Source of the DNA: Pseudomonadota bacterium
GTDB taxonomy: Bacteria > Desulfobacterota > Desulfovibrionia > Desulfovibrionales > Desulfovibrionaceae
Direction of reading: 5' to 3'
Assembly (NCBI GenBank): GCA_018817515.1
Contig: JAHIUD010000093.1
Location: forward strand, 1 to 64,000
Length of the DNA stretch: 64,000 nt
Each line of letters begins with the position of its first letter. Within the stretch, counting starts at the first letter, position 1. This document shows positions 1 through 64,000 of this stretch, in pieces. The position numbers and the translations under genes were made by a program. The notes under the pieces are model-generated. The model was not told the origin of the DNA. It saw nothing but the letters and a program-made list of their open reading frames with translations, and did no database searches.

Positions 1-36
1 CAGGCCCAGAATGGCGTAGCGGCCGAGGGTTCTCAT
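1..36 (-). CDS. Partial gene start overlapping the end of the sensor kinase gene
   Basis: An ATG on the minus strand overlaps the TGA of the upstream sensor kinase gene in an ATGA arrangement. It opens a reading frame that runs off the window edge (MRTLGRYAILGL). Only 12 codons are visible, so the product cannot be named. The basic and hydrophobic start is compatible with a signal or membrane segment. The stop-start overlap suggests translational coupling to the kinase, so a signalling partner is possible. That is inference only. Confidence 0.45.
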   Translation of the reverse strand, partial: MRTLGRYAILGL

Positions 37-1922
37 GGCGCGACCGGTACCTTGCGCTCGGCGCCCGGCAGGATCACGTGCAGGGTCGTGCCCTCGCTGG
101 CCGAGGAAGTGAACGCGATGCCGCCGCCTTGGGCCAGCACGGCCAGGCGGGCGATGTGCGTCCCAAGGCCCGTGCCCGCCGTCTTGCCGCTGGTGGCGTA
201 GCGCTCGAAAAACCGCCCGCGCACGTCTTTGGGCACCTCGCCCAGGTTGTGGATGACCACGTGAACCGCCTTTGCGGGATCGCCTTGCCAGAATTGCGCG
301 GCGTGCCCGCTGACAGCGCCCTCGTGCGGGGAATCAACGCGAACGGTGACCGTGGTGCCCTTCGGCGTGGCCTCCAGAGCGTTCTTCAAAAGGTTGGACA
401 GGGCGTGCTCCAACAGATGCTCATCGGCCCGAACCAGGCAGGAGCTCCCGGCCTGCGTGGCCTCGCCGTCCAGCAGCAGGCGCACCTCCAGGGCCTTGCG
501 CCCGCTCAAGGTCGCATGCCACATGCGCACACGCTCCAGCACCTCCAAGAGTTCCACCGGGCCCAGCTCCGGGATGTAGGTTCCCTCCTCCAGGCGGCGC
601 AGGGCCATGGACTCATCCGTCATGCGCAGGAGCCGCCAGCCGGTGTCCGCTATCATGCCGCCCATGTCGCGGACCGTGGGGGGCAGGGTCGTGTCCTCGC
701 TGAGCACGCGGCCAAGCCCGAGGATGCCGGACAGGGGGGAACGCAGCTCGTGTTGCAGGATGCGCTCCACGTCCTGGCGCAGGTTCTCCATCTGCACCTG
801 GGTGCTGATGTCGCGCAGGGAGCCGTTGAGGCGCTGCGCCTCTTCCCCTTGCGCTGGCAGAACGCTCAAGGACAGCCAGACCCGCATGCCGTCCAGGCGC
901 TGGGCGGCCAGCTCGTGTTGCAGAACCTTGCTCCCTTCCAGGGCAGGCTCCACAACCTGCCGAAACTCCTGCGGCCCGCCAGGGAAGTGGCGGCTGAGCG
1001 GCTGGCCCAAGGCAAGGGCCGCGTCACCGTAGCCCAGGACCCTGGCAAAGGCCGGGTTTGCCGCCAGGATGCGCCCCTCGCGGTCCATCTGGAACAGGCC
1101 CTCGGCGGAGTTCTCCACAATGCCCCGGAACTGGGCCTCGGCCTCGCGCAGCTTGCGGGAGATCAGCGCGTACGGCGTGGACACGCCAGTGACGAACACC
1201 GCCCGGTGCAGGCAGAGCGCGGAAAAGAGCAGCAGCATGTGCCCCGTGAAGTTGGAGAGGTCATAGACCCCGACGTAGACCGAGAAGGCCACTCCGGCCA
1301 GCGCGCTCAGGGTGATGGAGCTGAGCAGAAGCGGCACGACCGTGGAGTCGAAATACTCCCTGCGCCGGTAAAAGAGCACCCCGGCCCAGGCCAGCATGAG
1401 CATGGCCGCGAACTCCGTCCTGATCTTGAACGGGGTCAGCCCCCGGCCCTCCACGAAGCAGTCCGGAAAATTACCCGTGAACACCGCCCAGATCAGGGCG
1501 GCGGTGAGCACGGCATAAGCGCCTGCGGCGATATCCAGCCGCACCTTGCGGCCAAGCAGCAGCGCGGCCAGCAGGAAGGTCACGGCGCTCATCTGCCGCA
1601 GGGCGACCCAGAGCTGGGTTGGCAGGTTGGCGTCGTAGCCGGGGAATACGCCCATGCCCTTGTAGGCCAGGGTGTGCAGCAGGTTGAGCAGTGAGATGGA
1701 CAGGAAGGCCACGCCCAGAAGCCGCAGGGCCGCGTTCTCCAGATGCCTCCGGGCATGGACGGTCAGAAAGAAGATGCTCGCGCAGATCACCACGCTCACC
1801 ATCTCCATCAAGCCGTGGAAAAGCAGATAGTCATACCGGGACACGACGAACAACGCCACGACCAGCAGGCCCAGCATCGCCACCGTGACGAAACGTTCTT
1901 CAGCATGAATGGTCTTCAGCAT
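33..1922 (-). CDS. MASE3-PAS sensor histidine kinase
   Basis: Membrane-bound sensor histidine kinase, about 629 residues from the chosen start. Residues 10-245 hold several hydrophobic segments like a MASE3 sensor. A PAS domain follows at about 260-375 (FRGIVENSAEGLFQMD). The dimerisation region carries the phospho-acceptor His near 391 in QHELRSP. The ATPase domain shows an N-box (LSNLLKNALEAT) and a G2 box (GKTAGTGLGTHIA). The G1 box is weak (HNLGEVP, not DxGxG). The track ORF starts 121 codons earlier, but that extension is GC-rich noise antisense to the nitroreductase gene. The ATG at 1922 (MLKTIHAEER) directly precedes the sensor domain. The next gene overlaps its stop by ATGA. Confidence 0.85.
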   Translation of the reverse strand: MLKTIHAEERFVTVAMLGLLVVALFVVSRYDYLLFHGLMEMVSVVICASIFFLTVHARRHLENAALRLLGVAFLSISLLNLLHTLAYKGMGVFPGYDANLPTQLWVALRQMSAVTFLLAALLLGRKVRLDIAAGAYAVLTAALIWAVFTGNFPDCFVEGRGLTPFKIRTEFAAMLMLAWAGVLFYRRREYFDSTVVPLLLSSITLSALAGVAFSVYVGVYDLSNFTGHMLLLFSALCLHRAVFVTGVSTPYALISRKLREAEAQFRGIVENSAEGLFQMDREGRILAANPAFARVLGYGDAALALGQPLSRHFPGGPQEFRQVVEPALEGSKVLQHELAAQRLDGMRVWLSLSVLPAQGEEAQRLNGSLRDISTQVQMENLRQDVERILQHELRSPLSGILGLGRVLSEDTTLPPTVRDMGGMIADTGWRLLRMTDESMALRRLEEGTYIPELGPVELLEVLERVRMWHATLSGRKALEVRLLLDGEATQAGSSCLVRADEHLLEHALSNLLKNALEATPKGTTVTVRVDSPHEGAVSGHAAQFWQGDPAKAVHVVIHNLGEVPKDVRGRFFERYATSGKTAGTGLGTHIARLAVLAQGGGIAFTSSASEGTTLHVILPGAERKVPVAP

Positions 1923-2058
1923 CGCGCACCCATTTGAAATTTTATACCATAAGCCAAAGGCGCCGTGCAAGGCAGGCTTTCCGGACGCGGGCCCACCGGC
2001 TTTACGAACCGCCCGGCGGGCGCGTATGCTTGGCCCACAGCCCCAAAAGGAGGACCCC

Positions 2059-2568
2059 ATGGACGCCCTAGACTGCCTCATGACCCGCCGCTCCATCCGC
2101 AAATTCAGCGCCGAGGCCGTGGCCCCGGAAATGATCCAGGCCGCGCTGGAGGCCGCCATGGCCGCGCCCAGCGCGGGCAACGCCCAGCCCTGGCATTTCG
2201 TGCTCATGACCGACCGCGCCAAGCTGGACCGCGTGCCTGATTTCCACCCCCACGCGTCCATGGCCCGGCAGGCCCAGGCGGCCATCCTGGTCTGCGCCGA
2301 ACCGGCCCTGGAGAAATACCCCGGCTACTGGCCCATCGACTGCGCCGCCGCCACCCAGAACCTGCTCCTGGCCCTGCACGCCCAGGGTCTGGGCGCGGTA
2401 TGGGTGGGCGTGTACCCCGAGCAGTCGCGCATGGACAACTTCCGCGCGCTGCTCGGCATCCCCGAGGCCGTCATCCCGCACAGCTTCGTCCCCCTCGGCC
2501 ACCCGGACATGGCCGCAGGCCGCGTGGACCGCTTCCGCCCGGAGCGCGTGCACCGCGACGCCTGGTAA
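2059..2568 (+). CDS. Nitroreductase family FMN-dependent oxidoreductase
   Basis: Small FMN-dependent NAD(P)H oxidoreductase of the nitroreductase fold, 169 residues. The family signature is clear: the N-terminal RRSIRKF phosphate-binding stretch, then APSAGNAQPWHF, and near the C-terminus LGIPEAVIPHSFVPLGHP. The track ORF begins earlier, but the ATG at 2059 is preceded by a strong AAAAGGAGG ribosome site. It is divergent from the sensor kinase with about 136 bases between them, and convergent with the lipoprotein gene, with a shared hairpin between. The physiological substrate cannot be told from sequence. Confidence 0.9.
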   Translation: MDALDCLMTRRSIRKFSAEAVAPEMIQAALEAAMAAPSAGNAQPWHFVLMTDRAKLDRVPDFHPHASMARQAQAAILVCAEPALEKYPGYWPIDCAAATQNLLLALHAQGLGAVWVGVYPEQSRMDNFRALLGIPEAVIPHSFVPLGHPDMAAGRVDRFRPERVHRDAW

Positions 2569-2595
2569 CCCGGAGCGTTGCGCCAGGCACGAAGA

Positions 2596-2627
2596 AGGCC
2601 GCCCCCCGGCTTGTCGGGGAGCGGCCT
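2596..2627. terminator. Bidirectional hairpin between convergent genes
   Basis: An AGGCCGCCCCC arm pairs with a GGGGAGCGGCCT arm across a short loop. It lies between the convergent nitroreductase and lipoprotein genes. U-tracts are weak, so the terminator role is inferred from position and stem strength. Confidence 0.6.
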
Positions 2628-2661
2628 GTTGTCGCAAGAGGCAAAGGACGGAAAAGCGCGG

Positions 2662-3384
2662 CTAGAAGCGGGTGTCGAGCTCGTACACCAGGGTCTGCTC
2701 CAGGGCCGTGCGGCAGGTCGTCAGCGGGCAGTTGGGGACGGCGGCGCAGTCGTCCGTGGCGCGGCGGCCCACAAAGACCTCGCGCAGCGGGCCGGGACCG
2801 GCCGGGGTCAGGGTGACGAGCACCCGGCCCTGGCAGAAGGCGGGCTCCTGCTTGCCCATGGGCGCGTCGACATGGACTCCGGGGGCCCTCTCGTGCGGGG
2901 AGCCGCCAGCGCGCAGCCTCGGGCTCATCTCTTCACGCCTGCTCGCCAGGGTGCTCTGGCCAGGATTGGCCATGTCCATCTTCTGGTCGGGCAGCCAGTA
3001 GTGGATGTCCTCGCTGTAGCCCGCGCCCACGGCCTGTGCCGGGAGGCGCACCTCCTCGGCCACGAGGCCGAGGCTGGCCTTGCGCGTATCGGCGCAGAGC
3101 AGGTGGACCTGCATGGCGTAGCGCGCCGGGCCGGAGGCCTTGAGGATATAGCCCTTATCCGCCAGGGAGCGCTCGACGAAGCCGCGCGTGGAGGCGTCCT
3201 CGGAGGCGGCCAGCCTGGCATTGCCTGCGGCGTCCAGCTCATAGGTCTTGATGGTCAGGGTGTAGTCGCCCTTGGCGCGGCTGAACTCGCCAAGCCCCCG
3301 CACCAGGAGATTCGGATCGCGCTGGGCGCAGCCGCCCAGGGCCACCAGCGCGACGAGCGCCGCCAGGAGTACCTTACGCTGCAT
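2662..3384 (-). CDS. Predicted lipoprotein of unknown function
   Basis: 240 residues with a typical lipoprotein signal: a basic start (MQRK), a hydrophobic core and the lipobox LGGC, giving lipidation at Cys 19. The mature part is mostly hydrophilic and contains several cysteines (for example LLCAD, DDCAAVPNCP, TTCRT), so disulphides are likely in the periplasm. I do not recognise the family. It stands alone on the minus strand. Confidence 0.75.
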   Translation of the reverse strand: MQRKVLLAALVALVALGGCAQRDPNLLVRGLGEFSRAKGDYTLTIKTYELDAAGNARLAASEDASTRGFVERSLADKGYILKASGPARYAMQVHLLCADTRKASLGLVAEEVRLPAQAVGAGYSEDIHYWLPDQKMDMANPGQSTLASRREEMSPRLRAGGSPHERAPGVHVDAPMGKQEPAFCQGRVLVTLTPAGPGPLREVFVGRRATDDCAAVPNCPLTTCRTALEQTLVYELDTRF

Positions 3385-3574
3385 GTATAGCTCCTTGCCA
3401 TTTGGTCTCCCACGGCGGGAGTGTTATTCAGGGGAGATAGCGCATCAGCCGCCACGGGGCAAGCCTTAAGAGGCGGCACCGGCCCACGGCCATCTTGCCA
3501 GCAGCCCTGGCGGAGGGTACAAAGCCCCGGTGCAGGCATGAGCGCATGCGGCACATAACCGATTGTGAGGACGC

Positions 3575-4165
3575 ATGGCCTTCTTTTCCGTGCGCTCTGG
3601 CGGCTTTCTGGAGCACATGCTGCGCCTTGCCGGGCTGCTTCTGGTGTTTGGCCTGGTGGTTGTGGGCTTCTGGAAAAACAGCGAGCGCAACATTGAGCGC
3701 ATCAACACGCGCTTCGGGCTCTCCGACGAGACCAAGACCCTGTCCAAGGTCGAGCAGGAGCAGGTCCAGGCGTTCATTTCGGCCCTGCGCAAAACATATG
3801 GGATCGAAGCCAGGGTGCAGGTGCGCCAGGGGGCCCTCAGCCCGCCCGAGCAGGACGGCAAGACCCTGTTTCTGGGCCTGAGCCTGGAGGCGAAAACCGC
3901 CGTGGTCATGCTGCCGCCGCTGGTGGAGCGCGCCCTGGGCGCGGACTTCGCCCGCAGCCTGAGCACCGAGCACTTCCCCTTCCACTTCGAGTCGGGCAGG
4001 AGCTGGCAAAAAGGCCTCATCCTGGCCCTGGATCTCATCCAGACGCGCCTGGCGTCCCTTGCGACCACAGAAGCGGCACCGGACAAGGCACCGGACAAAG
4101 CACCAGACAAGGCCCCGAACGAAATTTCAGCACACACCAACGCAACACAGAAGGATATCCCGTGA
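3575..4165 (+). CDS. Membrane-anchored protein of unknown function upstream of rnhA
   Basis: 196 residues with one hydrophobic segment at about residues 16-32 ([18 protein letters not shown]). A soluble alpha/beta-looking domain follows, then a low-complexity tail. The tail is a four-residue repeat ([16 protein letters not shown]) encoded by a 12-base DNA repeat. A GAGGA ribosome site precedes the ATG. The stop overlaps the GTG start of rnhA (GTGA), so the two are probably translationally coupled. No catalytic motif is evident to me and I cannot assign a function. Confidence 0.7.
4076..4123. repeat. 12-bp tandem repeat in a coding tail
   Basis: GCACCGGACAAG is repeated three times with small changes plus a degenerate fourth copy. 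It keeps frame and encodes the APDK repeat at the C-terminus of the membrane-anchored protein. Confidence 0.8.
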
Positions 4166-4632
4166 GCGAACTGCCCCCCGTGACCCTGTATACCGACGGC
4201 TCCTGCCTGGGCAATCCCGGCCCCGGCGGCTACGCCGCCATCCTCGTCTGCGGGGAGCACCGCATGGAGCTGGCCGAGGGCTTCTCCGGCACCACCAACA
4301 ACCGCATGGAGATCATGGGCGTCATCAAGGGCCTGGAGGCCCTGAAGCAGCAGAGCATGGTGGAGATCTTCACGGACTCGCAATACGTCATGAAGGCCTT
4401 CACCGACCGCTGGCTGGTGGGCTGGCAGAAGAACGGCTGGAAGACCGCGGCCAAGCAGCCCGTGAAGAATCAGGACCTGTGGAAGCGGCTTGTGCCGCTC
4501 ATTGCCACGCACAAGGTCACCTGGCGCTGGGTGCGCGGCCACAGCGGCCACCCGGAGAACGAGCGCTGCGACGTGCTCGCCCGCACCGCCGCCTCGGGCC
4601 GCAATCTGCCCAAGGACGAAGGCGCGGCCTAG
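4162..4632 (+). CDS. rnhA: Ribonuclease HI
   Basis: Cleaves the RNA strand of RNA-DNA hybrids in the cytoplasm. 156 residues, the normal length. The four carboxylate active-site positions are present: Asp12 (YTDGS), Glu50 (NNRMEIM), Asp72 (FTDSQYV) and Asp137 (RCDVLAR), with the conserved His127 in [11 protein letters not shown]. It starts at a GTG that overlaps the stop of the membrane-protein gene. It is convergent with the flavoprotein gene, whose stop lies only a few bases away. Confidence 0.97.
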
Positions 4633-5858
4633 TCCGCCGTCCCGCCCGGAATCCCGGCCAAGCCAGGGCCCACGCCCTCGCCCCACTCCCAGGTCTTGCC
4701 AAGCAGGAGCCTGAACGAACGCCTGCCGTGGACCATCTCGGCCAGGGCCGCTGGCGCGCTTTTGACGAAACCCCGGATGGGCCCGGCCCCGATGTTCTGC
4801 ATGGCCCAGAAGAGCAGCCAGCGCAGGCGGTCGGACCAGACCAGCTCCGGGCGCACGGTGCGCGCAAGCAGCCGTTCGTACTCCGCTGCGGCGGCGGCCT
4901 CGCCGTGCTTCAGCCCGTGGAGCACGCCCGAGGCCGCGTGCGCGCCCGTGGCCAGGGCGTAGAAGATGCCCTCGCCGAACAGCGGCTCCACAAAGCCCCC
5001 GGCATCCCCGGCCAGGAGGAGCCGCCCGCTCGCAGGGCGGGCCAGGGCGTTCCCATAGGGCAGCGGATGCCCGTGCAGGGCCACGCCCTCGGGCTCGGCC
5101 ACGCCGAGCAGGAGCAGGAAATCCAGAAACAGGGCCCCGAAATCGCGCCCGTCGCGGTCCGGGCGCCGCAGCCCACAGATGCCCACCTTGGGCCCGCGCG
5201 GCCCCGGGAACACCCAGCCGTAACCGGCGGCAGGCGAGCCCACGTGCAGCTCCGGCGCCAGCACCTCGCGCGGGAACTGCCCCGGCCCGCTGCCCACAGG
5301 CAGCTCCACCTCGATGGCCGCGGCCAGGTTGCGCCGCCAGAGCCCACGCTCTAAGTCGGCAGGAGCAAGCGCCCGGCGGGTCACGGAGTTGGCCCCGTCC
5401 GCGCCGATGACGAAGCGTGCGGCCAGCTCCCCGCCGCCGCGCAGGCGCACCAGGCCCGCGGCAGCATCGCAGGCCTCCACGGTGCGGCCAGGCAGATACT
5501 CGGCCCCGCGCGCCACGGCGACGGCGGTCAAGAGCGCGTCAAAGGCCGGGCGGTCCACAAAGCGGAAAGGCTCGGCAGCGGCCCCGCGCAACAACTCGCG
5601 GCCCCGGTGCAGAAACAGGTACTGCGGGGTCTGGTGGAACAGGCCGCCACGCCGGGTCAGGTCGGCCAGCCCGAGGCCGAAGATGCGCGCCAGGGCGTCC
5701 ACGCTCTTGGCCGTCAAGAGCCCGCCGCAGAGCTTGGGGCGCGGGTGCTCCGCGCGGTCCAGCAGCGCCACGGACAGTCCACGCCCGGCCAGCACCGCCG
5801 CAGCAGCGGCCCCCGCCGGACCGGCCCCCGCCACCAACACGTCATAGCTCTTGACCAC
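4629..5858 (-). CDS. Geranylgeranyl reductase family FAD-dependent oxidoreductase
   Basis: Flavoprotein of the geranylgeranyl reductase and FixC group, which reduces isoprenoid double bonds or performs related oxidoreduction. The FAD-binding motif [14 protein letters not shown] sits at the N-terminus, and the second FAD motif is [19 protein letters not shown] near residue 280. The KLCGG stretch near residue 45 is typical of the family. The track ORF starts 24 codons upstream. I prefer the GTG at 5858 because GGGAGGGG lies just before it and the Rossmann fold starts at once ([13 protein letters not shown]). Length from this start is 409 residues. The substrate is unknown. It is divergent from the HAD gene. 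Confidence 0.88.
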
Positions 5859-5947
5859 AGCCCCTCCCGATACTACTTGACCACGACCCGTGTACAGCGC
5901 TCCCGCCCCTGGGGCAAGACGCAGCCGCAAAGCAAAACCGAGGAACC

Positions 5948-6643
5948 ATGCCCTCCCAAAACACCCCGCCGTTTCAGGCCATCCTCTTTGACTTCGACGG
6001 CACCCTGGCCAGCCTGCACATCGACTTCACGCGCCTGCGCCGCAAGCTGACCGCCCTGGCCGAGCCCTTCCTGGGCGAAGAGCCGGAGCCCTCCGAGCTG
6101 CCCGTGCTGGAGTGGCTGGACGAGCTGGCCGACGAGATCCGCGAGTTCGACCACCCCCTGGGCCAGGAGTTCCACTGCCGGGGCAGGCTGGTCATCCAGG
6201 CCACGGAGCTCGACGCCGCGCGCGAGGCCCAGCTCTTCCCCTTCACCCGGCCCCTGCTCGCCGAACTGCGCGCGGGCGGGATCAAAACCGGCATCATCAC
6301 CCGCAACTCCACGGCCGCCGTGAAGGTGGTTTTTCCGGATGTCGCGGCCTGCTGCGACTGCTTCATGGCCCGCGAGGACGCGCCAAAGGTCAAGCCCGAC
6401 CCGGCCCACGCCCTGGCCGTGCTGGATCGCCTGGGGGTGCGCCCGGAGCGCGCCCTGCTCGTGGGCGACCACCCCCTGGACATCCTGGCCGCCCGGCAGG
6501 CTGGACTTGCCGCAGCCGCAGTGACAAGCGGCCACTCGCAACGTGAGGCCTTCGCCGCAGCCCGGCCAGACTACCTTGCGGAGGACTGCCTGGCGCTTAT
6601 GTCAAGTTTGCGTGAATTGTTCCTGTTGCCGCGAGCGCAGTGA
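5948..6643 (+). CDS. HAD-superfamily hydrolase (phosphoglycolate phosphatase-like)
   Basis: 231-residue HAD phosphatase. Motif I is DFDGTL with the nucleophile Asp near residue 15. Motif II is ITRNS, motif III is KVKPDP and motif IV is VGDHPLDI. The helical cap lies between motifs I and II, as in the phosphoglycolate phosphatase and beta-phosphoglucomutase group. The substrate is not predictable from sequence. The start ATG gives the standard short lead-in to motif I. It precedes the HD-GYP triplet. Confidence 0.88.
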   Translation: MPSQNTPPFQAILFDFDGTLASLHIDFTRLRRKLTALAEPFLGEEPEPSELPVLEWLDELADEIREFDHPLGQEFHCRGRLVIQATELDAAREAQLFPFTRPLLAELRAGGIKTGIITRNSTAAVKVVFPDVAACCDCFMAREDAPKVKPDPAHALAVLDRLGVRPERALLVGDHPLDILAARQAGLAAAAVTSGHSQREAFAAARPDYLAEDCLALMSSLRELFLLPRAQ

Positions 6644-6654
6644 GTGCTTACTAT
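6626..6654 (+). promoter_or_regulatory. Candidate sigma70-type promoter before the first HD-GYP gene
   Basis: TTGCCG and TACTAT are separated by 17 bases, about 20 bases before the first HD-GYP ATG and overlapping the end of the HAD gene. Each hexamer matches 4 of 6 consensus positions, so this is tentative. Confidence 0.3.
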
Positions 6655-6675
6655 TATTCTGCATAGGAGCACGCC

Positions 6676-7839
6676 ATGCAACAGCGGATCAAGCGCAGCG
6701 AACTCAAGGCGGGCATGTACCTCGTGAGCCACGGCCTGGGCACCTTTTCCAGCCCCCTGGTCCAGGTGGACAAACCCATCCTCACCCCCACGAACATAGA
6801 TGAATACATCCCGGCCGACGTCGAGGATGTGCTCATCGACACCAGCATTCAGCTCTCCCTGCTCGGTCAGGTCAGGCCGGTGGGAGTGCCCATCACCACC
6901 GGAATGGGAGAGGAGCTGCACATCGCCAAGCGGCTGTATGCCGACGCCCTGGTGCACGTGAAGAGCTTCGTCGACGACGTGCGCAAGGGCACGGACATCG
7001 ACTACCGCAAAGCCACGCCCCTGGTGCAGAACTTCATCGAGAGCGTGTTCCGCAACGAGGCCGCCGCCGTGACCCTGTTCAAGCTGCGCGGCTTCGACGA
7101 ATACACCTACACCCACTCCATCAACGTGAGCATCCTGGCCGTGATCCTGGGCAAGCACCTGGGCCTGGACAAGACCGCCCTGCTCAAGCTGGGCCTGGCG
7201 GGCATGTATCATGATGTGGGCAAGGCGAAGATCCCGGAGAGCATTCTGAACAAGCCCGGCAAGCTCACCAAGGACGAGTTCCAGATCATGAAGAGCCACC
7301 CGCTGGAGGGCTACCGGATCATGCAGGGCCAGAAGGACCTGGACCCGGAGATTCTGCGCGCCGTGGTGGAGCACCACGAACGCCACGACGGATCGGGCTA
7401 CCCGCGCGCCCTCAAGAGCGAGGACATCGGCAGGTTCTCGCGCATCATCGCCGTTGTCGACGTCTACGACGCCCTCACCAGCAGGCGCGTCTACAAGGAC
7501 GCCATGGCCCCGGCCAAGGCCCTGGGCATGATGTACCAGCTGCGCGACAAGGACTTCCCGCACAACGCCATCGAAAACTTCATCCGCTGCATCGGCGTGT
7601 TCCCGGTGGGCAGCTTCGTGCGCCTTTCCGGCGGCGAGTTCGGCATCGTTGCCAGCGCCAATCCCACGCGCCCCACCAAGCCCGAGGTCAAGGTCGTGCT
7701 GGACGCCAAGATGCGCCCCCAGCTCTCGCGCCTGCTCGACCTGGAGACCCTGGAGGGCACGCCACAGGCCCAGGACATCGCCGAGGTGCTGAACCCGTTT
7801 GACTACAAGCTCGATCTGGAGCGTTTCCTCAACGCCTGA
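6676..7839 (+). CDS. DUF3391/HD-GYP cyclic-di-GMP phosphodiesterase, copy 1
   Basis: 387 residues. A DUF3391-type N-terminus (about 1-125, IKRSELKAGMYLVSHGLG) is followed by a complete HD-GYP domain. Metal and signature residues are visible: His147 (YTHSIN), His179-Asp180 (YHDVGK), His209 (SHPLEGY) and HHERHDGSGYPR from 233. HD-GYP proteins hydrolyse c-di-GMP to pGpG or GMP, and with these residues activity is expected. An AGGAG ribosome site precedes the ATG. It is the first of three tandem paralogues with the same architecture and the same C-terminal block (EGTPQAQDIAEVLNP). Confidence 0.93.
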   Translation: MQQRIKRSELKAGMYLVSHGLGTFSSPLVQVDKPILTPTNIDEYIPADVEDVLIDTSIQLSLLGQVRPVGVPITTGMGEELHIAKRLYADALVHVKSFVDDVRKGTDIDYRKATPLVQNFIESVFRNEAAAVTLFKLRGFDEYTYTHSINVSILAVILGKHLGLDKTALLKLGLAGMYHDVGKAKIPESILNKPGKLTKDEFQIMKSHPLEGYRIMQGQKDLDPEILRAVVEHHERHDGSGYPRALKSEDIGRFSRIIAVVDVYDALTSRRVYKDAMAPAKALGMMYQLRDKDFPHNAIENFIRCIGVFPVGSFVRLSGGEFGIVASANPTRPTKPEVKVVLDAKMRPQLSRLLDLETLEGTPQAQDIAEVLNPFDYKLDLERFLNA

Positions 7840-7884
7840 GCCCCCCGAAGTCCTGCCCTACGCAGCTCCATCAGCCCCTTGGCC

Positions 7885-7932
7885 AGCCGCCGGACCAGCC
7901 GTCGAACCAGCCGTCGAACCAGCCGTCGAACC
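7885..7932. repeat. 12-bp tandem repeat between HD-GYP copies 1 and 2
   Basis: AGCCGTCGAACC occurs three times head to tail, preceded by one diverged copy (AGCCGCCGGACC). It lies in the 174-base gap between the first two HD-GYP genes, outside any supported coding region. Confidence 0.9.
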
Positions 7933-8013
7933 AGCCGGCCGGCCTCTCCAGGCGGCTAAAATTACGTATTGCGGTTTCCCGCCGACGAGGTCATCTTCGC
8001 GCCGGAAACAGCA

Positions 8014-9171
8014 ATGCAAAAGCACATCAAACGCAGCGAACTCAAGCCGGGCATGTTCGTTGTCAGCTACGGCCTGGGCACCTTCAGCAACCCGCTTGTC
8101 CGGGTGAATACCCACGTTTCGAGCCAGGCCGAGATCGACGCGCTCATGGTGGACGAGGCCGAGGCCATCCTCATCGACACGGGCAACACCCTCTTCCTGC
8201 GCGGCGAGCAGGAGCAGGCGCCGCCCCAATGCAGCCTGCATGAGGAGCTGCCTGCGGCCCGGCGGCTGCATGCCGATGCCCTGGAGTACGTGAAGGGGTT
8301 CTTCGAGAGCATGCGCCTGGGCACGAACCTCAGCTGCCAAGGGGCCGTTCCCCTGGTGGAGCGCTTCGTCCAGAGCGTCATGCGCAACTCCACCGCCGCA
8401 GCGACCCTGTTCAAGCTGCGCAACCACGACGAATACACTTTCTGCCACTCCATCAATGTCAGCGTCCTGTCCGTGGTCCTGGGCAAGCAGCTGGGCCTGG
8501 GCAAGGCCTCCCTGGTCAACCTGGGCCTAGCCGGGCTGCTGCACGATGCAGGAAAAGAGCGCGTGCCCGCGAGTCTTTTGACCAAGCCCGGCAGCCTCAC
8601 CGAGAGCGAGCGCAGGGTCCTGAAGACCCATCCCCTGGAAGGCTACAAGGCCCTCAGCGGTCAGGAGGACATCCCCCTTGAGGTGCTGCGCGCCGTGCTG
8701 GAGCACCACGAACGCCACGATGGCTCGGGCTACCCGCGCGGACTCAAGGGCGACGACATCGCCGCGTTCTCCCGCGTCATCGTCGTGGTCGACGTGTACG
8801 ACGCCCTCACCAGCGAGCGCGCCTACAAACGGGCCCTGCCCCCGGCCAAGGCGCTCAGCCAGATGTTCCAGATGCGCGGCAAGCAGTTCTCCGAGGACGA
8901 CATCGACCACTTCATCCGCTGCATCGGCGTGTTTCCGGTGGGCAGCTTCGTGCGGCTCACCGGCGGCGAGCACGGCATCGTCATCAGCACCAACCCGGGC
9001 AGGCCCACCAAGCCGCAGGTCAAGGTCGTGCTGAACTCCAGGATGCGCCCTGTCCTGCCCCGCGTGCTCGACCTGGAAGCCATGGAGGGCACGCCCCAGG
9101 CCCAGGACATCGCCGAAGTGCTGAACCCCGCCGACTACAGGCTCGACATGGAGCGCTTCCTCAGCGCCTGA
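8014..9171 (+). CDS. DUF3391/HD-GYP cyclic-di-GMP phosphodiesterase, copy 2
   Basis: 385 residues from the ATG at 8014, chosen because MQKHIKRSELKPGMFVVS aligns with the starts of the other two copies. The track start 15 codons upstream gives an unrelated lead. HD-GYP residues are intact: FCHSIN, LLHDAGK, HPLEGY and HHERHDGSGYPR. The ribosome site is poor, so it may depend on transcription or translation from copy 1. The middle of the N-terminal domain differs most from copies 1 and 3, which is where sensing differences would be expected. It is predicted to be active on c-di-GMP. Confidence 0.9.
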   Translation: MQKHIKRSELKPGMFVVSYGLGTFSNPLVRVNTHVSSQAEIDALMVDEAEAILIDTGNTLFLRGEQEQAPPQCSLHEELPAARRLHADALEYVKGFFESMRLGTNLSCQGAVPLVERFVQSVMRNSTAAATLFKLRNHDEYTFCHSINVSVLSVVLGKQLGLGKASLVNLGLAGLLHDAGKERVPASLLTKPGSLTESERRVLKTHPLEGYKALSGQEDIPLEVLRAVLEHHERHDGSGYPRGLKGDDIAAFSRVIVVVDVYDALTSERAYKRALPPAKALSQMFQMRGKQFSEDDIDHFIRCIGVFPVGSFVRLTGGEHGIVISTNPGRPTKPQVKVVLNSRMRPVLPRVLDLEAMEGTPQAQDIAEVLNPADYRLDMERFLSA

Positions 9172-9301
9172 GCCCCCACAGCCCCCCGCCCATCTCTCCA
9201 GACCTCCAGGCTTGCCTGGCCGCACACATTTTTGTATTACACAGCAAAAAATGTATTGCGCTATTAGAGTAAAATAGACATAGTCCGTACCGGAAAATAA
9301 T

Positions 9302-10462
9302 ATGTACCTATGCATCAAGCGCAGCGAACTCAAGCCCGGCATGTACGTCGTCTGCCATGGGCGGGGCACCTTTGACAGTCCTTTTGTCAGGGTGGACTCT
9401 GTCACGCCCTATCAGGACAAGATCGACTCGCTTATCCCGCCAGACGCCGAGTTCGTGCTCATCGACGGAAGCAGGGCCGACGTCATCTCCACTGCGGCGG
9501 AGGCCTTGTCCGAGACAGCCAGCAGCCTGCAGGAAGATCTGGCCGTGGCCAGGCAGCTGCACGCCGACGCCCTGGATTATGTAAAACAATTCATGGAGAA
9601 CGTGCGGCACGGCACGGACATCAATGTCGGCAAAGCCGCATGCCTTGTGGATCGGTTTGTCGAGAGCGTGCTGCGCAACGGCACCGCCGCAGTGACCCTG
9701 TTCAAGCTGCGCAACTTCGACGAATACACCTACACCCACTCCATCAACGTGAGCATCCTGGCCGTGCTGCTGGGCAAGCACCTGGGCCTGGGCAAGTCCT
9801 CCCTGCTCAAGCTCGGCCTGGCCGGGCTGCTGCACGATGCAGGCAAGGAGTTCGTCCCGCAGCACATCCTGAACAAGCCCGGCAAGCTCACCGGCGACGA
9901 ATTCCGGGTCGTCAAGGCCCACCCCCTGGCTGGCTTCAACCTCCTGCGCAAACAGCGGGACATGCAGGTGGATGTCCTGCAGGCCGTGCTGGAACACCAT
10001 GAACGCCACGACGGTTCCGGCTACCCGCGCGGCCTCCGGGACGACAGCATCGGCCTGTACTCGCGGGTGCTGGCCATTGTGGACGTGTACGACGCGCTCA
10101 CCAGCAAGCGCGTGTACAAGGAGGCCCTGCCCCCGGCCAAGGCCCTGGCCCTCATGTACTCCATGCGCGACACCCAGTTCGCTGCGGACGACATCGACAA
10201 CTTCATCCGCTGCGTCGGCGTGTTCCCCACAGGCAGCCTCGTGCGGCTCACCGGCGGCGAGCACGGCATCGTCATGAGCATCAACCCGGGCAGGCCCACC
10301 AAGCCGCAGATCAAGGTCGTGCTGAACGCCAGGATGCACCCTGTCCTGCCGCGCATGCTCGACCTGGAGGCCATGGAGGGCACGCCCGAGGCCCAGGACA
10401 TCGCCGAAGTGCTGAACCCCGCCGACTACAAGCTCGACCTTGAGCAATTCCTCAGCGCTTAA
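9302..10462 (+). CDS. DUF3391/HD-GYP cyclic-di-GMP phosphodiesterase, copy 3
   Basis: 386 residues with the same layout as copies 1 and 2: CIKRSELKPGMYVVCHGRG at the start, then YTHSIN, LLHDAGK, HPLAGF and HHERHDGSGYPR. All expected HD-GYP residues are present. The 130-base gap before it is much more AT-rich than its surroundings (CATTTTTGTATTAC and GTAAAATAGACATAG), so an independent promoter is likely, though I cannot fix its boxes. The C-terminal segment is closest to copy 2 (RLTGGEHGIV in both). Confidence 0.92.
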   Translation: MYLCIKRSELKPGMYVVCHGRGTFDSPFVRVDSVTPYQDKIDSLIPPDAEFVLIDGSRADVISTAAEALSETASSLQEDLAVARQLHADALDYVKQFMENVRHGTDINVGKAACLVDRFVESVLRNGTAAVTLFKLRNFDEYTYTHSINVSILAVLLGKHLGLGKSSLLKLGLAGLLHDAGKEFVPQHILNKPGKLTGDEFRVVKAHPLAGFNLLRKQRDMQVDVLQAVLEHHERHDGSGYPRGLRDDSIGLYSRVLAIVDVYDALTSKRVYKEALPPAKALALMYSMRDTQFAADDIDNFIRCVGVFPTGSLVRLTGGEHGIVMSINPGRPTKPQIKVVLNARMHPVLPRMLDLEAMEGTPEAQDIAEVLNPADYKLDLEQFLSA

Positions 10463-10543
10463 GCCCCCACAGCCCCAGTCCAGCTTCTGGCCAAGGCCCT
10501 TTCCCCTTGCCCACGCGGGCGCTTCGTGCTAGCCGCAGGCATC

Positions 10544-11203
10544 ATGCTTGAATCCGTATCCGACCAGATCGTCCGCATCAGCATTTTGGCAGTGCCGCTG
10601 CTCCTGGGCCTGACCTGCCATGAACTGGCCCACGGCCTCGTGGCCTTGTCCCTGGGAGACCCCACGGCCAAGCTCGCCGGACGGCTGACCATGAACCCCA
10701 TCCGCCACCTGGACCCCATGGGTGCCATAGCGTTCATCCTGGCCAACATCGGCTGGGCCAAGCCCGTGCCCGTGAACCCCATGTACTTCAAGCGCCCCAT
10801 GCGCGACATGATGCTGGTGTCCCTGGCCGGGCCAGGGGCAAACTTCCTGCTGGCCCTGCTCTTCGCCGGGCTGTTCCATGTGCTCCTGCCGCAGGCCATC
10901 ACCCGCCCGGAGCTGGCTTCCGTGCTGCACCCGCTGGTGCTCATCGGCCAGGCCGGGGTGGTGGTGAACCTCATGCTGGCCTTCTTCAACCTGCTGCCCA
11001 TCCCCCCGCTGGACGGCAGCAACATCCTGGCCTGGCTCTTGCCGGACAACCTGGCGTACAAGTTTCTCTCCCTGGGCCGCTACGGTTTCATGCTGCTGCT
11101 GGGCCTGCTCATCATCTCCCAACTGGCGGGCATCAGCCTGCTGGGCTCACTCATCTTTCCGCCCGTGGGCTTCGTCTCGGCCCTGCTTGGCGTGCCCCTG
11201 TAA
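10544..11203 (+). CDS. Site-2 protease family (M50) membrane metalloprotease
   Basis: 219-residue integral membrane protease of the M50 family, of the short FwdE/SpoIVFB-like type without PDZ domains. The zinc motif HELAH lies at residues 26-30 in the first transmembrane helix, and the second metal motif is NLLPIPPLDGSNIL near residue 155. At least four hydrophobic segments are visible. The track starts at a GTG six codons upstream. The ATG at 10544 has a GCAGG just before it and is preferred. It is followed after 24 bases by trpS. The substrate is unknown. Confidence 0.9.
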   Translation: MLESVSDQIVRISILAVPLLLGLTCHELAHGLVALSLGDPTAKLAGRLTMNPIRHLDPMGAIAFILANIGWAKPVPVNPMYFKRPMRDMMLVSLAGPGANFLLALLFAGLFHVLLPQAITRPELASVLHPLVLIGQAGVVVNLMLAFFNLLPIPPLDGSNILAWLLPDNLAYKFLSLGRYGFMLLLGLLIISQLAGISLLGSLIFPPVGFVSALLGVPL

Positions 11204-11227
11204 CCCTCCAACCCAAAAAGCAAAATA

Positions 11228-12238
11228 ATGACCACCAACAAAGAACGCATCGTCTCCGGCATGCGCCCCACCGGGCCGCTCCACCTGGGCCACCACTTCG
11301 GCGTGCTGGCCAACTGGATCGAACTCCAGGAAGACCACGAATGCTTCTTCTTCGTGGCCGACTGGCACGCGTTGACCACCGAGTACGCCGACCCCAAGCG
11401 CATCAAGGGTTTTGTGCCCGGCCTGGTGCTGGACTGGATCGCCGCTGGCCTGGACCCGGCGAAGTGCGTCATCTTCCAGCAGTCCCAGGTCAAGGAGCAC
11501 GCGGAGCTGCACCTGCTCCTCTCCATGCTGACCCCGGTAGGCTGGCTGGAGCGCAACCCCACCTACAAGGAGGTGGCCCAGGAGCTCTCCGGCCAGAAGG
11601 ACCTGGCCACTTACGGCTTCCTCGGCTACCCGGTGCTCATGTGCTCGGACATCATCTTGTACAAGGCCACGGCCGTGCCCGTGGGCCAGGACCAGCTGCC
11701 GCACCTGGAGCTGACGCGCGAGATCGCCCGGCGCTTCAACTTCCTGAACTGCCCCGAGGACGCGCCCTTCTTCCCCGAGCCCAAGGCCATGCTCACCGAA
11801 GAGGCCAAGCTCCCCGGGCTCGACGGCCGCAAGATGAGCAAGAGCTATGGCAACTCCATCGCGCTGGGCGAACCCCTGGACGAGATCGCGCCGAAGATCA
11901 AGACCATGCTGACGGACAAGAACCGCCTGCGCAGGGCCGACCCCGGCGACCCGGAGGTCTGCAACCTCTTCCCCTACCACAAGCTCATGACCAGCCCGGA
12001 CATGTGCGCGGAGATCCGCGAGGGCTGCGCCAAAGCGAGCCTCGGCTGCGTGGACTGCAAGAAGCTGCTCATGGAGTCGCTGACGCGCTTCCTTGAGCCC
12101 GTGCACGAGCGCCGCCGCAAGCTGGAGGCAGACCCCGAGCGCCTCTGGGCCATTCTGGCCGACGGCAACGCCCGCGCCCGCGCCGTGGCGGCCAAGAATA
12201 TCGCAGACATCCGCCAGGCCCTGAACTTCGAGTTCTAG
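11228..12238 (+). CDS. trpS: Tryptophanyl-tRNA synthetase
   Basis: Class I aminoacyl-tRNA synthetase that charges tRNA-Trp. 336 residues, the normal bacterial length. The HIGH-type motif is GPLHLGHHFG near residue 17 and the KMSKS motif is GRKMSKSYGN near residue 200. The upstream ribosome site is weak (AAAAAGCAAAATA). The gene ends just before a hairpin with a T-tract. It is probably cotranscribed with the upstream M50 protease gene. Confidence 0.97.
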   Translation: MTTNKERIVSGMRPTGPLHLGHHFGVLANWIELQEDHECFFFVADWHALTTEYADPKRIKGFVPGLVLDWIAAGLDPAKCVIFQQSQVKEHAELHLLLSMLTPVGWLERNPTYKEVAQELSGQKDLATYGFLGYPVLMCSDIILYKATAVPVGQDQLPHLELTREIARRFNFLNCPEDAPFFPEPKAMLTEEAKLPGLDGRKMSKSYGNSIALGEPLDEIAPKIKTMLTDKNRLRRADPGDPEVCNLFPYHKLMTSPDMCAEIREGCAKASLGCVDCKKLLMESLTRFLEPVHERRRKLEADPERLWAILADGNARARAVAAKNIADIRQALNFEF

Positions 12239-12287
12239 ACCGGCGAACTGGCACAAGAACAAGGGCCGGGGACAGGTCGCCGTTGCA

Positions 12288-12312
12288 GGGCGGACCGCCC
12301 GGTCTTTTTTTA
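12288..12312 (+). terminator. Rho-independent terminator after trpS
   Basis: A GGGCGG-A-CCGCCC type hairpin is followed by GGTCTTTTTTTATT. The strong T-tract supports termination of the trpS transcript before the aminotransferase gene. Confidence 0.75.
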
Positions 12313-12349
12313 TTCGCACCGAGTCCACGCACAGCCATGGAGCACCGTC

Positions 12350-13591
12350 ATGAATGAAGACGCCTGCGTCTGCAAACGCGCCCGGGAGATCACCCCGTTT
12401 CTGGTCATGGACATCCTGGAGGCCGCCCACAAGCTGGAGGCCCAGGGCGCTCATGTCATCCACCTGGAGATCGGCGAGCCGGACTTCGACACGCCCGAGT
12501 GCATCAAGGAGGCGGCCCGCAAGGCGCTGACCGACGGGCACACGCACTACACCCACAGCCTGGGCCTGCTTCCCCTGCGCGAGGCCATCTGCGAGGACTA
12601 CCTCACGCGCTACGGCGTCACCGTGCACCCGGACCAGGTCATCGTGACCCAGGGCACCTCCCCGGCCATGCTGCTGCTCTTCACGAGCCTGCTGGAGGCC
12701 GGCGACCAGGTCATCCTGTCCGACCCGGCCTACGCCTGCTACGACAACTTCATCCGCTTCGCCGGGGCCAGCCCCGTGCGCGTGCCCGTGAGCGAGGCCG
12801 ACAGCTTCCAGTACCGGCCCGAGGCCATTGAAGCGGCAATGGGGGCCGCGCCGACGGACAAGACAAAAGCCATCCTGCTCAACTCCCCGGCCAACCCCAC
12901 GGGCACGCTGCTCTCTGCAGAGCGCATGCGGGCCGTGGCCGACATCGCGGGCCAAAGCGGCGCACACATCGTGTCCGATGAGATCTACCACGGCCTGGTG
13001 TACGAGGGGAAAGAGCACAGCGCGCTGGAGTTCACCGACCGGGCCTTCGTCCTCAACGGCTTCTCCAAGCTCTACGCCATGACCGGCTGGCGGCTGGGCT
13101 ACCTCATCGCCCCGCCGCAGTTCATCCGGCCCATGCAGAAGCTGTGTCAGAACTTCTTCATCAGCGCGAACTCTGTGGCGCAGCATGCGGGCATCGCCGC
13201 GCTCAAGGAGTCCGCCGCAGACGTGGCGCGCATGAAGGCCACCTACGACGAGCGCCGCCGCTACCTCCTGCCGCGCATCAAGGCGCTGGGCCTGGGCGTG
13301 GCCCACGACCCCACGGGCGCGTTCTATGTGCTGGCCAATGCCAAGCATTGGGCGAAAGCGTTCGGCGGCAGCTCGCTCGCGCTTGCCTTCGACATCCTGG
13401 AAAAGGCCCACGTGGGCGTCACTCCGGGCATCGACTTCGGGCAGGGCGCCGAGGGCTTCTTGCGCTTCTCCTACGCCAATTCGCTTTCGAACATCGCGCA
13501 GGCCATGGACAGGCTGGCCGTCTACGCACAGGGCCTGGCGGGCAACGCCCAAGACATGGACAGCGCTGATACGTGTGGGGCCAAAGGCTGA
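12350..13591 (+). CDS. Class I pyridoxal-phosphate aminotransferase
   Basis: 413-residue PLP-dependent aminotransferase of the AspC and AlaA fold class. Family signatures: IHLEIGEPDFDTP at the start, LLNSPANPTGTL, the PLP-contacting VSDEIYHGLVY, and the Schiff-base lysine in NGFSKLYAMTGWR near residue 240. The arginine that binds the substrate carboxylate is expected in EGFLRFSYANS near the C-terminus. A GGAG ribosome site precedes the ATG. The amino donor cannot be assigned from sequence. The gene is single and follows the trpS terminator. Confidence 0.92.
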   Translation: MNEDACVCKRAREITPFLVMDILEAAHKLEAQGAHVIHLEIGEPDFDTPECIKEAARKALTDGHTHYTHSLGLLPLREAICEDYLTRYGVTVHPDQVIVTQGTSPAMLLLFTSLLEAGDQVILSDPAYACYDNFIRFAGASPVRVPVSEADSFQYRPEAIEAAMGAAPTDKTKAILLNSPANPTGTLLSAERMRAVADIAGQSGAHIVSDEIYHGLVYEGKEHSALEFTDRAFVLNGFSKLYAMTGWRLGYLIAPPQFIRPMQKLCQNFFISANSVAQHAGIAALKESAADVARMKATYDERRRYLLPRIKALGLGVAHDPTGAFYVLANAKHWAKAFGGSSLALAFDILEKAHVGVTPGIDFGQGAEGFLRFSYANSLSNIAQAMDRLAVYAQGLAGNAQDMDSADTCGAKG

Positions 13592-13677
13592 TATCACCTC
13601 GCGGGCTTGCTTCCGCAAAATGATGTGTTAGTATAGAAACTCACGCGCGTCGCAAGCGCGGGGAGCGGAAAATCGTC

Positions 13678-14229
13678 ATGCGGCCACTGGTTGTATTGCT
13701 CTGCGCGGCGCTGTTGGCGCCAGCGCTCCTGAACCCGGCCCAGGCCGAACAGCCCGAACAGACCGGGCAGGCCAGGCACAAGGTCGGACAGAAAGCCGCG
13801 CGCGTGAAGAAGGCCCGGCAAAAGGTCTCGGCCAAAGCCCTGCAGGATCTCCTCAAGCCCAGGCTCAGCCGACGTGAGCTGCTTGAGCCGTACAGCGTCA
13901 TGAGCAGGGAGAACGTGGGACCGGCCCCTGCCGACGGCCAGGGGGCTGGCAAGGCCGCCCTTGAGGACAGCTGGCAGGCCAACGCCACAAGCTGGAAGGT
14001 GGACCCGTCCCTGGACCCGAAGCGCCTGGGCGAGGAACAAGATGACGACGCGCCGTTGCGCTTCCGCCTGGGCCGCGAAAAGGTGCTTGATCCGCTGACG
14101 CACAAGGAGCTGACCCCGCGCGCGGACCCGCTCAAGGCCAGGCAGAGCTTGGAGGAGTTGAATCTCAAGGGAGCGCTTGAGAACCTGGGCGGCAAGGCCG
14201 AAGTTCAGGTTGATGTGCTGAAATTCTAG
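13678..14229 (+). CDS. Secreted protein of unknown function
   Basis: 183 residues with a clear signal peptide (MRPLVVLLCAALLAPALL, cleavage after PAQA near residue 23). The mature part is charged and lacks predicted membrane segments. Its first 40 residues are rich in Lys, Arg and Gln. I recognise no domain. A GGGGAGCGG site lies upstream. Only 12 bases separate its stop from the double-HD gene, so the two are probably one operon. Confidence 0.7.
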   Translation: MRPLVVLLCAALLAPALLNPAQAEQPEQTGQARHKVGQKAARVKKARQKVSAKALQDLLKPRLSRRELLEPYSVMSRENVGPAPADGQGAGKAALEDSWQANATSWKVDPSLDPKRLGEEQDDDAPLRFRLGREKVLDPLTHKELTPRADPLKARQSLEELNLKGALENLGGKAEVQVDVLKF

Positions 14230-14241
14230 GGGAGCGATGGC

Positions 14242-15489
14242 ATGGCCGTACGCCTGTTCGATTTTCTCACCGGGCTCTCCGGGGCGCTGGACCTCATCAG
14301 CCCGGAGGTGGTGGGCCACCACAAACGCGTGGCTTACGCAGCGGTGCGCCTGGCCAGGGTGCTGGATCTGCCGCGCGACGAGCGCACGGACCTCTACGTG
14401 GCCGGGCTCATGCACGACGTCGGCGGCTTCTCCCTCCAGAGCAGACTGGCGGCCCTGCAGTTCGAGACCGATGGCGCCAAGCACGCCGAACTGGGCTACC
14501 GCCTGCTGCGCGGGAACCCGCTGCTGCAAAACGTGGCCCTCCTCGTGCGCCACCACCACACGTCCTACGCGCAGTTCGAGAGGCTCAACGCCCCGCCGCG
14601 CAAACTCTACCTGGCCAACGTGCTCTGCCTGGCCGATCGCGTGGACGCCCTCCTCTCCCGCGAGGGCGAGCGTTCGCCCGACCAGGTCCTCAGCCGCATA
14701 CGCTCCCTGGCGGGGTACAAGTTCGCCCCGGACATCGTGGACGCCCTGGCTGAGCTGGCCGGGGCCGAGCGCTTCTGGGCCGACATGGCCTTAAGCGACC
14801 CCACCGGCGCCCTCACCGACTCCCCGGACATGTTCGACGAACGCGCCATGTCGCGCGGGCAGCTCATGGCCGCGTCCCAGGCCTTCTCGCAGATCATCGA
14901 CTTCCGCAGCCGCTTTACGGCCACGCACACGCGCGGCGTGGCCGAGACCGCGGTGCGCCTGGCCCAAAGGGCCGGATTCAACGCCCATGAGCTGGACCAG
15001 ATGCGCCTGGCCGGAAACCTGCACGACCTGGGCAAGCTGGCCGTGCCCTCGGAAATCCTGGACAAGCCCGGCCCGCTGACTGCGGAGGAGCTCGGCGTCA
15101 TGCGCCGCCACCCGGAACTGGGCCGCGCCATCCTGGCCTCGGTGCCGGGCCTTGAGCAGGTCACGGACTGGGCCTCGCAGCACCATGAGCAGCCGGGCGG
15201 CCAGGGCTATCCCTGCAAGCTCTCCGGCCAGGCGCTGTCGCTGGGCTCGCGCATCCTCACCGTGGCCGATGTGTTCACGGCCCTGCGCGAGGACCGGCCC
15301 TACCGCGCGGGCATGGGCTCGGAGGAGACCCTGCGCATCCTCGACAACATGGCCTCCACAGGCGCCCTGGACCCGCAGGTGACCTCGCTGATGCGCGAGC
15401 ACCACGCCGAGCTCAACGAAGGCCGCCAGATCGCCCAGACCCTGGCCGCCGAGGAATTCCGCGAGTTCTATTCCAGCCTGGAGCAGTGA
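14242..15489 (+). CDS. Double HD-domain protein with divergent HD-GYP module
   Basis: 415 residues with two HD-type domains in tandem. The first (about 20-170) keeps GHHKRV and LMHDVGG and has RHHHTSY, but lacks a GYP motif. The second (about 215-390) keeps THTRGV, NLHDLGK, RHPELG and HHEQPGGQGYP. In that last motif the usual Asp before Gly is replaced by Gly. Architecture and the GYP motif suggest a cyclic-dinucleotide phosphodiesterase or a binding-only relative. Activity of either half is uncertain. A GGGGAGCG site precedes the ATG. It follows the secreted protein gene closely. Confidence 0.8.
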   Translation: MAVRLFDFLTGLSGALDLISPEVVGHHKRVAYAAVRLARVLDLPRDERTDLYVAGLMHDVGGFSLQSRLAALQFETDGAKHAELGYRLLRGNPLLQNVALLVRHHHTSYAQFERLNAPPRKLYLANVLCLADRVDALLSREGERSPDQVLSRIRSLAGYKFAPDIVDALAELAGAERFWADMALSDPTGALTDSPDMFDERAMSRGQLMAASQAFSQIIDFRSRFTATHTRGVAETAVRLAQRAGFNAHELDQMRLAGNLHDLGKLAVPSEILDKPGPLTAEELGVMRRHPELGRAILASVPGLEQVTDWASQHHEQPGGQGYPCKLSGQALSLGSRILTVADVFTALREDRPYRAGMGSEETLRILDNMASTGALDPQVTSLMREHHAELNEGRQIAQTLAAEEFREFYSSLEQ

Positions 15490-15503
15490 GCCCGCGCCGT
15501 AAA

Positions 15504-15525
15504 CCGGCCTCCTACCGGCCTCCTA
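15504..15525. repeat. 11-bp direct repeat in an intergenic gap
   Basis: CCGGCCTCCTA occurs twice head to tail in the 141-base gap between the double-HD gene and the PHP-helicase gene. A shortened third copy (CCGACTGG) follows. Confidence 0.7.
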
Positions 15526-15630
15526 CCGACTGGCAACCGACCCGCAATCATCCCGCCCACTTGCCATCGCCGCCGCCAGCGGCTACGGTCAGCAAAATCA
15601 TTGTGGCCACCGGGCCGACAGGGGCAGCGC

Positions 15631-18600
15631 ATGACCAGCTTCGCGGCGGACCTGCACATCCATTCGCGCTACTCGCGCGCCACCAGCAAGGGCCTCACCG
15701 TGCGCAGCCTGGCCGCCTGGGCCGAGGTCAAGGGCATCGGCGTGCTCGGCACGGGCGACTGCACCCACCCCGGCTGGCTGGACGAGATCGCCCGCGAGCT
15801 GGTGGACGACGGAAACGGGCTCTTGCGCCTGCGCGACCCCGCACACCTCGCGGGGGAGATTCCCGGCCTTTCCGGCCACCCCAACGGCCAGCTTTCCGGC
15901 AACGCCAGGTTCATGCTCCAGGGCGAGATCAGCTCCATCTACAAGCGCGGCGGCAAGGTCCGCAAGATCCACAACCTCGTGTACCTGCCCACCCTGGAGG
16001 CCGCCAAAAGCCTCAACCTGAAGCTGGCCCAGGTGGGCAACCTGGGCTCGGACGGTCGGCCCATCCTGGGGCTCGACAGCCGCATCCTGCTCCAACTTGT
16101 GCTGGAGACCCATCCCGAGGCTTTTTTGGTGCCCGCGCACATCTGGACGCCCTGGTTCTCGCTCTTCGGCTCCATGAGCGGCTTCGACTCCGTGGAGGAG
16201 TGCTACGGCGACCTCACCGAGCACATCTTCGCCATGGAGACCGGGCTCTCGTCGGACCCCGGCATGAACTGGACCCTCTCGGCCCTGGACCGCTACCGCA
16301 TGATCTCCAACTCCGACGCCCACTCCGGCGAGAAGCTGGCGCGCGAGGCCAACCTGTTCCGGGGCGAGGCGAGCTTCACGGGCATCCGCCAGGCCCTGCG
16401 CGCCCATCTGCCGGGCGAGGTTCAGGGAGACTGCGAATTCCTGGGCACGGTGGAGTTCTTCCCGGAAGAGGGCAAGTACCATATGGACGGGCACCGCAAG
16501 TGCAACTGGTCCATGGAGCCCGGCGAAACCGTGGCCAACCGGGGCCTGTGCCCGGTCTGCGGCAAGCCCGCCACCCTGGGCGTTCTGCACCGGGTGCTGG
16601 CCCTGGCCGACCGGCCCCAGCCCGTGCAGCCCGAGGGCCAGCCCGGCTATGACTCGCTCATCCCGCTCAAGGAGGTGCTCTCCGAGGTGCTGGACGTGGG
16701 CGCAGGCTCCAAGAAGGTCGCCCAGGAATACTTCCGCCTCATCACCGCCCTCGGCCCGGAGCTGTTCATCCTGCGCGAGGCCCCATTGCCCGACATCCGC
16801 CGCGCCTCCCCGGTGCTGGCCGAGGCCGTGGAGCGCATGCGCGCGGGCAAGGTGCTGCGAAAGTCCGGCTTCGACGGCGAGTTCGGGGTCATCACCGTGT
16901 TCACGCCCGAGGAACGCGCCGAGATGCGCCACGGCGGGCGGCTGGTGGCGGCCAAGGGCCAGCGCGGACGCAAGCGCGCGGTTCCGGCCCAGGCCGCGGC
17001 CGACCCCGAGCCCGCGGGCGACCCCGAGCCCTCCCCCGCAGCAGAGGCCCCGGCAGAGCGCCAGGACGGCCTGAACCAGGCCCAGGCGGCCGCCGTGTAC
17101 GCCGGGCCGGGGCCGGTGCTGGTGCTGGCCGGGCCGGGCACGGGCAAGACCCACACCTTGATCCGGCGCGTGGAGCGCCTGCTGGCGGACGGCGTCCCGA
17201 CCGACGCCCTGGCCGTGGTGACCTTCACCCGTCGCGCCGCCAGCGAGCTGTCCGAACGCCTGGCCGCCGCGCGCGGACCTGGCGCGCCCCTGCCGCTCGC
17301 CGACACCCTGCACGCCCTGGCCCTGGCCCTGTGGACCGTGCGCCGTGGCCAGCCCCCGGTGCTCTTGTCCGAGGACGCCGCCAGAAAACTCTTCGTTGAG
17401 TCCTTGCCGGAAGGGCTGTCCAAACCGGAGCGCGAGGGCCTGTTCCGCCGCCACAGCCTGGCCCGCGAGAGCCTCAGCCCCCTCGAAGGATCCGAAGGTA
17501 CTCTGGCCCTTGCCGCCCAGGCCGAGGTCAACGAGCTCAAGGCCACGCGCAACCTGGCGGACTTCACGGACCTGATCGAGTTTCTGCTGGAGGAGGTGCG
17601 CCAGCCGGGCTTCACGCCGCCGTTCTCGCATCTGCTGGTGGACGAGATCCAGGACCTCTCGACCCTGCAACTGGAGACGGTGCTCGGCCTGGCCGGGCCG
17701 CCCGGAGTGTTTGGCGAGGGCGGCAACGGCTTCTTCGCCATCGGCGACCCGGACCAGAGCATCTACGGCTTCCGGGGCGCGGCGGGCGATGTGCGCCAGC
17801 GCTTGGCCGAGCGCTGGCCGAACCTCGCGGTGCAGGCCCTGGCCGAGAACTACCGCAGCGGGCAGGGCATCCTGGACGCCGCAGCCGCCCTGCTTTCCTC
17901 AGCCCAGCCCCTTCAGGCCAGGCCCGGCATCGCCTGCCAGGTGGAGCTTGTGCAGACCCCGAGCGCCCATTTCGAGGCGCGCTGCATCGCCGAGCGCGCC
18001 AGCAAACTCCTCGGCGGCACAAGCCACACCCTGCTGGACGCCGAGGCCGCGCCGCTGGCCCCGGGCGACATTGCCGTGCTGGTGCGCTTCCGCGCGCTGA
18101 TTCCACCGCTCAAGGCCGCGCTGGAGGAGGCCGGGCTGCCCTGCTCCGCGCCCGAGGCCGAGGTCTTCTGGGAGGAGCCGCGCGTGGCGGCCATCCTGCG
18201 CGTGGCCGAAAAGCTCTTCGGCCTGCCTGCGGTTTCCGATTCCCCAGAGGCCTCACCAGAGGCCTTACCGAATGCCTCACCGGATGCCTCAGGCGACCGC
18301 GCCGTGGCCGTGAACCTGCCGGAGTTCCTGCTGCTGCAAGGCCCGCGCGTGCTGCCCCCGGCCCTGCGCGAGAGCCCGCCCTTTGACCGCTTCTTCTGGG
18401 AAGGCCCGGCCTTCCGCGATCTTTGCCAGGAGTTCGATGCGCACCACGGCTGGGTCGGGCTGCTGGACTGGCTGCGCCTGCAGGCCGGGCTGGCCGAACT
18501 GCGGCAGAGCGCGCAAAAGGTGCGCCTCATGACCCTGCACGCGGCCAAGGGCCTGGAGTTTGAGGCCGTGTTCCTGCCTGCGCTGGAAGAGGGCATCCTG

Positions 18601-18864
18601 CCCTTTGCCCGCGCCGTGGCCGAAGGCGGCGCAAACACTCTGGAGGCGGAAGCGCTGAACGAGGAGCGCCGGCTGCTCTACGTGGGCATGACCCGCGCCA
18701 AAGCCCACCTCTGCCTGTCCTTCGCGCGGGAGCGCACGCTCTATGGCCGCAGGCTGGCCCAGACGCCCTCGCGCCTGCTCGACGCACTGCCGAAGGACGC
18801 CCTGCGGCGCAGGCAGATCGTCCAGAAGGTGCAGTCGAAACAGACGCACCTCTCGCTGTTCTGA
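15631..18864 (+). CDS. PHP-domain/UvrD-family helicase fusion
   Basis: 1077 residues from the ATG at 15631; the track starts at a TTG ten codons earlier. Residues 1-310 are a PHP-type metal phosphoesterase: ADLHIHSRYS at the start, GTGDCTHPGW near 42 and SNSDAHSGE near 228. They end in a zinc-ribbon-like cluster (HRKC, then CPVC near 310). An Ala/Pro/Glu-rich linker (450-480) leads to a UvrD-type superfamily 1 helicase. Its motifs are GPGTGKT (501-507), LLVDEIQDLS, IGDPDQSIYGFRGA, ENYRS, LMTLHAAKGLEFE and RRLLYVGMTRAK. A DNA repair or nucleic-acid processing role is likely. An insertion with a 12-base repeat lies between helicase motifs. Confidence 0.9.
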   Translation: MTSFAADLHIHSRYSRATSKGLTVRSLAAWAEVKGIGVLGTGDCTHPGWLDEIARELVDDGNGLLRLRDPAHLAGEIPGLSGHPNGQLSGNARFMLQGEISSIYKRGGKVRKIHNLVYLPTLEAAKSLNLKLAQVGNLGSDGRPILGLDSRILLQLVLETHPEAFLVPAHIWTPWFSLFGSMSGFDSVEECYGDLTEHIFAMETGLSSDPGMNWTLSALDRYRMISNSDAHSGEKLAREANLFRGEASFTGIRQALRAHLPGEVQGDCEFLGTVEFFPEEGKYHMDGHRKCNWSMEPGETVANRGLCPVCGKPATLGVLHRVLALADRPQPVQPEGQPGYDSLIPLKEVLSEVLDVGAGSKKVAQEYFRLITALGPELFILREAPLPDIRRASPVLAEAVERMRAGKVLRKSGFDGEFGVITVFTPEERAEMRHGGRLVAAKGQRGRKRAVPAQAAADPEPAGDPEPSPAAEAPAERQDGLNQAQAAAVYAGPGPVLVLAGPGTGKTHTLIRRVERLLADGVPTDALAVVTFTRRAASELSERLAAARGPGAPLPLADTLHALALALWTVRRGQPPVLLSEDAARKLFVESLPEGLSKPEREGLFRRHSLARESLSPLEGSEGTLALAAQAEVNELKATRNLADFTDLIEFLLEEVRQPGFTPPFSHLLVDEIQDLSTLQLETVLGLAGPPGVFGEGGNGFFAIGDPDQSIYGFRGAAGDVRQRLAERWPNLAVQALAENYRSGQGILDAAAALLSSAQPLQARPGIACQVELVQTPSAHFEARCIAERASKLLGGTSHTLLDAEAAPLAPGDIAVLVRFRALIPPLKAALEEAGLPCSAPEAEVFWEEPRVAAILRVAEKLFGLPAVSDSPEASPEALPNASPDASGDRAVAVNLPEFLLLQGPRVLPPALRESPPFDRFFWEGPAFRDLCQEFDAHHGWVGLLDWLRLQAGLAELRQSAQKVRLMTLHAAKGLEFEAVFLPALEEGILPFARAVAEGGANTLEAEALNEERRLLYVGMTRAKAHLCLSFARERTLYGRRLAQTPSRLLDALPKDALRRRQIVQKVQSKQTHLSLF
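18250..18293. repeat. 12-bp tandem repeat inside the helicase gene
   Basis: GCCTCACCAGAG, GCCTTACCGAAT and GCCTCACCGGAT are followed by a partial fourth copy. The repeat keeps frame and encodes a Pro/Ala/Ser-rich insert (SPEASPEALPNASPDASG) in the helicase domain. Confidence 0.75.
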
Positions 18865-18881
18865 TGCCCTGAGGCCGCGCT

Positions 18882-19127
18882 TCAGCAGCAGGCGAAGGCG
18901 TGCTTGAGGATGGTGCCGGTGCGGTAGGCGTCGTCGGTGGCGAAGCGGCGGCAGAACTGCTCAATGCGCGCGAGCGAGGCCTTGGCCGGGAAGATCTTGC
19001 GCAGCGGCGCGCCGTGCATGTCCAGAAACGGCTCGCCGCCCCGATGTATCAGGACCTCCACGCGGCCAGCCACCTGCCCGTCCGCGACCAGCTCGAAGCA
19101 ATACTCGCCGAATGTCCACTGTGTCAT
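18882..19127 (-). CDS. Small conserved-looking protein of unknown function
   Basis: 81 residues from the ATG at 19127, chosen because AGGAGG lies seven bases upstream of it. The in-frame ATG five codons earlier lacks such a site. The sequence (MTQWTFGEYCFELVADGQVAG) looks like a compact beta-rich domain and ends in FACC. I know no family for it. It is convergent with the helicase gene and divergent from the lactonase-like gene. Confidence 0.6.
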   Translation of the reverse strand: MTQWTFGEYCFELVADGQVAGRVEVLIHRGGEPFLDMHGAPLRKIFPAKASLARIEQFCRRFATDDAYRTGTILKHAFACC

Positions 19128-19328
19128 GTCCGCCTCCTGCATGCGCAGAAGGTAAGACCGCTCCGGCCACCCGGCAAGCCCCGGACGCGGGCCGCCCGCC
19201 TCGTCTTGCCCGTCGGGGCTGCCTGCCGCGCCTTGCCTGCCGCCGCCGCCTTTGCTATATTTCCCCCACCTCAGCAGGATACGCCGAAATCAACACGCCG
19301 AACCCACACGCCCGACAGGGAGAAGCAC

Positions 19329-20090
19329 ATGACCCAGCACAGCATCCAACACGTCATCCACCCCATCGTCATGGGCACCAAGATCTTCGACCATGGCATG
19401 ATGACCTACCAGCACGCCTACGGGAAGCCCTACACCATCCCCATCTACAGCTGGTACATCGAGGGCGGCGACAAGAAGATCCTGGTGGACACCGGCGAGA
19501 TGCGGCCCATCGTCTCGGCCGAACGCGAGGCCGCCATCGGGGGCAAGATCCACACCTTCGAGGAGGGCCTGGCCCTCTACGGCCTCAAGCCCGAGGACAT
19601 CGACATCGTCATCCACACCCACCTGCACAACGACCACTGCGAGAATGACTACAAGTGCGTCAACGCGCGCATCTTTGTGCACGAGGCCGAGCTTAGGCAC
19701 ATCCACGACCCGCACCCGCTGGATTTCCGCTACAACGAAGACTACATCACCGACGTGGAGGACAACGGACAGCTTGAGGTTCTCACCGGCGACGCGGAGA
19801 TCGTGCCCGGCGTACGCGTCATGCACACCCCGGCCCACACCGAGGGCGGCATGACCGTGCTGGTGGACACGGCAAAGGGCGTGGCCGCCATCACCGGCTT
19901 CTGCGTGATCATGGAGAATCTGCTGCCGCCGAGGGAGATCAAGGCCATGGAACTGGAGGTCATCCCCTGCGGCACCGTGGTCAACAGCTACCAGGCCTAC
20001 GACAACATCCTCAAGGTCAAGGCTGCGGCGGACATCCTGCTGCCCCTGCACGAGCCCCGCTTCGCCTCGACTCCCAACATCCCGGAATAG
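19329..20090 (+). CDS. Metallo-beta-lactamase fold hydrolase, N-acyl homoserine lactonase-like
   Basis: 253 residues from the ATG at 19329, with AGGGAGA upstream; the longer track ORF is not supported. The two-zinc motif HTHLHNDH is at residues 96-103. A further metal His is in HTPAHTEGG near 170 and a late His in LLPLHEPRF. The arrangement matches the AiiA-like lactonase branch of the metallo-beta-lactamase superfamily, so quorum-signal lactone hydrolysis is possible. Other ester or lactone substrates are equally open. It ends in a hairpin with T-rich tail. Confidence 0.85.
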   Translation: MTQHSIQHVIHPIVMGTKIFDHGMMTYQHAYGKPYTIPIYSWYIEGGDKKILVDTGEMRPIVSAEREAAIGGKIHTFEEGLALYGLKPEDIDIVIHTHLHNDHCENDYKCVNARIFVHEAELRHIHDPHPLDFRYNEDYITDVEDNGQLEVLTGDAEIVPGVRVMHTPAHTEGGMTVLVDTAKGVAAITGFCVIMENLLPPREIKAMELEVIPCGTVVNSYQAYDNILKVKAAADILLPLHEPRFASTPNIPE

Positions 20091-20163
20091 CCCCGACATT
20101 CTGGAGCAGCCCCAAGGGCTCCGGTTCACTCCAGGCACACCCGACAAGCGCCGCAACAGAAAG

Positions 20164-20199
20164 CCGGGCCCCCGCAAGGAGGTCCGGCCTGTTTGTTTC
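20164..20199 (+). terminator. Terminator after the lactonase-like gene
   Basis: A GCCGGGCC arm pairs with GGTCCGGC and is followed by CTGTTTGTTTC. It lies about 75 bases after the stop. Confidence 0.65.
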
Positions 20200-20232
20200 T
20201 GCATGCCCTTAAGCGAAGGACTGGTCAGCGCC

Positions 20233-20556
20233 TCAGCGGTGTGGGCTGGGCCCGCCGCCGTGGCTGGGGCCCATGCCCCCGAAGCCAGCGCTCGGCTCGC
20301 CGTGCCCGCCATCTCCCCGGCCATGGGACTGGCCTTGCAAGCTTTCCTTGGCTTCTTCAGCAGAGTGGTCGGTCTCCAGCAGCAGGATCTTGGTTTTGGG
20401 CAGAGCCTTGTCCTGGACCGCGTTCTGATCCTGCGCGGCGGCACTCGGCGCCTGCTTCAGGGCCTCGCCCTGGGCCAGGGCCGGAGACAAAGAAAGGCCT
20501 GCGCCGCAGATTCCGAGCGCCACGCACAGAATAAGACGCAACGGTTTGTATCGCAT
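20233..20556 (-). CDS. Secreted Gly/His-rich small protein
   Basis: 107 residues from the ATG at 20556, with AGAGGGGA upstream. A signal peptide is evident (MRYKPLRLILCVALGICGAG, cleavage after ALA near 28). The mature part has an Ala/Gln/Asp stretch (AAAQDQNAVQDKAL) and a C-terminal Gly/His-rich tail (HGRGDGGHGEPSAG) that could bind metal. The longer track ORF joins it out of its natural start. It follows a second secreted low-complexity gene on the same strand, so the pair may be one transcript. Function unknown. Confidence 0.7.
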   Translation of the reverse strand: MRYKPLRLILCVALGICGAGLSLSPALAQGEALKQAPSAAAQDQNAVQDKALPKTKILLLETDHSAEEAKESLQGQSHGRGDGGHGEPSAGFGGMGPSHGGGPSPHR

Positions 20557-20653
20557 GGGTGGTTCCCCTCTGGTGCGGCCAAATGGCCAGTTGTAAGAAA
20601 TGCGGGGCCGCAAGGAAGCCCGGACGGCTCCATGCATCCATGACGTGGGGGAA

Positions 20654-21019
<366 letters not shown>

Positions 21020-21154
21020 GAACATCTCCTTTGCTGTCGATACAGGGGGACAATGAATCATTGGCACACCAGCACTTTCTGGTCAACCGCCACCGCCTTG
21101 ACTCCCGGCCCGAAAATCGACAAGGGTCAGGGAGACCAATCCCCGGAGGTGCCC

Positions 21155-22099
21155 ATGCCCTTTCGCAGAAAGAAAATCTCCATCATCGGCGCGGGCCAGG
21201 TGGGCGCCACCTGCGCGCTCATGGCCGCCAGCCGCGACATGGGCGACGTGGTGCTGCTCGACCGCGCCGAGGGCACGGCCAAAGGCAAGGCGCTGGACAT
21301 CCTCCAGGCCGGGGCGGTGCAACTCTTCGACGGCACGGTGCATGGCACCATCGACTACGCCGACACGGCGGGCTCCGACGTGGTGGTGGTCACCGCCGGG
21401 TCGCCGCGCAGGCCTGGCCTCACCCGCGACGACCTGCTGGCCATCAACGCCGGCGTCGTGTCCAGCTGCTGCCGTGAGATCAGGAACACCTCGCCCGAGG
21501 CCGTGGTCATCATGGTCACCAACCCGCTGGACGCCATGACTTTCATCGCCCACCGCGAGCTTGGGTTCCCGCGCCAGCGGGTGCTGGGCATGGCCGGGGT
21601 GCTCGATTCCGCGCGCTTCCGCACCTTCGTGGCCGAGGAGCTAGGCGTCAGCGTGCGCGATGTGCAGGCCCTGGTCCTGGGCGGCCACGGCGACTCCATG
21701 GTGCCCATGCCCCGGCATTGCTTCGTGGGCGGGGTGCCGCTGACACAGCTGCTCACCCCGGAGCGCATCCAGGCCCTGGTGGAGCGCGCCCGGCGCGGCG
21801 GCGACGAGATCGTGGGCCTGCTGGCCACCGGCTCGGCCTACTACGCGCCTGCGGCCAGCATCGTGCAGATGGCCGAGGCCATTCTGCGCAACCAGCGGCG
21901 CATCCTGCCCTGCGCGGCGCTGCTGGAGGGCGAGTACGGCGTCGAGGGGCTCTTTGTGGGCGTGCCCTGCCTGCTCGGCGGCGGCGGCCTGGAGCGGGTC
22001 TGCGAGTTTGAGCTGGACGAGACCGAGCGCGCGGCGTTTGAGCGTTCCGTGGCCAAGGTGCGTGCCCTGGTGGACGACCTCTCCCGCCTGGGGCTCTAG
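21155..22099 (+). CDS. mdh: Malate dehydrogenase
   Basis: NAD-dependent LDH/MDH-family enzyme that interconverts malate and oxaloacetate. 314 residues from the ATG at 21155, with CGGAGGT upstream; the long track ORF runs back through the secreted-protein gene. It shows the Rossmann motif IIGAGQVGATCA, the substrate loop SPRRPGLTRDDLL, VTNPLDAM and the catalytic His in GGHGDSMVPM. The substrate-loop arginine pair (RRPG) favours malate over lactate. It is followed after 43 bases by the hybrid sensor kinase. Confidence 0.92.
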   Translation: MPFRRKKISIIGAGQVGATCALMAASRDMGDVVLLDRAEGTAKGKALDILQAGAVQLFDGTVHGTIDYADTAGSDVVVVTAGSPRRPGLTRDDLLAINAGVVSSCCREIRNTSPEAVVIMVTNPLDAMTFIAHRELGFPRQRVLGMAGVLDSARFRTFVAEELGVSVRDVQALVLGGHGDSMVPMPRHCFVGGVPLTQLLTPERIQALVERARRGGDEIVGLLATGSAYYAPAASIVQMAEAILRNQRRILPCAALLEGEYGVEGLFVGVPCLLGGGGLERVCEFELDETERAAFERSVAKVRALVDDLSRLGL

Positions 22100-22142
22100 C
22101 CCGCCAGCGCCCCCCAAAAACATTCCGAAGAGACGTTACGCC

Positions 22143-25100
22143 ATGAGAATCCCACGCGCCGCCTGCCTCTGCCTGGCCCTGCTCCTCTCGGTCGGCCTGT
22201 TCCTGCCTGGCGCGGCCCAGGCCGAGGCCGAGCGCAAGAGCGTGCTCTTCCTCAATTCGTACCACCACGGCTACGCCTGGTCCGACGACATCGTCACCGG
22301 CGTGCGCTCCTTCTTCGCCGATTCCGGCTATGCCGTGGACCTGCAGATCGAGTACATGGACACCAAGCGCTTCGCCACGCAGGAGCGTTCCACCGCGCTG
22401 TTCGAGTTCTACCGCGACAAGTTCAAGGACTCGCACTTCGACATCATCATCGTCTCCGACGACTTCGCCTACAACTTCATCCTCGACCACCAGGACAAGC
22501 TTTTGCCCGGCGTGCCCGTGGTCTTCTGCGGGGTCAACGACTTCAAGCCGCAACGCCTGGCCGGGCGCGACAACGTCACCGGCGTGGTGGAGAACGTGGA
22601 CTTCGAGGCCACCCTGCGGCTGGCCGCGCGCCTGCACCCGGAGTTGAACCGCATGATCGTCATCGGCGACCTCTCGGTCACCGGCGCGGCCATCCAGGGC
22701 CAGATCCGCGAGGTGGTGCCGAACCTCAAGGGCATCCTGGATTTCGAGTTCTGGGACAACCTGCCCCTGGACGAGATACTGCACCGCCTGCGCACCATGC
22801 CCAAGAACGCCATGCTCTTCATCATCCCCGTGTACCTGGAGCTCGACGGCAGGCTCTATTCGGCGGACGAGGTCTCGGCGCTCATCGCCGACAACGTGTC
22901 CATGCCCGCGTACAGCTGCTGGCGATTCCTGCTGGGCCACGGCATCGTGGGCGGACGCCTGCACAGCGGCGTGGACCACGGCCGCATGGCCGCGCGCCTG
23001 GCCTTCCGCATCCTGACGGGCGAAAAGCCCCAAAGCGTCCCCGTGGTGGAGCACTTCGACGACCCCTACGCCTTTGACTACAACGTGCTGCGGCGCCTGG
23101 ACATTCCACTCACCGAGCTGCCCTCCGGCAGCGACATCATCAACGAGCCCTACGCCTTCTACACCATCAACAAGAGCCTGTTCTGGACCATCATGACCAG
23201 CCTGCTGGCGCTGGTCTTCATCCTGGTGCTGCTGGTGGCCAGCATCAGCCAACGCCGCCGCATCCAGGAACGCGTCAACGACCAGCTCTCGTTCCTCAAG
23301 ATCCTCATGAACGCCATCCCGCTGCCCATCTATTCCCTCGACCGCCTGGGCGCCTTTCAGGATTGCAACCTGGCCTTCGAACGCTTCTTCGGCATCAGCA
23401 GCGAGAGCATCGCAGGCCGCCTGCCCCAGGACATCAGCGCCCCGGCCGTGGCCGGCGCGGACTGCCTGCGCGACGAGGTGGACCGCCAGCTCCTCGCCGC
23501 CCCGGGCGCGCAGGTGTACGAGTGCTCGCTGGACGGAGCCCACGGCGAGGTGCGCTCCATGATCGTGAGCAAGGCCACCTACCGCAGCGCCAAGGGCGAG
23601 ACCCTGGGCCTGGTGGGCGTGCTCTCCGACGTCACGGGACTGAAACGCGCCGAGGAGGAGCTCCGGCAGGCCGAGGAAAAGTACCGCGGCATCTTCGAGA
23701 ACTCGGTGCTGGGCATCTTCCGCGCCGCGCCGGACGGCACGCTGCTCGACGCCAACCGCGCGCTTCTGGACATGCTGGGCCAAAACGATCTGGCCGCGCT
23801 GCGGGCCATGGGCGCGGGCTTTTTGTCCGCCGACGGCTCAGAGGCCCGGCTCACCGCCGCGCCCGGCCCGGGCGGGGCCGCAGGCTACCGGCGCGAGATC
23901 AAACGCCCGGACGGCCAGCGCATCGCCGTGTTCCTGCACATCCGGGGCGTGGCCGACTCCTCCGGGAACCTGCTGGCCTTTGAGGGCATCGTGGAGGACA
24001 TCACCCAGCGCGAAGAGGCCGAGCGCGCCCTGCACGAGTCCCAGCGCATGCTCCTGCAATCCCAGAAGATGGAGGCCATCGGCACCCTGGCCGGGGGCAT
24101 CGCGCACGACTTCAACAACATCCTGACCACCATCCTGAACTCCGCCGAGCTGGCCCTGCTGGACTCGCCCGAGGGCTCGGAAATGACCAGCGACCTGCTG
24201 CGCGTGCTCAAGGCCAGCCAGCGCGGCAGCCAGCTGGTGCGCCAGATCCTGGCCTTCAGCCGCCCGTCCCAGGCCGGCTTCGTGGCGGTGAACGTGGCCG
24301 AGGTGGTGCGCGAGACCTTGAGCCTGCTCTCGGCCTCGCTGCCGCGCAACATCACCGTGCGCGAGGACATCCGGCGCGATCCGGCCCTGGCCCTGGCCGA
24401 CCCCATCCAGCTGCACCAGGTGTTCTTAAACCTCTGCACCAACGCCTTCCAGGCCATGCGCGAGGTCGGCGGCGACCTGCTGCTGACCCTGCACGACGAG
24501 ACCCTGGACGCGACCGCGGCCGAGACCCTGTCCCTGGCGCCGGGCCGCTACCTGCGCCTGTGCATCAGCGACACCGGCCCCGGCATCCCCGTGGACATCC
24601 ACGACAAGATCTTCGACCCCTTCTTCACCACCAAGGGCAAGGCCGAGGGCACGGGCCTGGGCCTGGCCGTGGTGCACGGCATCATCAAGGCCCACAAGGG
24701 CGCGGTGGTGGTATCGAGCATCCCCTGGGAGCGCACCAGCTTCGACATCTACCTGCCGCTTCTGGAACGCGAGGACGAGGCGGCCCAGATCCAGGGCGAG
24801 CAGGTGCGCCGCGGTCAGGGGCGCATCCTCTTCGTGGAGGACGACCAGGACCAGCTGGCCACCATCCCGCGCGTGTTGAGCAGGCTGGGCTACGAGGTCA
24901 CGGGCTCGTCCTCGGCGGCGGAGGCCCTGCTCTCGCTCGCGGCGTCCGGCGATGAGGCGCTGCCCTTCGACCTGGTGCTCACGGACTTCGACATGCCCGG
25001 GGTCAACGGAGTGGAGTTCGCGCGCAGGCTCCTGGCCGAGCACCCCGGCCTGCCCGTGGTCATGGTCTCCGGGCGGCTGCACTCGGGCGAGATGCCGCCG

Positions 25101-25193
25101 GACCTGCCCCCGAACATCATGCGCGTGCTGGCCAAGCCTTACAGCCAGGACGTGCTGTCCGAGGCCCTGCGCGACATCCTGGGCAGCGCGTAA
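22143..25193 (+). CDS. Hybrid histidine kinase with ABC-type substrate-binding sensor
   Basis: 1016 residues. Signal peptide 1-27, then a periplasmic ABC substrate-binding-like sensor (about 30-330, [18 protein letters not shown]), and a membrane segment at 347-368. PAS1 is at about 385-500 and PAS2 at about 510-625. HisKA carries the acceptor His655 ([10 protein letters not shown]). The ATPase domain shows [18 protein letters not shown] and [10 protein letters not shown]-terminal receiver follows with the acidic pair near 900, Asp948 (LVLTDFDMP) and Lys998 (LAKPYS). It senses an extracytoplasmic ligand and passes phosphate to its own receiver. No DNA-binding output is attached, so a separate partner is needed. 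Confidence 0.92.
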
Positions 25194-25232
25194 GGCCCTT
25201 GCGGCCTCGCTGAAGGACTCGGCGGCTGGGGC

Positions 25233-26087
25233 CTACCTGGCGGGCAGGCCGATGCGGTCGCTGCGCCACTCGCCTTCGTCGCTGACGGAATAGACGATGT
25301 ACAGCGGGGTGGCCAGCATGCGCGCCCGGTTCACCGGGCCGTAGCTGCGCGAGTCAAACGTGGCGTAGCGGTTGTCGCCCAGCACGTAGTACTCGTCCGG
25401 GGCCAGGCGCGCGGCGGGCATGTCCAGGCTCTTGGAGCCCCGCGGGCGCACGGCGTAGTAGCCTTCCTCGATGGGATCGCCGTTGACATAGACCAGACCG
25501 TCCTCCACCTCCACCACCTCGCCGGGCAAGCCCACCACGCGCTTGACGAAGATCAGCGCGTGGTCCGACGGGTACTCGAAGACCACCAGCTGCCCCCGGC
25601 GGATGATGTCGCGCGGGGCCAGGGCCTGGGCGCGCAGGTGGTCGCCCGTGCGCAGGGTGGGCCGCATGGAGGTCTGGGTCACGTTGTAGATGGGGAAGTA
25701 TCGTTCCTCGGCCAGGCCGGACAAGAGCGACACCGTGGCCAGGACCACGACGCAGGCCGTGTAGAGGATGAGGCTGTTGCCCCTGCCGGGGCGAAAATGC
25801 GGCAGCGTTCTGGCCATGCGCAGGGCATCGAGGCCCGCAGCGCAGCACAAGAGGAAGTACCCGCCAAGCGATACCAGCCACCAGCGGAAGGCCTCCGCCG
25901 CGCCGATGCCCAGGGCCTGCCAGGCGCAGGCCAGGCCGAGCAGGACCAGCCCCTTGCGGGTGCGGCCATTGTACACCTGGCCCAGGCCGGGCACCAGAAA
26001 GGACAACAGTCCGGCCTGCCACGGTTTGCGTGGCTTGACCCCGGCATGGTCACCGGGTGCTGGTCTGGGCGGCAGGCTCAAGGGCAT
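25233..26087 (-). CDS. lepB: Signal peptidase I with N-terminal membrane extension
   Basis: Type I signal peptidase that removes Sec/Tat signal peptides at the inner membrane. 284 residues from the ATG at 26087; the track start 71 codons upstream is not supported. The catalytic serine is Ser140 (TQTSMRPTL) and the lysine is Lys182 (IFVKRVVGLPGE). The late box is YYVLGDNR. Unusually, the first 125 residues carry three or four hydrophobic segments beginning AGLLSFLVPGLGQVYNGRTRKG. That stretch resembles a TM2/DUF5683-type module, giving a fusion layout. It is convergent with the hybrid kinase and divergent from ruvX. Confidence 0.9.
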   Translation of the reverse strand: MPLSLPPRPAPGDHAGVKPRKPWQAGLLSFLVPGLGQVYNGRTRKGLVLLGLACAWQALGIGAAEAFRWWLVSLGGYFLLCCAAGLDALRMARTLPHFRPGRGNSLILYTACVVVLATVSLLSGLAEERYFPIYNVTQTSMRPTLRTGDHLRAQALAPRDIIRRGQLVVFEYPSDHALIFVKRVVGLPGEVVEVEDGLVYVNGDPIEEGYYAVRPRGSKSLDMPAARLAPDEYYVLGDNRYATFDSRSYGPVNRARMLATPLYIVYSVSDEGEWRSDRIGLPAR

Positions 26088-26302
26088 GGAACGCTCACTT
26101 GCTTGAATCGGGCTCTTGCTGTCGGGGTGCCGACATGAACCCATACCTTGCAGCCGTCGCGAAAACAAGCGCCCCCAGCGACTTGCGGCCTGCCGCGCAA
26201 ATCCATTGACAGCCCCCGGCCTGACAAAGCACACTCGCGTCCGCCGCGGGCAGCCTCTTTCTCTGAAGTCTGCTGGCCCGCGCGGCGAAAGGGCGGACAC
26301 AC

Positions 26303-26716
26303 ATGCGCACCCTCGGCATAGACTTCGGCACCAAACGCGTTGGCCTGGCCATCACCGACCCGGACGGCCGCATGGCCTTTGCGCGCAAGAGCATCGAGCG
26401 CACCACGCGCGACGGCCTCTTCGAGGCTCTTTTGGGTCTTATCGAGGCCGAGGGCGTGGAGGCCGTGGTGGTGGGCCTGCCGCTGACGCTTGAGGGCGAG
26501 GACTCCCTGACCACGCGCCAGGCCCGCAACTTCGCCGAAAGCCTGGGCAGGCGCGTGACCTGCCCCATTCATCTCGTGGACGAGCGCCTGAGTTCCGTCG
26601 CGGCGGAAGAACAATTGAAGGAGGCCGGTCTGTGCAGCCGGAAGAGGAAAGAGAGGCTGGACAGCCAGGCGGCAGTCCAGATCCTGGAAACCTGGATCGC
26701 CCAAAATCCCGCCTGA
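26303..26716 (+). CDS. ruvX: YqgF/RuvX-type nuclease
   Basis: 137-residue RNase H-fold protein of the YqgF family, implicated in pre-16S rRNA processing. The Asp of the first strand is in LGIDFGTKRVGLA, with the family motifs VVVGLPLTLEG and LVDERLSS. Length is normal. Its 3' end overlaps the start of mltG by 85 bases. Confidence 0.93.
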   Translation: MRTLGIDFGTKRVGLAITDPDGRMAFARKSIERTTRDGLFEALLGLIEAEGVEAVVVGLPLTLEGEDSLTTRQARNFAESLGRRVTCPIHLVDERLSSVAAEEQLKEAGLCSRKRKERLDSQAAVQILETWIAQNPA

Positions 26717-27753
26717 AGCCCGTCCTGTGGACCCTGGCCGGTTTCGTGCTGACCGTGGCCGCGGCTGTGGCCGTGGCTCTGGTGGTGTTTCTCGGCCCGG
26801 CCGAGGTGCCGGGGCGCGACAAGGTGGTGGTCATCCGCCCGGGCATGACCCTGCCCGCCATCGCGGCGGACCTGGAGCGCCAGGGCCTCATCAAGAGTTC
26901 CTACGCCTTCCTGTTTTTGGCCAAGCTGCATGGCCGCATGGCCTCTGCCCGCGCGGGCGAGTTCCTGCTTGATTCCGGCTGGACCCCGCAGGAGATTCTG
27001 CGCGTGCTGACCACCACCGGCGGCATCCAGCACCGCGTCCAGGTTCGCGAGGGCCTGCCCTGGTGGACCGTGGCCAAACTCTTCGAGGCCGAAGGCCTGG
27101 CCAACCGCGACGGCTTTGCCCAGGCCATGCGCAACGCCACCCTGCTGGAAAAGTACGCCATCCCGGCGACCTCTGCCCAGGGGGCCGATGGTTTCCTGTT
27201 CCCCCAGACCTACCAGTTGCCCAAGGGCTTCGACGACACCAGCACGGCGGTGGTGGAGGCCATGCTCAAGGAGTTCGCCCGGCAGGTCAAGAAACTCTGG
27301 CCCCAGGGCCTGCCCCCGGCCGATGAGCTCCGGCGCATCGTCATCCTGGCCTCCCTGGTGGAGCGCGAGACCGGCGACCCCTCCGAACGGCCGCGCATCG
27401 CCGGGGTTTTCGCCAACCGCCTCCGGCTCGGTATGCGCCTGCAATGCGACCCCACCACAATCTACGGCCTGGGCGAGAGCTTCGGCGGCGATCTCAAGCG
27501 CTCCCACCTGGGGGACCCGACCAACCCCTACAACACCTATGCCCACGCGGGCTTGCCGCCAGGCCCCATCTGCTCCCCCGGACTCGAAGCCCTCAAGGCC
27601 GCCCTGAACCCCGAGGCCCACGAGTACATCTATTTCGTGGCCAAGGGCGATGGCACCCACGAGTTCAGCCGCACCCTTGGCGAGCACAACCAGGCCGTGA
27701 CGCGCTTTCAGCGCCACCGCGACAAGACCACCTACCGGTCCACTTTACGCTAG
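26632..27753 (+). CDS. mltG: Endolytic murein transglycosylase
   Basis: Inner-membrane lytic transglycosylase that cuts nascent peptidoglycan. 373 residues: a short cytoplasmic lead, one membrane segment (about 34-53), a LysM-like stretch (VVIRPGMTLPAIAADL), then the YceG domain with the catalytic Glu in ILASLVERETGD and the late motif SPGLEALKAALNP. The GTG at 26632 lies inside ruvX, but AAGGAGG sits seven bases upstream of it, which supports this start. A start after the ruvX stop would remove part of the cytoplasmic lead only. Confidence 0.9.
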   Translation: MQPEEEREAGQPGGSPDPGNLDRPKSRLKPVLWTLAGFVLTVAAAVAVALVVFLGPAEVPGRDKVVVIRPGMTLPAIAADLERQGLIKSSYAFLFLAKLHGRMASARAGEFLLDSGWTPQEILRVLTTTGGIQHRVQVREGLPWWTVAKLFEAEGLANRDGFAQAMRNATLLEKYAIPATSAQGADGFLFPQTYQLPKGFDDTSTAVVEAMLKEFARQVKKLWPQGLPPADELRRIVILASLVERETGDPSERPRIAGVFANRLRLGMRLQCDPTTIYGLGESFGGDLKRSHLGDPTNPYNTYAHAGLPPGPICSPGLEALKAALNPEAHEYIYFVAKGDGTHEFSRTLGEHNQAVTRFQRHRDKTTYRSTLR

Positions 27754-27833
27754 GGTTCCTGCGCTTGGGTTCCTACGCCAAGCCCTTATGACAAGATTCC
27801 GCCTGGTCCAACCAGCGGTAAAGTCGAGTCTCC

Positions 27834-27863
27834 TTGACACTCCTGGCGTGCTTCAGGCAAAAT
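27834..27863 (+). promoter_or_regulatory. Sigma70-type promoter before the moeA fusion gene
   Basis: A perfect TTGACA is followed after 18 bases by CAAAAT. The pair lies about 95 bases upstream of the ATG in the 203-base gap after mltG. Confidence 0.55.
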
Positions 27864-27891
27864 GCATGTCAAGATTGGCATACTCAGCGCG

Positions 27892-27927
27892 ACCCCGCAC
27901 GCCCCGCACGCCCCGCACGCCCCGCGC
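27892..27927. repeat. 9-bp tandem repeat in the moeA leader
   Basis: GCCCCGCAC is repeated about four times (first copy starting ACCCCGCAC, last copy ending CGC). It lies between the candidate promoter and the start of the moeA fusion gene, so it would be transcribed in the leader. Confidence 0.85.
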
Positions 27928-27956
27928 TCCATACCGCGACATACCCGGAGGCCAGC

Positions 27957-29939
27957 ATGTCTGACCCGAATACATTGAACGACCGCAACGTCTACCTTTC
28001 CACCATCCCGCCGGAGCAGGCCGTGCTCCTGGCGAAGTCCGCCCTGGACCGCCCGAAGCTCGTCCGCGAGGAAATGGTCCCGGCCCACGAGGCCTGCGGG
28101 CGCGTCACCAGCGGCCCCATCTTCGCGCGCTGCTCCTCGCCCACCTTCCATGCCGCAGCCATGGACGGCATCGCCGTGCGCGCCAGCGACACCTTCGCCG
28201 CGCGCGAGGGCAGCCCCGTGACCCTCACCAAGCCGCTCTCCTTCACCCCGGTGAACACCGGGCACAGCCTGCCCGGCGGCATGGACGCCGTGGTCATGAT
28301 CGAGCACGTGGACCAGGTGGATGATAACACCGTGCGCATCGAGGCCCCGGCCTTCCCCTGGCAGCACGTGCGCCGCATCGGCGAGGACATCGTGGCCACC
28401 GAGCTTCTGCTGCCGCAGAACCACACCCTCTCGGCCTACGACATCGGCGCGCTTCTGGCCGCCGGAATCTTCGAAGTGCCGGTGTGGGAGCGCGTGCGCC
28501 TGACCTTCATCCCCACGGGCGACGAGGTGCTGAACTTCCTGGACAAGCCCACGCCCTTTCCCGGCCAGGTCATCGAATCCAACTCCCAGGTCTTTCGGGC
28601 CATCGCTACCTCCTGGGGGGCCGTAGCCTCCTTCACCACGCCCGTGCCCGACCAGCCGGAGCTCCTGAAGGCCGCAGTGAACCAGGCCCTGCTCGACGGG
28701 GCGCACATCGTTGTGGTGGGCGCGGGTTCCTCGGCCGGGAGCAAGGACTTCACCCGCAGCACCTTCGAGGCCTTTGGCGAGGTCCTGTGCCACGGCATCT
28801 CGGTGATGCCGGGCAAGCCCACTGTGCTGGGCGTGACGTCGAGGAAATTCGGTGGCGAGCTGCGCGGGCGCCTGCTCGTGGGCGCGCCGGGCTATCCGGT
28901 GAGCGCCGTGGTCTGCCTGGAGGACGTGCTGGAGCCCATCGTGCGCTGGCTGATGCGCCAGCAGTCTCCCGGCCGCCAGAAGATCCACGCCCGGCTGGCC
29001 CGCAAGACCCCGAGCCGCCCCGGCATGGAGGAGATCGTGCGCCTGGCCGTGGGCCGCGTGGGCGATGGCTTCGTGGCCTCCCCCCTGGCTCGTGGTGCCG
29101 GGCTCATCACCAGCCTGACGCGCGCCCAGGCCGTGACGCGCATACCGGCCCAGAGCGAAGGCCTGGAGCAGGACGCCGACATCGAGGCCGAACTGCTGGT
29201 GCCGCAGGCCGGGCTGGACCGGGTGCTCATGCACATCGGCAGCCACGACAACATCCTGGACCTCCTGGCCAACGAGCTCATGGGCCTGCCCGAGCCCCTG
29301 CGCCTGGTGTCCAGCCACGTGGGCAGCATGGGCGGGCTCACGGCGCTGAAGAACGGCTCGGCCCTGTTCGCAGGCTGCCACCTCTTCGACCCCGAAACCA
29401 GGGACTTCAACTTCCCGTTTCTGCAAAAGCACCTGCCCGGGCTCGACCTCGTGGTCCTGAACCTGGCCATCCGCCACCAGGGGCTCATCGTACCCAGGGG
29501 CAACCCCAAAAACATCAAGGGCGTGGCCGACCTGACCCGTCCCGAGGTGAGCTTCATCAACCGCCAGCGCGGCGCGGGCACGCGCATCCTGCTGGACCAC
29601 CACCTGAACGTGGCGGGCATCTCGCCCACGATCGTGCGCGGCTATGACCGCGAGGAATTCACGCACATGGGCGTGGCCGTGAACGTGCTCACCGGCGCGG
29701 CGGACTGCGGCCTGGGCATCTTCGCCGCGGCCAAGGCGCTGGGGCTCGACTTCGCGCCCCTGGCCCACGAGCGCTACGACCTGATCATTCCTGCGGCCTA
29801 CCTCGACGACATGCGCATCCAGACCCTGCGCACGGTCATTGAGACCCCGCAGTTCCAGGAACGCATGAAGGACCTGGGCGGTTACGAGACCACCTTCACG
29901 GGCCGGATCATGGAGCCGGGCATGGGCTTGGGGGAATAG
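27957..29939 (+). CDS. moeA: Molybdopterin molybdotransferase fused to a periplasmic-binding-like domain
   Basis: 660 residues from the ATG at 27957, with CGGAGG upstream. Residues 1 to about 405 are MoeA, which inserts molybdate into adenylated molybdopterin. Visible motifs are AAAMDGIAVRA, NTGHSLPGGMDAVVMIEH, FIPTGDEVLN, GAGSSAGSKDFT and GAPGYPVSAVV. Residues about 425-640 are a substrate-binding-like domain (LMHIGSHDNILDLLANEL, then INRQRGAGTRILLDHHL), as in the MoeA-PBP fusions and ModE/LysR-linked molybdate-binding modules known in related bacteria. The second half probably binds a ligand such as molybdate, which is inference. The gene stands alone. Confidence 0.92.
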   Translation: MSDPNTLNDRNVYLSTIPPEQAVLLAKSALDRPKLVREEMVPAHEACGRVTSGPIFARCSSPTFHAAAMDGIAVRASDTFAAREGSPVTLTKPLSFTPVNTGHSLPGGMDAVVMIEHVDQVDDNTVRIEAPAFPWQHVRRIGEDIVATELLLPQNHTLSAYDIGALLAAGIFEVPVWERVRLTFIPTGDEVLNFLDKPTPFPGQVIESNSQVFRAIATSWGAVASFTTPVPDQPELLKAAVNQALLDGAHIVVVGAGSSAGSKDFTRSTFEAFGEVLCHGISVMPGKPTVLGVTSRKFGGELRGRLLVGAPGYPVSAVVCLEDVLEPIVRWLMRQQSPGRQKIHARLARKTPSRPGMEEIVRLAVGRVGDGFVASPLARGAGLITSLTRAQAVTRIPAQSEGLEQDADIEAELLVPQAGLDRVLMHIGSHDNILDLLANELMGLPEPLRLVSSHVGSMGGLTALKNGSALFAGCHLFDPETRDFNFPFLQKHLPGLDLVVLNLAIRHQGLIVPRGNPKNIKGVADLTRPEVSFINRQRGAGTRILLDHHLNVAGISPTIVRGYDREEFTHMGVAVNVLTGAADCGLGIFAAAKALGLDFAPLAHERYDLIIPAAYLDDMRIQTLRTVIETPQFQERMKDLGGYETTFTGRIMEPGMGLGE

Positions 29940-30008
29940 CGGGCAACGGCGCGGGAATCTTGCTCACCAGCACAAGCGCTGGGCTGCTCCACGCATACGG
30001 GAAGCGGC

Positions 30009-30779
30009 TCAGCGCTTTTTCAACGCCCCGTGCTTGCCGCCCTTCCGGCCACCTTTGCTGCCAAAGGGGCACACCGACACGCAGACCCCGCAGATGCCGC
30101 CTGTGATGTGCGGCAATTTGCTGAACTCGTTCAGGATCTTGTCCCGGCAGCTCTGGAAGCGTAGCGCCTCCTCGCGCGAGGCGTAGTGGCTCGTGGTGTT
30201 CACGCCACGGATGGCCTGGGCCGGGCAGGCCTCGGCGCAGACGCGGCATTTGCCGCAGCGGTTGGCCAGCGGCGCATCCGGGGGCAGGTCGAGGTCGGTG
30301 AGCACCGTGACCAGCCGCACGCGCGGGCCGAACTGCGGCGTCACCAGCAAAAGGCTCTTGCCCTGCCAACCCAGTCCGGCGGCCAGGGCCACGGCCTTGT
30401 GTGAAATGTACGAGGTCAGGTTCTCGGCGTCGAGCACCTGCGAGGCGGGCAGCGGCAGCGCCCGGCCCCCGGCCTTCTGCAACGCCAGGGAGGTGCGCAG
30501 GGCCAGCTCGTCGAGCAGGGCGTTCACCTTCTGGTAGTGCTGGGCGTAGAGCGGCGTGGGCCGGTCCTCAATGGCGTCCAGGATCGGGTCGCTCAGGCGC
30601 ACGCCCAGGCTCACCGCGCGGGTGAAGCCGGAGAGCAGGTCAGCGGGCTCGGTCCGGATGCCGCGCAACAGCTCCAGGTCGGCGATGCCCACCAGGGTCG
30701 CGCCCCAGCCGCGCGCGCGGTCCTTCAGGCCATAGGTGTCGATTCCGCGGATGTCCTCAGTCTTCAGCCTGGGCTGCAT
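30009..30779 (-). CDS. QueG-like 4Fe-4S double-cluster protein
   Basis: 256 residues from the ATG at 30779. The C-terminal half binds two 4Fe-4S clusters: CGKCRVCAEACP, then a lone Cys (FQSCRD) and CGVCVSVCPFG. The fold resembles the epoxyqueuosine reductase family (QueG), but it is about 100 residues shorter than typical QueG and lacks the HEAT-like C-terminus. The actual reaction is therefore uncertain. The Lys/Gly-rich tail is GRKGGKHGALKKR. It lies downstream of argC on the same strand, separated by 11-base repeats. Confidence 0.75.
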   Translation of the reverse strand: MQPRLKTEDIRGIDTYGLKDRARGWGATLVGIADLELLRGIRTEPADLLSGFTRAVSLGVRLSDPILDAIEDRPTPLYAQHYQKVNALLDELALRTSLALQKAGGRALPLPASQVLDAENLTSYISHKAVALAAGLGWQGKSLLLVTPQFGPRVRLVTVLTDLDLPPDAPLANRCGKCRVCAEACPAQAIRGVNTTSHYASREEALRFQSCRDKILNEFSKLPHITGGICGVCVSVCPFGSKGGRKGGKHGALKKR

Positions 30780-30832
30780 GCAGCATCCCTCCTGTGCTTG
30801 GCCCACCTGACGAACGGGCCCTGAGTCCTTAC

Positions 30833-30876
30833 GGCACCTCTAGGGCACCTCTAGGGCACCTCTAGGGCACCTCTAG
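30833..30876. repeat. 11-bp tandem repeat at the argC stop codon
   Basis: GGCACCTCTAG is repeated four times without change. The copy nearest argC contains its TAG stop codon. Because the unit is 11 bases, the TAG in each copy falls in a different reading frame, so all three frames are closed. Confidence 0.95.
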
Positions 30877-31952
30877 GGCATCAACGGGGCCAGCGGCAGG
30901 CCCATGATCTCGGGCAGGCCGAGCATCAGGTTCGCGCCCGCCACGGCCTGGCCAGACGCGCCACGGCAGAGGTTGTCGATGGCCGACAGAATGATCAGCC
31001 TGCCCAGGCGCTCGTCCACGGCCAGGCCGAGGTCGCAGAACATGGTCCCGCGCACCCAGCGCGTCTCCGGCAGGGTGCCCAGCGGCAGCACGCGCACCAG
31101 CGGCTCGTCCGCGTAGCGGGCGGCGTAGACCGCGTGCACCTCGGCCAGGGTCATGGGCTTTTTCAGGCGCGTGTAGATGGTGGACAGGATGCCCCGGCCA
31201 ATGGGCAAGAGATGCGTGTTGAACGAGAGCGCCACGTTCTCGCCCGCCAGCAGCGACACCTCCTGCTCGATCTCCGGGGTGTGGCGGTGTTTGGTCAAAT
31301 TGTAGGCGCGGAAGCTGTCGCTCACCTCGCAGAACAGCGTGCCCACCGAAGCCTTTCTCCCTGCTCCCGATGTCCCGCTCTTGGCGTCGATGACGATGTC
31401 GTCGGTATGGACGAGCCCGGACTCCAGCGCCGGGGCCAGGCCCAGGATCGCCGAGGTCGGGTAGCAGCCCGGGTTGGCGATGAGCCGGGCCCCGGCCATG
31501 TCCGCGCGGTACAGCTCGGGCAGGCCGTACACGGCCTCGGCCAGCAGCTTCGGCTCGGTGTGCGGCGTGGCGTACCAGTGCTCGTAGGTGGGCTTGTGGC
31601 GCAGGCGGAAGTCCGCCGAGAGGTCCACCACGCGCACGCCCGCTGCGATGAGCTTGCCGGCGATCTCCTGGGCGGTCTTGTGCGGCACGGCCAGAAACAC
31701 CAGTTGGCAGGCCGCCGCCAGATCCGCCGGATCGGGCTGCGTCACCGTGAGCGCGCCCATGCGGCCCAGGTCGCCGGGGCCGGAAAGATACGGGTAGAGC
31801 TCGGCCAGGGTTTTGCCCGCCTCGGAGCGCGAGGTGGCGCGCACCAGCTCCAGGCCCGGGTGCCCGGCCAGGATGCGCGTGAGCTCCATGCCGGTGTAGC
31901 CGGTGACGCCCACCAATCCGACGGGAATGCGCTTGGCGCTGGTTGCCGTCAT
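30873..31952 (-). CDS. argC: N-acetyl-gamma-glutamyl-phosphate reductase
   Basis: NADPH-dependent step of arginine biosynthesis, reducing N-acetylglutamyl phosphate to the semialdehyde. 359 residues. The Rossmann start is VGLVGVTGYTGMEL, the active-site cysteine is in NPGCYPTSA, and the catalytic His is in KHRHTPEIEQE. SGTSGAGRKA is a further family block. It starts two bases after the DUF1844 gene stop, so the pair is translationally coupled. Confidence 0.97.
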   Translation of the reverse strand: MTATSAKRIPVGLVGVTGYTGMELTRILAGHPGLELVRATSRSEAGKTLAELYPYLSGPGDLGRMGALTVTQPDPADLAAACQLVFLAVPHKTAQEIAGKLIAAGVRVVDLSADFRLRHKPTYEHWYATPHTEPKLLAEAVYGLPELYRADMAGARLIANPGCYPTSAILGLAPALESGLVHTDDIVIDAKSGTSGAGRKASVGTLFCEVSDSFRAYNLTKHRHTPEIEQEVSLLAGENVALSFNTHLLPIGRGILSTIYTRLKKPMTLAEVHAVYAARYADEPLVRVLPLGTLPETRWVRGTMFCDLGLAVDERLGRLIILSAIDNLCRGASGQAVAGANLMLGLPEIMGLPLAPLMP

Positions 31953-31954
31953 TA

Positions 31955-32239
31955 CTAGCCCACCTTGTTCACGTATTTCATGCGCAGGGTGGTCAGCATG
32001 TCGCAGAGCAGCGCCTTCTCCTCATCGGTCAGGCCCTTGTCGGTCTTCTGCTGGAGCATGCCCAGGATGTCGATGACCTGCTTGGCCAGATGCGGCTGGT
32101 AGTCGACCTGCCCCGTGCTGGGGTCCGGGGCGTCGCCCAGGTGCACCAGCGCCGAGGACGAGAGCGACAGCACGAAGGTGGTGAAATCGATCTCCGGCAT
32201 GCCCATGAGATTCTCGCCGCAGCCCTTGTTCTCGGCCAT
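31955..32239 (-). CDS. DUF1844 family protein
   Basis: 94 residues from the ATG at 32239, with GGAGG upstream; the track ORF extends 47 codons too far. The block IDFTTFVLSLSSSALVHLGDAP followed by a helical C-terminus (LTDEEKALLCDML) is the DUF1844 signature. Function is unknown in this family. It is directly upstream of argC on the same strand, with two bases between the genes. Confidence 0.85.
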   Translation of the reverse strand: MAENKGCGENLMGMPEIDFTTFVLSLSSSALVHLGDAPDPSTGQVDYQPHLAKQVIDILGMLQQKTDKGLTDEEKALLCDMLTTLRMKYVNKVG

Positions 32240-32415
32240 GATTGCCTCCAGGAAAGTGGTATGGCGGCAAGGTACACCACCAGCGCCCGGCGCACAAGGC
32301 CGCAGGGCTGGCGCTTGGCCGCATGCCTGGAGATTTTTGCCGCTGGCAGGGCTTTGCATCGCGCCGCGAAACAGGTACAAGCTTTCAACCGCAACATAGA
32401 CGGCAAGGAGCCCAA

Positions 32416-33036
32416 ATGATCGCCATTCTGCTTATCCTCGTGGCCTTCGGCCTTGGCGCAGTGCCCTTCGGCCTGTACGTGGCGCGCTTTGTAAAAGGCA
32501 TCGACCCGCGCGACGCGGGCAGCAAGAACATCGGCGCGACCAACGTGGCGCGGCTGTGCGGCACGCAGTGGGGCGTGCTGGTGCTCGTGCTCGACATCTG
32601 CAAGGGCTATCTGCCTGCGGCCATGGCCCCGGAGGGCACGGGCTGGCTGGCGCTTTCGCTCATCGGCGCGGCGTCCATCGCGGGACACGCGTACTCGCCG
32701 CTGTTGCAGTTCAAGGGCGGCAAGGCCGTGGCCACGACCATCGGCGTGTTTTTGGCGCTGGCCCCGTGGGCCATGTTCTTCTCTGTGATTGCCTGCCTGG
32801 GGGTCATCGCGCTGTCGGGCTATGTTTCCATGGGCTCGCTCACCCTCGCTCTCGCCCTGCCGTTCTTCAGCTTCTTCACGGGCAACCTGCGCATGCTGCC
32901 GCTGTCGCTGGGCGTGATGCTGTTCCTGTTCTGGCGGCACCGCGAGAACATTCTGCGGTTGGACAGAGGGGAAGAGATGCCCTGGCGCAGGCGCAAGGAT
33001 GATCCGGTTACGGAGCCGCCGGATTTGGAGGGGTAG
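32416..33036 (+). CDS. plsY: Glycerol-3-phosphate acyltransferase PlsY
   Basis: Integral membrane acyltransferase using acyl-phosphate to acylate glycerol-3-phosphate, the first step of phospholipid synthesis in most bacteria. 206 residues from the ATG at 32416, with AAGGAG upstream. Motifs: DPRDAGSKNIGATNVAR, HAYSPLLQFKGGKAVAT and a late WRHRENI(L)R. Five or six membrane segments are visible. The last codons are charged. The AT-rich islet begins right after the stop. Confidence 0.95.
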   Translation: MIAILLILVAFGLGAVPFGLYVARFVKGIDPRDAGSKNIGATNVARLCGTQWGVLVLVLDICKGYLPAAMAPEGTGWLALSLIGAASIAGHAYSPLLQFKGGKAVATTIGVFLALAPWAMFFSVIACLGVIALSGYVSMGSLTLALALPFFSFFTGNLRMLPLSLGVMLFLFWRHRENILRLDRGEEMPWRRRKDDPVTEPPDLEG

Positions 33037-33062
33037 AGGGCGGGATTTTTCATTAATATAAT

Positions 33063-33089
33063 TAAGTGAGTTTCTGTATATCTCACTTA
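33063..33089. promoter_or_regulatory. Perfect inverted repeat in the AT-rich gap
   Basis: TAAGTGAG and CTCACTTA flank an 11-base AT-rich centre. The repeat is followed on the plus strand by TTTTGTG. It could end the plsY transcript or serve as an operator for the following RelA/SpoT-like gene. The sequence does not decide between these. Confidence 0.45.
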
Positions 33090-33171
33090 TTTTGTGTGCC
33101 CATTGACATAGCCCATCATGTTTTGCAAAAGTCATTGCATAGCTCTCGTCAAAACGCTCCACGCTCGACCT

Positions 33172-33181
33172 TGATTAATCA
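33172..33181. promoter_or_regulatory. Ten-base palindrome before the RelA/SpoT-like gene
   Basis: TGATTAATCA is a perfect palindrome about 16 bases before the ATG, next to the ribosome site. Its place would suit an operator or autoregulatory site. Chance occurrence is also possible in AT-rich DNA. Confidence 0.3.
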
Positions 33182-33197
33182 TGGGGGAGTAGTAAGC

Positions 33198-34313
33198 ATG
33201 GACAAAGCCCAAAGCATATACGACGCTATTGAAGCGAAGTATCAAGAGATATACTCACTCCGAAAGCGTTTTGAAGGTGACTTCAAAAAAATCATTAGCG
33301 ATATCCTATCGTCGGAAGGTTACGAGTTCATACTATTGTCTGTTAGGACAAAAGAAGTCTTCAGCTTTGTTGCAAAAGCTAACAGGCCTAAGCAAAATGG
33401 GAAAGGCAAAAAATATAAAGACCCATTCAATCAAATCACTGACATGACTGGTGTAAGAGTTATCGTGCAATACAAAGATAAGGCACGTAAAATTGACAAG
33501 CTACTTAGATGCAAGCTGAATGTAGATGAAATAAATTCAAAAGATACAATTGCTGAATCAAATCCAAAAGAATTCTCATATCCTTCAATTCAGATAATTG
33601 CAAAGATAACCGACGAGCTAGCAGTCGAATACGACTGCCAATGTATAAAGGATTGGAAAATTGAAATTCAAGTACGTACAATCTTAGAGCACGCATGGTG
33701 TGAACTATCAAGAAGCATATTCTATAACAGAGACGTGCCAGATGAACACGTTCGCGACCTTTCTGAATTGTCAGCACGCATTGAAAGAACGGACAAAGAT
33801 TTTATTGAGCTACGGGAGAAGGTTGGCCAACTGATCGGCAAAGATAAAACAACAAATAAGGTTGACCAACCGATCGGTAAAGATAAAGTGACAAAGAGCG
33901 AAGTTAAGCAAAACATTAGCACATCTGAAATTATTGACATGCTCAATAAGTCAAACATTGTAAAAGATATTAGAAACAAATTAGCAAAACAGGGGTTGAC
34001 GGCTAGTACGTCCGCGAGGAATGACTACGCGGAAAGAATCTCAAGCATACTCAGACGGCAAGGTGCTGAAAGCAGGCAAGACGCTGAAGACAAGATGAAT
34101 GCAAAGATCGACCTTATTGTCGATGCATGCGTGTTACACATGACAGCGACAAACATGACGTCATACCCTACCGACTCACTCCTTGAAGCTGCGCTTGCCA
34201 TAGTCGATAACGGCGAGATCACAGCTGAAGAGTACAGCAAAGAGTGGAGTGATAGGTGGAAGGACGGATTTCGTAAGGCTTCGAAAGAATACGACGAGAA
34301 ACACAAGCGATAG
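33198..34313 (+). CDS. RelA/SpoT-domain nucleotide pyrophosphokinase-like protein, AT-rich islet
   Basis: 371 residues from the ATG at 33198, with GGGGGAG upstream. Residues about 20-185 resemble the (p)ppGpp synthetase domain. The nucleotide-binding stretch SVRTKEVFSFVAK (48-60) has basic and Ser residues in the expected pattern. DPFNQITDMTGVRVIV (75-90) and YPSIQII (128-134) follow. IEIQVRTILEHAW (155-167) is the best-kept motif. No hydrolase or ACT/TGS domains are present. The C-terminal 185 residues are helical, contain a 13-residue repeat (VGQLIGKDKTTNK, VDQPIGKDKVTKS) and match nothing I know. Base composition is far more AT-rich than both flanks. It sits alone between plsY and hflX. 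A small alarmone synthetase or toxSAS-type toxin with its own regulatory tail is possible. Confidence 0.75.
   Translation: MDKAQSIYDAIEAKYQEIYSLRKRFEGDFKKIISDILSSEGYEFILLSVRTKEVFSFVAKANRPKQNGKGKKYKDPFNQITDMTGVRVIVQYKDKARKIDKLLRCKLNVDEINSKDTIAESNPKEFSYPSIQIIAKITDELAVEYDCQCIKDWKIEIQVRTILEHAWCELSRSIFYNRDVPDEHVRDLSELSARIERTDKDFIELREKVGQLIGKDKTTNKVDQPIGKDKVTKSEVKQNISTSEIIDMLNKSNIVKDIRNKLAKQGLTASTSARNDYAERISSILRRQGAESRQDAEDKMNAKIDLIVDACVLHMTATNMTSYPTDSLLEAALAIVDNGEITAEEYSKEWSDRWKDGFRKASKEYDEKHKR
33821..33898. repeat. In-frame 39-bp duplication in the RelA/SpoT-like gene
   Basis: Two adjacent 39-base copies start GGTTGGCCAACTGATCGG and GGTTGACCAACCGATCGG. They encode VGQLIGKDKTTNK and VDQPIGKDKVTKS. 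The duplication falls at the junction between the synthetase-like domain and the C-terminal extension. Confidence 0.85.
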
Positions 34314-34326
34314 AGACGCCGCCCCC

Positions 34327-36084
34327 CTACTGCACCACCCCGCTCCCAGGCTCCCAGTCGGCCAGCCAGTCGTCGGGTGAGAGCGTATCGCTCGGCTCCG
34401 CGCCAGGCGCATTCATGGGCCCGACCATGGCGTCCATGGGCAAGCGCCCCAGGATGGCCGCCACCAGCGGGATGAGCCCCTTGCGCGCAAGCGCCGTCAC
34501 CGGAATGCCCGCCGGGTACAGCCGCTGCATGATCTCGCGCTGCTCCTCGGTGAGTAGCTCCCACTTGTTCAGCGCCAGCAGCCTCGGCGTATCGCCCAGG
34601 TCCATCTCGGAGAGGATCGACTCCACCGCCATGATCTGCTCCACCACCTCCGGGTGCGAGGCATCGGCCACGTGCACCAGCACGTCTGCGGACTCCAGCT
34701 CCTCCAGCGTGGCGCGGAAGGCTTCCTTCAGGTCCGGCGGCAGACGGCGGATGAAACCAACGGTATCGGTCAAGATCACCTCGCGCTCGCGCGGGAAACG
34801 GATGCGCCGGCTGGTGGGGTCCAGCGTGGCGAAGAGCTTGTCCTCGGCCAGCACGGCGCTGCCGGTGAGCGTGTTCAGGAGCGTGGACTTGCCCGCGTTG
34901 GTGTAGCCAACGAGCGCGATGACCGGTGCCCCGGCCTTGGAGCGGCGGTCGCGCGTGCTGGAGCGGTGGCGGCGCACGTCCTCCAGGTCCTTCTTGACCT
35001 TGGTGATGCGCTCGCGGACCCGCCTGCGGTCGATCTCAAGCTTGGTCTCGCCCGGGCCGCGCCCGCCGATGCCGCCCATGAGCCGCGACATGGCCGGGGT
35101 TTTGCCCACCAGGCGCGGCAGCGTGTACTTGAGCTGGGCCATTTCGACCTGCAGCTTTCCGGCGCGGCTGGTGGCCCGACGCGCAAAGATGTCCAGGATC
35201 AGCTGGGTGCGGTCGAGCACGCGGCGCTCGGTGGTCTCGGCCAGGTTGCGCAGTTGCGAGGGCGAGAGGTCCTGGTCGAAGATGACGATCTGCGCGCCGG
35301 TTTGCAGGCACAAGACTTCCAGCTCCTGCAATTTGCCCTTGCCCAGGATGTGCCGGGAGTCGGCGGTACTCACGCGCTGGATCATGCGCGCCGAGGCGGC
35401 AAGTCCTGCCGTGCGGGCCAGCTCGGTCAGCTCCTCCAGGCTGCGCTCCTGCACGATGCGCGGATCACGCGACACGCTGACCAAGACCGCGCGTTCGCGG
35501 CCCTTGTCCTCGGTGGTGGCGCTCTCGGCCCGGGCGAACTCGTCTTCCAGGGCGGAGACCAGCGCGGCGAAATCCACCTCGGAGCGGTCCCAGCGCACGG
35601 GCGGCAAAACGTCGTAGGGCTTGGTGTCTGCGCTGGCCGCCGGGTTGATGGGCACCACGTGGGCCACATGCAGCATCACCGGCTCGCCGAAGTCGTTGAC
35701 GGTGAGGGCCGAGACGCTGTCCAGGCGCAGGGAGACCATGTCCATGAGGTCTTCCTGGGACAGCGCCTCGCCCGAGAGGTGCGTGTGCAACAGGCGCAGG
35801 CCGCGCAGGCGCATCTCGCCCAGGCGGGCGCGGGGCAGCTCCGGTATGTAGATGGAGGACGGGTCGCCCACGATGAGCATGTCCACGCGGCCCTGGCGGT
35901 CGATGAGCAGGCCGAGCTGGCGTCCGCAATCGCGGCTGGCGAGGGTGAGCTCCCGGGCCTGGTCCGAAGTAAAGCCGCCCCCCGCAGGCGGGAAGCGGCG
36001 TGTGGTCAGGCGCGAGAGACGCTGGAGCTGGCTGGGCTTGAGCCCTTGGGTGTTGCCTTGTGGCTTTTGGGCGATGGTGGTCAC
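34327..36084 (-). CDS. hflX: Ribosome-associated GTPase HflX
   Basis: 585-residue HflX-family GTPase that binds and rescues stalled or hibernating 50S subunits. The HflX domain block GGRGPGETKLEIDRRRVRERI precedes the GTPase motifs: G1 GYTNAGKST, G3 DTVGFI and G4 NKWE. The N-terminal part is longer than in E. coli HflX by about 150 residues. The GTG start is directly next to GGGAGGG, which is too close for a normal site, so the true start might be a few codons off. It follows the IMP cyclohydrolase gene on the same strand, with 13 bases between. Confidence 0.92.
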   Translation of the reverse strand: MTTIAQKPQGNTQGLKPSQLQRLSRLTTRRFPPAGGGFTSDQARELTLASRDCGRQLGLLIDRQGRVDMLIVGDPSSIYIPELPRARLGEMRLRGLRLLHTHLSGEALSQEDLMDMVSLRLDSVSALTVNDFGEPVMLHVAHVVPINPAASADTKPYDVLPPVRWDRSEVDFAALVSALEDEFARAESATTEDKGRERAVLVSVSRDPRIVQERSLEELTELARTAGLAASARMIQRVSTADSRHILGKGKLQELEVLCLQTGAQIVIFDQDLSPSQLRNLAETTERRVLDRTQLILDIFARRATSRAGKLQVEMAQLKYTLPRLVGKTPAMSRLMGGIGGRGPGETKLEIDRRRVRERITKVKKDLEDVRRHRSSTRDRRSKAGAPVIALVGYTNAGKSTLLNTLTGSAVLAEDKLFATLDPTSRRIRFPREREVILTDTVGFIRRLPPDLKEAFRATLEELESADVLVHVADASHPEVVEQIMAVESILSEMDLGDTPRLLALNKWELLTEEQREIMQRLYPAGIPVTALARKGLIPLVAAILGRLPMDAMVGPMNAPGAEPSDTLSPDDWLADWEPGSGVVQ

Positions 36085-36097
36085 CCTCCCGGGTTGG

Positions 36098-36694
36098 TTA
36101 CAGTGGGGTGATGGCCAGATAGCGCGCGATCATGTCGTCGTAGGCCGAGACGCGGCGGAAGGTGTCCGCGGCAAGCTCGCGGCGCAGGGCCAGGGAAACA
36201 CCGCCATGTTTGGTGATCTCTTCCTGGATGCGCGGGTAGTAGACGGGATCGGGCACCACCAGCATGGTGTGGAAATTCTTGGCCGCGGCGCGCAGCATGC
36301 AGGGACCGCCGATGTCGATTTCCTCGACGGCGTTCTTCAGGTCCAGGCCCTTGCTGGCGGCGTCGGCGAAATTGTAGAGGTTCACGCAGACCATGTCGAA
36401 GGGCTCGATGCGCAGCTCTTCAAGCGTGAGCATGTGGCCGGGGTTGTCCTTGTCGGCCAGGATGCCCGCGTGGATGCGCGGATGAAGCGTTTTGACGCGG
36501 CCGCCCAGGATCTCGGGGAAGCCCGTGACGTCGCTGACGCCCTGGACTTTTATGCCTGCAGCCACGAGCTTCTTGTGCGTGCCGCCGGTGGAAATCAGCG
36601 CACAGCCCTGCTCGGACAAAAAGGACGCGAAATCAGCCAGACCGGATTTGTCTGTGACGGACAGGATGGCCCGCCGAATAGGAAGAAAGTCCAT
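36098..36694 (-). CDS. purH: Stand-alone IMP cyclohydrolase domain (PurH N-terminal half)
   Basis: 198 residues matching only the inosinicase half of PurH, which closes FAICAR to IMP. Motifs are AILSVTDKSGL, LISTGGTHKKL, FPEILGGRVKTLHPRIHAGIL and ENIDIGGP-like EEIDIGGPCMLRAAAKN. The AICAR formyltransferase half (about 300 residues) is absent and the next gene follows at once, so this is a true short form and not a truncation by the window. The ATG at 36694 is preceded by GCGAGGGTG. It lies upstream of hflX, probably in one transcript. Confidence 0.9.
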   Translation of the reverse strand: MDFLPIRRAILSVTDKSGLADFASFLSEQGCALISTGGTHKKLVAAGIKVQGVSDVTGFPEILGGRVKTLHPRIHAGILADKDNPGHMLTLEELRIEPFDMVCVNLYNFADAASKGLDLKNAVEEIDIGGPCMLRAAAKNFHTMLVVPDPVYYPRIQEEITKHGGVSLALRRELAADTFRRVSAYDDMIARYLAITPL

Positions 36695-36780
36695 GACACC
36701 CTCGCTCTTTTTCGAGGTTGTGCCAGAACTCCCAGGCCAAGGCAAGCCGGAGTAGAGGTGACGGGTCGACTGCCGATGTA

Positions 36781-36820
36781 GTCTTCCGCCCCGCCCGACC
36801 GACCGGGCGGAGCGGAAGAC
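36781..36820. terminator. Long inverted repeat after the TPR gene
   Basis: GTCTTCCGCCCCGCCCG pairs with CGGGCGGAGCGGAAGAC with a single mismatch across 17 positions. It follows the TPR gene on the minus strand. There is no T-tract, so it may be a terminator needing Rho or a transcript-stabilising hairpin. Confidence 0.55.
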
Positions 36821-36843
36821 CAATAGGGAGGGGAGACCGTCAG

Positions 36844-37404
36844 TTAGTGGTGCAACTGCTCGAGCAGTTCCCGCGCCGGAGCAAAGGCGGGGTCCTTCTC
36901 CACGATGAGCTCGAGCTGGGCCTGGGCCTCTTCCTTGCGGTCGAGACAGACCATGCAGCCGGCCAGGGAGTAGCGGACGTCGCTCTTTTCCGGGTCGATG
37001 GAGAGATAGTTCTCCAGATGCGGGACGACCTTCTCCAGTGCGTCCAGCTCGTGGCCGAGGCGGATCATGCTGAGAAGCGCGACCATGTTTTCGGGGTTGC
37101 GGACTGCGGCTTCGATGAACAGGTCGAGGGCTTCCGCCTTCTGTCCCAGCTCCATCTTGACCAGACCGATCCCGGCGAAAGTTTTGTCCGTGGCGTCGAT
37201 GCCGTGGGCCTTGGAGTACAGGGCCAGGGCTTCGGCCAGTTCGCCGCGCTGAACGGCGATGGTGGCCAGGCCAAGGTACGGATCCGGGTGGATCCCGTTG
37301 GACGACGCGGCCTTCTGGTAATACCCTTCGGCCTTGTCCAACTCGCCCATGAAGAGATAGCACTCTCCAAGTTCCTTGTTGATTTCGTAATCCAGGTGAC
37401 TCAT
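36844..37404 (-). CDS. Tetratricopeptide-repeat protein
   Basis: 186 residues made almost entirely of TPR-type helical hairpins: GECYLFMGELDKAEGYYQKA, GLATIAVQRGELAEALALY, GLVKMELGQKAEALDLF and later degenerate copies. No signal peptide is visible, so it is a cytoplasmic scaffold or adaptor of unknown partners. The gap to flgB on its other side is 339 bases and holds the sigma54-type promoter. Confidence 0.88.
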   Translation of the reverse strand: MSHLDYEINKELGECYLFMGELDKAEGYYQKAASSNGIHPDPYLGLATIAVQRGELAEALALYSKAHGIDATDKTFAGIGLVKMELGQKAEALDLFIEAAVRNPENMVALLSMIRLGHELDALEKVVPHLENYLSIDPEKSDVRYSLAGCMVCLDRKEEAQAQLELIVEKDPAFAPARELLEQLHH

Positions 37405-37743
37405 GGTTCCCCTCCGTTTTCCCTAAGTACCCGCGTCTCCATGCGGGCGGCAAAAGTTGCGTGGCTCATGGGAGCCTGACACGCTTAAGCAACATGCGTG
37501 CCAACTGCGCTTTCCACCACCCTCGCCCATCGCCTCCAGCCTACACGCCGCACCGTCCCGCCGTCAGCGCACCGCCATCCCTTATAGTAGAGAGCGCCAC
37601 AGCCCGGCCGCCCCACAAATATTATACAACAATACAGGCATATTACAACTTTGGAACGCGAGTTGCTATGACGCTGTCGGAAGGGCTCCGGCCAGGACAC
37701 ATACGTCCGGCAGATTCTGCCCGCAAGACAAGGAGGCTCAACG
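37405..37743. other. Intergenic region between the TPR gene and flgB
   Basis: A 339-base gap with divergent genes on either side. It is more AT-rich than the genes (ATTATACAACAATACAGG) and carries the sigma54-type promoter for flgB near its right end and an AGGAGG site just before flgB. The ORFs called here by the track show no coding signs. Confidence 0.6.
37652..37667 (+). promoter_or_regulatory. Sigma54-type promoter for the flagellar operon
   Basis: TGGAACGCGAGTTGCT matches the -24/-12 consensus TGGCACG-N4-TTGCW with one mismatch. GG and GC are exactly 10 bases apart, as sigma54 requires. Predicted start of transcription is about 60-70 bases before flgB. An RpoN-dependent flagellar activator would be needed. 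Confidence 0.75.
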
Positions 37744-38154
37744 ATGAAAGGTCTTTTTGAAGAACACATCCTGGTGACCGAAAAGGTCCTGGACCTGCGC
37801 CTGCAACGTCAAAATGTCGTCATGGGCAACATCGCCAACGTCACCACGCAAAACTACAAGCCGCGCAAGCTGGCCTTTGAAAACGATCTGCAGAACGCGC
37901 TCCAGCTGGACGCCACCGGCAAAATGGCCCGCACCGATGCCCACCACCTGCCGTCGGAGTTCGACGTCACCGGGTTCCAGGGCAAGGGGCTCACGGAATA
38001 CAAGCCCCGCGTGGTCTACGGCGAAGACGTTGTCGACCTGGACAAGGAAATGAGCACCATGGCCAAGAACACGCTCATGTACAACGCGCTGACAGACATC
38101 ATGGCCAAGAACTTCGCAGGCCTGCAAACCGCCATTCAGGAAGGGAGCAAGTAA
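37744..38154 (+). CDS. flgB: Flagellar basal-body rod protein FlgB
   Basis: 136 residues, proximal rod subunit exported by the flagellar type III system. The N-terminal QNVVMGNIANVTTQNYKPR is the rod/hook family signature, and the C-terminal helix (MYNALTDIMAKNFAGLQ) completes the coiled ends. AGGAGG lies upstream. It is the first gene of the operon, and its TAA abuts the ATG of flgC. Confidence 0.96.
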   Translation: MKGLFEEHILVTEKVLDLRLQRQNVVMGNIANVTTQNYKPRKLAFENDLQNALQLDATGKMARTDAHHLPSEFDVTGFQGKGLTEYKPRVVYGEDVVDLDKEMSTMAKNTLMYNALTDIMAKNFAGLQTAIQEGSK

Positions 38155-38592
38155 ATGGACTTCATGAGCGCACTCGACATCAGCGCCTCGGGCATGAAGG
38201 CCCAGCGCACCTATATGAACGTCATCTCCATGAACCTGGCCAACGTGAAGACCACGCGAACCAGCGAAGGCGGCCCCTACCACCGCAAGACCGTGGCGTT
38301 TGCCGCCACGCCGGTCATGAACCCCTTCGACAAGGCCATGGAGAACGCCGAGGACCGCGAACTCAAGGGCGTGACCGTGCGCGGCATCGTCACCGACAAG
38401 CGGCCCATGAAGAGGGTCCTCGAACCCGGCCACCCCGACGCCGACAAGGATGGCTACGTGAGCTACCCGGACATCAACGTGGTGGAGGAAATGGCCAACA
38501 TGATCACCACCATGCGGTCCTATGAGGCCAACGTCCAGGCCATCCAGGACACCAAGGCCATGTTCAACAAGGCCCTGCAGATCGCCCGCTAG
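38155..38592 (+). CDS. flgC: Flagellar basal-body rod protein FlgC
   Basis: 145 residues, proximal rod subunit. The start is ALDISASGMKAQRTYMNVISMNLANVKTT-like, and the conserved end reads ANMITTMRSYEANVQAIQDTK. It begins directly after the flgB stop, which implies coupled translation. Confidence 0.97.
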   Translation: MDFMSALDISASGMKAQRTYMNVISMNLANVKTTRTSEGGPYHRKTVAFAATPVMNPFDKAMENAEDRELKGVTVRGIVTDKRPMKRVLEPGHPDADKDGYVSYPDINVVEEMANMITTMRSYEANVQAIQDTKAMFNKALQIAR

Positions 38593-38615
38593 CCGCGCGC
38601 ACAAAGGAGCACACA

Positions 38616-38948
38616 ATGATCGTCAAGTCCGTGGCCGTGCAGGCCTACCAGAACGCCCTGAAGCTTCAGCAGGATGCCCAGAACAAGGTCGGCGCCAACT
38701 TCAAGACCAACGCCGCGCCCCACCAGGGTGCAGGCTTCGTGGACGCCCTCAAGGGCAACCTGGAGAAGGTCAACGACATGCAGAACGCCAAGTCGAGCAT
38801 GGTGACCGCCTTTGCCGCAGGCAAGGAGCAGAACGTGCACGAGCTCATGATCTCGCTGCAGAAGGCCGGGTTGGCCATGAGCATGACCAGCGCCGTGCGC
38901 AGCAAGATCATGGCCAGCTATCAGGAACTCACCAAGATGCAGTTCTAG
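38616..38948 (+). CDS. fliE: Flagellar hook-basal body protein FliE
   Basis: 110 residues, the adaptor between the MS ring and the rod. The C-terminal block NVHELMISLQKAGLAMSMTSAVRSK is the family signature. AAAGGAG lies upstream. Confidence 0.94.
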   Translation: MIVKSVAVQAYQNALKLQQDAQNKVGANFKTNAAPHQGAGFVDALKGNLEKVNDMQNAKSSMVTAFAAGKEQNVHELMISLQKAGLAMSMTSAVRSKIMASYQELTKMQF

Positions 38949-39003
38949 GCCGCAGTCTCCGGCCCCAGTTTCGCCCATTTAGAGAGCAGCAAGGAGAGCG
39001 AAC

Positions 39004-40608
39004 ATGCACCCGAAGGTAATGGAATACCTGGAAAAGGCCAAGAATGTCTGGACAGGCCGCAGCCTTTCGCAGCAGGTGATTATCGGCGGCTTGGCCGTGG
39101 CCCTCATGGCCGCCTTTGTCGTCGGCGTGATCATCATGAACAAGCCCGACTACAGGGTCCTCTACTCCAAGCTCTCCCCGGAGGACGCCTCCAAGATCGT
39201 CACCATGCTCAAGAGCACCAAGGAGCCCTTCAAGCTCGAGGACAACGGCCAGACCGTGCTGGTCCAGGCCGACAAGGTTTACGAGCTGCGCCTGAAGGTC
39301 GCCGGCGAGGGAAACCTGCACGGCCAGGGCATCGGCTTTGAGATCTTCGACGAGATCAAGATCGGCCAGACCGACTTCGTGCAGCACATCAACTACCAGC
39401 GGGCCTTGCAGGGCGAGCTGGCGCGCACCATCATGGAATTTCCGCAGGTCGAGAGCGCGCGTGTGCACCTGGTGATCCCCAAGAAGAGCCTGTTCATCGA
39501 GGAGCAGACCCAGCCCTCGGCCGCGGTGGTCGTCAAGTTCAAGGATAAGGACAAGAAGCTTGAGAGCAAAGAGGTCATGGGCATCGTCAACCTGGTGACC
39601 ATGGCCGTTGAGGGCATGAACAAGAACCGCATCACCATCACCGACCAGAGCGGCCGTTCCATTTACCAGCCCAACGATGACGAAGCCACCCAGGGCATGA
39701 ACACCACCCAGCTTGATTTCAAGGCCCAGATGGAGCGCAAGATCGAGCGCCGCATCGAAGAACTTTTGACGCCCGTCATCGGCCCGCAGAAGATCATCGC
39801 CCGGGTCAACACCGAGCTTGACTTCAGCCACAAGACCATCAAGCGCGAGACCTTCAACCCCGACAGCCAGGTCATCCGCAGCGAAACGCGTTCGGAGGAG
39901 ACCGTGGCCGGCAAGGCCAACCTCGACGGCGCCGCGCCCGATGCCAACTTCCGGGGCGACGGCTTCACCGGCACCCAGAGCTCCCAGGACTCCAGCCGCG
40001 AATCTCGCACCACCAACTACGAGATCAACAAGGAAGAGCAGCAGATCGTCTCCCCTGTCGGCGAATTGAAGCGCCTGGGCGTTGCAGTTATCGTGGATGG
40101 GACGTACACTAAGGACGAGAAGACCGGCGCCTTTACCTACGTGCCCCGCACCAAGGAAGAGATCGACCGCATCAAGAGCCTGGTCTCCAGCGCCGTCGGC
40201 TTCGACAGCGTACGCGGCGACTCCATCGAGGTCTCCAGCATCGCCTTCGGCGCCATGGACATGAGCGAAGGCCCCTCGCTGGTCAGGAACTTCATCGAGA
40301 TGGGCCAGCGCCTGGGCAAGCCGCTCTTGACCGGCCTGTTGATCTTCCTCTTCCTGATCCTGGTGGTCCGTCCGGTAGTCATGGCCCTTATCCGGCCCAA
40401 GGTGGCCGAGGAGGAGGTTGAGGAAGTGGCGAGTCTGCCCACGCATGAGGAGCGCCTGGCCATCGAGGAGGCGCTCGAGATCCCCGAGGAGGCGCTCGAC
40501 ACCTCCCGCCGCCTGGAAAACGCCAAGAACCTGGCAGTGCAACTGACCGATCAGAACATGGACGCGGCCATCAGACTTCTCAAGTCCTGGGCCAGACAGG
40601 AGGCCTAA
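39004..40608 (+). CDS. fliF: Flagellar MS-ring protein FliF
   Basis: 534 residues, forms the MS ring in the inner membrane. A membrane segment lies near residues 27-45 and a second near 435-455 (LLTGLLIFLFLILVVRPVV). The ring-building domain contains FEIFDEIKIGQTDFVQHINYQRALQGELARTI and VESARVHLVIPKKSLF. The C-terminal FliG-binding tail is acidic and helical. AAGGAGAG lies upstream. fliG starts one base after its stop. Confidence 0.97.
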   Translation: MHPKVMEYLEKAKNVWTGRSLSQQVIIGGLAVALMAAFVVGVIIMNKPDYRVLYSKLSPEDASKIVTMLKSTKEPFKLEDNGQTVLVQADKVYELRLKVAGEGNLHGQGIGFEIFDEIKIGQTDFVQHINYQRALQGELARTIMEFPQVESARVHLVIPKKSLFIEEQTQPSAAVVVKFKDKDKKLESKEVMGIVNLVTMAVEGMNKNRITITDQSGRSIYQPNDDEATQGMNTTQLDFKAQMERKIERRIEELLTPVIGPQKIIARVNTELDFSHKTIKRETFNPDSQVIRSETRSEETVAGKANLDGAAPDANFRGDGFTGTQSSQDSSRESRTTNYEINKEEQQIVSPVGELKRLGVAVIVDGTYTKDEKTGAFTYVPRTKEEIDRIKSLVSSAVGFDSVRGDSIEVSSIAFGAMDMSEGPSLVRNFIEMGQRLGKPLLTGLLIFLFLILVVRPVVMALIRPKVAEEEVEEVASLPTHEERLAIEEALEIPEEALDTSRRLENAKNLAVQLTDQNMDAAIRLLKSWARQEA

Positions 40609-40609
40609 C

Positions 40610-41608
40610 GTGGCAAGTTTCACCGGTCCCCAGAAAACCGCCATCATTTGCCTGGCTTTGGGCGAAAAGTTCACTGCGGAAGCCTTCAAGCGCATGGAGC
40701 GCCAGGAGATCGCCGCTGTGTCCAAGGCCATGCTCGACATCGACTCCGTGTCCCGCGAGGACGTGCTGGACGTGCTGAAGGAGTTCAACGACTCCATCAC
40801 CTACGGCTCGGAGATGCTCATGGGCGGTGCGGATCAGGTGAAGCGCCTGCTCTCCAAGGCTCTGGACAGCGAGACCGCCAAGTACATCCTGGATACGCTT
40901 GAAATCAGCTCCGGGCCGACCCCGTTCCAGGAGCTGTCCAACGTCAGCCCGCGCATCCTGGCCCAGATCCTCAGAAACGAACACCCGCAGACGCTGGCGC
41001 TCATCCTGGGCCACCTGCACCCGGACCAGGCGGCGGAGCTGCTCTCCAACCTGCCCTCCGGCGTGCGCGCAGAGGTGCTCATGCGCCTGGCCAAGCTGGA
41101 GGCCGTGGCCGAGGAAATGCTCCACGAGGTCGACAAGGTCCTCCAGAGCCAGCTCATCGCCATGGGCGGCAAGGAAGGCAAGAAGGTCGGCGGCATCAAC
41201 TCCGTGGCCGAAATATTAAACGCCGTGGACCGCGCCACCGAAGAGGAAGTGCTCTCCGAGATCGAGGAAGAGTCCCAGCAGATGGCCGACGACATCAGAA
41301 ACCTCATGTTCGTGTTCGAGGACATCAAGGCGCTGGACGACCGCAGCATCCGCGAGCTCTTGAAGGACATCTCCAACGAAGAGCTGACCAAGGCCCTCAA
41401 GGGTGCCAGCGACGACCTGAAGGACAAGTTCCTGAAGAACCTGTCCGAGCGCGCCGCCGGAATGATCCGCGAAGACCTGGAAATCATGGGCCCGGTGAAG
41501 CTCTCCGAAGTGGAAGGCGCCCAGCAGAACATCGTCAAGACCGTGCGCCGTCTGGAAGCGGAAGGCCGCATCGCCATAAGCAGAGGTGGTGGAGATGAAT
41601 TCATCTAA
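40610..41608 (+). CDS. fliG: Flagellar motor switch protein FliG
   Basis: 332 residues, C-ring rotor protein that contacts the stator and FliM. The middle-domain motif is EHPQTLALILGHL and the C-terminal charged torque helix is DDRSIRELLKDI. It starts at a GTG with AGGAGG upstream inside the fliF end. It overlaps fliH by 14 bases. Confidence 0.97.
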   Translation: MASFTGPQKTAIICLALGEKFTAEAFKRMERQEIAAVSKAMLDIDSVSREDVLDVLKEFNDSITYGSEMLMGGADQVKRLLSKALDSETAKYILDTLEISSGPTPFQELSNVSPRILAQILRNEHPQTLALILGHLHPDQAAELLSNLPSGVRAEVLMRLAKLEAVAEEMLHEVDKVLQSQLIAMGGKEGKKVGGINSVAEILNAVDRATEEEVLSEIEEESQQMADDIRNLMFVFEDIKALDDRSIRELLKDISNEELTKALKGASDDLKDKFLKNLSERAAGMIREDLEIMGPVKLSEVEGAQQNIVKTVRRLEAEGRIAISRGGGDEFI

Positions 41609-42422
41609 TCCGGTCCCGCAGGACAAGCTCTACACCGGACGGGTCATCATGGGCTGCGATTCGCCCGGCCCGGACTACCTCACCATCCAGGAGATGGAGG
41701 GCAAGCGCCACCGCCCCATGTGGGACGAGGCCACCGAGGTCGAATACATCGAGCGCTGCCGCGAAAAGGCCCAGGACATGGCCCGGACCATCATCACCCA
41801 GGCCCTGGAAAAGGCCAGCCTCGACGCCGAGGCCATCCGCGAGCAGGGCCGCCTTGAGGTCCAGACCGCTGTGGCCGAGGCCCGCCAAAAGGCCGAGGAA
41901 GAGGCCCAGGCCCGGCTCGACGCCGAGTTTGCCGCCCAGGCCCAGGCCATGAGCTCCCTTGTCCAGGCCATCTCCGGCCTTGGCATGGAGGTCTGGCAGT
42001 CGCGCCGCCACGATTTCGCCGTGCTGGCCAAAACCTTCACCGAAAAGGCGCTGCGCGTCGAGATGGACACGCGGCGCTCCGCAATCCTGGAGAGCCTCAT
42101 GGAAGAGGCCCTCTCCCGGCTGGAGACGCACCGCGAATTCACCCTCAAGGTCGCGCCCCAGGATTATGAACTGGCTCAAGCTCTTATGGAGGAGATCAAG
42201 GCCAGCCGTCCCGACCTCGGCCAGTGGCGCCTGACCACGGACCCCGGCCTCACCGAGGGCGGCGTGGTGCTGGAGACCAGCGACATGCTGGCCGACAACG
42301 CGCTGCATAGCCGCCTGGCGGTGCTTCAGCCCTATCTGGACCAGCTGGAGCTGCCCGAGGACCTTGAGCAGGCCAGAGCGGGCGGAGAGAAGGCCGGGGA
42401 GCCGGGACAAAATGGCGCTTGA
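41595..42422 (+). CDS. fliH: Flagellar assembly protein FliH
   Basis: 275 residues, the negative regulator and stator of the export ATPase FliI. An Ala/Glu/Gln-rich coiled coil (about 55-120, AEARQKAEEEAQARLDAEFAAQ) precedes the FliH C-domain (LKVAPQDYELAQALMEEIK). I prefer the ATG at 41595 over the GTGs upstream because AGAGGTGGTGGAG precedes it. It overlaps fliG and fliI. Confidence 0.88.
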   Translation: MNSSNPVPQDKLYTGRVIMGCDSPGPDYLTIQEMEGKRHRPMWDEATEVEYIERCREKAQDMARTIITQALEKASLDAEAIREQGRLEVQTAVAEARQKAEEEAQARLDAEFAAQAQAMSSLVQAISGLGMEVWQSRRHDFAVLAKTFTEKALRVEMDTRRSAILESLMEEALSRLETHREFTLKVAPQDYELAQALMEEIKASRPDLGQWRLTTDPGLTEGGVVLETSDMLADNALHSRLAVLQPYLDQLELPEDLEQARAGGEKAGEPGQNGA

Positions 42423-43728
42423 TCCCAATGCCGTCGACGCCGCCTGCCAGGGGCTCGACCTCTGCCAGACCTTCGGCAAGATCACCAAGGTCGTGGGCCT
42501 CATCGCCGAGGGCCAGGGCATCAAGCCGCCGCTGGGCTCGGTCTGCCACCTTTTGCCCGAGAACCGCGACTCCACGCCCATCCCGGCGGAGGTCGTGGGC
42601 TTCCGCGAGGGCGCCTGCCTGTTCATGCCCTACGGCGACATGCGCGGCATCCGCCCCGGCAGCCTCATCCGCAACTCCGCCTCGCCCCCGCACATCCCCG
42701 TGGGCCCGGGCCTGCTTGGCCGCACGCTGGACGCCTTTGGCGAGCCCATCGACGGCAAGGGCATGATCGCCGCCGAATCCTACGCGCCGCTCTACCGCAC
42801 CCCGCCCAACCCCATGGAGCGCCCGCGCATCGACCAGCCGCTGGATGTCGGTGTGCGCGCCATCAACGGACTTTTGACGCTGGCCAAGGGCCAGAGAGTC
42901 GGCATCATGGCCGGCTCCGGCGTGGGCAAGAGCACGCTCATGGGCATGATGGCCCGCTACACCAAGGCCGACATCAACGTCATCGGCCTGGTGGGCGAGC
43001 GCGGCCGCGAGGTCGTGGAGTTCATCGAGCGCGACCTGGGCCCGGAGGGCATGGCGAGAAGCGTCGTCATCGTGGAGACCAGCGACAAGAGCCCGCTCAT
43101 CCGCATGCGCGCGGCCTTTGCCGCCACAGCCGTGGCCGAGTACTACCGCGACCAGGGCCTGGACGTTTTGCTCATGATGGACTCGGTGACGCGTTTTGCC
43201 ATGGCCGGGCGCGAGGTCGGCCTGGCAGCGGGCGAGCCGCCCACGCGCGGCGGCTATACGCCAAGCGTTTTCGCCCAATTGCCGCAACTGCTTGAGCGCA
43301 CGGGCAAGAGCGCGCTGGGGTCCATCACCGGAATCTACACCGTGCTTGTCGACGGCGACGACTTCACCGAGCCCATCGCGGACGCGGTGCGCTCCATCAT
43401 CGACGGGCACATCGTGCTCACTCGCGAGCTGGCGGACCAGTCGCACTTCCCGGCCATCGACGTCTTGAAGAGCATCAGCCGTCTGCGCAGCGAGGTGGTG
43501 GACAAGGACAACCTGGCGGCCGGGCGCACGGTGCTGCGGCTCATGAGCACCTTCAAGCGCGTGGAGGACATGGTGAACATCGGGGCGTATCAGCGCGGAG
43601 CCAGCGCCGAGGTGGACCGCGCCATAGACATGGTCGCGCCCATCAACGGCTTCCTACAGCAGCTCGTGGCCGACAACGAATCTCTGGACTCCTGCTTCGC
43701 CAAGCTCAAGGGGCTGGCGGGGGGGTAG
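42412..43728 (+). CDS. fliI: Flagellar export ATPase FliI
   Basis: 438 residues from the ATG at 42412, which overlaps the fliH end by 11 bases. The F1-beta-like ATPase motifs are Walker A AGSGVGKST, Walker B LLMMDSVTRFA and GEPPTRGGYTPSVFAQLPQLLERTG. It drives type III export with FliH. No fliJ follows: a minus-strand GGDEF gene comes next. Confidence 0.97.
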   Translation: MALDPNAVDAACQGLDLCQTFGKITKVVGLIAEGQGIKPPLGSVCHLLPENRDSTPIPAEVVGFREGACLFMPYGDMRGIRPGSLIRNSASPPHIPVGPGLLGRTLDAFGEPIDGKGMIAAESYAPLYRTPPNPMERPRIDQPLDVGVRAINGLLTLAKGQRVGIMAGSGVGKSTLMGMMARYTKADINVIGLVGERGREVVEFIERDLGPEGMARSVVIVETSDKSPLIRMRAAFAATAVAEYYRDQGLDVLLMMDSVTRFAMAGREVGLAAGEPPTRGGYTPSVFAQLPQLLERTGKSALGSITGIYTVLVDGDDFTEPIADAVRSIIDGHIVLTRELADQSHFPAIDVLKSISRLRSEVVDKDNLAAGRTVLRLMSTFKRVEDMVNIGAYQRGASAEVDRAIDMVAPINGFLQQLVADNESLDSCFAKLKGLAGG

Positions 43729-43787
43729 GGAGAGCGGAAAGGCCTCGACCCTCGTTACATTACACGCAGCTCTTTTACGCCCCCCCC

Positions 43788-45029
43788 CTACACATCCCCC
43801 GCCGGGACAAAGCGCTCCGCTTCCTCGCCCGATCCCACGGCGATCACGACCTGATTGCGGCCGGACACCTTGGCCTGATACAGGGCAGCGTCCGCGCTGT
43901 TGAGCAGCGCTTCCAGGCTGCCCGCGCGCGCTCCGGCCACGCCGATGCTCACCGTCACCCTTTCCCCGCCCAGAACCTCAAAAGACGCTCCCTCAACAGC
44001 CAGACGTATGCGCTGGGCCAAAAGCCCGGCCTCGCGCAATTCCGTCTGCGGGGCGATGACGACGAACTCCTCCCCGCCATACCGCGCAAACACATCCTCC
44101 TTGCGAAGCGCAGCCGCGCACAACTCCGCAACGGACTGCAAAAGCTTGTCGCCCGCCGCGTGGCCCAGGCTGTCGTTCACCTGCTTGAAGTGGTCCAGAT
44201 CGAGCATGAGCACAGCGGCAGGCATGTTCGACGCAAAGGACCGGCGCAGCGCCCCCTCTCCCAGCAGTTCCATGCCCCGCCGGTTGAGCGCCCCGGTCAG
44301 GGCGTCCGTCTGGGCCATGTGCTCAATCTGCGACTTCGCCGCCATCAGGTCGTCTTCCAGCATGGCCGAATTCATGGCGAAGACCACATAGAGTTCCAGG
44401 GCGGATTGCAGGATACGGTAGAAAACAGAATACACCCCGATGACATCGCTCTGCCCCAGGGTCAGCATGGTGAAGCCGGGAACGGCCAGGGCGTTGAAGC
44501 CGCGCAAAACCTGCAGACCGGCGGTGATAAGATAGCTGAAGCACAGGATTCGCATGCCGGGCAGGTGGCGGCGGCTGCGCCAGGGCAGCTCCAGACCAAT
44601 GCGCGCGCACAACAGCAGCGCGGCGATGGAAAAGATGACCACCCGACGCACCATGTTCGGGTCGAACACTACATCCACAGTCTGCACCAGGCACACAAAG
44701 GCGATGAAGAGTATATTCTGCATCGTGCGCGCCCGCAGGTGTGGCACCCGGCCATATTCGCCCAGGCCGTAGTACAAGAGCACATCAGGCCCCAGCAAAA
44801 CAGCGTTGGTCAAGATCACCAGCAGCACTGTATCGCCAAATTTGGCGCGCAGCATAAGCGTGCCCATGCCGGCGAACACCAGCAACGCCGCGAGCATGAG
44901 GGGGCGGAAGCCGGGGTACACGCGCCGGTTTGCGGCATAGTGCCACATGGCAAGCACCCGGACCACGGTAACGCCAAGGAGCACCGGCATGAGGGTGCCG
45001 AGCTGGAGCGAAAAAGAAAAGGAACTCAC
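43788..45029 (-). CDS. Membrane GGDEF diguanylate cyclase
   Basis: 413 residues. The first 225 carry about seven hydrophobic segments (for example GTLMPVLLGVTVVRVLAMW), a membrane sensor of unknown ligand. A GGDEF domain follows (MAQTDALTGALNRRGM, then RYGGEEF). The product-binding I-site RKED sits five residues before RYGGEEF spacing, so feedback inhibition by c-di-GMP is expected. It starts at a GTG with GAGG upstream. It is convergent with fliI. Confidence 0.92.
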   Translation of the reverse strand: MSSFSFSLQLGTLMPVLLGVTVVRVLAMWHYAANRRVYPGFRPLMLAALLVFAGMGTLMLRAKFGDTVLLVILTNAVLLGPDVLLYYGLGEYGRVPHLRARTMQNILFIAFVCLVQTVDVVFDPNMVRRVVIFSIAALLLCARIGLELPWRSRRHLPGMRILCFSYLITAGLQVLRGFNALAVPGFTMLTLGQSDVIGVYSVFYRILQSALELYVVFAMNSAMLEDDLMAAKSQIEHMAQTDALTGALNRRGMELLGEGALRRSFASNMPAAVLMLDLDHFKQVNDSLGHAAGDKLLQSVAELCAAALRKEDVFARYGGEEFVVIAPQTELREAGLLAQRIRLAVEGASFEVLGGERVTVSIGVAGARAGSLEALLNSADAALYQAKVSGRNQVVIAVGSGEEAERFVPAGDV

Positions 45030-45324
45030 AAAACCTCACAGTGCTGATGCAACGCCAAGGCAAGCGGTCAATCTCACACGATTTTGCAGGCATCATCCAA
45101 GAGCAAGGCTCTCGCGTCAAGCACTCTGCGCCTTAACTGCCCGCAGAGCATGCACATCGTCAGACAACCCCTGGCAAAACCATCATGCCGAAGGACTCGC
45201 CCTGTGCAAGGCAGACCCAAACACCCCAACCTTACTGGCCCAATCCTTGCTCTCTCCCCCTCACGCGGCAAAGCTTTCCGCCCGCGTCCATTCACCCGCC
45301 CAAACCAAACAGATGGAGCCGCCC
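45030..45324. other. Intergenic region between the GGDEF and methyltransferase genes
   Basis: A 295-base gap between divergent genes. The track ORFs here are long but look like composition shadows, with no ribosome sites. I see no clear promoter boxes or hairpins. Confidence 0.5.
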
Positions 45325-46098
45325 ATGCACGCGCCAAACGCCCTGCCCGTCCCACACCCGGACTTAAGCATCTGCTTCGGCGGGGGCGACTACGCCCAGA
45401 GCGCACGCATGCTGCTCGATTTCTTCATCCGCCACGCGGACCTCAAACCCCACGAGCACCTGCTCGACGTGGGTTGCGGCGCCGGGCGCGCGGCCTGGGG
45501 CCTGGCCGAATACCTGACCCCGGAGGGCCGCTACAGCGGCTTCGACACCTTCCCCATGGGCGTCACGTGGTGCCAGGAGAACCTGTCGCCGCGCCTGCCG
45601 AACTTCGAGTTCCGCACCGTGGACGTGTTCAGCGGCGTATACAACCCCGGCGCAAACGTCAGCGCGGAAGCCTTCCGCTTCCCCTACCCCGACGCCAGCT
45701 TCGACCTCGTGATCCTGGTCTCCGTGTTCACGCACATGCTGCCCGCGGACATGGCCGGATACCTGGCCGAAATAGCGCGCGTGCTCAAGCCCGGCGGGCG
45801 CATGTTCGCCACCTACTATTTCATGAACGACGCGACGCGCGCGCTGCTCGCCAAGGGCCCGAGCAAACCGGACTTCACCAAGCGCTATGGAAACTTCTGG
45901 GTGGCCGATCCGGCCAGCAAGGAGGACGCCGTGGCCTTTGAGGAGTCCCTTGTGCGGGCCATGCTCGCACGCGAGGGCTTGACGCCAGCGAAGCTTGTGC
46001 CCGGACGCTGGTGCGGACGCGACGGCTGCGAGAACGGCCAGGACATGCTCGTGGCCGTAAAGCCCCAGTCCGGGCAGGCACACCAACTCCGAACCTGA
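45325..46098 (+). CDS. Class I SAM-dependent methyltransferase
   Basis: 257 residues from the ATG at 45325, with GGAG six bases upstream. SAM-binding motif I is LLDVGCGAGRAAWGLAEYL, motif II acidic residue is in YSGFDTFPMG, and motif IV is SFDLVILVSVFTHML. IARVLKPGGRMF is motif V. The substrate is not predictable. A C-terminal Cys pair (GRWCGRDGCENG) could bind metal. It is single and divergent from the GGDEF gene. Confidence 0.88.
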   Translation: MHAPNALPVPHPDLSICFGGGDYAQSARMLLDFFIRHADLKPHEHLLDVGCGAGRAAWGLAEYLTPEGRYSGFDTFPMGVTWCQENLSPRLPNFEFRTVDVFSGVYNPGANVSAEAFRFPYPDASFDLVILVSVFTHMLPADMAGYLAEIARVLKPGGRMFATYYFMNDATRALLAKGPSKPDFTKRYGNFWVADPASKEDAVAFEESLVRAMLAREGLTPAKLVPGRWCGRDGCENGQDMLVAVKPQSGQAHQLRT

Positions 46099-46130
46099 CG
46101 ACTCCAGCGCCTGCATGGTGCTGAAAGCGC

Positions 46131-47024
46131 TCAGGGCTCGCGGCTTGCGAGTTGCTGTGCCCGTGCGCAGGCCGTGACCGGGTCAGCGTTGAAAAATCCC
46201 GCCAGCACCGAGACCTCCGTCCCCCGCGCCTGCTCCCCGGCCCTCAGGGCCGCCAGCCACTCGGCTTCGAGCTGCGGCAGGCTGAGCCCGAACACCTCCT
46301 GCCAGGGCCGCCGCAGTTCATGGGACAACCGCTGGAGCCGCAAGATTTTGCCAAGGCCATAGGTCTGATACAGATGGTGGCCAAAGGACCCGGCCTCTGC
46401 GTATGATCGATGCTGCTTGGCCCTGTCCAGAACCATGAGCCTGCCGCCCCCGGCGTCACGCATGCCCCAGGACTCGTGATCCGGCCCCAGTTCACTGAGG
46501 GGGATGTAGACCCCGGTATAGAGCAGCGCCAGCACCCAGTCGTCGCCGCCGTAGCCGCAGCGGGGGAAAGTCAGCGGATTGCCGAGTTGCTCCTCGGCGA
46601 GAATACCCATCATGTTGCGGATGAGCTTGTCCTGTTGGGGAAGCACCGCGCTAGTGAGCTTGTGGGCCAGCATCTGCAGCGGCTTGTCGCAACCGAAGAC
46701 CCGAACCGTGCGGACGCGCTCCGGCCCCCGCCCCTCCCAATAGAACACGCAAGAATAATTGCCCCTGCGCGGCACGTCGAAAACGACCCGTATCTTGCCG
46801 AAACGGCCCACGCCGGAATCAGCGGACCAAAAGGCAACAACGCGCTCCAGCATCCCTTGGGCCTGCTCCGCCAGGAGATTGAGCCGCGCGTCGGACATAT
46901 TTCCAGTGCCATCACTGACCACGAGGTCGCGGGTCTCCACCGCTGTGCTGGCGGCCTGGGCCACACCGGCCAGCAACAACCAAACCGCAAGCATCGACGC
47001 CCCAAGCAGACTTCTGATCACCAT
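46131..47024 (-). CDS. Secreted peptidase-MA-like protein with degenerate active site
   Basis: 297 residues from the ATG at 47024, with GGAGGGGCAGG upstream. A signal peptide (MVIRSLLGASMLAVWLLL, cleavage after AQA near 24) is followed by a domain resembling the peptidase MA family. The start of its helical end is FGHHLYQTYGLGKILRL and the tail is EVFGLSLPQLEAEWLAAL. Where an HExxH zinc motif is expected the sequence is AHKLTSAVL, so hydrolytic activity is doubtful. It overlaps the DUF2784 gene by seven bases and is probably cotranscribed. Confidence 0.7.
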   Translation of the reverse strand: MVIRSLLGASMLAVWLLLAGVAQAASTAVETRDLVVSDGTGNMSDARLNLLAEQAQGMLERVVAFWSADSGVGRFGKIRVVFDVPRRGNYSCVFYWEGRGPERVRTVRVFGCDKPLQMLAHKLTSAVLPQQDKLIRNMMGILAEEQLGNPLTFPRCGYGGDDWVLALLYTGVYIPLSELGPDHESWGMRDAGGGRLMVLDRAKQHRSYAEAGSFGHHLYQTYGLGKILRLQRLSHELRRPWQEVFGLSLPQLEAEWLAALRAGEQARGTEVSVLAGFFNADPVTACARAQQLASREP

Positions 47025-47455
47025 GCCCTGCCCCTCCGTGTCGTGTTGCGCCTCGGCTTCACCACCAGCCACGCCAGAAGCGTCAGCCCCAGCGCCGCCA
47101 CATACAACGCCAGGAACACCCGCTCGTCAAAGTCATAGTAGAGGAATTTGCCCAGCCAGTGGGCGATGAACCCGCCCCGGTACGGCGCGGCATCGGCTGC
47201 GGCCTTGGCAAAGCCGCGCAAGGCGGACTCCACGTCCGTCAGCGGGCAGGTCAGGCCCAAAGCGGACTCCAGCGCCACCACGCCCATGCCCGCCAGATGC
47301 AGGATGCGAAACCGGCGGTTGCGCACAAAGCCCCAGCCCAGCCAGCCCCCCAGCCAGATGACCGCCAGCCCGAGGCCCAAAAACAGCGCCAGCGCCGTGT
47401 GCGCCACCAGCACCACATCCGCCAGAAACAGCAGGGCCTTCACTTGCGTCAGCAT
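47018..47455 (-). CDS. DUF2784 family membrane protein
   Basis: 145 residues with about four membrane segments and the DUF2784 pattern (HTALALFLGLGLAVIWLGG, LTCPLTDVE, and a GFIAHWLGKFLYYDFDE block). GGAGGCAGAG precedes the ATG. Function unknown. It is upstream of the degenerate peptidase-like gene and overlaps it by seven bases. Confidence 0.85.
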   Translation of the reverse strand: MLTQVKALLFLADVVLVAHTALALFLGLGLAVIWLGGWLGWGFVRNRRFRILHLAGMGVVALESALGLTCPLTDVESALRGFAKAAADAAPYRGGFIAHWLGKFLYYDFDERVFLALYVAALGLTLLAWLVVKPRRNTTRRGRAW

Positions 47456-47474
47456 CTCTGCCTCCGGCGGCCAA

Positions 47475-47630
47475 AGGGCCTAAGGCCCTCTGGACTCCCC
47501 CATTTGCCTGCGCCGGTTTGCGCGGCGGTCCCCGTCGTGCAAACCCGCGCCAAATGAGGGGGTCTGGGGGAAATCATTTCCCCCGGCGGGGTGCAGGGGC
47601 AGCGCCCCTGATTCAAGGGGCAGCGCCCCT
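47475..47630. repeat. Cluster of nested palindromes (REP/BIME-like)
   Basis: Within about 155 bases lie AGGGCCT-A-AGGCCCT, a longer imperfect inverted repeat from CCCCCATTTG to CAAATGAGGGGG (47497-47562), a perfect GGGGGAAAT-C-ATTTCCCCC, and two copies of AGGGGCAGCGCCCCT. It sits between DUF2784 and the NYN gene. The layered palindromes look like an extragenic palindromic element that may recur in the genome. Confidence 0.7.
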
Positions 47631-47641
47631 GGTGTATAGGG

Positions 47642-48439
47642 CTACCCTGCCCCGTTCATGCCCTTGTTGCGGTGGTCCAGGTGCACAAGGTCTTTTTCGA
47701 AGATGCGCAGCACGAAGTCCGCATGGGTCTTGAGCCTGGAGGAGAACGCCCGGCCGCGCGTATCGGCCGCGCCGCCGCCCACGAACTCCACGGCGGCGAT
47801 ATGCTTGCCGCGCTCCTTCAGGTGCCGGATGGACGGAATGGCGTCGGCGTCGCCGGTGAGCACCACGGCCACGTCGTAGTTGTCCTGGAGCGCCACCATG
47901 TCCACGGCCAGGGCGGTGTCCAGGCCTTTTTCCTCCACCCACTTGTGCAGGAAGTTGACCTTCCAGTGCCCGGCCTCGCGGATGTCGATGAGGTCGGAAG
48001 AGGAGCGCACCCCGGCGTAGAACCGGCGCATGCCGTCGATGGCGCGGAGCTTGGCGTGGTACCAGTCGCGGAAGTCGGCATAGCAGGCCTGCCAAGCCTC
48101 CTCCTCCAGATCCGCCTCGGCCAGTTGCGGCTGGCTCATGGACACGCGCGTGAGCCACAGGGCGCGGATCTCGGCATCGCGCACAAAGGCCTGGCGCAGC
48201 GCCGCGCGCGACTGCGGGTTCTGCAGATCCCAGTCGTCGATGCCGCCCACGGCGTACCAGTACACGCGCCGAAGCTGCGCCTGTGCCGGGGCGTCCTGCA
48301 GGGTCACCTCATGCCAGGTGCTCACGGCCTCGCGGTAGATATGCGCGTAAAGTTGCGAGTAGTTGTTGATCTCCAGGTTCATGGTGCGCAGCGAACCGTA
48401 GAGGTTCGAGCCGTCGACGAAGAATGCGAAGCGTTGCAT
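47642..48439 (-). CDS. NYN-domain (LabA-like PIN-fold) protein
   Basis: 265 residues of the NYN/LabA family, predicted PIN-fold RNases. The first acidic residue is in FAFFVDGSNLYGSLR, and the second cluster is in VDMVALQDNYDVAVVLTGDADAIPSI. The metal acidic residues are kept. A GGAG site precedes the ATG. It lies downstream of the AsmA-like gene on the same strand. RNA processing or decay is the likely role. Confidence 0.88.
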   Translation of the reverse strand: MQRFAFFVDGSNLYGSLRTMNLEINNYSQLYAHIYREAVSTWHEVTLQDAPAQAQLRRVYWYAVGGIDDWDLQNPQSRAALRQAFVRDAEIRALWLTRVSMSQPQLAEADLEEEAWQACYADFRDWYHAKLRAIDGMRRFYAGVRSSSDLIDIREAGHWKVNFLHKWVEEKGLDTALAVDMVALQDNYDVAVVLTGDADAIPSIRHLKERGKHIAAVEFVGGGAADTRGRAFSSRLKTHADFVLRIFEKDLVHLDHRNKGMNGAG

Positions 48440-48466
48440 GGATACTCCAGTTTATAGGGATATATT

Positions 48467-50617
48467 TTAAAACAGATTCTTGACCCCTTCAAGCAGGCCG
48501 CCGGACTTCTTTCCGTCCTTGCCCTTCTTGCCGGTGAGGACATTGCCCACGCCCTGCACCACGCCGCCCACGGCGTTGATGGCGCCCTTGCCCAGCGCGC
48601 GCAGGTAGTCCGTGCCGTAGGAGGGGTTGTCGTAGGGCCCGGTGACGCGGATGGGCACCACCAGCCCGAAGATGCCGGAGCTGCCGCCCTGGCCTTCGGT
48701 GCTCGGCACCACGCGCGCCTGCACGGTGTAGTCCACTTCCTTGTTGTTCAGGTTCACCGTGCCCGTGCCCCCGGCGCGCAGGAACGGAGCCTTCACGTCC
48801 AGGTCGTTGATGGCCACCACGCCGCCATTGATGACAGCGGTGCCGGTGATGCTGCCGAATTTGGTGGACTTCTCCGTTCCGGCCTCGATGCCGGTGGTGG
48901 CCTGCTTGGCCTTTTGCGCCACCTCGGTGACGGAGCCGAGCAGGTTCACGCCGGGGAACACGCCGTCCTTGATGGCGAAGGTGGCCCGGCCCAGCAGCGT
49001 GCTCTTGAGCGCCGGGACGCTGTTGCCGTGGCAGACCAGCGGCGAGGGCGTGTCGAGGAACAGGGTGCCCGCCAGCCCGCTGGGCTTGTTGTTCAGGTCC
49101 GTGAACAGCGGCCTGGCCTGGAGGGAATCCACCGCCAGGTGCAGCGTGACGATGGGCTGCGCGCTCTGGACGTCCAGGCGCAGGGTGCCCTTGAGGGTGC
49201 CGTCGTAGAGCCGCGCATCCACCTGGCCCACCTCCAGCACGCCGTTCTGGGCGCTCATGGGCACCTTGAGCGAGGCAAAACGCAGCCCCTTGATCTTGAA
49301 GCGCTCGGCGGAAAGCTGGCCGTCCAGGCTTAGGGTCCGCAGGGTCTCCACCGGGAACAGCTCGTCCTTCTTGGGCAGGCCCGTGGCCGGGTCGATTGCG
49401 GTCTCCTTCGCGGATTCCTGGGCGGCCTCGCCGTCCTTCCTGGCGGGCAGGAAGCGGTCGGCGTCCAGGCCCTCGATGCGCACGTTGAAGTTCACCGACT
49501 TCTTCTCGATGCCGGTGAGGCGCAGGCGACCCTCCACCCGGGCCTCGTCCAGGCTGGCCTTGAACACCGGGATCTCGGTGTAGCCGCGGCCATGCTTGAA
49601 CTCCACCGAGCCGCTGATGTGCTGGTAGGCGCCAGAGTCCGCCGTGTCCGGGGACTTGCCCGTCAGCGCGGCGGAGAGCTCCCGGCCGTTGAAGTCGGCT
49701 ATCTCGATGCGGCCCTTGGTGTCTGGTCCGGCGCTCAGGTTCGAGGTCAGGAACTGGCCCGTGCCCGTGGCCCCATAGGCGCCGAAGGTCAGCCCGCTGC
49801 CCTCGGCGGTCTGCCTCTCCATGTCGAGCTTAAGCTCCGCCAGGCCGAGGGAGAATTCGCCCCTGCCGCCTGGCACGCCCTTGCCCGTGGCCGAGGCCTG
49901 GGCCGAAAGATTGGTCAGGAGGTGCCGCTGGCCCGAGAGATTCAGGGTGGCCGTGCCCGAGACCTTCATGGCGGCCTTGAACTCCGGCGCCAGGGACTCC
50001 ATGCTCCAGTGCGCCTCGAAATTAAAGGGCCTGCCTGGCCGGATGGCCTGCACCTCCACGCTCATGTTGCTGACGGCGTAGCGCTTGCCCGCCTGGCGGT
50101 CCTCCCAGAAAATCTCCGCGTCCTTGATGAGCACGCCGTCCAGGGTCAGGTCGGTGAGGGTGGCGGGACCGGAATCGGCGGGCTTCTGCGTGTCAGCCTT
50201 TTGCCCGTCCGCGTTCTCATCCGCCGGTCCGGTGAAGTCGGCCCAGCTGGCGCGGCCCTGCTCGTCGCGCACCATGTGCAGCTCCAGACCCTCCAGGGAC
50301 ACCCTGCCCACCTCGATGCGGCGGGCCAAAAGCGGCAGGATCTTGATGCTGACGCTGGCCGCGCTGATGCGCGTGAAGGGCTTGTCGCCGAAGCCCGGAG
50401 GATTGCTCAGGCTCACGCCGCCGGTCTGCACGCCCAGGCGCGGGAAAAACGACAGCTTCACGTCGCCGTCGAAAACCAGCTCGCGGCCCGTGCGCTCCTT
50501 CACCAGCCGGGTGATGTCGCCCTTGTACTTGTTGGGGTCGACCATGACTGCCAGAAGCACGGCGGCGACGACGAAAAGGGCAACGACAATGCCGCCGATG
50601 ATGACCAGGTAGCGCAT
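48467..50617 (-). CDS. AsmA family outer-membrane biogenesis protein
   Basis: 716 residues. An N-terminal membrane segment (residues 1-23, YLVIIGGIVVALFVVAAVLL) is followed by a long beta-rich periplasmic body of AsmA type, beginning KYKGDITRLVKERTGREL. The C-terminal AsmA2-like half contains GIFGLVVPIRVTGPYDNPSYG. Related proteins move phospholipid between the membranes. GGAGGGCCC precedes the ATG. It lies between MerR and the NYN gene on the same strand. Confidence 0.9.
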   Translation of the reverse strand: MRYLVIIGGIVVALFVVAAVLLAVMVDPNKYKGDITRLVKERTGRELVFDGDVKLSFFPRLGVQTGGVSLSNPPGFGDKPFTRISAASVSIKILPLLARRIEVGRVSLEGLELHMVRDEQGRASWADFTGPADENADGQKADTQKPADSGPATLTDLTLDGVLIKDAEIFWEDRQAGKRYAVSNMSVEVQAIRPGRPFNFEAHWSMESLAPEFKAAMKVSGTATLNLSGQRHLLTNLSAQASATGKGVPGGRGEFSLGLAELKLDMERQTAEGSGLTFGAYGATGTGQFLTSNLSAGPDTKGRIEIADFNGRELSAALTGKSPDTADSGAYQHISGSVEFKHGRGYTEIPVFKASLDEARVEGRLRLTGIEKKSVNFNVRIEGLDADRFLPARKDGEAAQESAKETAIDPATGLPKKDELFPVETLRTLSLDGQLSAERFKIKGLRFASLKVPMSAQNGVLEVGQVDARLYDGTLKGTLRLDVQSAQPIVTLHLAVDSLQARPLFTDLNNKPSGLAGTLFLDTPSPLVCHGNSVPALKSTLLGRATFAIKDGVFPGVNLLGSVTEVAQKAKQATTGIEAGTEKSTKFGSITGTAVINGGVVAINDLDVKAPFLRAGGTGTVNLNNKEVDYTVQARVVPSTEGQGGSSGIFGLVVPIRVTGPYDNPSYGTDYLRALGKGAINAVGGVVQGVGNVLTGKKGKDGKKSGGLLEGVKNLF

Positions 50618-50648
50618 GGGCCCTCCAGTAGGCTGAGGTGGCCGGGCG

Positions 50649-51125
50649 TCAGCCGCCCAGGAGATCGCGGATGTTCAGGAGTTCGCTGCGGATCTCACGC
50701 AGGGTTGCCCGCAGGGTCTCGGCCTGGGGCCCAGACTCTGGCTCGGCCTCGCCGCCTGCCGGACCAGAGGCGCTGGCCGCCGCCACGGTCTTGGCCGCGA
50801 TGACGCTGGTGTAGGCGATGGCCGAGTCCTCCGGGCTTGCCGGGGCCGGGCTGGCGATCTGCGCGCGCACAACCTTGCCGTGCAACTGGCCGAGGCGTTT
50901 TTTCGCGCCCTCGATGGTCAGGCCCTCGTCGTAGAGCAGGCGCTTGATCTCGCGCACGGTGTCGACGTTCTGCTCGCTGTAGGCGCGCTGCCCGGCAGGG
51001 GTGCGGATGGGCACGAGCACGTCCCTGAACTCGCTCTCCCAAAAACGCAGGACAAAGGGCTTCACGTCGAGCAGCTTGGCAGCCTGCCCGATTTTATACG
51101 TTTTGCCTCGAATGCCTGTCTCCAT
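50649..51125 (-). CDS. MerR-family transcriptional regulator
   Basis: 158 residues with an N-terminal MerR winged helix (YKIGQAAKLLDVKPFVLRFWE, then PAGQRAYSEQNVDTV). The C-terminal effector part is an Ala/Pro-rich stretch followed by a short helix. No cysteine cluster for metals is visible. The ribosome site is poor. It is directly upstream of the AsmA-like gene (31 bases), so it may regulate it. Confidence 0.9.
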   Translation of the reverse strand: METGIRGKTYKIGQAAKLLDVKPFVLRFWESEFRDVLVPIRTPAGQRAYSEQNVDTVREIKRLLYDEGLTIEGAKKRLGQLHGKVVRAQIASPAPASPEDSAIAYTSVIAAKTVAAASASGPAGGEAEPESGPQAETLRATLREIRSELLNIRDLLGG

Positions 51126-51192
51126 TCTTAAAGCTATAGCAGAGGTTTTTCGCGGGGGGAAGGGGCATTATCCCCGGCAGGTACGGCCCGCC

Positions 51193-51792
51193 TCAATCCT
51201 CATCCTTGGGCCGCACATCGTCAAAGCGCTTGCGCACATCGTCCAAACCCTGGCGGTAGGCCTCGGCGTCGCCGTAGGGGAAGAACTGGCGGTAGCGGCT
51301 GTGCGTGGGCTTCACGGGCCGGGCGTGGCGGATGGGGCACCAGTACTGCTCGGTGCGGGCGGCCACCTCGCGCACGTAGCCCATGATGCCGTTGAAATAC
51401 GCGCAGTAGGTGCAGTTCAGCTTCTCGATGAAGTTCAGGTAAGGCAGGGAGTGGCGGTCAAAGACGATGTACTCCCGGCGCTTGACGAAGGGGATGCCGT
51501 ACACCGGGAAGCAGATGAGCTGGTACAGGCCGATGGCCGCGTCCAGGATGAGCATGGGGATGAGCGCGGACCAGATGAGCGGGATGGTCAAGACGATCAT
51601 GAAGCCGGAGTCGTAGACGTAGTTGAACCAACGCCTGACCAGGAGTTTCTGGCGCTTCTTGACCTCGGCGTTGAAGCGCACCTTCTTGTCCTGGATGGTG
51701 TAGCGCAGGCGGGGCTCGATGGTGCGCAGCTCGTCGCGCAGCTCCTTTTCCAGCGCCTCGATCTTGTTCAGGATGTCGTCGACTCTGCTCAT
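51193..51792 (-). CDS. Membrane protein of unknown function with coiled-coil start
   Basis: 199 residues. A charged coiled-coil N-terminus (DILNKIEALEKELRDEL) is followed by one or two membrane segments (about 65-95, SGFMIVLTIPLIWSALIPML) and a soluble Cys-containing region (KLNCTYCAYFNGIMGY, later EQYWCPIRHARP) that could bind metal. Composition matches the GC-rich core. It is divergent from the AT-rich cyclase-like gene, separated by 166 bases. I do not recognise a family. Confidence 0.7.
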   Translation of the reverse strand: MSRVDDILNKIEALEKELRDELRTIEPRLRYTIQDKKVRFNAEVKKRQKLLVRRWFNYVYDSGFMIVLTIPLIWSALIPMLILDAAIGLYQLICFPVYGIPFVKRREYIVFDRHSLPYLNFIEKLNCTYCAYFNGIMGYVREVAARTEQYWCPIRHARPVKPTHSRYRQFFPYGDAEAYRQGLDDVRKRFDDVRPKDED

Positions 51793-51892
51793 GCTCCGCC
51801 TCGGGGGGTTGGGGGGGGGTCAGGCGGCGGGTTGCCGTAGGGCAGAGGGTAACAGGGGGCGGGGGCGGGGGGAAGGGCAAACCGCACCCTCG

Positions 51893-51919
51893 TTGACAGC
51901 CTCTAATGCCTAATACTAA
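51893..51919 (+). promoter_or_regulatory. Candidate promoter before the cyclase-like gene
   Basis: TTGACA is followed after 15 bases by TACTAA, with TAATAC overlapping it. The 35-box is perfect but the spacer is short, so this is tentative. Confidence 0.3.
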
Positions 51920-51958
51920 CGTCACCAATAACTTTCTTTACACACGGAGCAACACCCA

Positions 51959-52912
51959 ATGGTCGACCTCATTGAAGATGACAAAAGTAGTAGCCACACT
52001 GCTGGCAATCCATATCTGGACGTCAGCGGTGACCCAAAATTGCGGCGATCCGTTGTTTGCTATGCAGACATACTTGGCTTTTCAAATTTAACAACCCAGG
52101 CAATAGCCAACGGCACAGCCAATATTTTTCTTACTCGTATCAGAAATGCGCTAACTGAAGCATATGCAAGGGTAAGAGAGCAAGCGAAAAGTTTTTTACA
52201 CAAAGACTCCTTTTGCATGAAAGTATTCACTGACAACATAGTTATAGGCTATCCATTTTTTGATTTTGAACATGAACATGGAGAGATTGAACTAGGAAAT
52301 ACGATGAAAATCTTATCTGAGTTCCAAACGACACTTGCAATGGAGGGTTTTCTAATCAGAGGAGGCATTACTTGTGGTGAAATCTACATGGATGACGATA
52401 TTGTTTTTGGAAATGGCTTGCTTGAAGCTCATTCATTAGACAAGAGTGGGGGCCCCCCAAGAATTGTGATGTCAGCCTCTGCCATCAAACTTGCCCGAAT
52501 TCACTTTGGTTTTTATGCTGATCATACAGATACGCTGCAAAATAACCTTATATATAAAGACTCAGATTGTTCGTATTTTGTAAACTACCTAGACGAAGCA
52601 TTTAAATATTTCCCTGATGCTGGAATATTCCATGAGGTATTAGACAAGCATAGGCGTACAATTGAATCCGGGCTGAAAATTTACGCTCCATTCCCTCAGA
52701 TACAAGCAAAATTTCAATGGGCCGCATCTTATCACAACTATGTCTGCGGATCATTTTTCAATGCCTATGACGAACTGGATGATTCCGACATTCTGGATGA
52801 AGAACAGTATGCTAGCAGACTTGATGCTAGGTCTGTTTCAAAGCATCTTATCAATCTCGACGATTTTGCAGTTCATCCAACCCGAAATGATTTGACTCCA
52901 TTACGCAGGTAA
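51959..52912 (+). CDS. Class III nucleotide cyclase-like protein, AT-rich islet (Pycsar-type candidate)
   Basis: 317 residues with the order of motifs of a class III cyclase catalytic domain. CYADILGFSNL (34-44) and KVFTDNIVIGY (88-98) hold the two metal-binding Asp positions (37 and 92). RGGITCGEIYMDDDIVFGNGLLEAHSLD (134-161) gives the nucleotide-binding and dimer-active-site stretch, and PPRIVMS follows. No membrane segment or sensor domain is fused. This DILGF-type arrangement is seen in stand-alone bacterial cyclases, including those of Pycsar defence systems. The C-terminal 130 residues are unassigned. Base composition is strikingly AT-rich compared with both flanks. It is preceded by GGAG and followed by a hairpin. 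No effector gene is adjacent. Confidence 0.75.
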   Translation: MVDLIEDDKSSSHTAGNPYLDVSGDPKLRRSVVCYADILGFSNLTTQAIANGTANIFLTRIRNALTEAYARVREQAKSFLHKDSFCMKVFTDNIVIGYPFFDFEHEHGEIELGNTMKILSEFQTTLAMEGFLIRGGITCGEIYMDDDIVFGNGLLEAHSLDKSGGPPRIVMSASAIKLARIHFGFYADHTDTLQNNLIYKDSDCSYFVNYLDEAFKYFPDAGIFHEVLDKHRRTIESGLKIYAPFPQIQAKFQWAASYHNYVCGSFFNAYDELDDSDILDEEQYASRLDARSVSKHLINLDDFAVHPTRNDLTPLRR

Positions 52913-52952
52913 CTTTACAGAGAATGACAACGAGTTGTTGAGTGACATAAAG

Positions 52953-52980
52953 GGGGAGCCCTCAGCGGCTCCCCTTCTCC
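52953..52980. terminator. Hairpin after the cyclase-like gene
   Basis: GGGGAGCC and GGCTCCCC flank a six-base loop and are followed by TTCTCCTCC. It lies 40 bases after the stop and would separate this gene from mscS. Confidence 0.65.
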
Positions 52981-53082
52981 TCCCCTTCCCCTTCCCTCTC
53001 CTCCCCCCCGCCCAAGGCTGGACATTCCGCCCAAATCTGACCTAACATTTCCAGCATCTTGCACCCCAAGGAGGAGACGCCC

Positions 53083-53910
53083 ATGGACCCAGCGCTGCAA
53101 TCAATCGACCAGGTGCGGGCCTCGGCCCTGGACATGGCCGTCCGCTTCGGCCCCAAGCTCCTCGTCGCACTCGTCATCATCGCCTTCGGCTACATGGTCG
53201 GCCGCTGGGTGGGCCGCTTTCTGGACAGCCTGCTCTTGCGCCTGAACCTCGAAGCCCCGGTGCGCTCGCTCCTGGTGCGCGCCACCCGCGTCCTTGTTGT
53301 CGGCATGTTCGTCATCATGGCCCTGCAAAACCTCGGCGTGGAGCTGCTGCCCCTGGTTGCCGGCCTCGGCGTGGCCGGCGCGGGCGTGGCCCTGGCCATG
53401 CAGGGCATCCTCGGCAATGTGGCCGCCGGGCTGACCATCATCTTCACGCGGCCCTTCCACGTGGGCGACTACATCTCCATCGCCAACGAAGAAGGCGAAA
53501 TCCTCGACATCAGCCTGTTCAGCACCACGCTGGGCCACACGGACCGCTCCATGGTGGTCATCCCCAACCGCAAGATCGTCGGCGAAATCCTCCACAACTG
53601 CGGCAAGATGCGCCAGCTCAACCTCGCGGTGGACGTGGCCTACGGCACGGATGTCTCCCTGGCCCTGGGCATTGTGGACGAGATACTGCGCGCCAACCCC
53701 CGCGTGCTCCAGGACCCGGCCCCGGTGCTGGGGGTGTCGCGCCTGGCCGACTCCGGCGTCACCCTGCGCGTGTCCCCGTGGGTCAGCGTGCCCGACTATG
53801 TCGACGCCACCGGCGAACTCAACCGCTCGCTGCTGGAGACCTTCCGGGCGCGCGGCATCGCCATCCCCTTCCCCCAGCGCGAGGTCAGGATGCTCGACGC
53901 CAACGCCTGA
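53083..53910 (+). CDS. MscS-family mechanosensitive ion channel
   Basis: 275 residues from the ATG at 53083, with AAGGAGGAG upstream. Three membrane segments lead to the pore helix (AGLGVAGAGVALAMQGILGNVAAG) and the beta domain motif FTRPFHVGDYISI, with VVIPNRKIVGE in the cytoplasmic vestibule. It is a minimal E. coli MscS-like channel that relieves osmotic pressure. Composition matches the GC-rich core, so it is probably not part of the AT-rich islet. Confidence 0.93.
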   Translation: MDPALQSIDQVRASALDMAVRFGPKLLVALVIIAFGYMVGRWVGRFLDSLLLRLNLEAPVRSLLVRATRVLVVGMFVIMALQNLGVELLPLVAGLGVAGAGVALAMQGILGNVAAGLTIIFTRPFHVGDYISIANEEGEILDISLFSTTLGHTDRSMVVIPNRKIVGEILHNCGKMRQLNLAVDVAYGTDVSLALGIVDEILRANPRVLQDPAPVLGVSRLADSGVTLRVSPWVSVPDYVDATGELNRSLLETFRARGIAIPFPQREVRMLDANA

Positions 53911-53936
53911 GGCCAGCCCAGCCGCCAGCCACGAAA

Positions 53937-53963
53937 AAGGGGAGCCCGTTAGGACTCCCCTCT
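53937..53963. terminator. Bidirectional terminator between mscS and pheT
   Basis: AAGGGGAGCCC pairs with GGACTCCCCT, flanked by A-rich and T-rich runs (ACGAAAAAGG and TCTTCATTTC). It lies between convergent genes. Confidence 0.75.
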
Positions 53964-53996
53964 TCATTTCCTCTCCAGAATTCTTGGTGATTTCGC

Positions 53997-56426
53997 TTAG
54001 ATGCGGACCGGGAGTTTCTGCGGCAGGCCGCTCAGCACCTTGCCGTGCTCCTTGTCCACTTCCTTGTCCACCAGGGTGCGCTCTGCGTGGCGATAGGTCA
54101 GGCGGAAGGTCAGGTTGCGCTCGGCGGATGCGTCGGAGGCCGTGGCCTCGGGCGTGTACACAGCAACAAGGGCCAGGCTCTCCAGCTGCTTGGGCCGGAT
54201 GTCGCGGATGGCCGCCTCCACGTCCTGGCTCTTCAGCGTGGCCGGGCAGATGACCGTCACGTCGCGGCGCACGGGCGGGAACTTGGGCAGGCTCTTGAAC
54301 CTCGGCGTATTGGCGCGCGACAGGCTGCGCAGCAGGTCCGCGTCCAGGTCCGCCAGCCAGATGTCCTTGCGGGCGTGGTAGGCGTCGGCGATCTTGGGCT
54401 GCACGCGGCCCAGGCGGCCGATGAGCGTATCGCCATCCTTGCCGGGCAGCTCCACGCGCACGCAGGGCTCCAGGTACGCATGCCCGGGCTCCAGCACATA
54501 CTGGCCCACGCCGAGGCGGTAATGGGTCAGCAGGTTCTCGACCAGGCCCTTCACGTCCTGGTAGCCGGCCTCGCCCTGCTCCCACGGCCATTCCTGGCTG
54601 TGGCGCTGGCCGTGCACGAGCATGCCCAGGCGCGAATTCTCGCGCGCGCTGGTGTCGGAGGAGGCATCGGAAACAAAGGCCTTGGCCACCTCGAACAGCC
54701 GCAGGGACGCGTTGCCCTGGCTCAAGTTGTGGCGGACGTTGTTGAGCAGCCCCGGCGCGATCTCCAGACGCAGCACGTTCTGGTCCTCGGAGAGCGGGTT
54801 GGCGATTCTGATGCGGCCCTGCTCCGGGAGGTTCAGGCGGTCCAGGTCGTCGGTGCCCACAAAGCTGTAGTTGATGGCCTCGCGCAGGCCAGCGCCCACG
54901 GCCCAGGCCTTGAGGCCCTGGAGGAAGCCGAACTCGGTGTCGGACATCTGCACGCTGTCCAGCGACTTGGAGATCTTGGGCAGCACCGCCGGGATGCGGT
55001 CGAGCCCGTGCACGCGGCCACATTCCTCGAACAGATCCACCTCGCGCTCCAGGTCCAGCCGGTGCGAGGGCGAGCTGACCTGCCAGCAGGCCGGGTCGGA
55101 AGCGTCAACGCCGCAGCCCAGGCCGGTGAGCGTGGTGCGGCAGAACTCGTCCGTCAGGTCAAGGCCGAGCAGCGCGTTGCAGCGGGCAATGCGGAAGATG
55201 TGGCTGCGGTCGGCCCAGGGCTTGGGCTCAGCGCACGCGATGCCTTGGAGCACCTTTGCGCCGGACACCTCGGCCATGAGCTGGGCCGCGCGCTCCAGCG
55301 CAAACAGGCTGCCCACCTGGTCCACGCCGCGTTCGAAGCGGTAGCTGGCTTCACTGGGCAGGGCCAGCCTGCGGGCGGTCTTGCGGATGGTGCCGGGCCG
55401 GAAGATGGCGCATTCCAGCACGACCTCGGTGGAGGCCTCGGAGATGCTGGAGTTGCCGCCGCCCATGACGCCAGCCAGGGCCACCAGGCGCTCGGCGTCC
55501 CAGATGAGCAGGTCGGACCCCAGCAGCTTGCGCTCCTGGCCGTCGAGGGTGGTGATGGTCTGGCCGTCACTTGCTGGCGCGACGCGGATGACATCGCCCT
55601 TGAGCAGGCCGCGGTCAAAGGCGTGCAGGGGCTGGCCCAGCTCCATCAAAATGTAGTTGGTCACGTCCACGATGTTGCTGATGGGCCGCTGGCCGATGGC
55701 CAGCAAACGGTAGCGCAGCCAGTCGGGGCTGGGCCCGATCTTGGCGCCGGTCAGCACGCGCGCGCGGTACACCGGGCACAGCTCGCCATCCGCGATGTCG
55801 ATGCGCAGGACTTTGGTCGCATCGCCCGCGGCCGGGTCCTCCACGAGGTTCAGCTTGGGCATGGACAGGGGCAGGCCGAAACCCAACGCAGCCTCCCGCG
55901 CGATGCCGAGCACGGACAGACAGTCGGCGCGGTTCGGGGTGATGGACACCTCGATGACCTCGCGTTCCAGGCCCAGGGCCTCGGTCAAAAGCTGGCCGGG
56001 CTTGAACGCGGACGGCAGAACCATGATGCCCGCGTGCTCTTCGGACAGCCCCAGCTCGCGCTCGGAGCAGATCATGCCGCAGGAAACGACCCCGCGCAGC
56101 TTGGCCTTCTTGATCTCCATGCCGCCGGGCATGGTTGTGCCCATGAGCGCCACAGGCACGTTCTGGCCCTTGGCCACGTTGGGCGCGCCGCACACGATCT
56201 GCAAGGGTTCCGGCTGGCCCACGTCCACGGTGCAGACCGAGAGCTTGTCGGCCTCAGGGTGCGCCACGCGCTCGCTAACGTGACCCACGACGATGGAGGC
56301 AATGGACACGAATGGGTCGAAGACCCCCTCGACCTCCAGGCCCTGCATGGTCAGGCGGTCGGCCAGGTCCTTCACGGTGCCGGTGTAGGGCACGAACTCT
56401 CGGAGCCACTGCAAGCTGATGAACAT
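53997..56426 (-). CDS. pheT: Phenylalanyl-tRNA synthetase beta subunit
   Basis: 809 residues, the usual length. It charges tRNA-Phe as an alpha2beta2 enzyme. A tRNA-binding domain near the start (VVGHVSERVAHPEADKLSVC), B3/B4 core, B5 and the ferredoxin-fold anticodon-binding end (KFPPVRRDVTVI) are visible. GAGGCGG precedes the ATG. It follows pheS by about 130 bases, with an A/C-rich gap. Confidence 0.97.
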   Translation of the reverse strand: MFISLQWLREFVPYTGTVKDLADRLTMQGLEVEGVFDPFVSIASIVVGHVSERVAHPEADKLSVCTVDVGQPEPLQIVCGAPNVAKGQNVPVALMGTTMPGGMEIKKAKLRGVVSCGMICSERELGLSEEHAGIMVLPSAFKPGQLLTEALGLEREVIEVSITPNRADCLSVLGIAREAALGFGLPLSMPKLNLVEDPAAGDATKVLRIDIADGELCPVYRARVLTGAKIGPSPDWLRYRLLAIGQRPISNIVDVTNYILMELGQPLHAFDRGLLKGDVIRVAPASDGQTITTLDGQERKLLGSDLLIWDAERLVALAGVMGGGNSSISEASTEVVLECAIFRPGTIRKTARRLALPSEASYRFERGVDQVGSLFALERAAQLMAEVSGAKVLQGIACAEPKPWADRSHIFRIARCNALLGLDLTDEFCRTTLTGLGCGVDASDPACWQVSSPSHRLDLEREVDLFEECGRVHGLDRIPAVLPKISKSLDSVQMSDTEFGFLQGLKAWAVGAGLREAINYSFVGTDDLDRLNLPEQGRIRIANPLSEDQNVLRLEIAPGLLNNVRHNLSQGNASLRLFEVAKAFVSDASSDTSARENSRLGMLVHGQRHSQEWPWEQGEAGYQDVKGLVENLLTHYRLGVGQYVLEPGHAYLEPCVRVELPGKDGDTLIGRLGRVQPKIADAYHARKDIWLADLDADLLRSLSRANTPRFKSLPKFPPVRRDVTVICPATLKSQDVEAAIRDIRPKQLESLALVAVYTPEATASDASAERNLTFRLTYRHAERTLVDKEVDKEHGKVLSGLPQKLPVRI

Positions 56427-56559
56427 ATCCGCCTCGCCTAGCCTTGCGGGTCACGCCCTGGAAACGGGGGACCCCGGTGAAAGAAAAACGCCCCGCCCCT
56501 GGTCCGCCCTGGCAGCCGGGTGTGCCGGGCCTGCGGACCTGGGTCGCGGGGCAGCGCGC

Positions 56560-57630
56560 TTACGAAAACTGTTCGAGGAAGCGCACGTCGTTCTCAAAGA
56601 GCATGCGCAGGTCGCCGATGCCGTACTTGAGCATGGCCACGCGCTCCACGCCGAGCCCAAAGGCGAAGCCGGTCACGATCTCGGGGTCGTAGCCCCCCAC
56701 GCCAACGGCGTCGACAGCCCGGAAGACATTGGGGTCCACCATGCCGCAGCCCAGAATCTCCACCCAGCCGGTCTTCTTGCACACGCGGCAGGGCTCGCCC
56801 TTGATGTGGCCTTCTCCGCCGCAGAGCATGCAGGAGATGTCCACCTCGGCGCTGGGCTCGGTGAAGGGGAAGAAGCTGGGCCGGAAGCGCACCTTGGTGT
56901 TTGCCGAGAAGAGCTGGCGCACAAAGGCCGTCAGCGTGCCGCGCAGATCGGCCATGGTCACGTTCTTGTCCACCAGCAGGCCCTCGATCTGGTGGAACAT
57001 GGGCGTATGCGTGATGTCCGAGTCGCGGCGATAGACCTTGCCCGGCGCGATGACCGCCACCGGCGGCCTGCGGGAAAGCATGGTGCGCACCTGCAGGGGC
57101 GAGGTGTGCGTGCGCAGGACGATGTTGTCGGAGATGTAGAGGGTGTCCTGCATGTCGCGGGCCGGGTGGTCCGGGGGCATGTTCAGGGCCTCGAAGTTGT
57201 TCCAGTCGTTCTCGACCTCAGGCCCTGCCACGACCTCAAAGCCAAGCCCGGTCAGGACCTCGCAGATCTCCTGCATGGCCAGGGTTATGGGGTGCAGGGA
57301 GCCTGCGGCGGGGCGGCGGCCCGGCAGCGAAGGGTCGAAACCGGCCAGGGCGCCCTGGCTGCTCTCGGCCTCAAGCTCGGCCTGGCGGGATTCCAAGAGC
57401 GCGGTGAGCGCGGCCTTGATCTCGTTGGCCTTCTTGCCAGCGGCGGGTTTATCCTCGGGGCCCATCTGCGCCAGGGCGACCATGGCCCCGGCGAGCTTGC
57501 CCTTGCGGCCGAGGAATTCCACGCGCAAGGCTTCCACGTCCTTCAAACTGCAAGCCTGACCCCGGCGTGCTTCACACTCCAGGGTCAGGCCATCGAGTCC
57601 TTCCAGGAAGGACTTCAGCGTCTCGTTCAC
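56560..57630 (-). CDS. pheS: Phenylalanyl-tRNA synthetase alpha subunit
   Basis: 356 residues, catalytic subunit of the class II enzyme. Class II motifs are visible: motif 2 [21 protein letters not shown] and motif 3 [11 protein letters not shown] small Cys cluster ([23 protein letters not shown]) lies in the catalytic domain, as in many bacterial versions. It begins five bases from the rplT stop, so coupling is likely. Confidence 0.97.
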
Positions 57631-57635
57631 AGACT

Positions 57636-57980
57636 CTACGCCTTGGCCGCCTGGGCGATCTGGGCGAACACGGCAGGCTCACGCACGGCCAGGTCAGCCA
57701 GCATCTTGCGGTTGATGGCGATCTCGGCCTTGGACAGGCCGTGGATAAGCTTGCTGTAGGACAGGCCGTTGATGCGGGCGGCGGCGTTGATGCGCACGAT
57801 CCACAGGCGGCGGAAGTCGCGCTTCTTCACCTTGCGGTCGCGGAAGGCGAAACAAAGGGCGCGCTCAACGCGCTCACGGGCGGTGCGGTACAGGCGGGAG
57901 CCCGCGCCGATGTAGCCCTTGGCCATCTTCAGGAATTTCTTGTGCCGACGGTGGCCGGCAACTCCGCGCTTAACTCTCAT
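57636..57980 (-). CDS. rplT: 50S ribosomal protein L20
   Basis: 114 residues, normal length. It opens with [23 protein letters not shown] and carries the [16 protein letters not shown] block. It binds 23S rRNA early in 50S assembly and autoregulates its operon in many bacteria. It lies between rpmI and pheS. Confidence 0.98.
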
Positions 57981-58066
57981 ATCTCAATTCCTCCGAATCG
58001 TTTCAGGCCGCCCGGCTCAAAGTCCGGATGGCACGCTCGTTGGCGTTCAACGGTTATGGGTTGTGG

Positions 58067-58264
58067 CTAGCCGTAGGGCAAAAGGCGCCGGACAGCGGCC
58101 AGGTTGGAATCGTCGACCATGGCGCCCTGACCCAGGCGGCGCTTACGCTTGGCGCTCTTCTTGGTCAGAATGTGGCGCAGGTTCTGGCGGCGACGCTTGA
58201 ACTTGCCAGCACCGTTGCTGGTGAAGCGCTTTGCGGCGCTGCGGTTGGTCTTCATCTTGGGCAT
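58067..58264 (-). CDS. rpmI: 50S ribosomal protein L35
   Basis: 65 residues. It opens with [14 protein letters not shown] and shows [17 protein letters not shown]. Normal length and context after infC. GAGGAAACC precedes the ATG. Confidence 0.98.
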
Positions 58265-58331
58265 GGTTTCCTCCTCAAATCAACTCGCGCCTTTTAAATA
58301 GCGCGGTGTCTGTCATTTTTCCCGGCGGGCG

Positions 58332-58877
58332 TTATTTCCTGACCGGGGTCAGCATCATAACCAGGGTGCGGCCCTCGGACAAGGACGGCTGCTCCACCTT
58401 GGCGATATCAGCCGTGTCCACGACGACCCGGTCGAGCATGATCTGTCCGCGGTCCTTGTGCACTATTTCGCGTCCTCTGAAGAACACGGCCACCTTGCAG
58501 CGGTCGCCCTCTTCCAGGAAGCGGCGGATGTGCTTCAGTTTCGTCTGGTAGTCATGTTCGTCGGTTTTGGGCCGGAACTTGACTTCCTTGATCTGAATGA
58601 CCGTCTGTTTCTTCTTGGCTTCTTGCTGACGCTTCTGCTGCTCGTACTTGAACCTGCCATAGTCCATGATGCGGCAGACGGGCGGTTCGGCGTTGGGCGA
58701 GACCTCAACCAGGTCAAATCCCTTGGCCTGTGCCAAGGCTAAGGCCTCCGAAGTCGCCATGATCCCGAGCTGCGTGCCTTCGTCATCGACGACTCGCACC
58801 TGGGGTATACGTATCCGCTCGTTTCGACGGACGCCATCATCCTTGGGATGCTGGTCCTGCCTTCTAGGAAAAGCTAT
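58332..58877 (-). CDS. infC: Translation initiation factor IF-3 with AUA start codon
   Basis: IF-3 keeps 30S subunits apart and proofreads the start codon. The track ORF (155 residues from a GTG) lacks the conserved N-terminal segment. Reading further up in frame without a stop gives [22 protein letters not shown], the standard IF-3 beginning. The first usable codon is ATA at 58877, with GGAGGG seven to eight bases upstream. This gives 181 residues, matching the usual 170-180. IF-3 genes classically use rare start codons such as AUU for autoregulation, so AUA fits. The start overlaps the last codons of thrS. Confidence 0.88.
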
Positions 58878-60810
58878 AGCTCATCCCTCCGCGCTTGAAT
58901 GGTTCACTCGCCGCCTCGCGAACAATCCGGGCGGCTTCGGCAAGCGGCACAAGCCCGACATCAGCGCCTGCGCGCACGCGCACATTGACGCTGTCGGCTT
59001 CCACTTCCTTATCTCCAACTATAAACATGAACGGAATCCGCTCGAGCTGAGCCTCTCGAACCTTGTAGCCGAGCTTCTCATTTCGTAGATCCGCTTCGGC
59101 GCGTATGCCCTGTTCCTGCAAAAACAGCAAGACTTTTTCGGCGTGGGCGTTCTGGGCGTCGGTGACGGTGAGGACGCGCGCCTGCACCGGAGCCAGCCAA
59201 ACCGGGAAGGCCCCGGCGAAATGCTCAATGAGCACACCCATGAAGCGCTCGATGGAGCCCAGGATCACGCGGTGCAGCATCACCGGGCGGTGGCGGTTGC
59301 CGTCCTCGCCGATGTACGACAAGTCAAAGCGCTCGGGCAGGGTGAAGTCGCACTGCACAGTGGCGCACTGCCAGCTGCGCTCCAGCGCGTCCTTGATCTT
59401 GATGTCGATCTTGGGGCCGTAGAAGGCGCCGTCGCCCGCGTTGATCTCATACGGCATGCCCATGTGGTCCAGGGCGTCCTTCAGCGAATCCGTGGCGCGC
59501 TCCCAGTCCTCGTCGCTTCCGATGCTCTTCTCGGGCCGGGTGCTTATCTCGGCCGTAAAGTTGAAGCCGAAGATGTCCATGATGTCGCGCACGAATTTGA
59601 CCACGCCGATGATCTCCTCGCGCAGCTGGTCCGGACGGCAGATGATGTGGGCGTCGTCCTGGGTGAAGGAGCGCACGCGCAGCAGGCCGTGCAGCACGCC
59701 GCTCTTCTCGTGGCGGTGCACCACGCCCAGCTCGAAGTAGCGCTGGGGCAGATCGCGGTAGCTTTTCAGCTTGTTCTTGTAGATGAGCATGTGCGACAGG
59801 CAGTTCATGGGCTTGATGCCGTAGGCCTGCTCGTCGATCTCGGTGAAATACATGTTCTCGCGGTAGTTGTCGTAGTGGCCGCTCTTTTCCCACAATTCCC
59901 GCTTGAGAATCAGCGGGCCCTGCACGAGCTGGTAGCCGCGCTTGAGGTGCTCCTTGCGCTCGAAGTCCTCAAGGATGGCGCGCACAAGGGCTCCGTTGGG
60001 GTGCCACAAAACCATGCCGCCGCCCACTTCGTCGTGGAAGCTGAACAGGTCCAGCGCCACGCCGAGCTTGCGGTGGTCGCGCTTCTTGGCCTCTTCCAGG
60101 CGGTCCAGGTACTGCTTCAGGTCCTTGGGGTTGGCCCAGGCCGTGCCGTAAATGCGCTGGAGCTGCGGGTTCTTCTCGTCGCCGCGCCAGTAGGCGCCGG
60201 CCACGGTGGTCAGCTTGAAGGCCTTGAGCAGCCCCGTGCGCGGCACGTGGGGGCCCCGGCAGAGGTCGGAGAAGCCGCCCTGGGTGTAGACCGTCACCGT
60301 GGGCACGGCCAGGTCGTCGATGAGCTCCACCTTATAGGTCTCGCCCTGGGCCGCGAAACGCTCGCGCGCCTCGGCGCTGGTCATGGTCTCGCAGGCAAAG
60401 GGCTTGTCCGCCCCGACCGCGCGGACCATCTCGGCCTCGATGGCCTCCAGGTCCTCGGGCGTGAACGGACGCTCGTAGTCGAAATCATAGTAGAAGCCGC
60501 TCTCGATGGCCGGGCCGATGGTGACCTTGGCCGTGGGGAAGAGCTTCTTGACCGCCTCGGCCATGAGGTGGGCGGTGGAGTGGCGGATGACGACCAGCCC
60601 CTCGGGGGAGTCGGCGGGCACGGCCTCAAGCGCGGCGCAGTCCGCCGGGATGGGCGCGTTCATGTCGAGCTGGGTCTCGCCGCAACGGGCCAGCACGGCG
60701 TTCTTGAACTGCTTGCCGGAGAGGGCCAGCTTCAGGGCGTCGGCGCAGGTAGCCCCCGCCTCGACGGATACTTGCTGACCGGCGACTTCGATCTGTCTGG
60801 CAGGCTGCAC
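58864..60810 (-). CDS. thrS: Threonyl-tRNA synthetase
   Basis: 648 residues, full-length class II enzyme. N-terminal TGS-like domain, editing domain ([16 protein letters not shown]), catalytic core (motif 2 around [27 protein letters not shown], then [11 protein letters not shown]) and a C-terminal anticodon-binding domain. It starts at a GTG with CAGGAG upstream. The last bases overlap the AUA start of infC by 14 bases. Confidence 0.97.
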
Positions 60811-60903
60811 GGCATTCTCTCCTGGCTTGACCCGGGGCGTAGGACCCGGATCTCGTTGCCCGGCCTGGCGCGCTTCCCCAAGCGGGAGCGCCGGGCCGTT
60901 TGT

Positions 60904-60938
60904 GGCAAAAAAGGGAAAGGGAGGCGCAAGGCCTCCCT
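60904..60938 (-). terminator. Terminator downstream of tRNA-Val
   Basis: On the minus strand AGGGAGGC pairs with GCCTCCCT and is followed by TTCCCTTTTTT. It lies between the tRNA gene and thrS. Confidence 0.75.
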
Positions 60939-60951
60939 CTCCGCAATAATA

Positions 60952-61028
60952 TGGTAGGCACGAGGAGACTTGAACTCCTGACCCCTTGCGTGTCGAGCAA
61001 GTGCTCTAACCAACTGAGCTACGCGCCT
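60952..61028 (-). tRNA. tRNA-Val (anticodon GAC)
   Basis: 77 bases including an encoded CCA end. The acceptor stem AGGCGCG pairs with CGTGCCT. The D arm is GCTCAGTTGGTTAGAGC, the anticodon stem is CTTGC/GCAAG with loop TCGACAC (anticodon GAC), and the T arm is AGGAG-TTCAAGT-CTCCT. No integrase or att duplication is seen next to it. Confidence 0.96.
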
Positions 61029-61095
61029 ATTTTGCTCAAGGGAGATTCATTTAAGCCAGGGCTCCCTGGTTGTCAACAAAGAATTGCGCTGAAAT

Positions 61096-61824
61096 TCAGA
61101 TGCCCGCCAACTGTCTGCCTGCCTCGGTCGCCAGGGCCCCGGCCGTGGTCTGGCGCAGCACGCCCCCAGCGAACAGCTCCACCCCGGCGGCATCGGACGC
61201 GAGGGAGGCCAGCTGCGGCGCAGCGTCCTTGGCCCGCGCAACGCCCGCTGCCCCCAGGATGCCCAGCGCCCAGGCCGCCAATCCCCGGCAGGCTCCGTCG
61301 TCTTCGCCCAGCCCGGCCCGGAGGGTGGCTATCTCGCCCTCCAGCAGGTCCGGGTAGACCTGGGCCAGGCGGCCCAAGGCCCAGTACACGCCCCGGCGCA
61401 GGGGCACGTGGTCCAGGCTGTTGCCCTCGCCGTGCTCTTCCTCGCGCACATAGGAGGCCAGCACGCGATGGAACTCCGTGGCCAGCCGCCGGTGCCGGGC
61501 CAGCGTCTCGCCCAGGGCCTCGGGCACGCCCCAGCCCACGCCGCCGGACTCCTCGTTCAAGCGCCAGAGGCACTGGCGCAGCACCACCCGCGCGGCCTCC
61601 AGGCCCTCGCCGGGCTCCCTGCTCTCGGCCATGCGGGCCACGGTACGGCCAAAAGCCGAGACCGCGCGCCAGCGCACAGCCTCGGACTTGTCGAGCAAAA
61701 GGGAAAACAGCGGTCCGGTGAGACGGCGCGCGCCCACCTTGTCGAGGTCGGCCAGGCCCTCGGCCCAGCCGTCCTCAGACAAGAGATGGCGCAGGGTGCG
61801 CTTGAGGTCGCGAGAGTGGGGCAT
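61096..61824 (-). CDS. HEAT-repeat-like protein
   Basis: 242 residues of alpha-helical repeats (for example RWRAVSAFGRTVARM, RRGVYWALGRLAQVYPDLL, GLAAWALGILGAAG), consistent with HEAT-like scaffold modules. No catalytic motif. GGGGGAAC precedes the ATG. It is the last gene of a four-gene run with the TPR, small unknown and YkgJ genes. The function is unknown. Confidence 0.75.
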   Translation of the reverse strand: MPHSRDLKRTLRHLLSEDGWAEGLADLDKVGARRLTGPLFSLLLDKSEAVRWRAVSAFGRTVARMAESREPGEGLEAARVVLRQCLWRLNEESGGVGWGVPEALGETLARHRRLATEFHRVLASYVREEEHGEGNSLDHVPLRRGVYWALGRLAQVYPDLLEGEIATLRAGLGEDDGACRGLAAWALGILGAAGVARAKDAAPQLASLASDAAGVELFAGGVLRQTTAGALATEAGRQLAGI

Positions 61825-61856
61825 GTTCCCCCCGATAGTCTTCTCTGCCGTCGAGA

Positions 61857-62489
61857 CTATTTGGCGTTCTGGGCGATCTCGTCCAGAAAGGCCTGGGGCA
61901 CTTCGTAGCCGCTGGCCTGGGCCTTCTTGGCGGACTCGGCCGCAGCGGCCCAGTCGCCCATCTCGGCCTGCACCAGGGCCAGGTTGTTCCAGGCCGGTCC
62001 GAACATGGGCTGCAGCTCAACGGCCTTTTTGAGGTTGGTGAGCGCGTCGTCGAGCTCCCCGCGCGAGAAATACGCGCTGCCCAGGGTGGCCAGGGCCTGC
62101 ACAAAGCCGGGATCGTACTTGATGGCTTTCTTCAAGGACTCGATGGCCTTGGCGGAATCGCCCAACTGCAGGAGCACGAAGCCGATGTTGCCCCAGGGCA
62201 CGGCAAAGAACGGGCGCTGCTGCGTGGCCACGCGGTTGAAGTTCAGGCAGCCTTCCAGATCGCCGCGCTCCAGGCTGATGCCGCCCAGCTGCACGTAGGC
62301 TTCGGCCATCTTGGGCGAGTTGGCCGTGGCCTCGCGGAAGCAGTGCTCGGCATCCATGTACTCGCGCTTGGAGAGGTAGGCCACGCCCAGGTTGTAGTGC
62401 GTGTTGCCGCACTCCGGGTTGGCCATGAGCTGCTCTTTCAGGTGGTGGATGTACTCGTCGACGTTGTTGTACTTCGCTTCTTCGCTCAT
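61857..62489 (-). CDS. Tetratricopeptide-repeat protein
   Basis: 210 residues with four or five TPR units (GNTHYNLGVAYLSKREYMDAEHCF, AEAYVQLGGISLERGDLEGCL, WGNIGFVLLQLGDSAKAIE, ALATLGSAYFSRGELDDAL, AWNNLALVQAEMGDWAAA). GGAGAA precedes the ATG. Cytoplasmic adaptor, partners unknown. It sits 32 bases before the HEAT-like gene and four bases after the small unknown gene, pointing to an operon. Confidence 0.92.
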   Translation of the reverse strand: MSEEAKYNNVDEYIHHLKEQLMANPECGNTHYNLGVAYLSKREYMDAEHCFREATANSPKMAEAYVQLGGISLERGDLEGCLNFNRVATQQRPFFAVPWGNIGFVLLQLGDSAKAIESLKKAIKYDPGFVQALATLGSAYFSRGELDDALTNLKKAVELQPMFGPAWNNLALVQAEMGDWAAAAESAKKAQASGYEVPQAFLDEIAQNAK

Positions 62490-62493
62490 GGCG

Positions 62494-62874
62494 TTATTCT
62501 CCAGCCGCGCCGGGGCGCATTGGGTTCAGGGTGATGCCTCGTTCCTTGAGCATGGAATTGTACCAGTCGCTGAACTCCAGGACGGGCCGGACCTTCTCGA
62601 TGTTCATGACCAGGAGGACCATGAACTCGGACAGGGTCTGCATGTAGTCCGGGTCCGGGATGATCGGCAGCGTCTTGAAATACTTGTTCAAAAGCTCGTG
62701 GGCGGTGAAGCCCATGGCGTCGGTGCGGATGTCGATGGGATCAAAGGGGGCCTGGAACGGGTCCCAGTTCTCGTAGCCGATGCGGTCCACGAAACGCCTG
62801 CGCCGGGGCGTCATGCGGTCGTACATGGCCTTCTTCTGCTCCTCGACCTGCGCCGGGGTATACATCTGCTCCAT
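62494..62874 (-). CDS. Small acidic protein of unknown function, paired with YkgJ
   Basis: 126 residues without membrane segments or cysteines that suggest metal binding. The N-terminus is helical (YTPAQVEEQKKAMYDRMTPRRR) and the middle is Asp/Pro-rich (WDPFQAPFDPIDIRTDAMG). I know no family. It starts three bases after the YkgJ-like stop, so it is probably translationally coupled and functionally linked to it. Confidence 0.75.
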   Translation of the reverse strand: MEQMYTPAQVEEQKKAMYDRMTPRRRRFVDRIGYENWDPFQAPFDPIDIRTDAMGFTAHELLNKYFKTLPIIPDPDYMQTLSEFMVLLVMNIEKVRPVLEFSDWYNSMLKERGITLNPMRPGAAGE

Positions 62875-62877
62875 GGG

Positions 62878-63813
62878 CTAACCCTTGGCCTTTTTGGCGG
62901 CGGGTTTCGCGGTCTTCTTGGCCGCGGGCTTGGCAGCGGGCTTTTTGGCGGGCCGCTCCGGCGCCTGGCCGATGGTGAAGCTCTTGGGCGAGCAGCCCGA
63001 GCAGCCGCCCTGCTTGGTCTCCGGCGAGCAGCCCGAGCACTCGGCCAGCCCCTTGCCCTGGGCCTTGGCCCTGCCGGCGGCGAGCCTGGCCGCCATGCCA
63101 GCGGGTTTGCCCGCAGGCGCTGTGGCCGGTGCAGCGGCGGATGCGGCCGCAGCTTCGTCCTTGGGCTTCTTGATGCCCAGGTATTCGTCGGAATACTCGG
63201 TCATCAGCGCCAGGGAAACCGGCACCAGGACCTCGCCAAGGTCCTTGAAGCGCGTGTTCAGGCTGGCGGAAAGCTCGTGGCTCAACGCGTACAGGCGGTC
63301 CTGGATGCGGTCCAGGTAGACCGTGGGGTAGGCCTTGCCCTTCTCAAAGGCGGACTTGCCGCAGGTGTGGGCCTCGCCGCCGATGGCCGTGGGCACGCCA
63401 TAGATGCGGCAGGTCACCGGGCGGGCGTCGTACATCTCGCACAGGCCGTTGTCGTCAAGCAGCGGGCAGCGCACGCGGACCTTGGCCATCTCCAGCAGGA
63501 TGTCCTGGGCGTTCTGACCGTCCTTGACGGCGCGGAAGGCGTCGCGTTTGAGGCGGTGCACCAGGCGGTCGGCCTCGTCGGCGCGCTTGAGGATGCGGGT
63601 GCGGTCCTTGCCCTGGAAGCGGGCGTTGAAGACCGTGTTCACGAACAGGGCCTCCACCAGGGTCAGGTCAAACAGGGCGTGGCAGCAGTCGCTGCAGCCC
63701 TTTTCGCAGCGCACGTTGTCGGCGTAGCGCGAGCGCACGGTGTTGAAGACCTGGTCGGACTCAGTGATGATCGCCTCATACTTCTTGAAAAATTCGCTGA
63801 AATCCAGGGCCAT
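62878..63813 (-). CDS. YkgJ-family cysteine-cluster protein with basic repetitive tail
   Basis: 311 residues. The YkgJ zinc/iron cluster spans CEKGCSDCCHALFD (Cys36, 40, 43, 44) and CPLLDDNGLCEMYDARPVTCRIYG. A C-terminal extension of about 100 residues adds an Ala-rich linker, two CSGCSP motifs (residues near 270 and 283) and a Lys/Ala/Pro tail (KKPAAKPAAKKTAKPAA) like histone H1 tails. Metal binding is likely, and nucleic-acid contact by the tail is inference. AGGAG precedes the ATG. It heads the four-gene run. Confidence 0.85.
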   Translation of the reverse strand: MALDFSEFFKKYEAIITESDQVFNTVRSRYADNVRCEKGCSDCCHALFDLTLVEALFVNTVFNARFQGKDRTRILKRADEADRLVHRLKRDAFRAVKDGQNAQDILLEMAKVRVRCPLLDDNGLCEMYDARPVTCRIYGVPTAIGGEAHTCGKSAFEKGKAYPTVYLDRIQDRLYALSHELSASLNTRFKDLGEVLVPVSLALMTEYSDEYLGIKKPKDEAAAASAAAPATAPAGKPAGMAARLAAGRAKAQGKGLAECSGCSPETKQGGCSGCSPKSFTIGQAPERPAKKPAAKPAAKKTAKPAAKKAKG

Positions 63814-63965
63814 CTAGGGACTCCTCAAGAAAATTCGCCGTGTGTGGCACGATGCCTCAGGGCCGCTGGCGTCAGGGCCGGGCAAGCCAGGCCGGGGTAT
63901 TCTGGCCGGGGCATCAGGGGAATATGGGCACGCGCCGGACATTAGTAAAGGGGTCCGGAGCATAC

Positions 63966-63988
63966 AAAAAAGCCGGGGTCCACCCGGC
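63966..63988 (-). terminator. Terminator of a gene beyond the right edge
   Basis: On the minus strand GCCGGG-TGGAC-CCCGGC is followed by TTTTTT. It would end a transcript entering from the right. Confidence 0.7.
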
Positions 63989-64000
63989 GCCAGTGCCGCC

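Follow-up and report, generated by a model that had tools for sequence, protein, structure and literature searches.

The three adjacent HD-GYP genes A, B and C of the window (the whole 64,000-nucleotide stretch of DNA analysed) are probably members of an old tandem family of cytoplasmic HD-GYP proteins and likely cyclic-dinucleotide phosphodiesterases, with N-terminal ends that have diverged and C-terminal domains that have been homogenised. The copies were found to be about as old as the species that carry them, or older, B and C share a conversion tract at their 3' ends, and a promoter-like box precedes each of the two duplicates.

The array and its copy number in the genus

An earlier note had described a trio of head-to-tail genes of 385–387 residues sharing one architecture, and this was confirmed by coordinates and Pfam domains (Table 1). 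HD_5/HD matches (E 1e-14 to 1e-32) were detected in A, B and C, and their HD_5 (PF13487) scores of 112.3, 113.6 and 112.2 bits, against a cut-off of 27.2, place all three in the HD-GYP family. DUF3391 (PF11871) scored 46.3 bits in B and 44.0 bits in C, above the cut-off of 27.8, and was borderline in A (27.4 bits by hmmscan, 28.4 bits in the genome search). The three genes are the sole DUF3391 matches in their own 3.61 Mb assembly (95% complete), and HD-GYP-like matches occur at 14 further places of that assembly. Protein identity is 61% for A–B, 62% for A–C and 65% for B–C, far above chance. The N-terminal regions are indeed divergent, as was noticed earlier: over residues 1–75 the paralogues are 42–47% identical, versus 69–81% between A and its orthologues in G002, G003, G008 and G013 and between B and its G008 orthologue (G numbers denote genomes). 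C and its counterpart share merely 41% over this region.

Table 1. Positions of the array genes and associated features (window coordinates, except in the last row)
Feature	Position	Strand	Remark
HAD-family hydrolase	5948..6643	+	Constant left neighbour of the ancestral copy across the genus
Gene A, DUF3391-HD-GYP, 387 aa	6676..7839	+	ATG start; position 1, putative ancestral copy; 32 nt behind HAD gene
12-bp tandem repeat CCAGCCGTCGAA, 4.6 copies	7883..7937	+	A–B spacer
Box before B, AAATTACGTATTGCGGT	7959..7975	+	-35-like TTGCGG, 17 nt to -10-like CATCTT
Gene B, DUF3391-HD-GYP, 385 aa	8014..9171	+	ATG start; position 2, counterpart of G008 position 2
Tract in B common with C	8950..9185	+	220/236 nt identical; extends 14 nt past stop
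Box before C, AAAAAATGTATTGCGCT	9246..9262	+	-35-like TTGCGC, 17 nt to -10-like CATAGT
Gene C, DUF3391-HD-GYP, 386 aa	9302..10462	+	ATG start; position 3; first ~310 codons counterpart of G002 position 2
Tract in C common with B	10241..10476	+	Same 236-nt stretch
Site-2-protease-like membrane protein	10526..11203	+	Right border of the array in six array genomes
DUF3391 neighbour pairs, other genus	G124:C11:26501-28181; G136:C12:79722-81554; G168:C28:259524-261958; G182:C4:125286-127668		Same-strand

The locus was compared among 15 genomes of the genus, the present one (G000) included. Seven carry a single copy (G001, G004, G005, G006, G007, G009 and G014) and six carry several, with two in G002, G012 and G013 and three in G000, G003 and G008. 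Pairwise identity and copy number in relatives, both suggested as checks in the earlier note, thus gave orthologues in congeners and one to three copies per locus. Copy 1 lies behind the HAD gene in every congener that has the locus, and in the six array genomes the extra copies are confined to the interval between copy 1 and the site-2-protease-like and trpS genes. These right-hand neighbours were absent from the single-copy genomes in the stretch read. The name site-2-protease-like was taken from the sequence, as the product gave no NCBIfam match.

Outside the array, 4 kb downstream, a plus-strand gene (14242..15489) encodes a protein with an HDOD/HD-like N-terminal half and an HD-GYP C-terminal half; it is conserved near four of the five other array loci, and at the fifth (G013) the contig ends first. 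In another genus of the same family, adjacent same-strand DUF3391 genes were found 1.3–2 kb apart, which are probably separate tandem pairs.

Predicted structure and activity

The predicted structure of A (mean pLDDT 77, pTM 0.68) has an N-terminal beta region with strands within residues 2–55, a long helix (77–103), the HD-GYP helices and a C-terminal five-strand region (314–372), with low confidence at residues 61–76 and 244–251. A fold search with this model matched the HD-GYP domains of PmGH, Bd1817, DvhD and PA4781; by sequence, the N-terminal region gave no significant match in the PDB. Bd1817 from Bdellovibrio bacteriovorus (PDB 3TM8), which has been termed a DUF3391 structure (PMC12943098), resembles the model in combining a DUF3391-like N-terminal region with HD-GYP and aligns over most of its length. 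It differs in its low identity (16%), in an unconventional HDG"Y"P motif (according to the depositors' title) and in a high whole-chain rmsd, so that its domain placement is unlike that of the A model. Leptospira proteins that combine DUF3391 and HD-GYP have been reported to end in a barrel-like domain whose function is not known (PMC12943098).

The c-di-GMP phosphodiesterase PmGH (PDB 4MCW) shares the HD-GYP core and metal ligands with the trio, lacks DUF3391, and has a Glu as third-metal ligand at a position that is Tyr in A, B and C (C was aligned to PmGH; A and B were read from their sequences). The 3'3'-cGAMP phosphodiesterase V-cGAP3 (PDB 5Z7C), the best PDB sequence match of C (HD-GYP core, 1e-29), has Tyr at this position like the trio and differs in its N-terminal region; its similarity to C gives no inference about substrate.

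The signature H, HD, H, HH, DGSGYP, D, comprising the two-metal ligand set and the GYP motif, is complete in A, B and C. The earlier statement that all HD-GYP residues are intact therefore holds for the two-metal set and fails for the third-metal Glu, which is replaced in all three. This Glu does not define the whole HD-GYP family, and two-metal members such as PA4781 exist. With Tyr in its place, a two-metal centre would be the likelier form in A, B and C. Most likely, the three are metal-dependent hydrolases of c-di-GMP (or cGAMP), each under separate regulation, as predicted from their sequences.

Could the copies instead have become receptors or regulators, at least in part, that bind a cyclic dinucleotide without degrading it? 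Inactive HD-GYP receptors are known in sulfate reducers, as in the case of DvhD of D. vulgaris (PMC13090378), and VC2497 of Vibrio cholerae, which shares the DUF3391 and HD-GYP architecture of the trio and has one non-conserved residue, showed no activity in any assay (PMC4212101). However, A, B and C keep the two-metal ligands and GYP, whereas the ligands are lost in DvhD (PMC13090378), and a receptor role is thus possible but rather unlikely. DUF3391 itself is without a demonstrated ligand, and the activity of some HD-GYP proteins was unchanged after its deletion (PMC12943098). Given this and the inactivity of VC2497, the label of sensor, which the earlier note gave to the N-terminal regions, is a guess, and the different cues suggested there for the three copies are conjecture.

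Recombination at the 3' end and age of the copies

Recombination between the copies, raised in the earlier note as a risk, was supported as a past event. It affects almost only the final ~75 codons, together with the 14 nt that follow the stop. The gene-conversion tests proposed there were run and revealed a same-genome 3' tract with a breakpoint, on which split trees, AU tests and quartets agree. Over the 236-nt tract B and C share 220 identical nucleotides, versus 188 and 184 for A. The breakpoint lies close to the start of the C-terminal strand region of the predicted structure.

Trees from codons 1–300 group the copies by orthology. Trees from codon 301 to the end unite B with C (100/99), copies 2 and 3 of G008 (99/95) and copies 1 and 2 of G013 (93/96); in addition, copies 1 and 2 of G002 cluster with G008 copy 1 (97/92). 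In AU tests, for which the own-genome groups were named after the trees had been seen, B with C was rejected for the 5' part (p 1e-14), and for the 3' part B with G008 copy 2 (p 0.003) and C with G002 copy 2 (p 0.002) were rejected. Informative sites, summed over bins, favoured orthology by 78:10 before alignment column 320 and own-genome pairing by 15:3 after it in the quartet of B, G008 copy 2, C and G002 copy 2; the second quartet (G008 copy 2, B, G008 copy 3, C) shifted from 74:21 to 0:21 across the same column. Permutation tests on all polymorphic columns were significant (p 0.0005 for B–C). Tests restricted to the 88 silent columns were underpowered and not significant (p 0.05 and above; 0.07–0.15 by permutation), so the case for conversion rests on the split trees and quartets.

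Purifying selection on a common C-terminal domain, with no recombination, would also produce high 3' similarity. The C extension is well conserved among all copies (74–85% at the amino acid level), the silent-only tests leave room for this reading, and part of the 3' similarity could indeed be constraint. As a full explanation it is improbable, however: synonymous codon identity of B–C rises to 0.93 in the C extension versus 0.74 in the HD part, whereas A–B and A–C stay at 0.73–0.74 in that extension; the 3' trees unite same-genome paralogues in three genomes; and the identity of B and C carries on beyond the stop codons into non-coding DNA. Judged from these alignments and trees, same-genome 3' homogenisation is present in at least three genomes (G000, G008 and G013), and may be the product of either gene conversion or unequal crossing-over; the data fit both. 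A recent conversion between A and C, considered at a patch of 52 identical nucleotides (around codons 137–179), was rejected because this stretch is equally close to copies of other species, and the patch is put down to conservation or older events.

Outside the homogenised end, the closest relatives lie in other species. A is 69–86% identical to the first-position copies of congeners (among them 86, 85, 83 and 82%) versus 61–62% to B and C; for B the figures are 82% to G008 copy 2 versus 61–65% to A and C; and C is 68% identical to G002 copy 2 versus 62–65% to its own paralogues. The protein tree likewise pairs B with G008 copy 2 (100/100) and C with G002 copy 2 (95/89), and gathers every duplicate in a single starred group, away from the position-1 genes. 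Each copy being nearer to a foreign homologue than to its siblings, the recent expansion suggested in the earlier note falls. In the HD part, synonymous codon identity is 0.74–0.85 between paralogues and 0.72–0.87 between species (~0.6 being expected at saturation); this near-equality places the duplications at about the time when the array species split, or before it. Together, the comparisons point to A as the ancestral gene. Four flanking genes gave no settled order of the array species, so any count of duplications and losses is tentative. The dN/dS ratios are given no interpretation, since silent sites show codon bias (GC3 about 0.9) and partial saturation.

The separateness of the duplicate clade from the position-1 genes would also fit a gain of the duplicates by horizontal transfer instead of duplication, yet this is very improbable: the closest relatives found belong to the same genus and every one of them sits at this locus, and no mobile-element gene lies between the neighbours. 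A tripling of the gene in the recent past of this species, with the copies retained for gene dosage or as redundant ones, would suit the head-to-tail layout, equal length and identical architecture, as well as a synonymous identity of paralogues not below that between species, and can nonetheless be dismissed, being refuted by the orthologues of A, B and C in congeners and opposed by a protein divergence of 35–39% and by silent sites that, at the level of interspecies orthologues, have moved well towards codon-usage saturation.

Promoter-like boxes, proposed history and related systems

The spacers of the duplicates carry AAAATACGTATTGCRCT or a variant of it, and the upstream regions of the first copies do not. 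The box was found in eight of nine duplicate spacers, the ninth (G012) having a degenerate form. It includes a -35-like TTGC[AG]C, followed after 17 nt by a -10-like hexamer with a conserved AT, and the start codon lies 39–49 nt behind its GTATTG core. A half-site, GTATTAC, is present at 9234, upstream of the C box. With up to three mismatches in the 17-mer, the boxes of B and C are the sole occurrences in the window (0.01 expected). The plain reading of the box would be a promoter, inherited with each duplicate, whose -35 may be overlapped by an operator; copy 1 is probably transcribed from the HAD operon. The weak -10 of both window boxes makes an activator of the B and C promoters plausible. 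A regulon for the box was considered and rejected, as matches elsewhere were few, genome-dependent, or at the 3' end of a mutL-like gene on the opposite strand. A box-like AAATACGTATAGC was seen once, in G003 contig 7 at about 5454, near the start of an EAL-domain-like reading frame. The 12-bp repeat of the A–B spacer is absent from the spacers of other species. No cyclic-dinucleotide riboswitch (GEMM or other) was detected upstream; at gathering scores the window gave only a tRNA.

In the proposed history, the ancestral gene A, placed behind the HAD gene, would have undergone one or more duplications in the common ancestor of a subclade of six species, and the duplicates would later have been lost, re-duplicated and retained with their own promoter. 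Each protein would combine a DUF3391 input or regulatory region, a catalytic HD-GYP domain and a small C-terminal beta domain. The last has probably been homogenised repeatedly within each genome, conversion or unequal crossing-over rarely reaching the remainder of the gene. Divergence of the N-terminal regions makes it probable that the copies differ in regulation or placement, which would amount to a division of labour.

A more speculative proposal is a modular isoform set, in which recombination is uneven: recurrent gene conversion limited to a tract would keep the C-terminal domain uniform in several species, DUF3391 would diversify, and each duplicate would have its own conserved promoter and private operator-like box. 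If this doubtful reading were true, the copies would need C-terminal domains that match, as in hetero-oligomers or for one common partner.

Recurrent concerted evolution is documented in prokaryotes, with paralogues homogenised repeatedly in separate lineages (PMC6053082); unlike in those cases, only the 3' fifth of the gene is homogenised in the trio, and the rest diverges. Tandem second-messenger paralogues are already known, as in the Leptospira PAS-GGDEF cluster. LIC_10138 and LIC_10139 of Leptospira interrogans are, like the trio, duplicated proteins with a DUF3391-like and an HD-GYP domain; they end in a C-terminal barrel and have consecutive locus numbers, but they have lost catalytic residues and were termed a recent duplication (PMC12943098). 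A search of a limited literature collection on HD-GYP with gene conversion found nothing relevant. Conversion restricted to one domain, as in this HD-GYP array, makes a neat further example of gene-family evolution and introduces no new kind of system. One, two or three copies at one locus in sister species form a natural series on the splitting of function in second-messenger enzymes, in which the DUF3391 region and the unnamed C-terminal domain evolve under opposite regimes. No role is known for DUF3391, and paralogues differing mostly there are therefore good material for finding one.

Elsewhere in the window, short tandem repeats form a GCC/CCGGAG-rich array at 20666–20791, and a perfect 11-bp GGCACCTCTAG repeat occupies 30833–30890.
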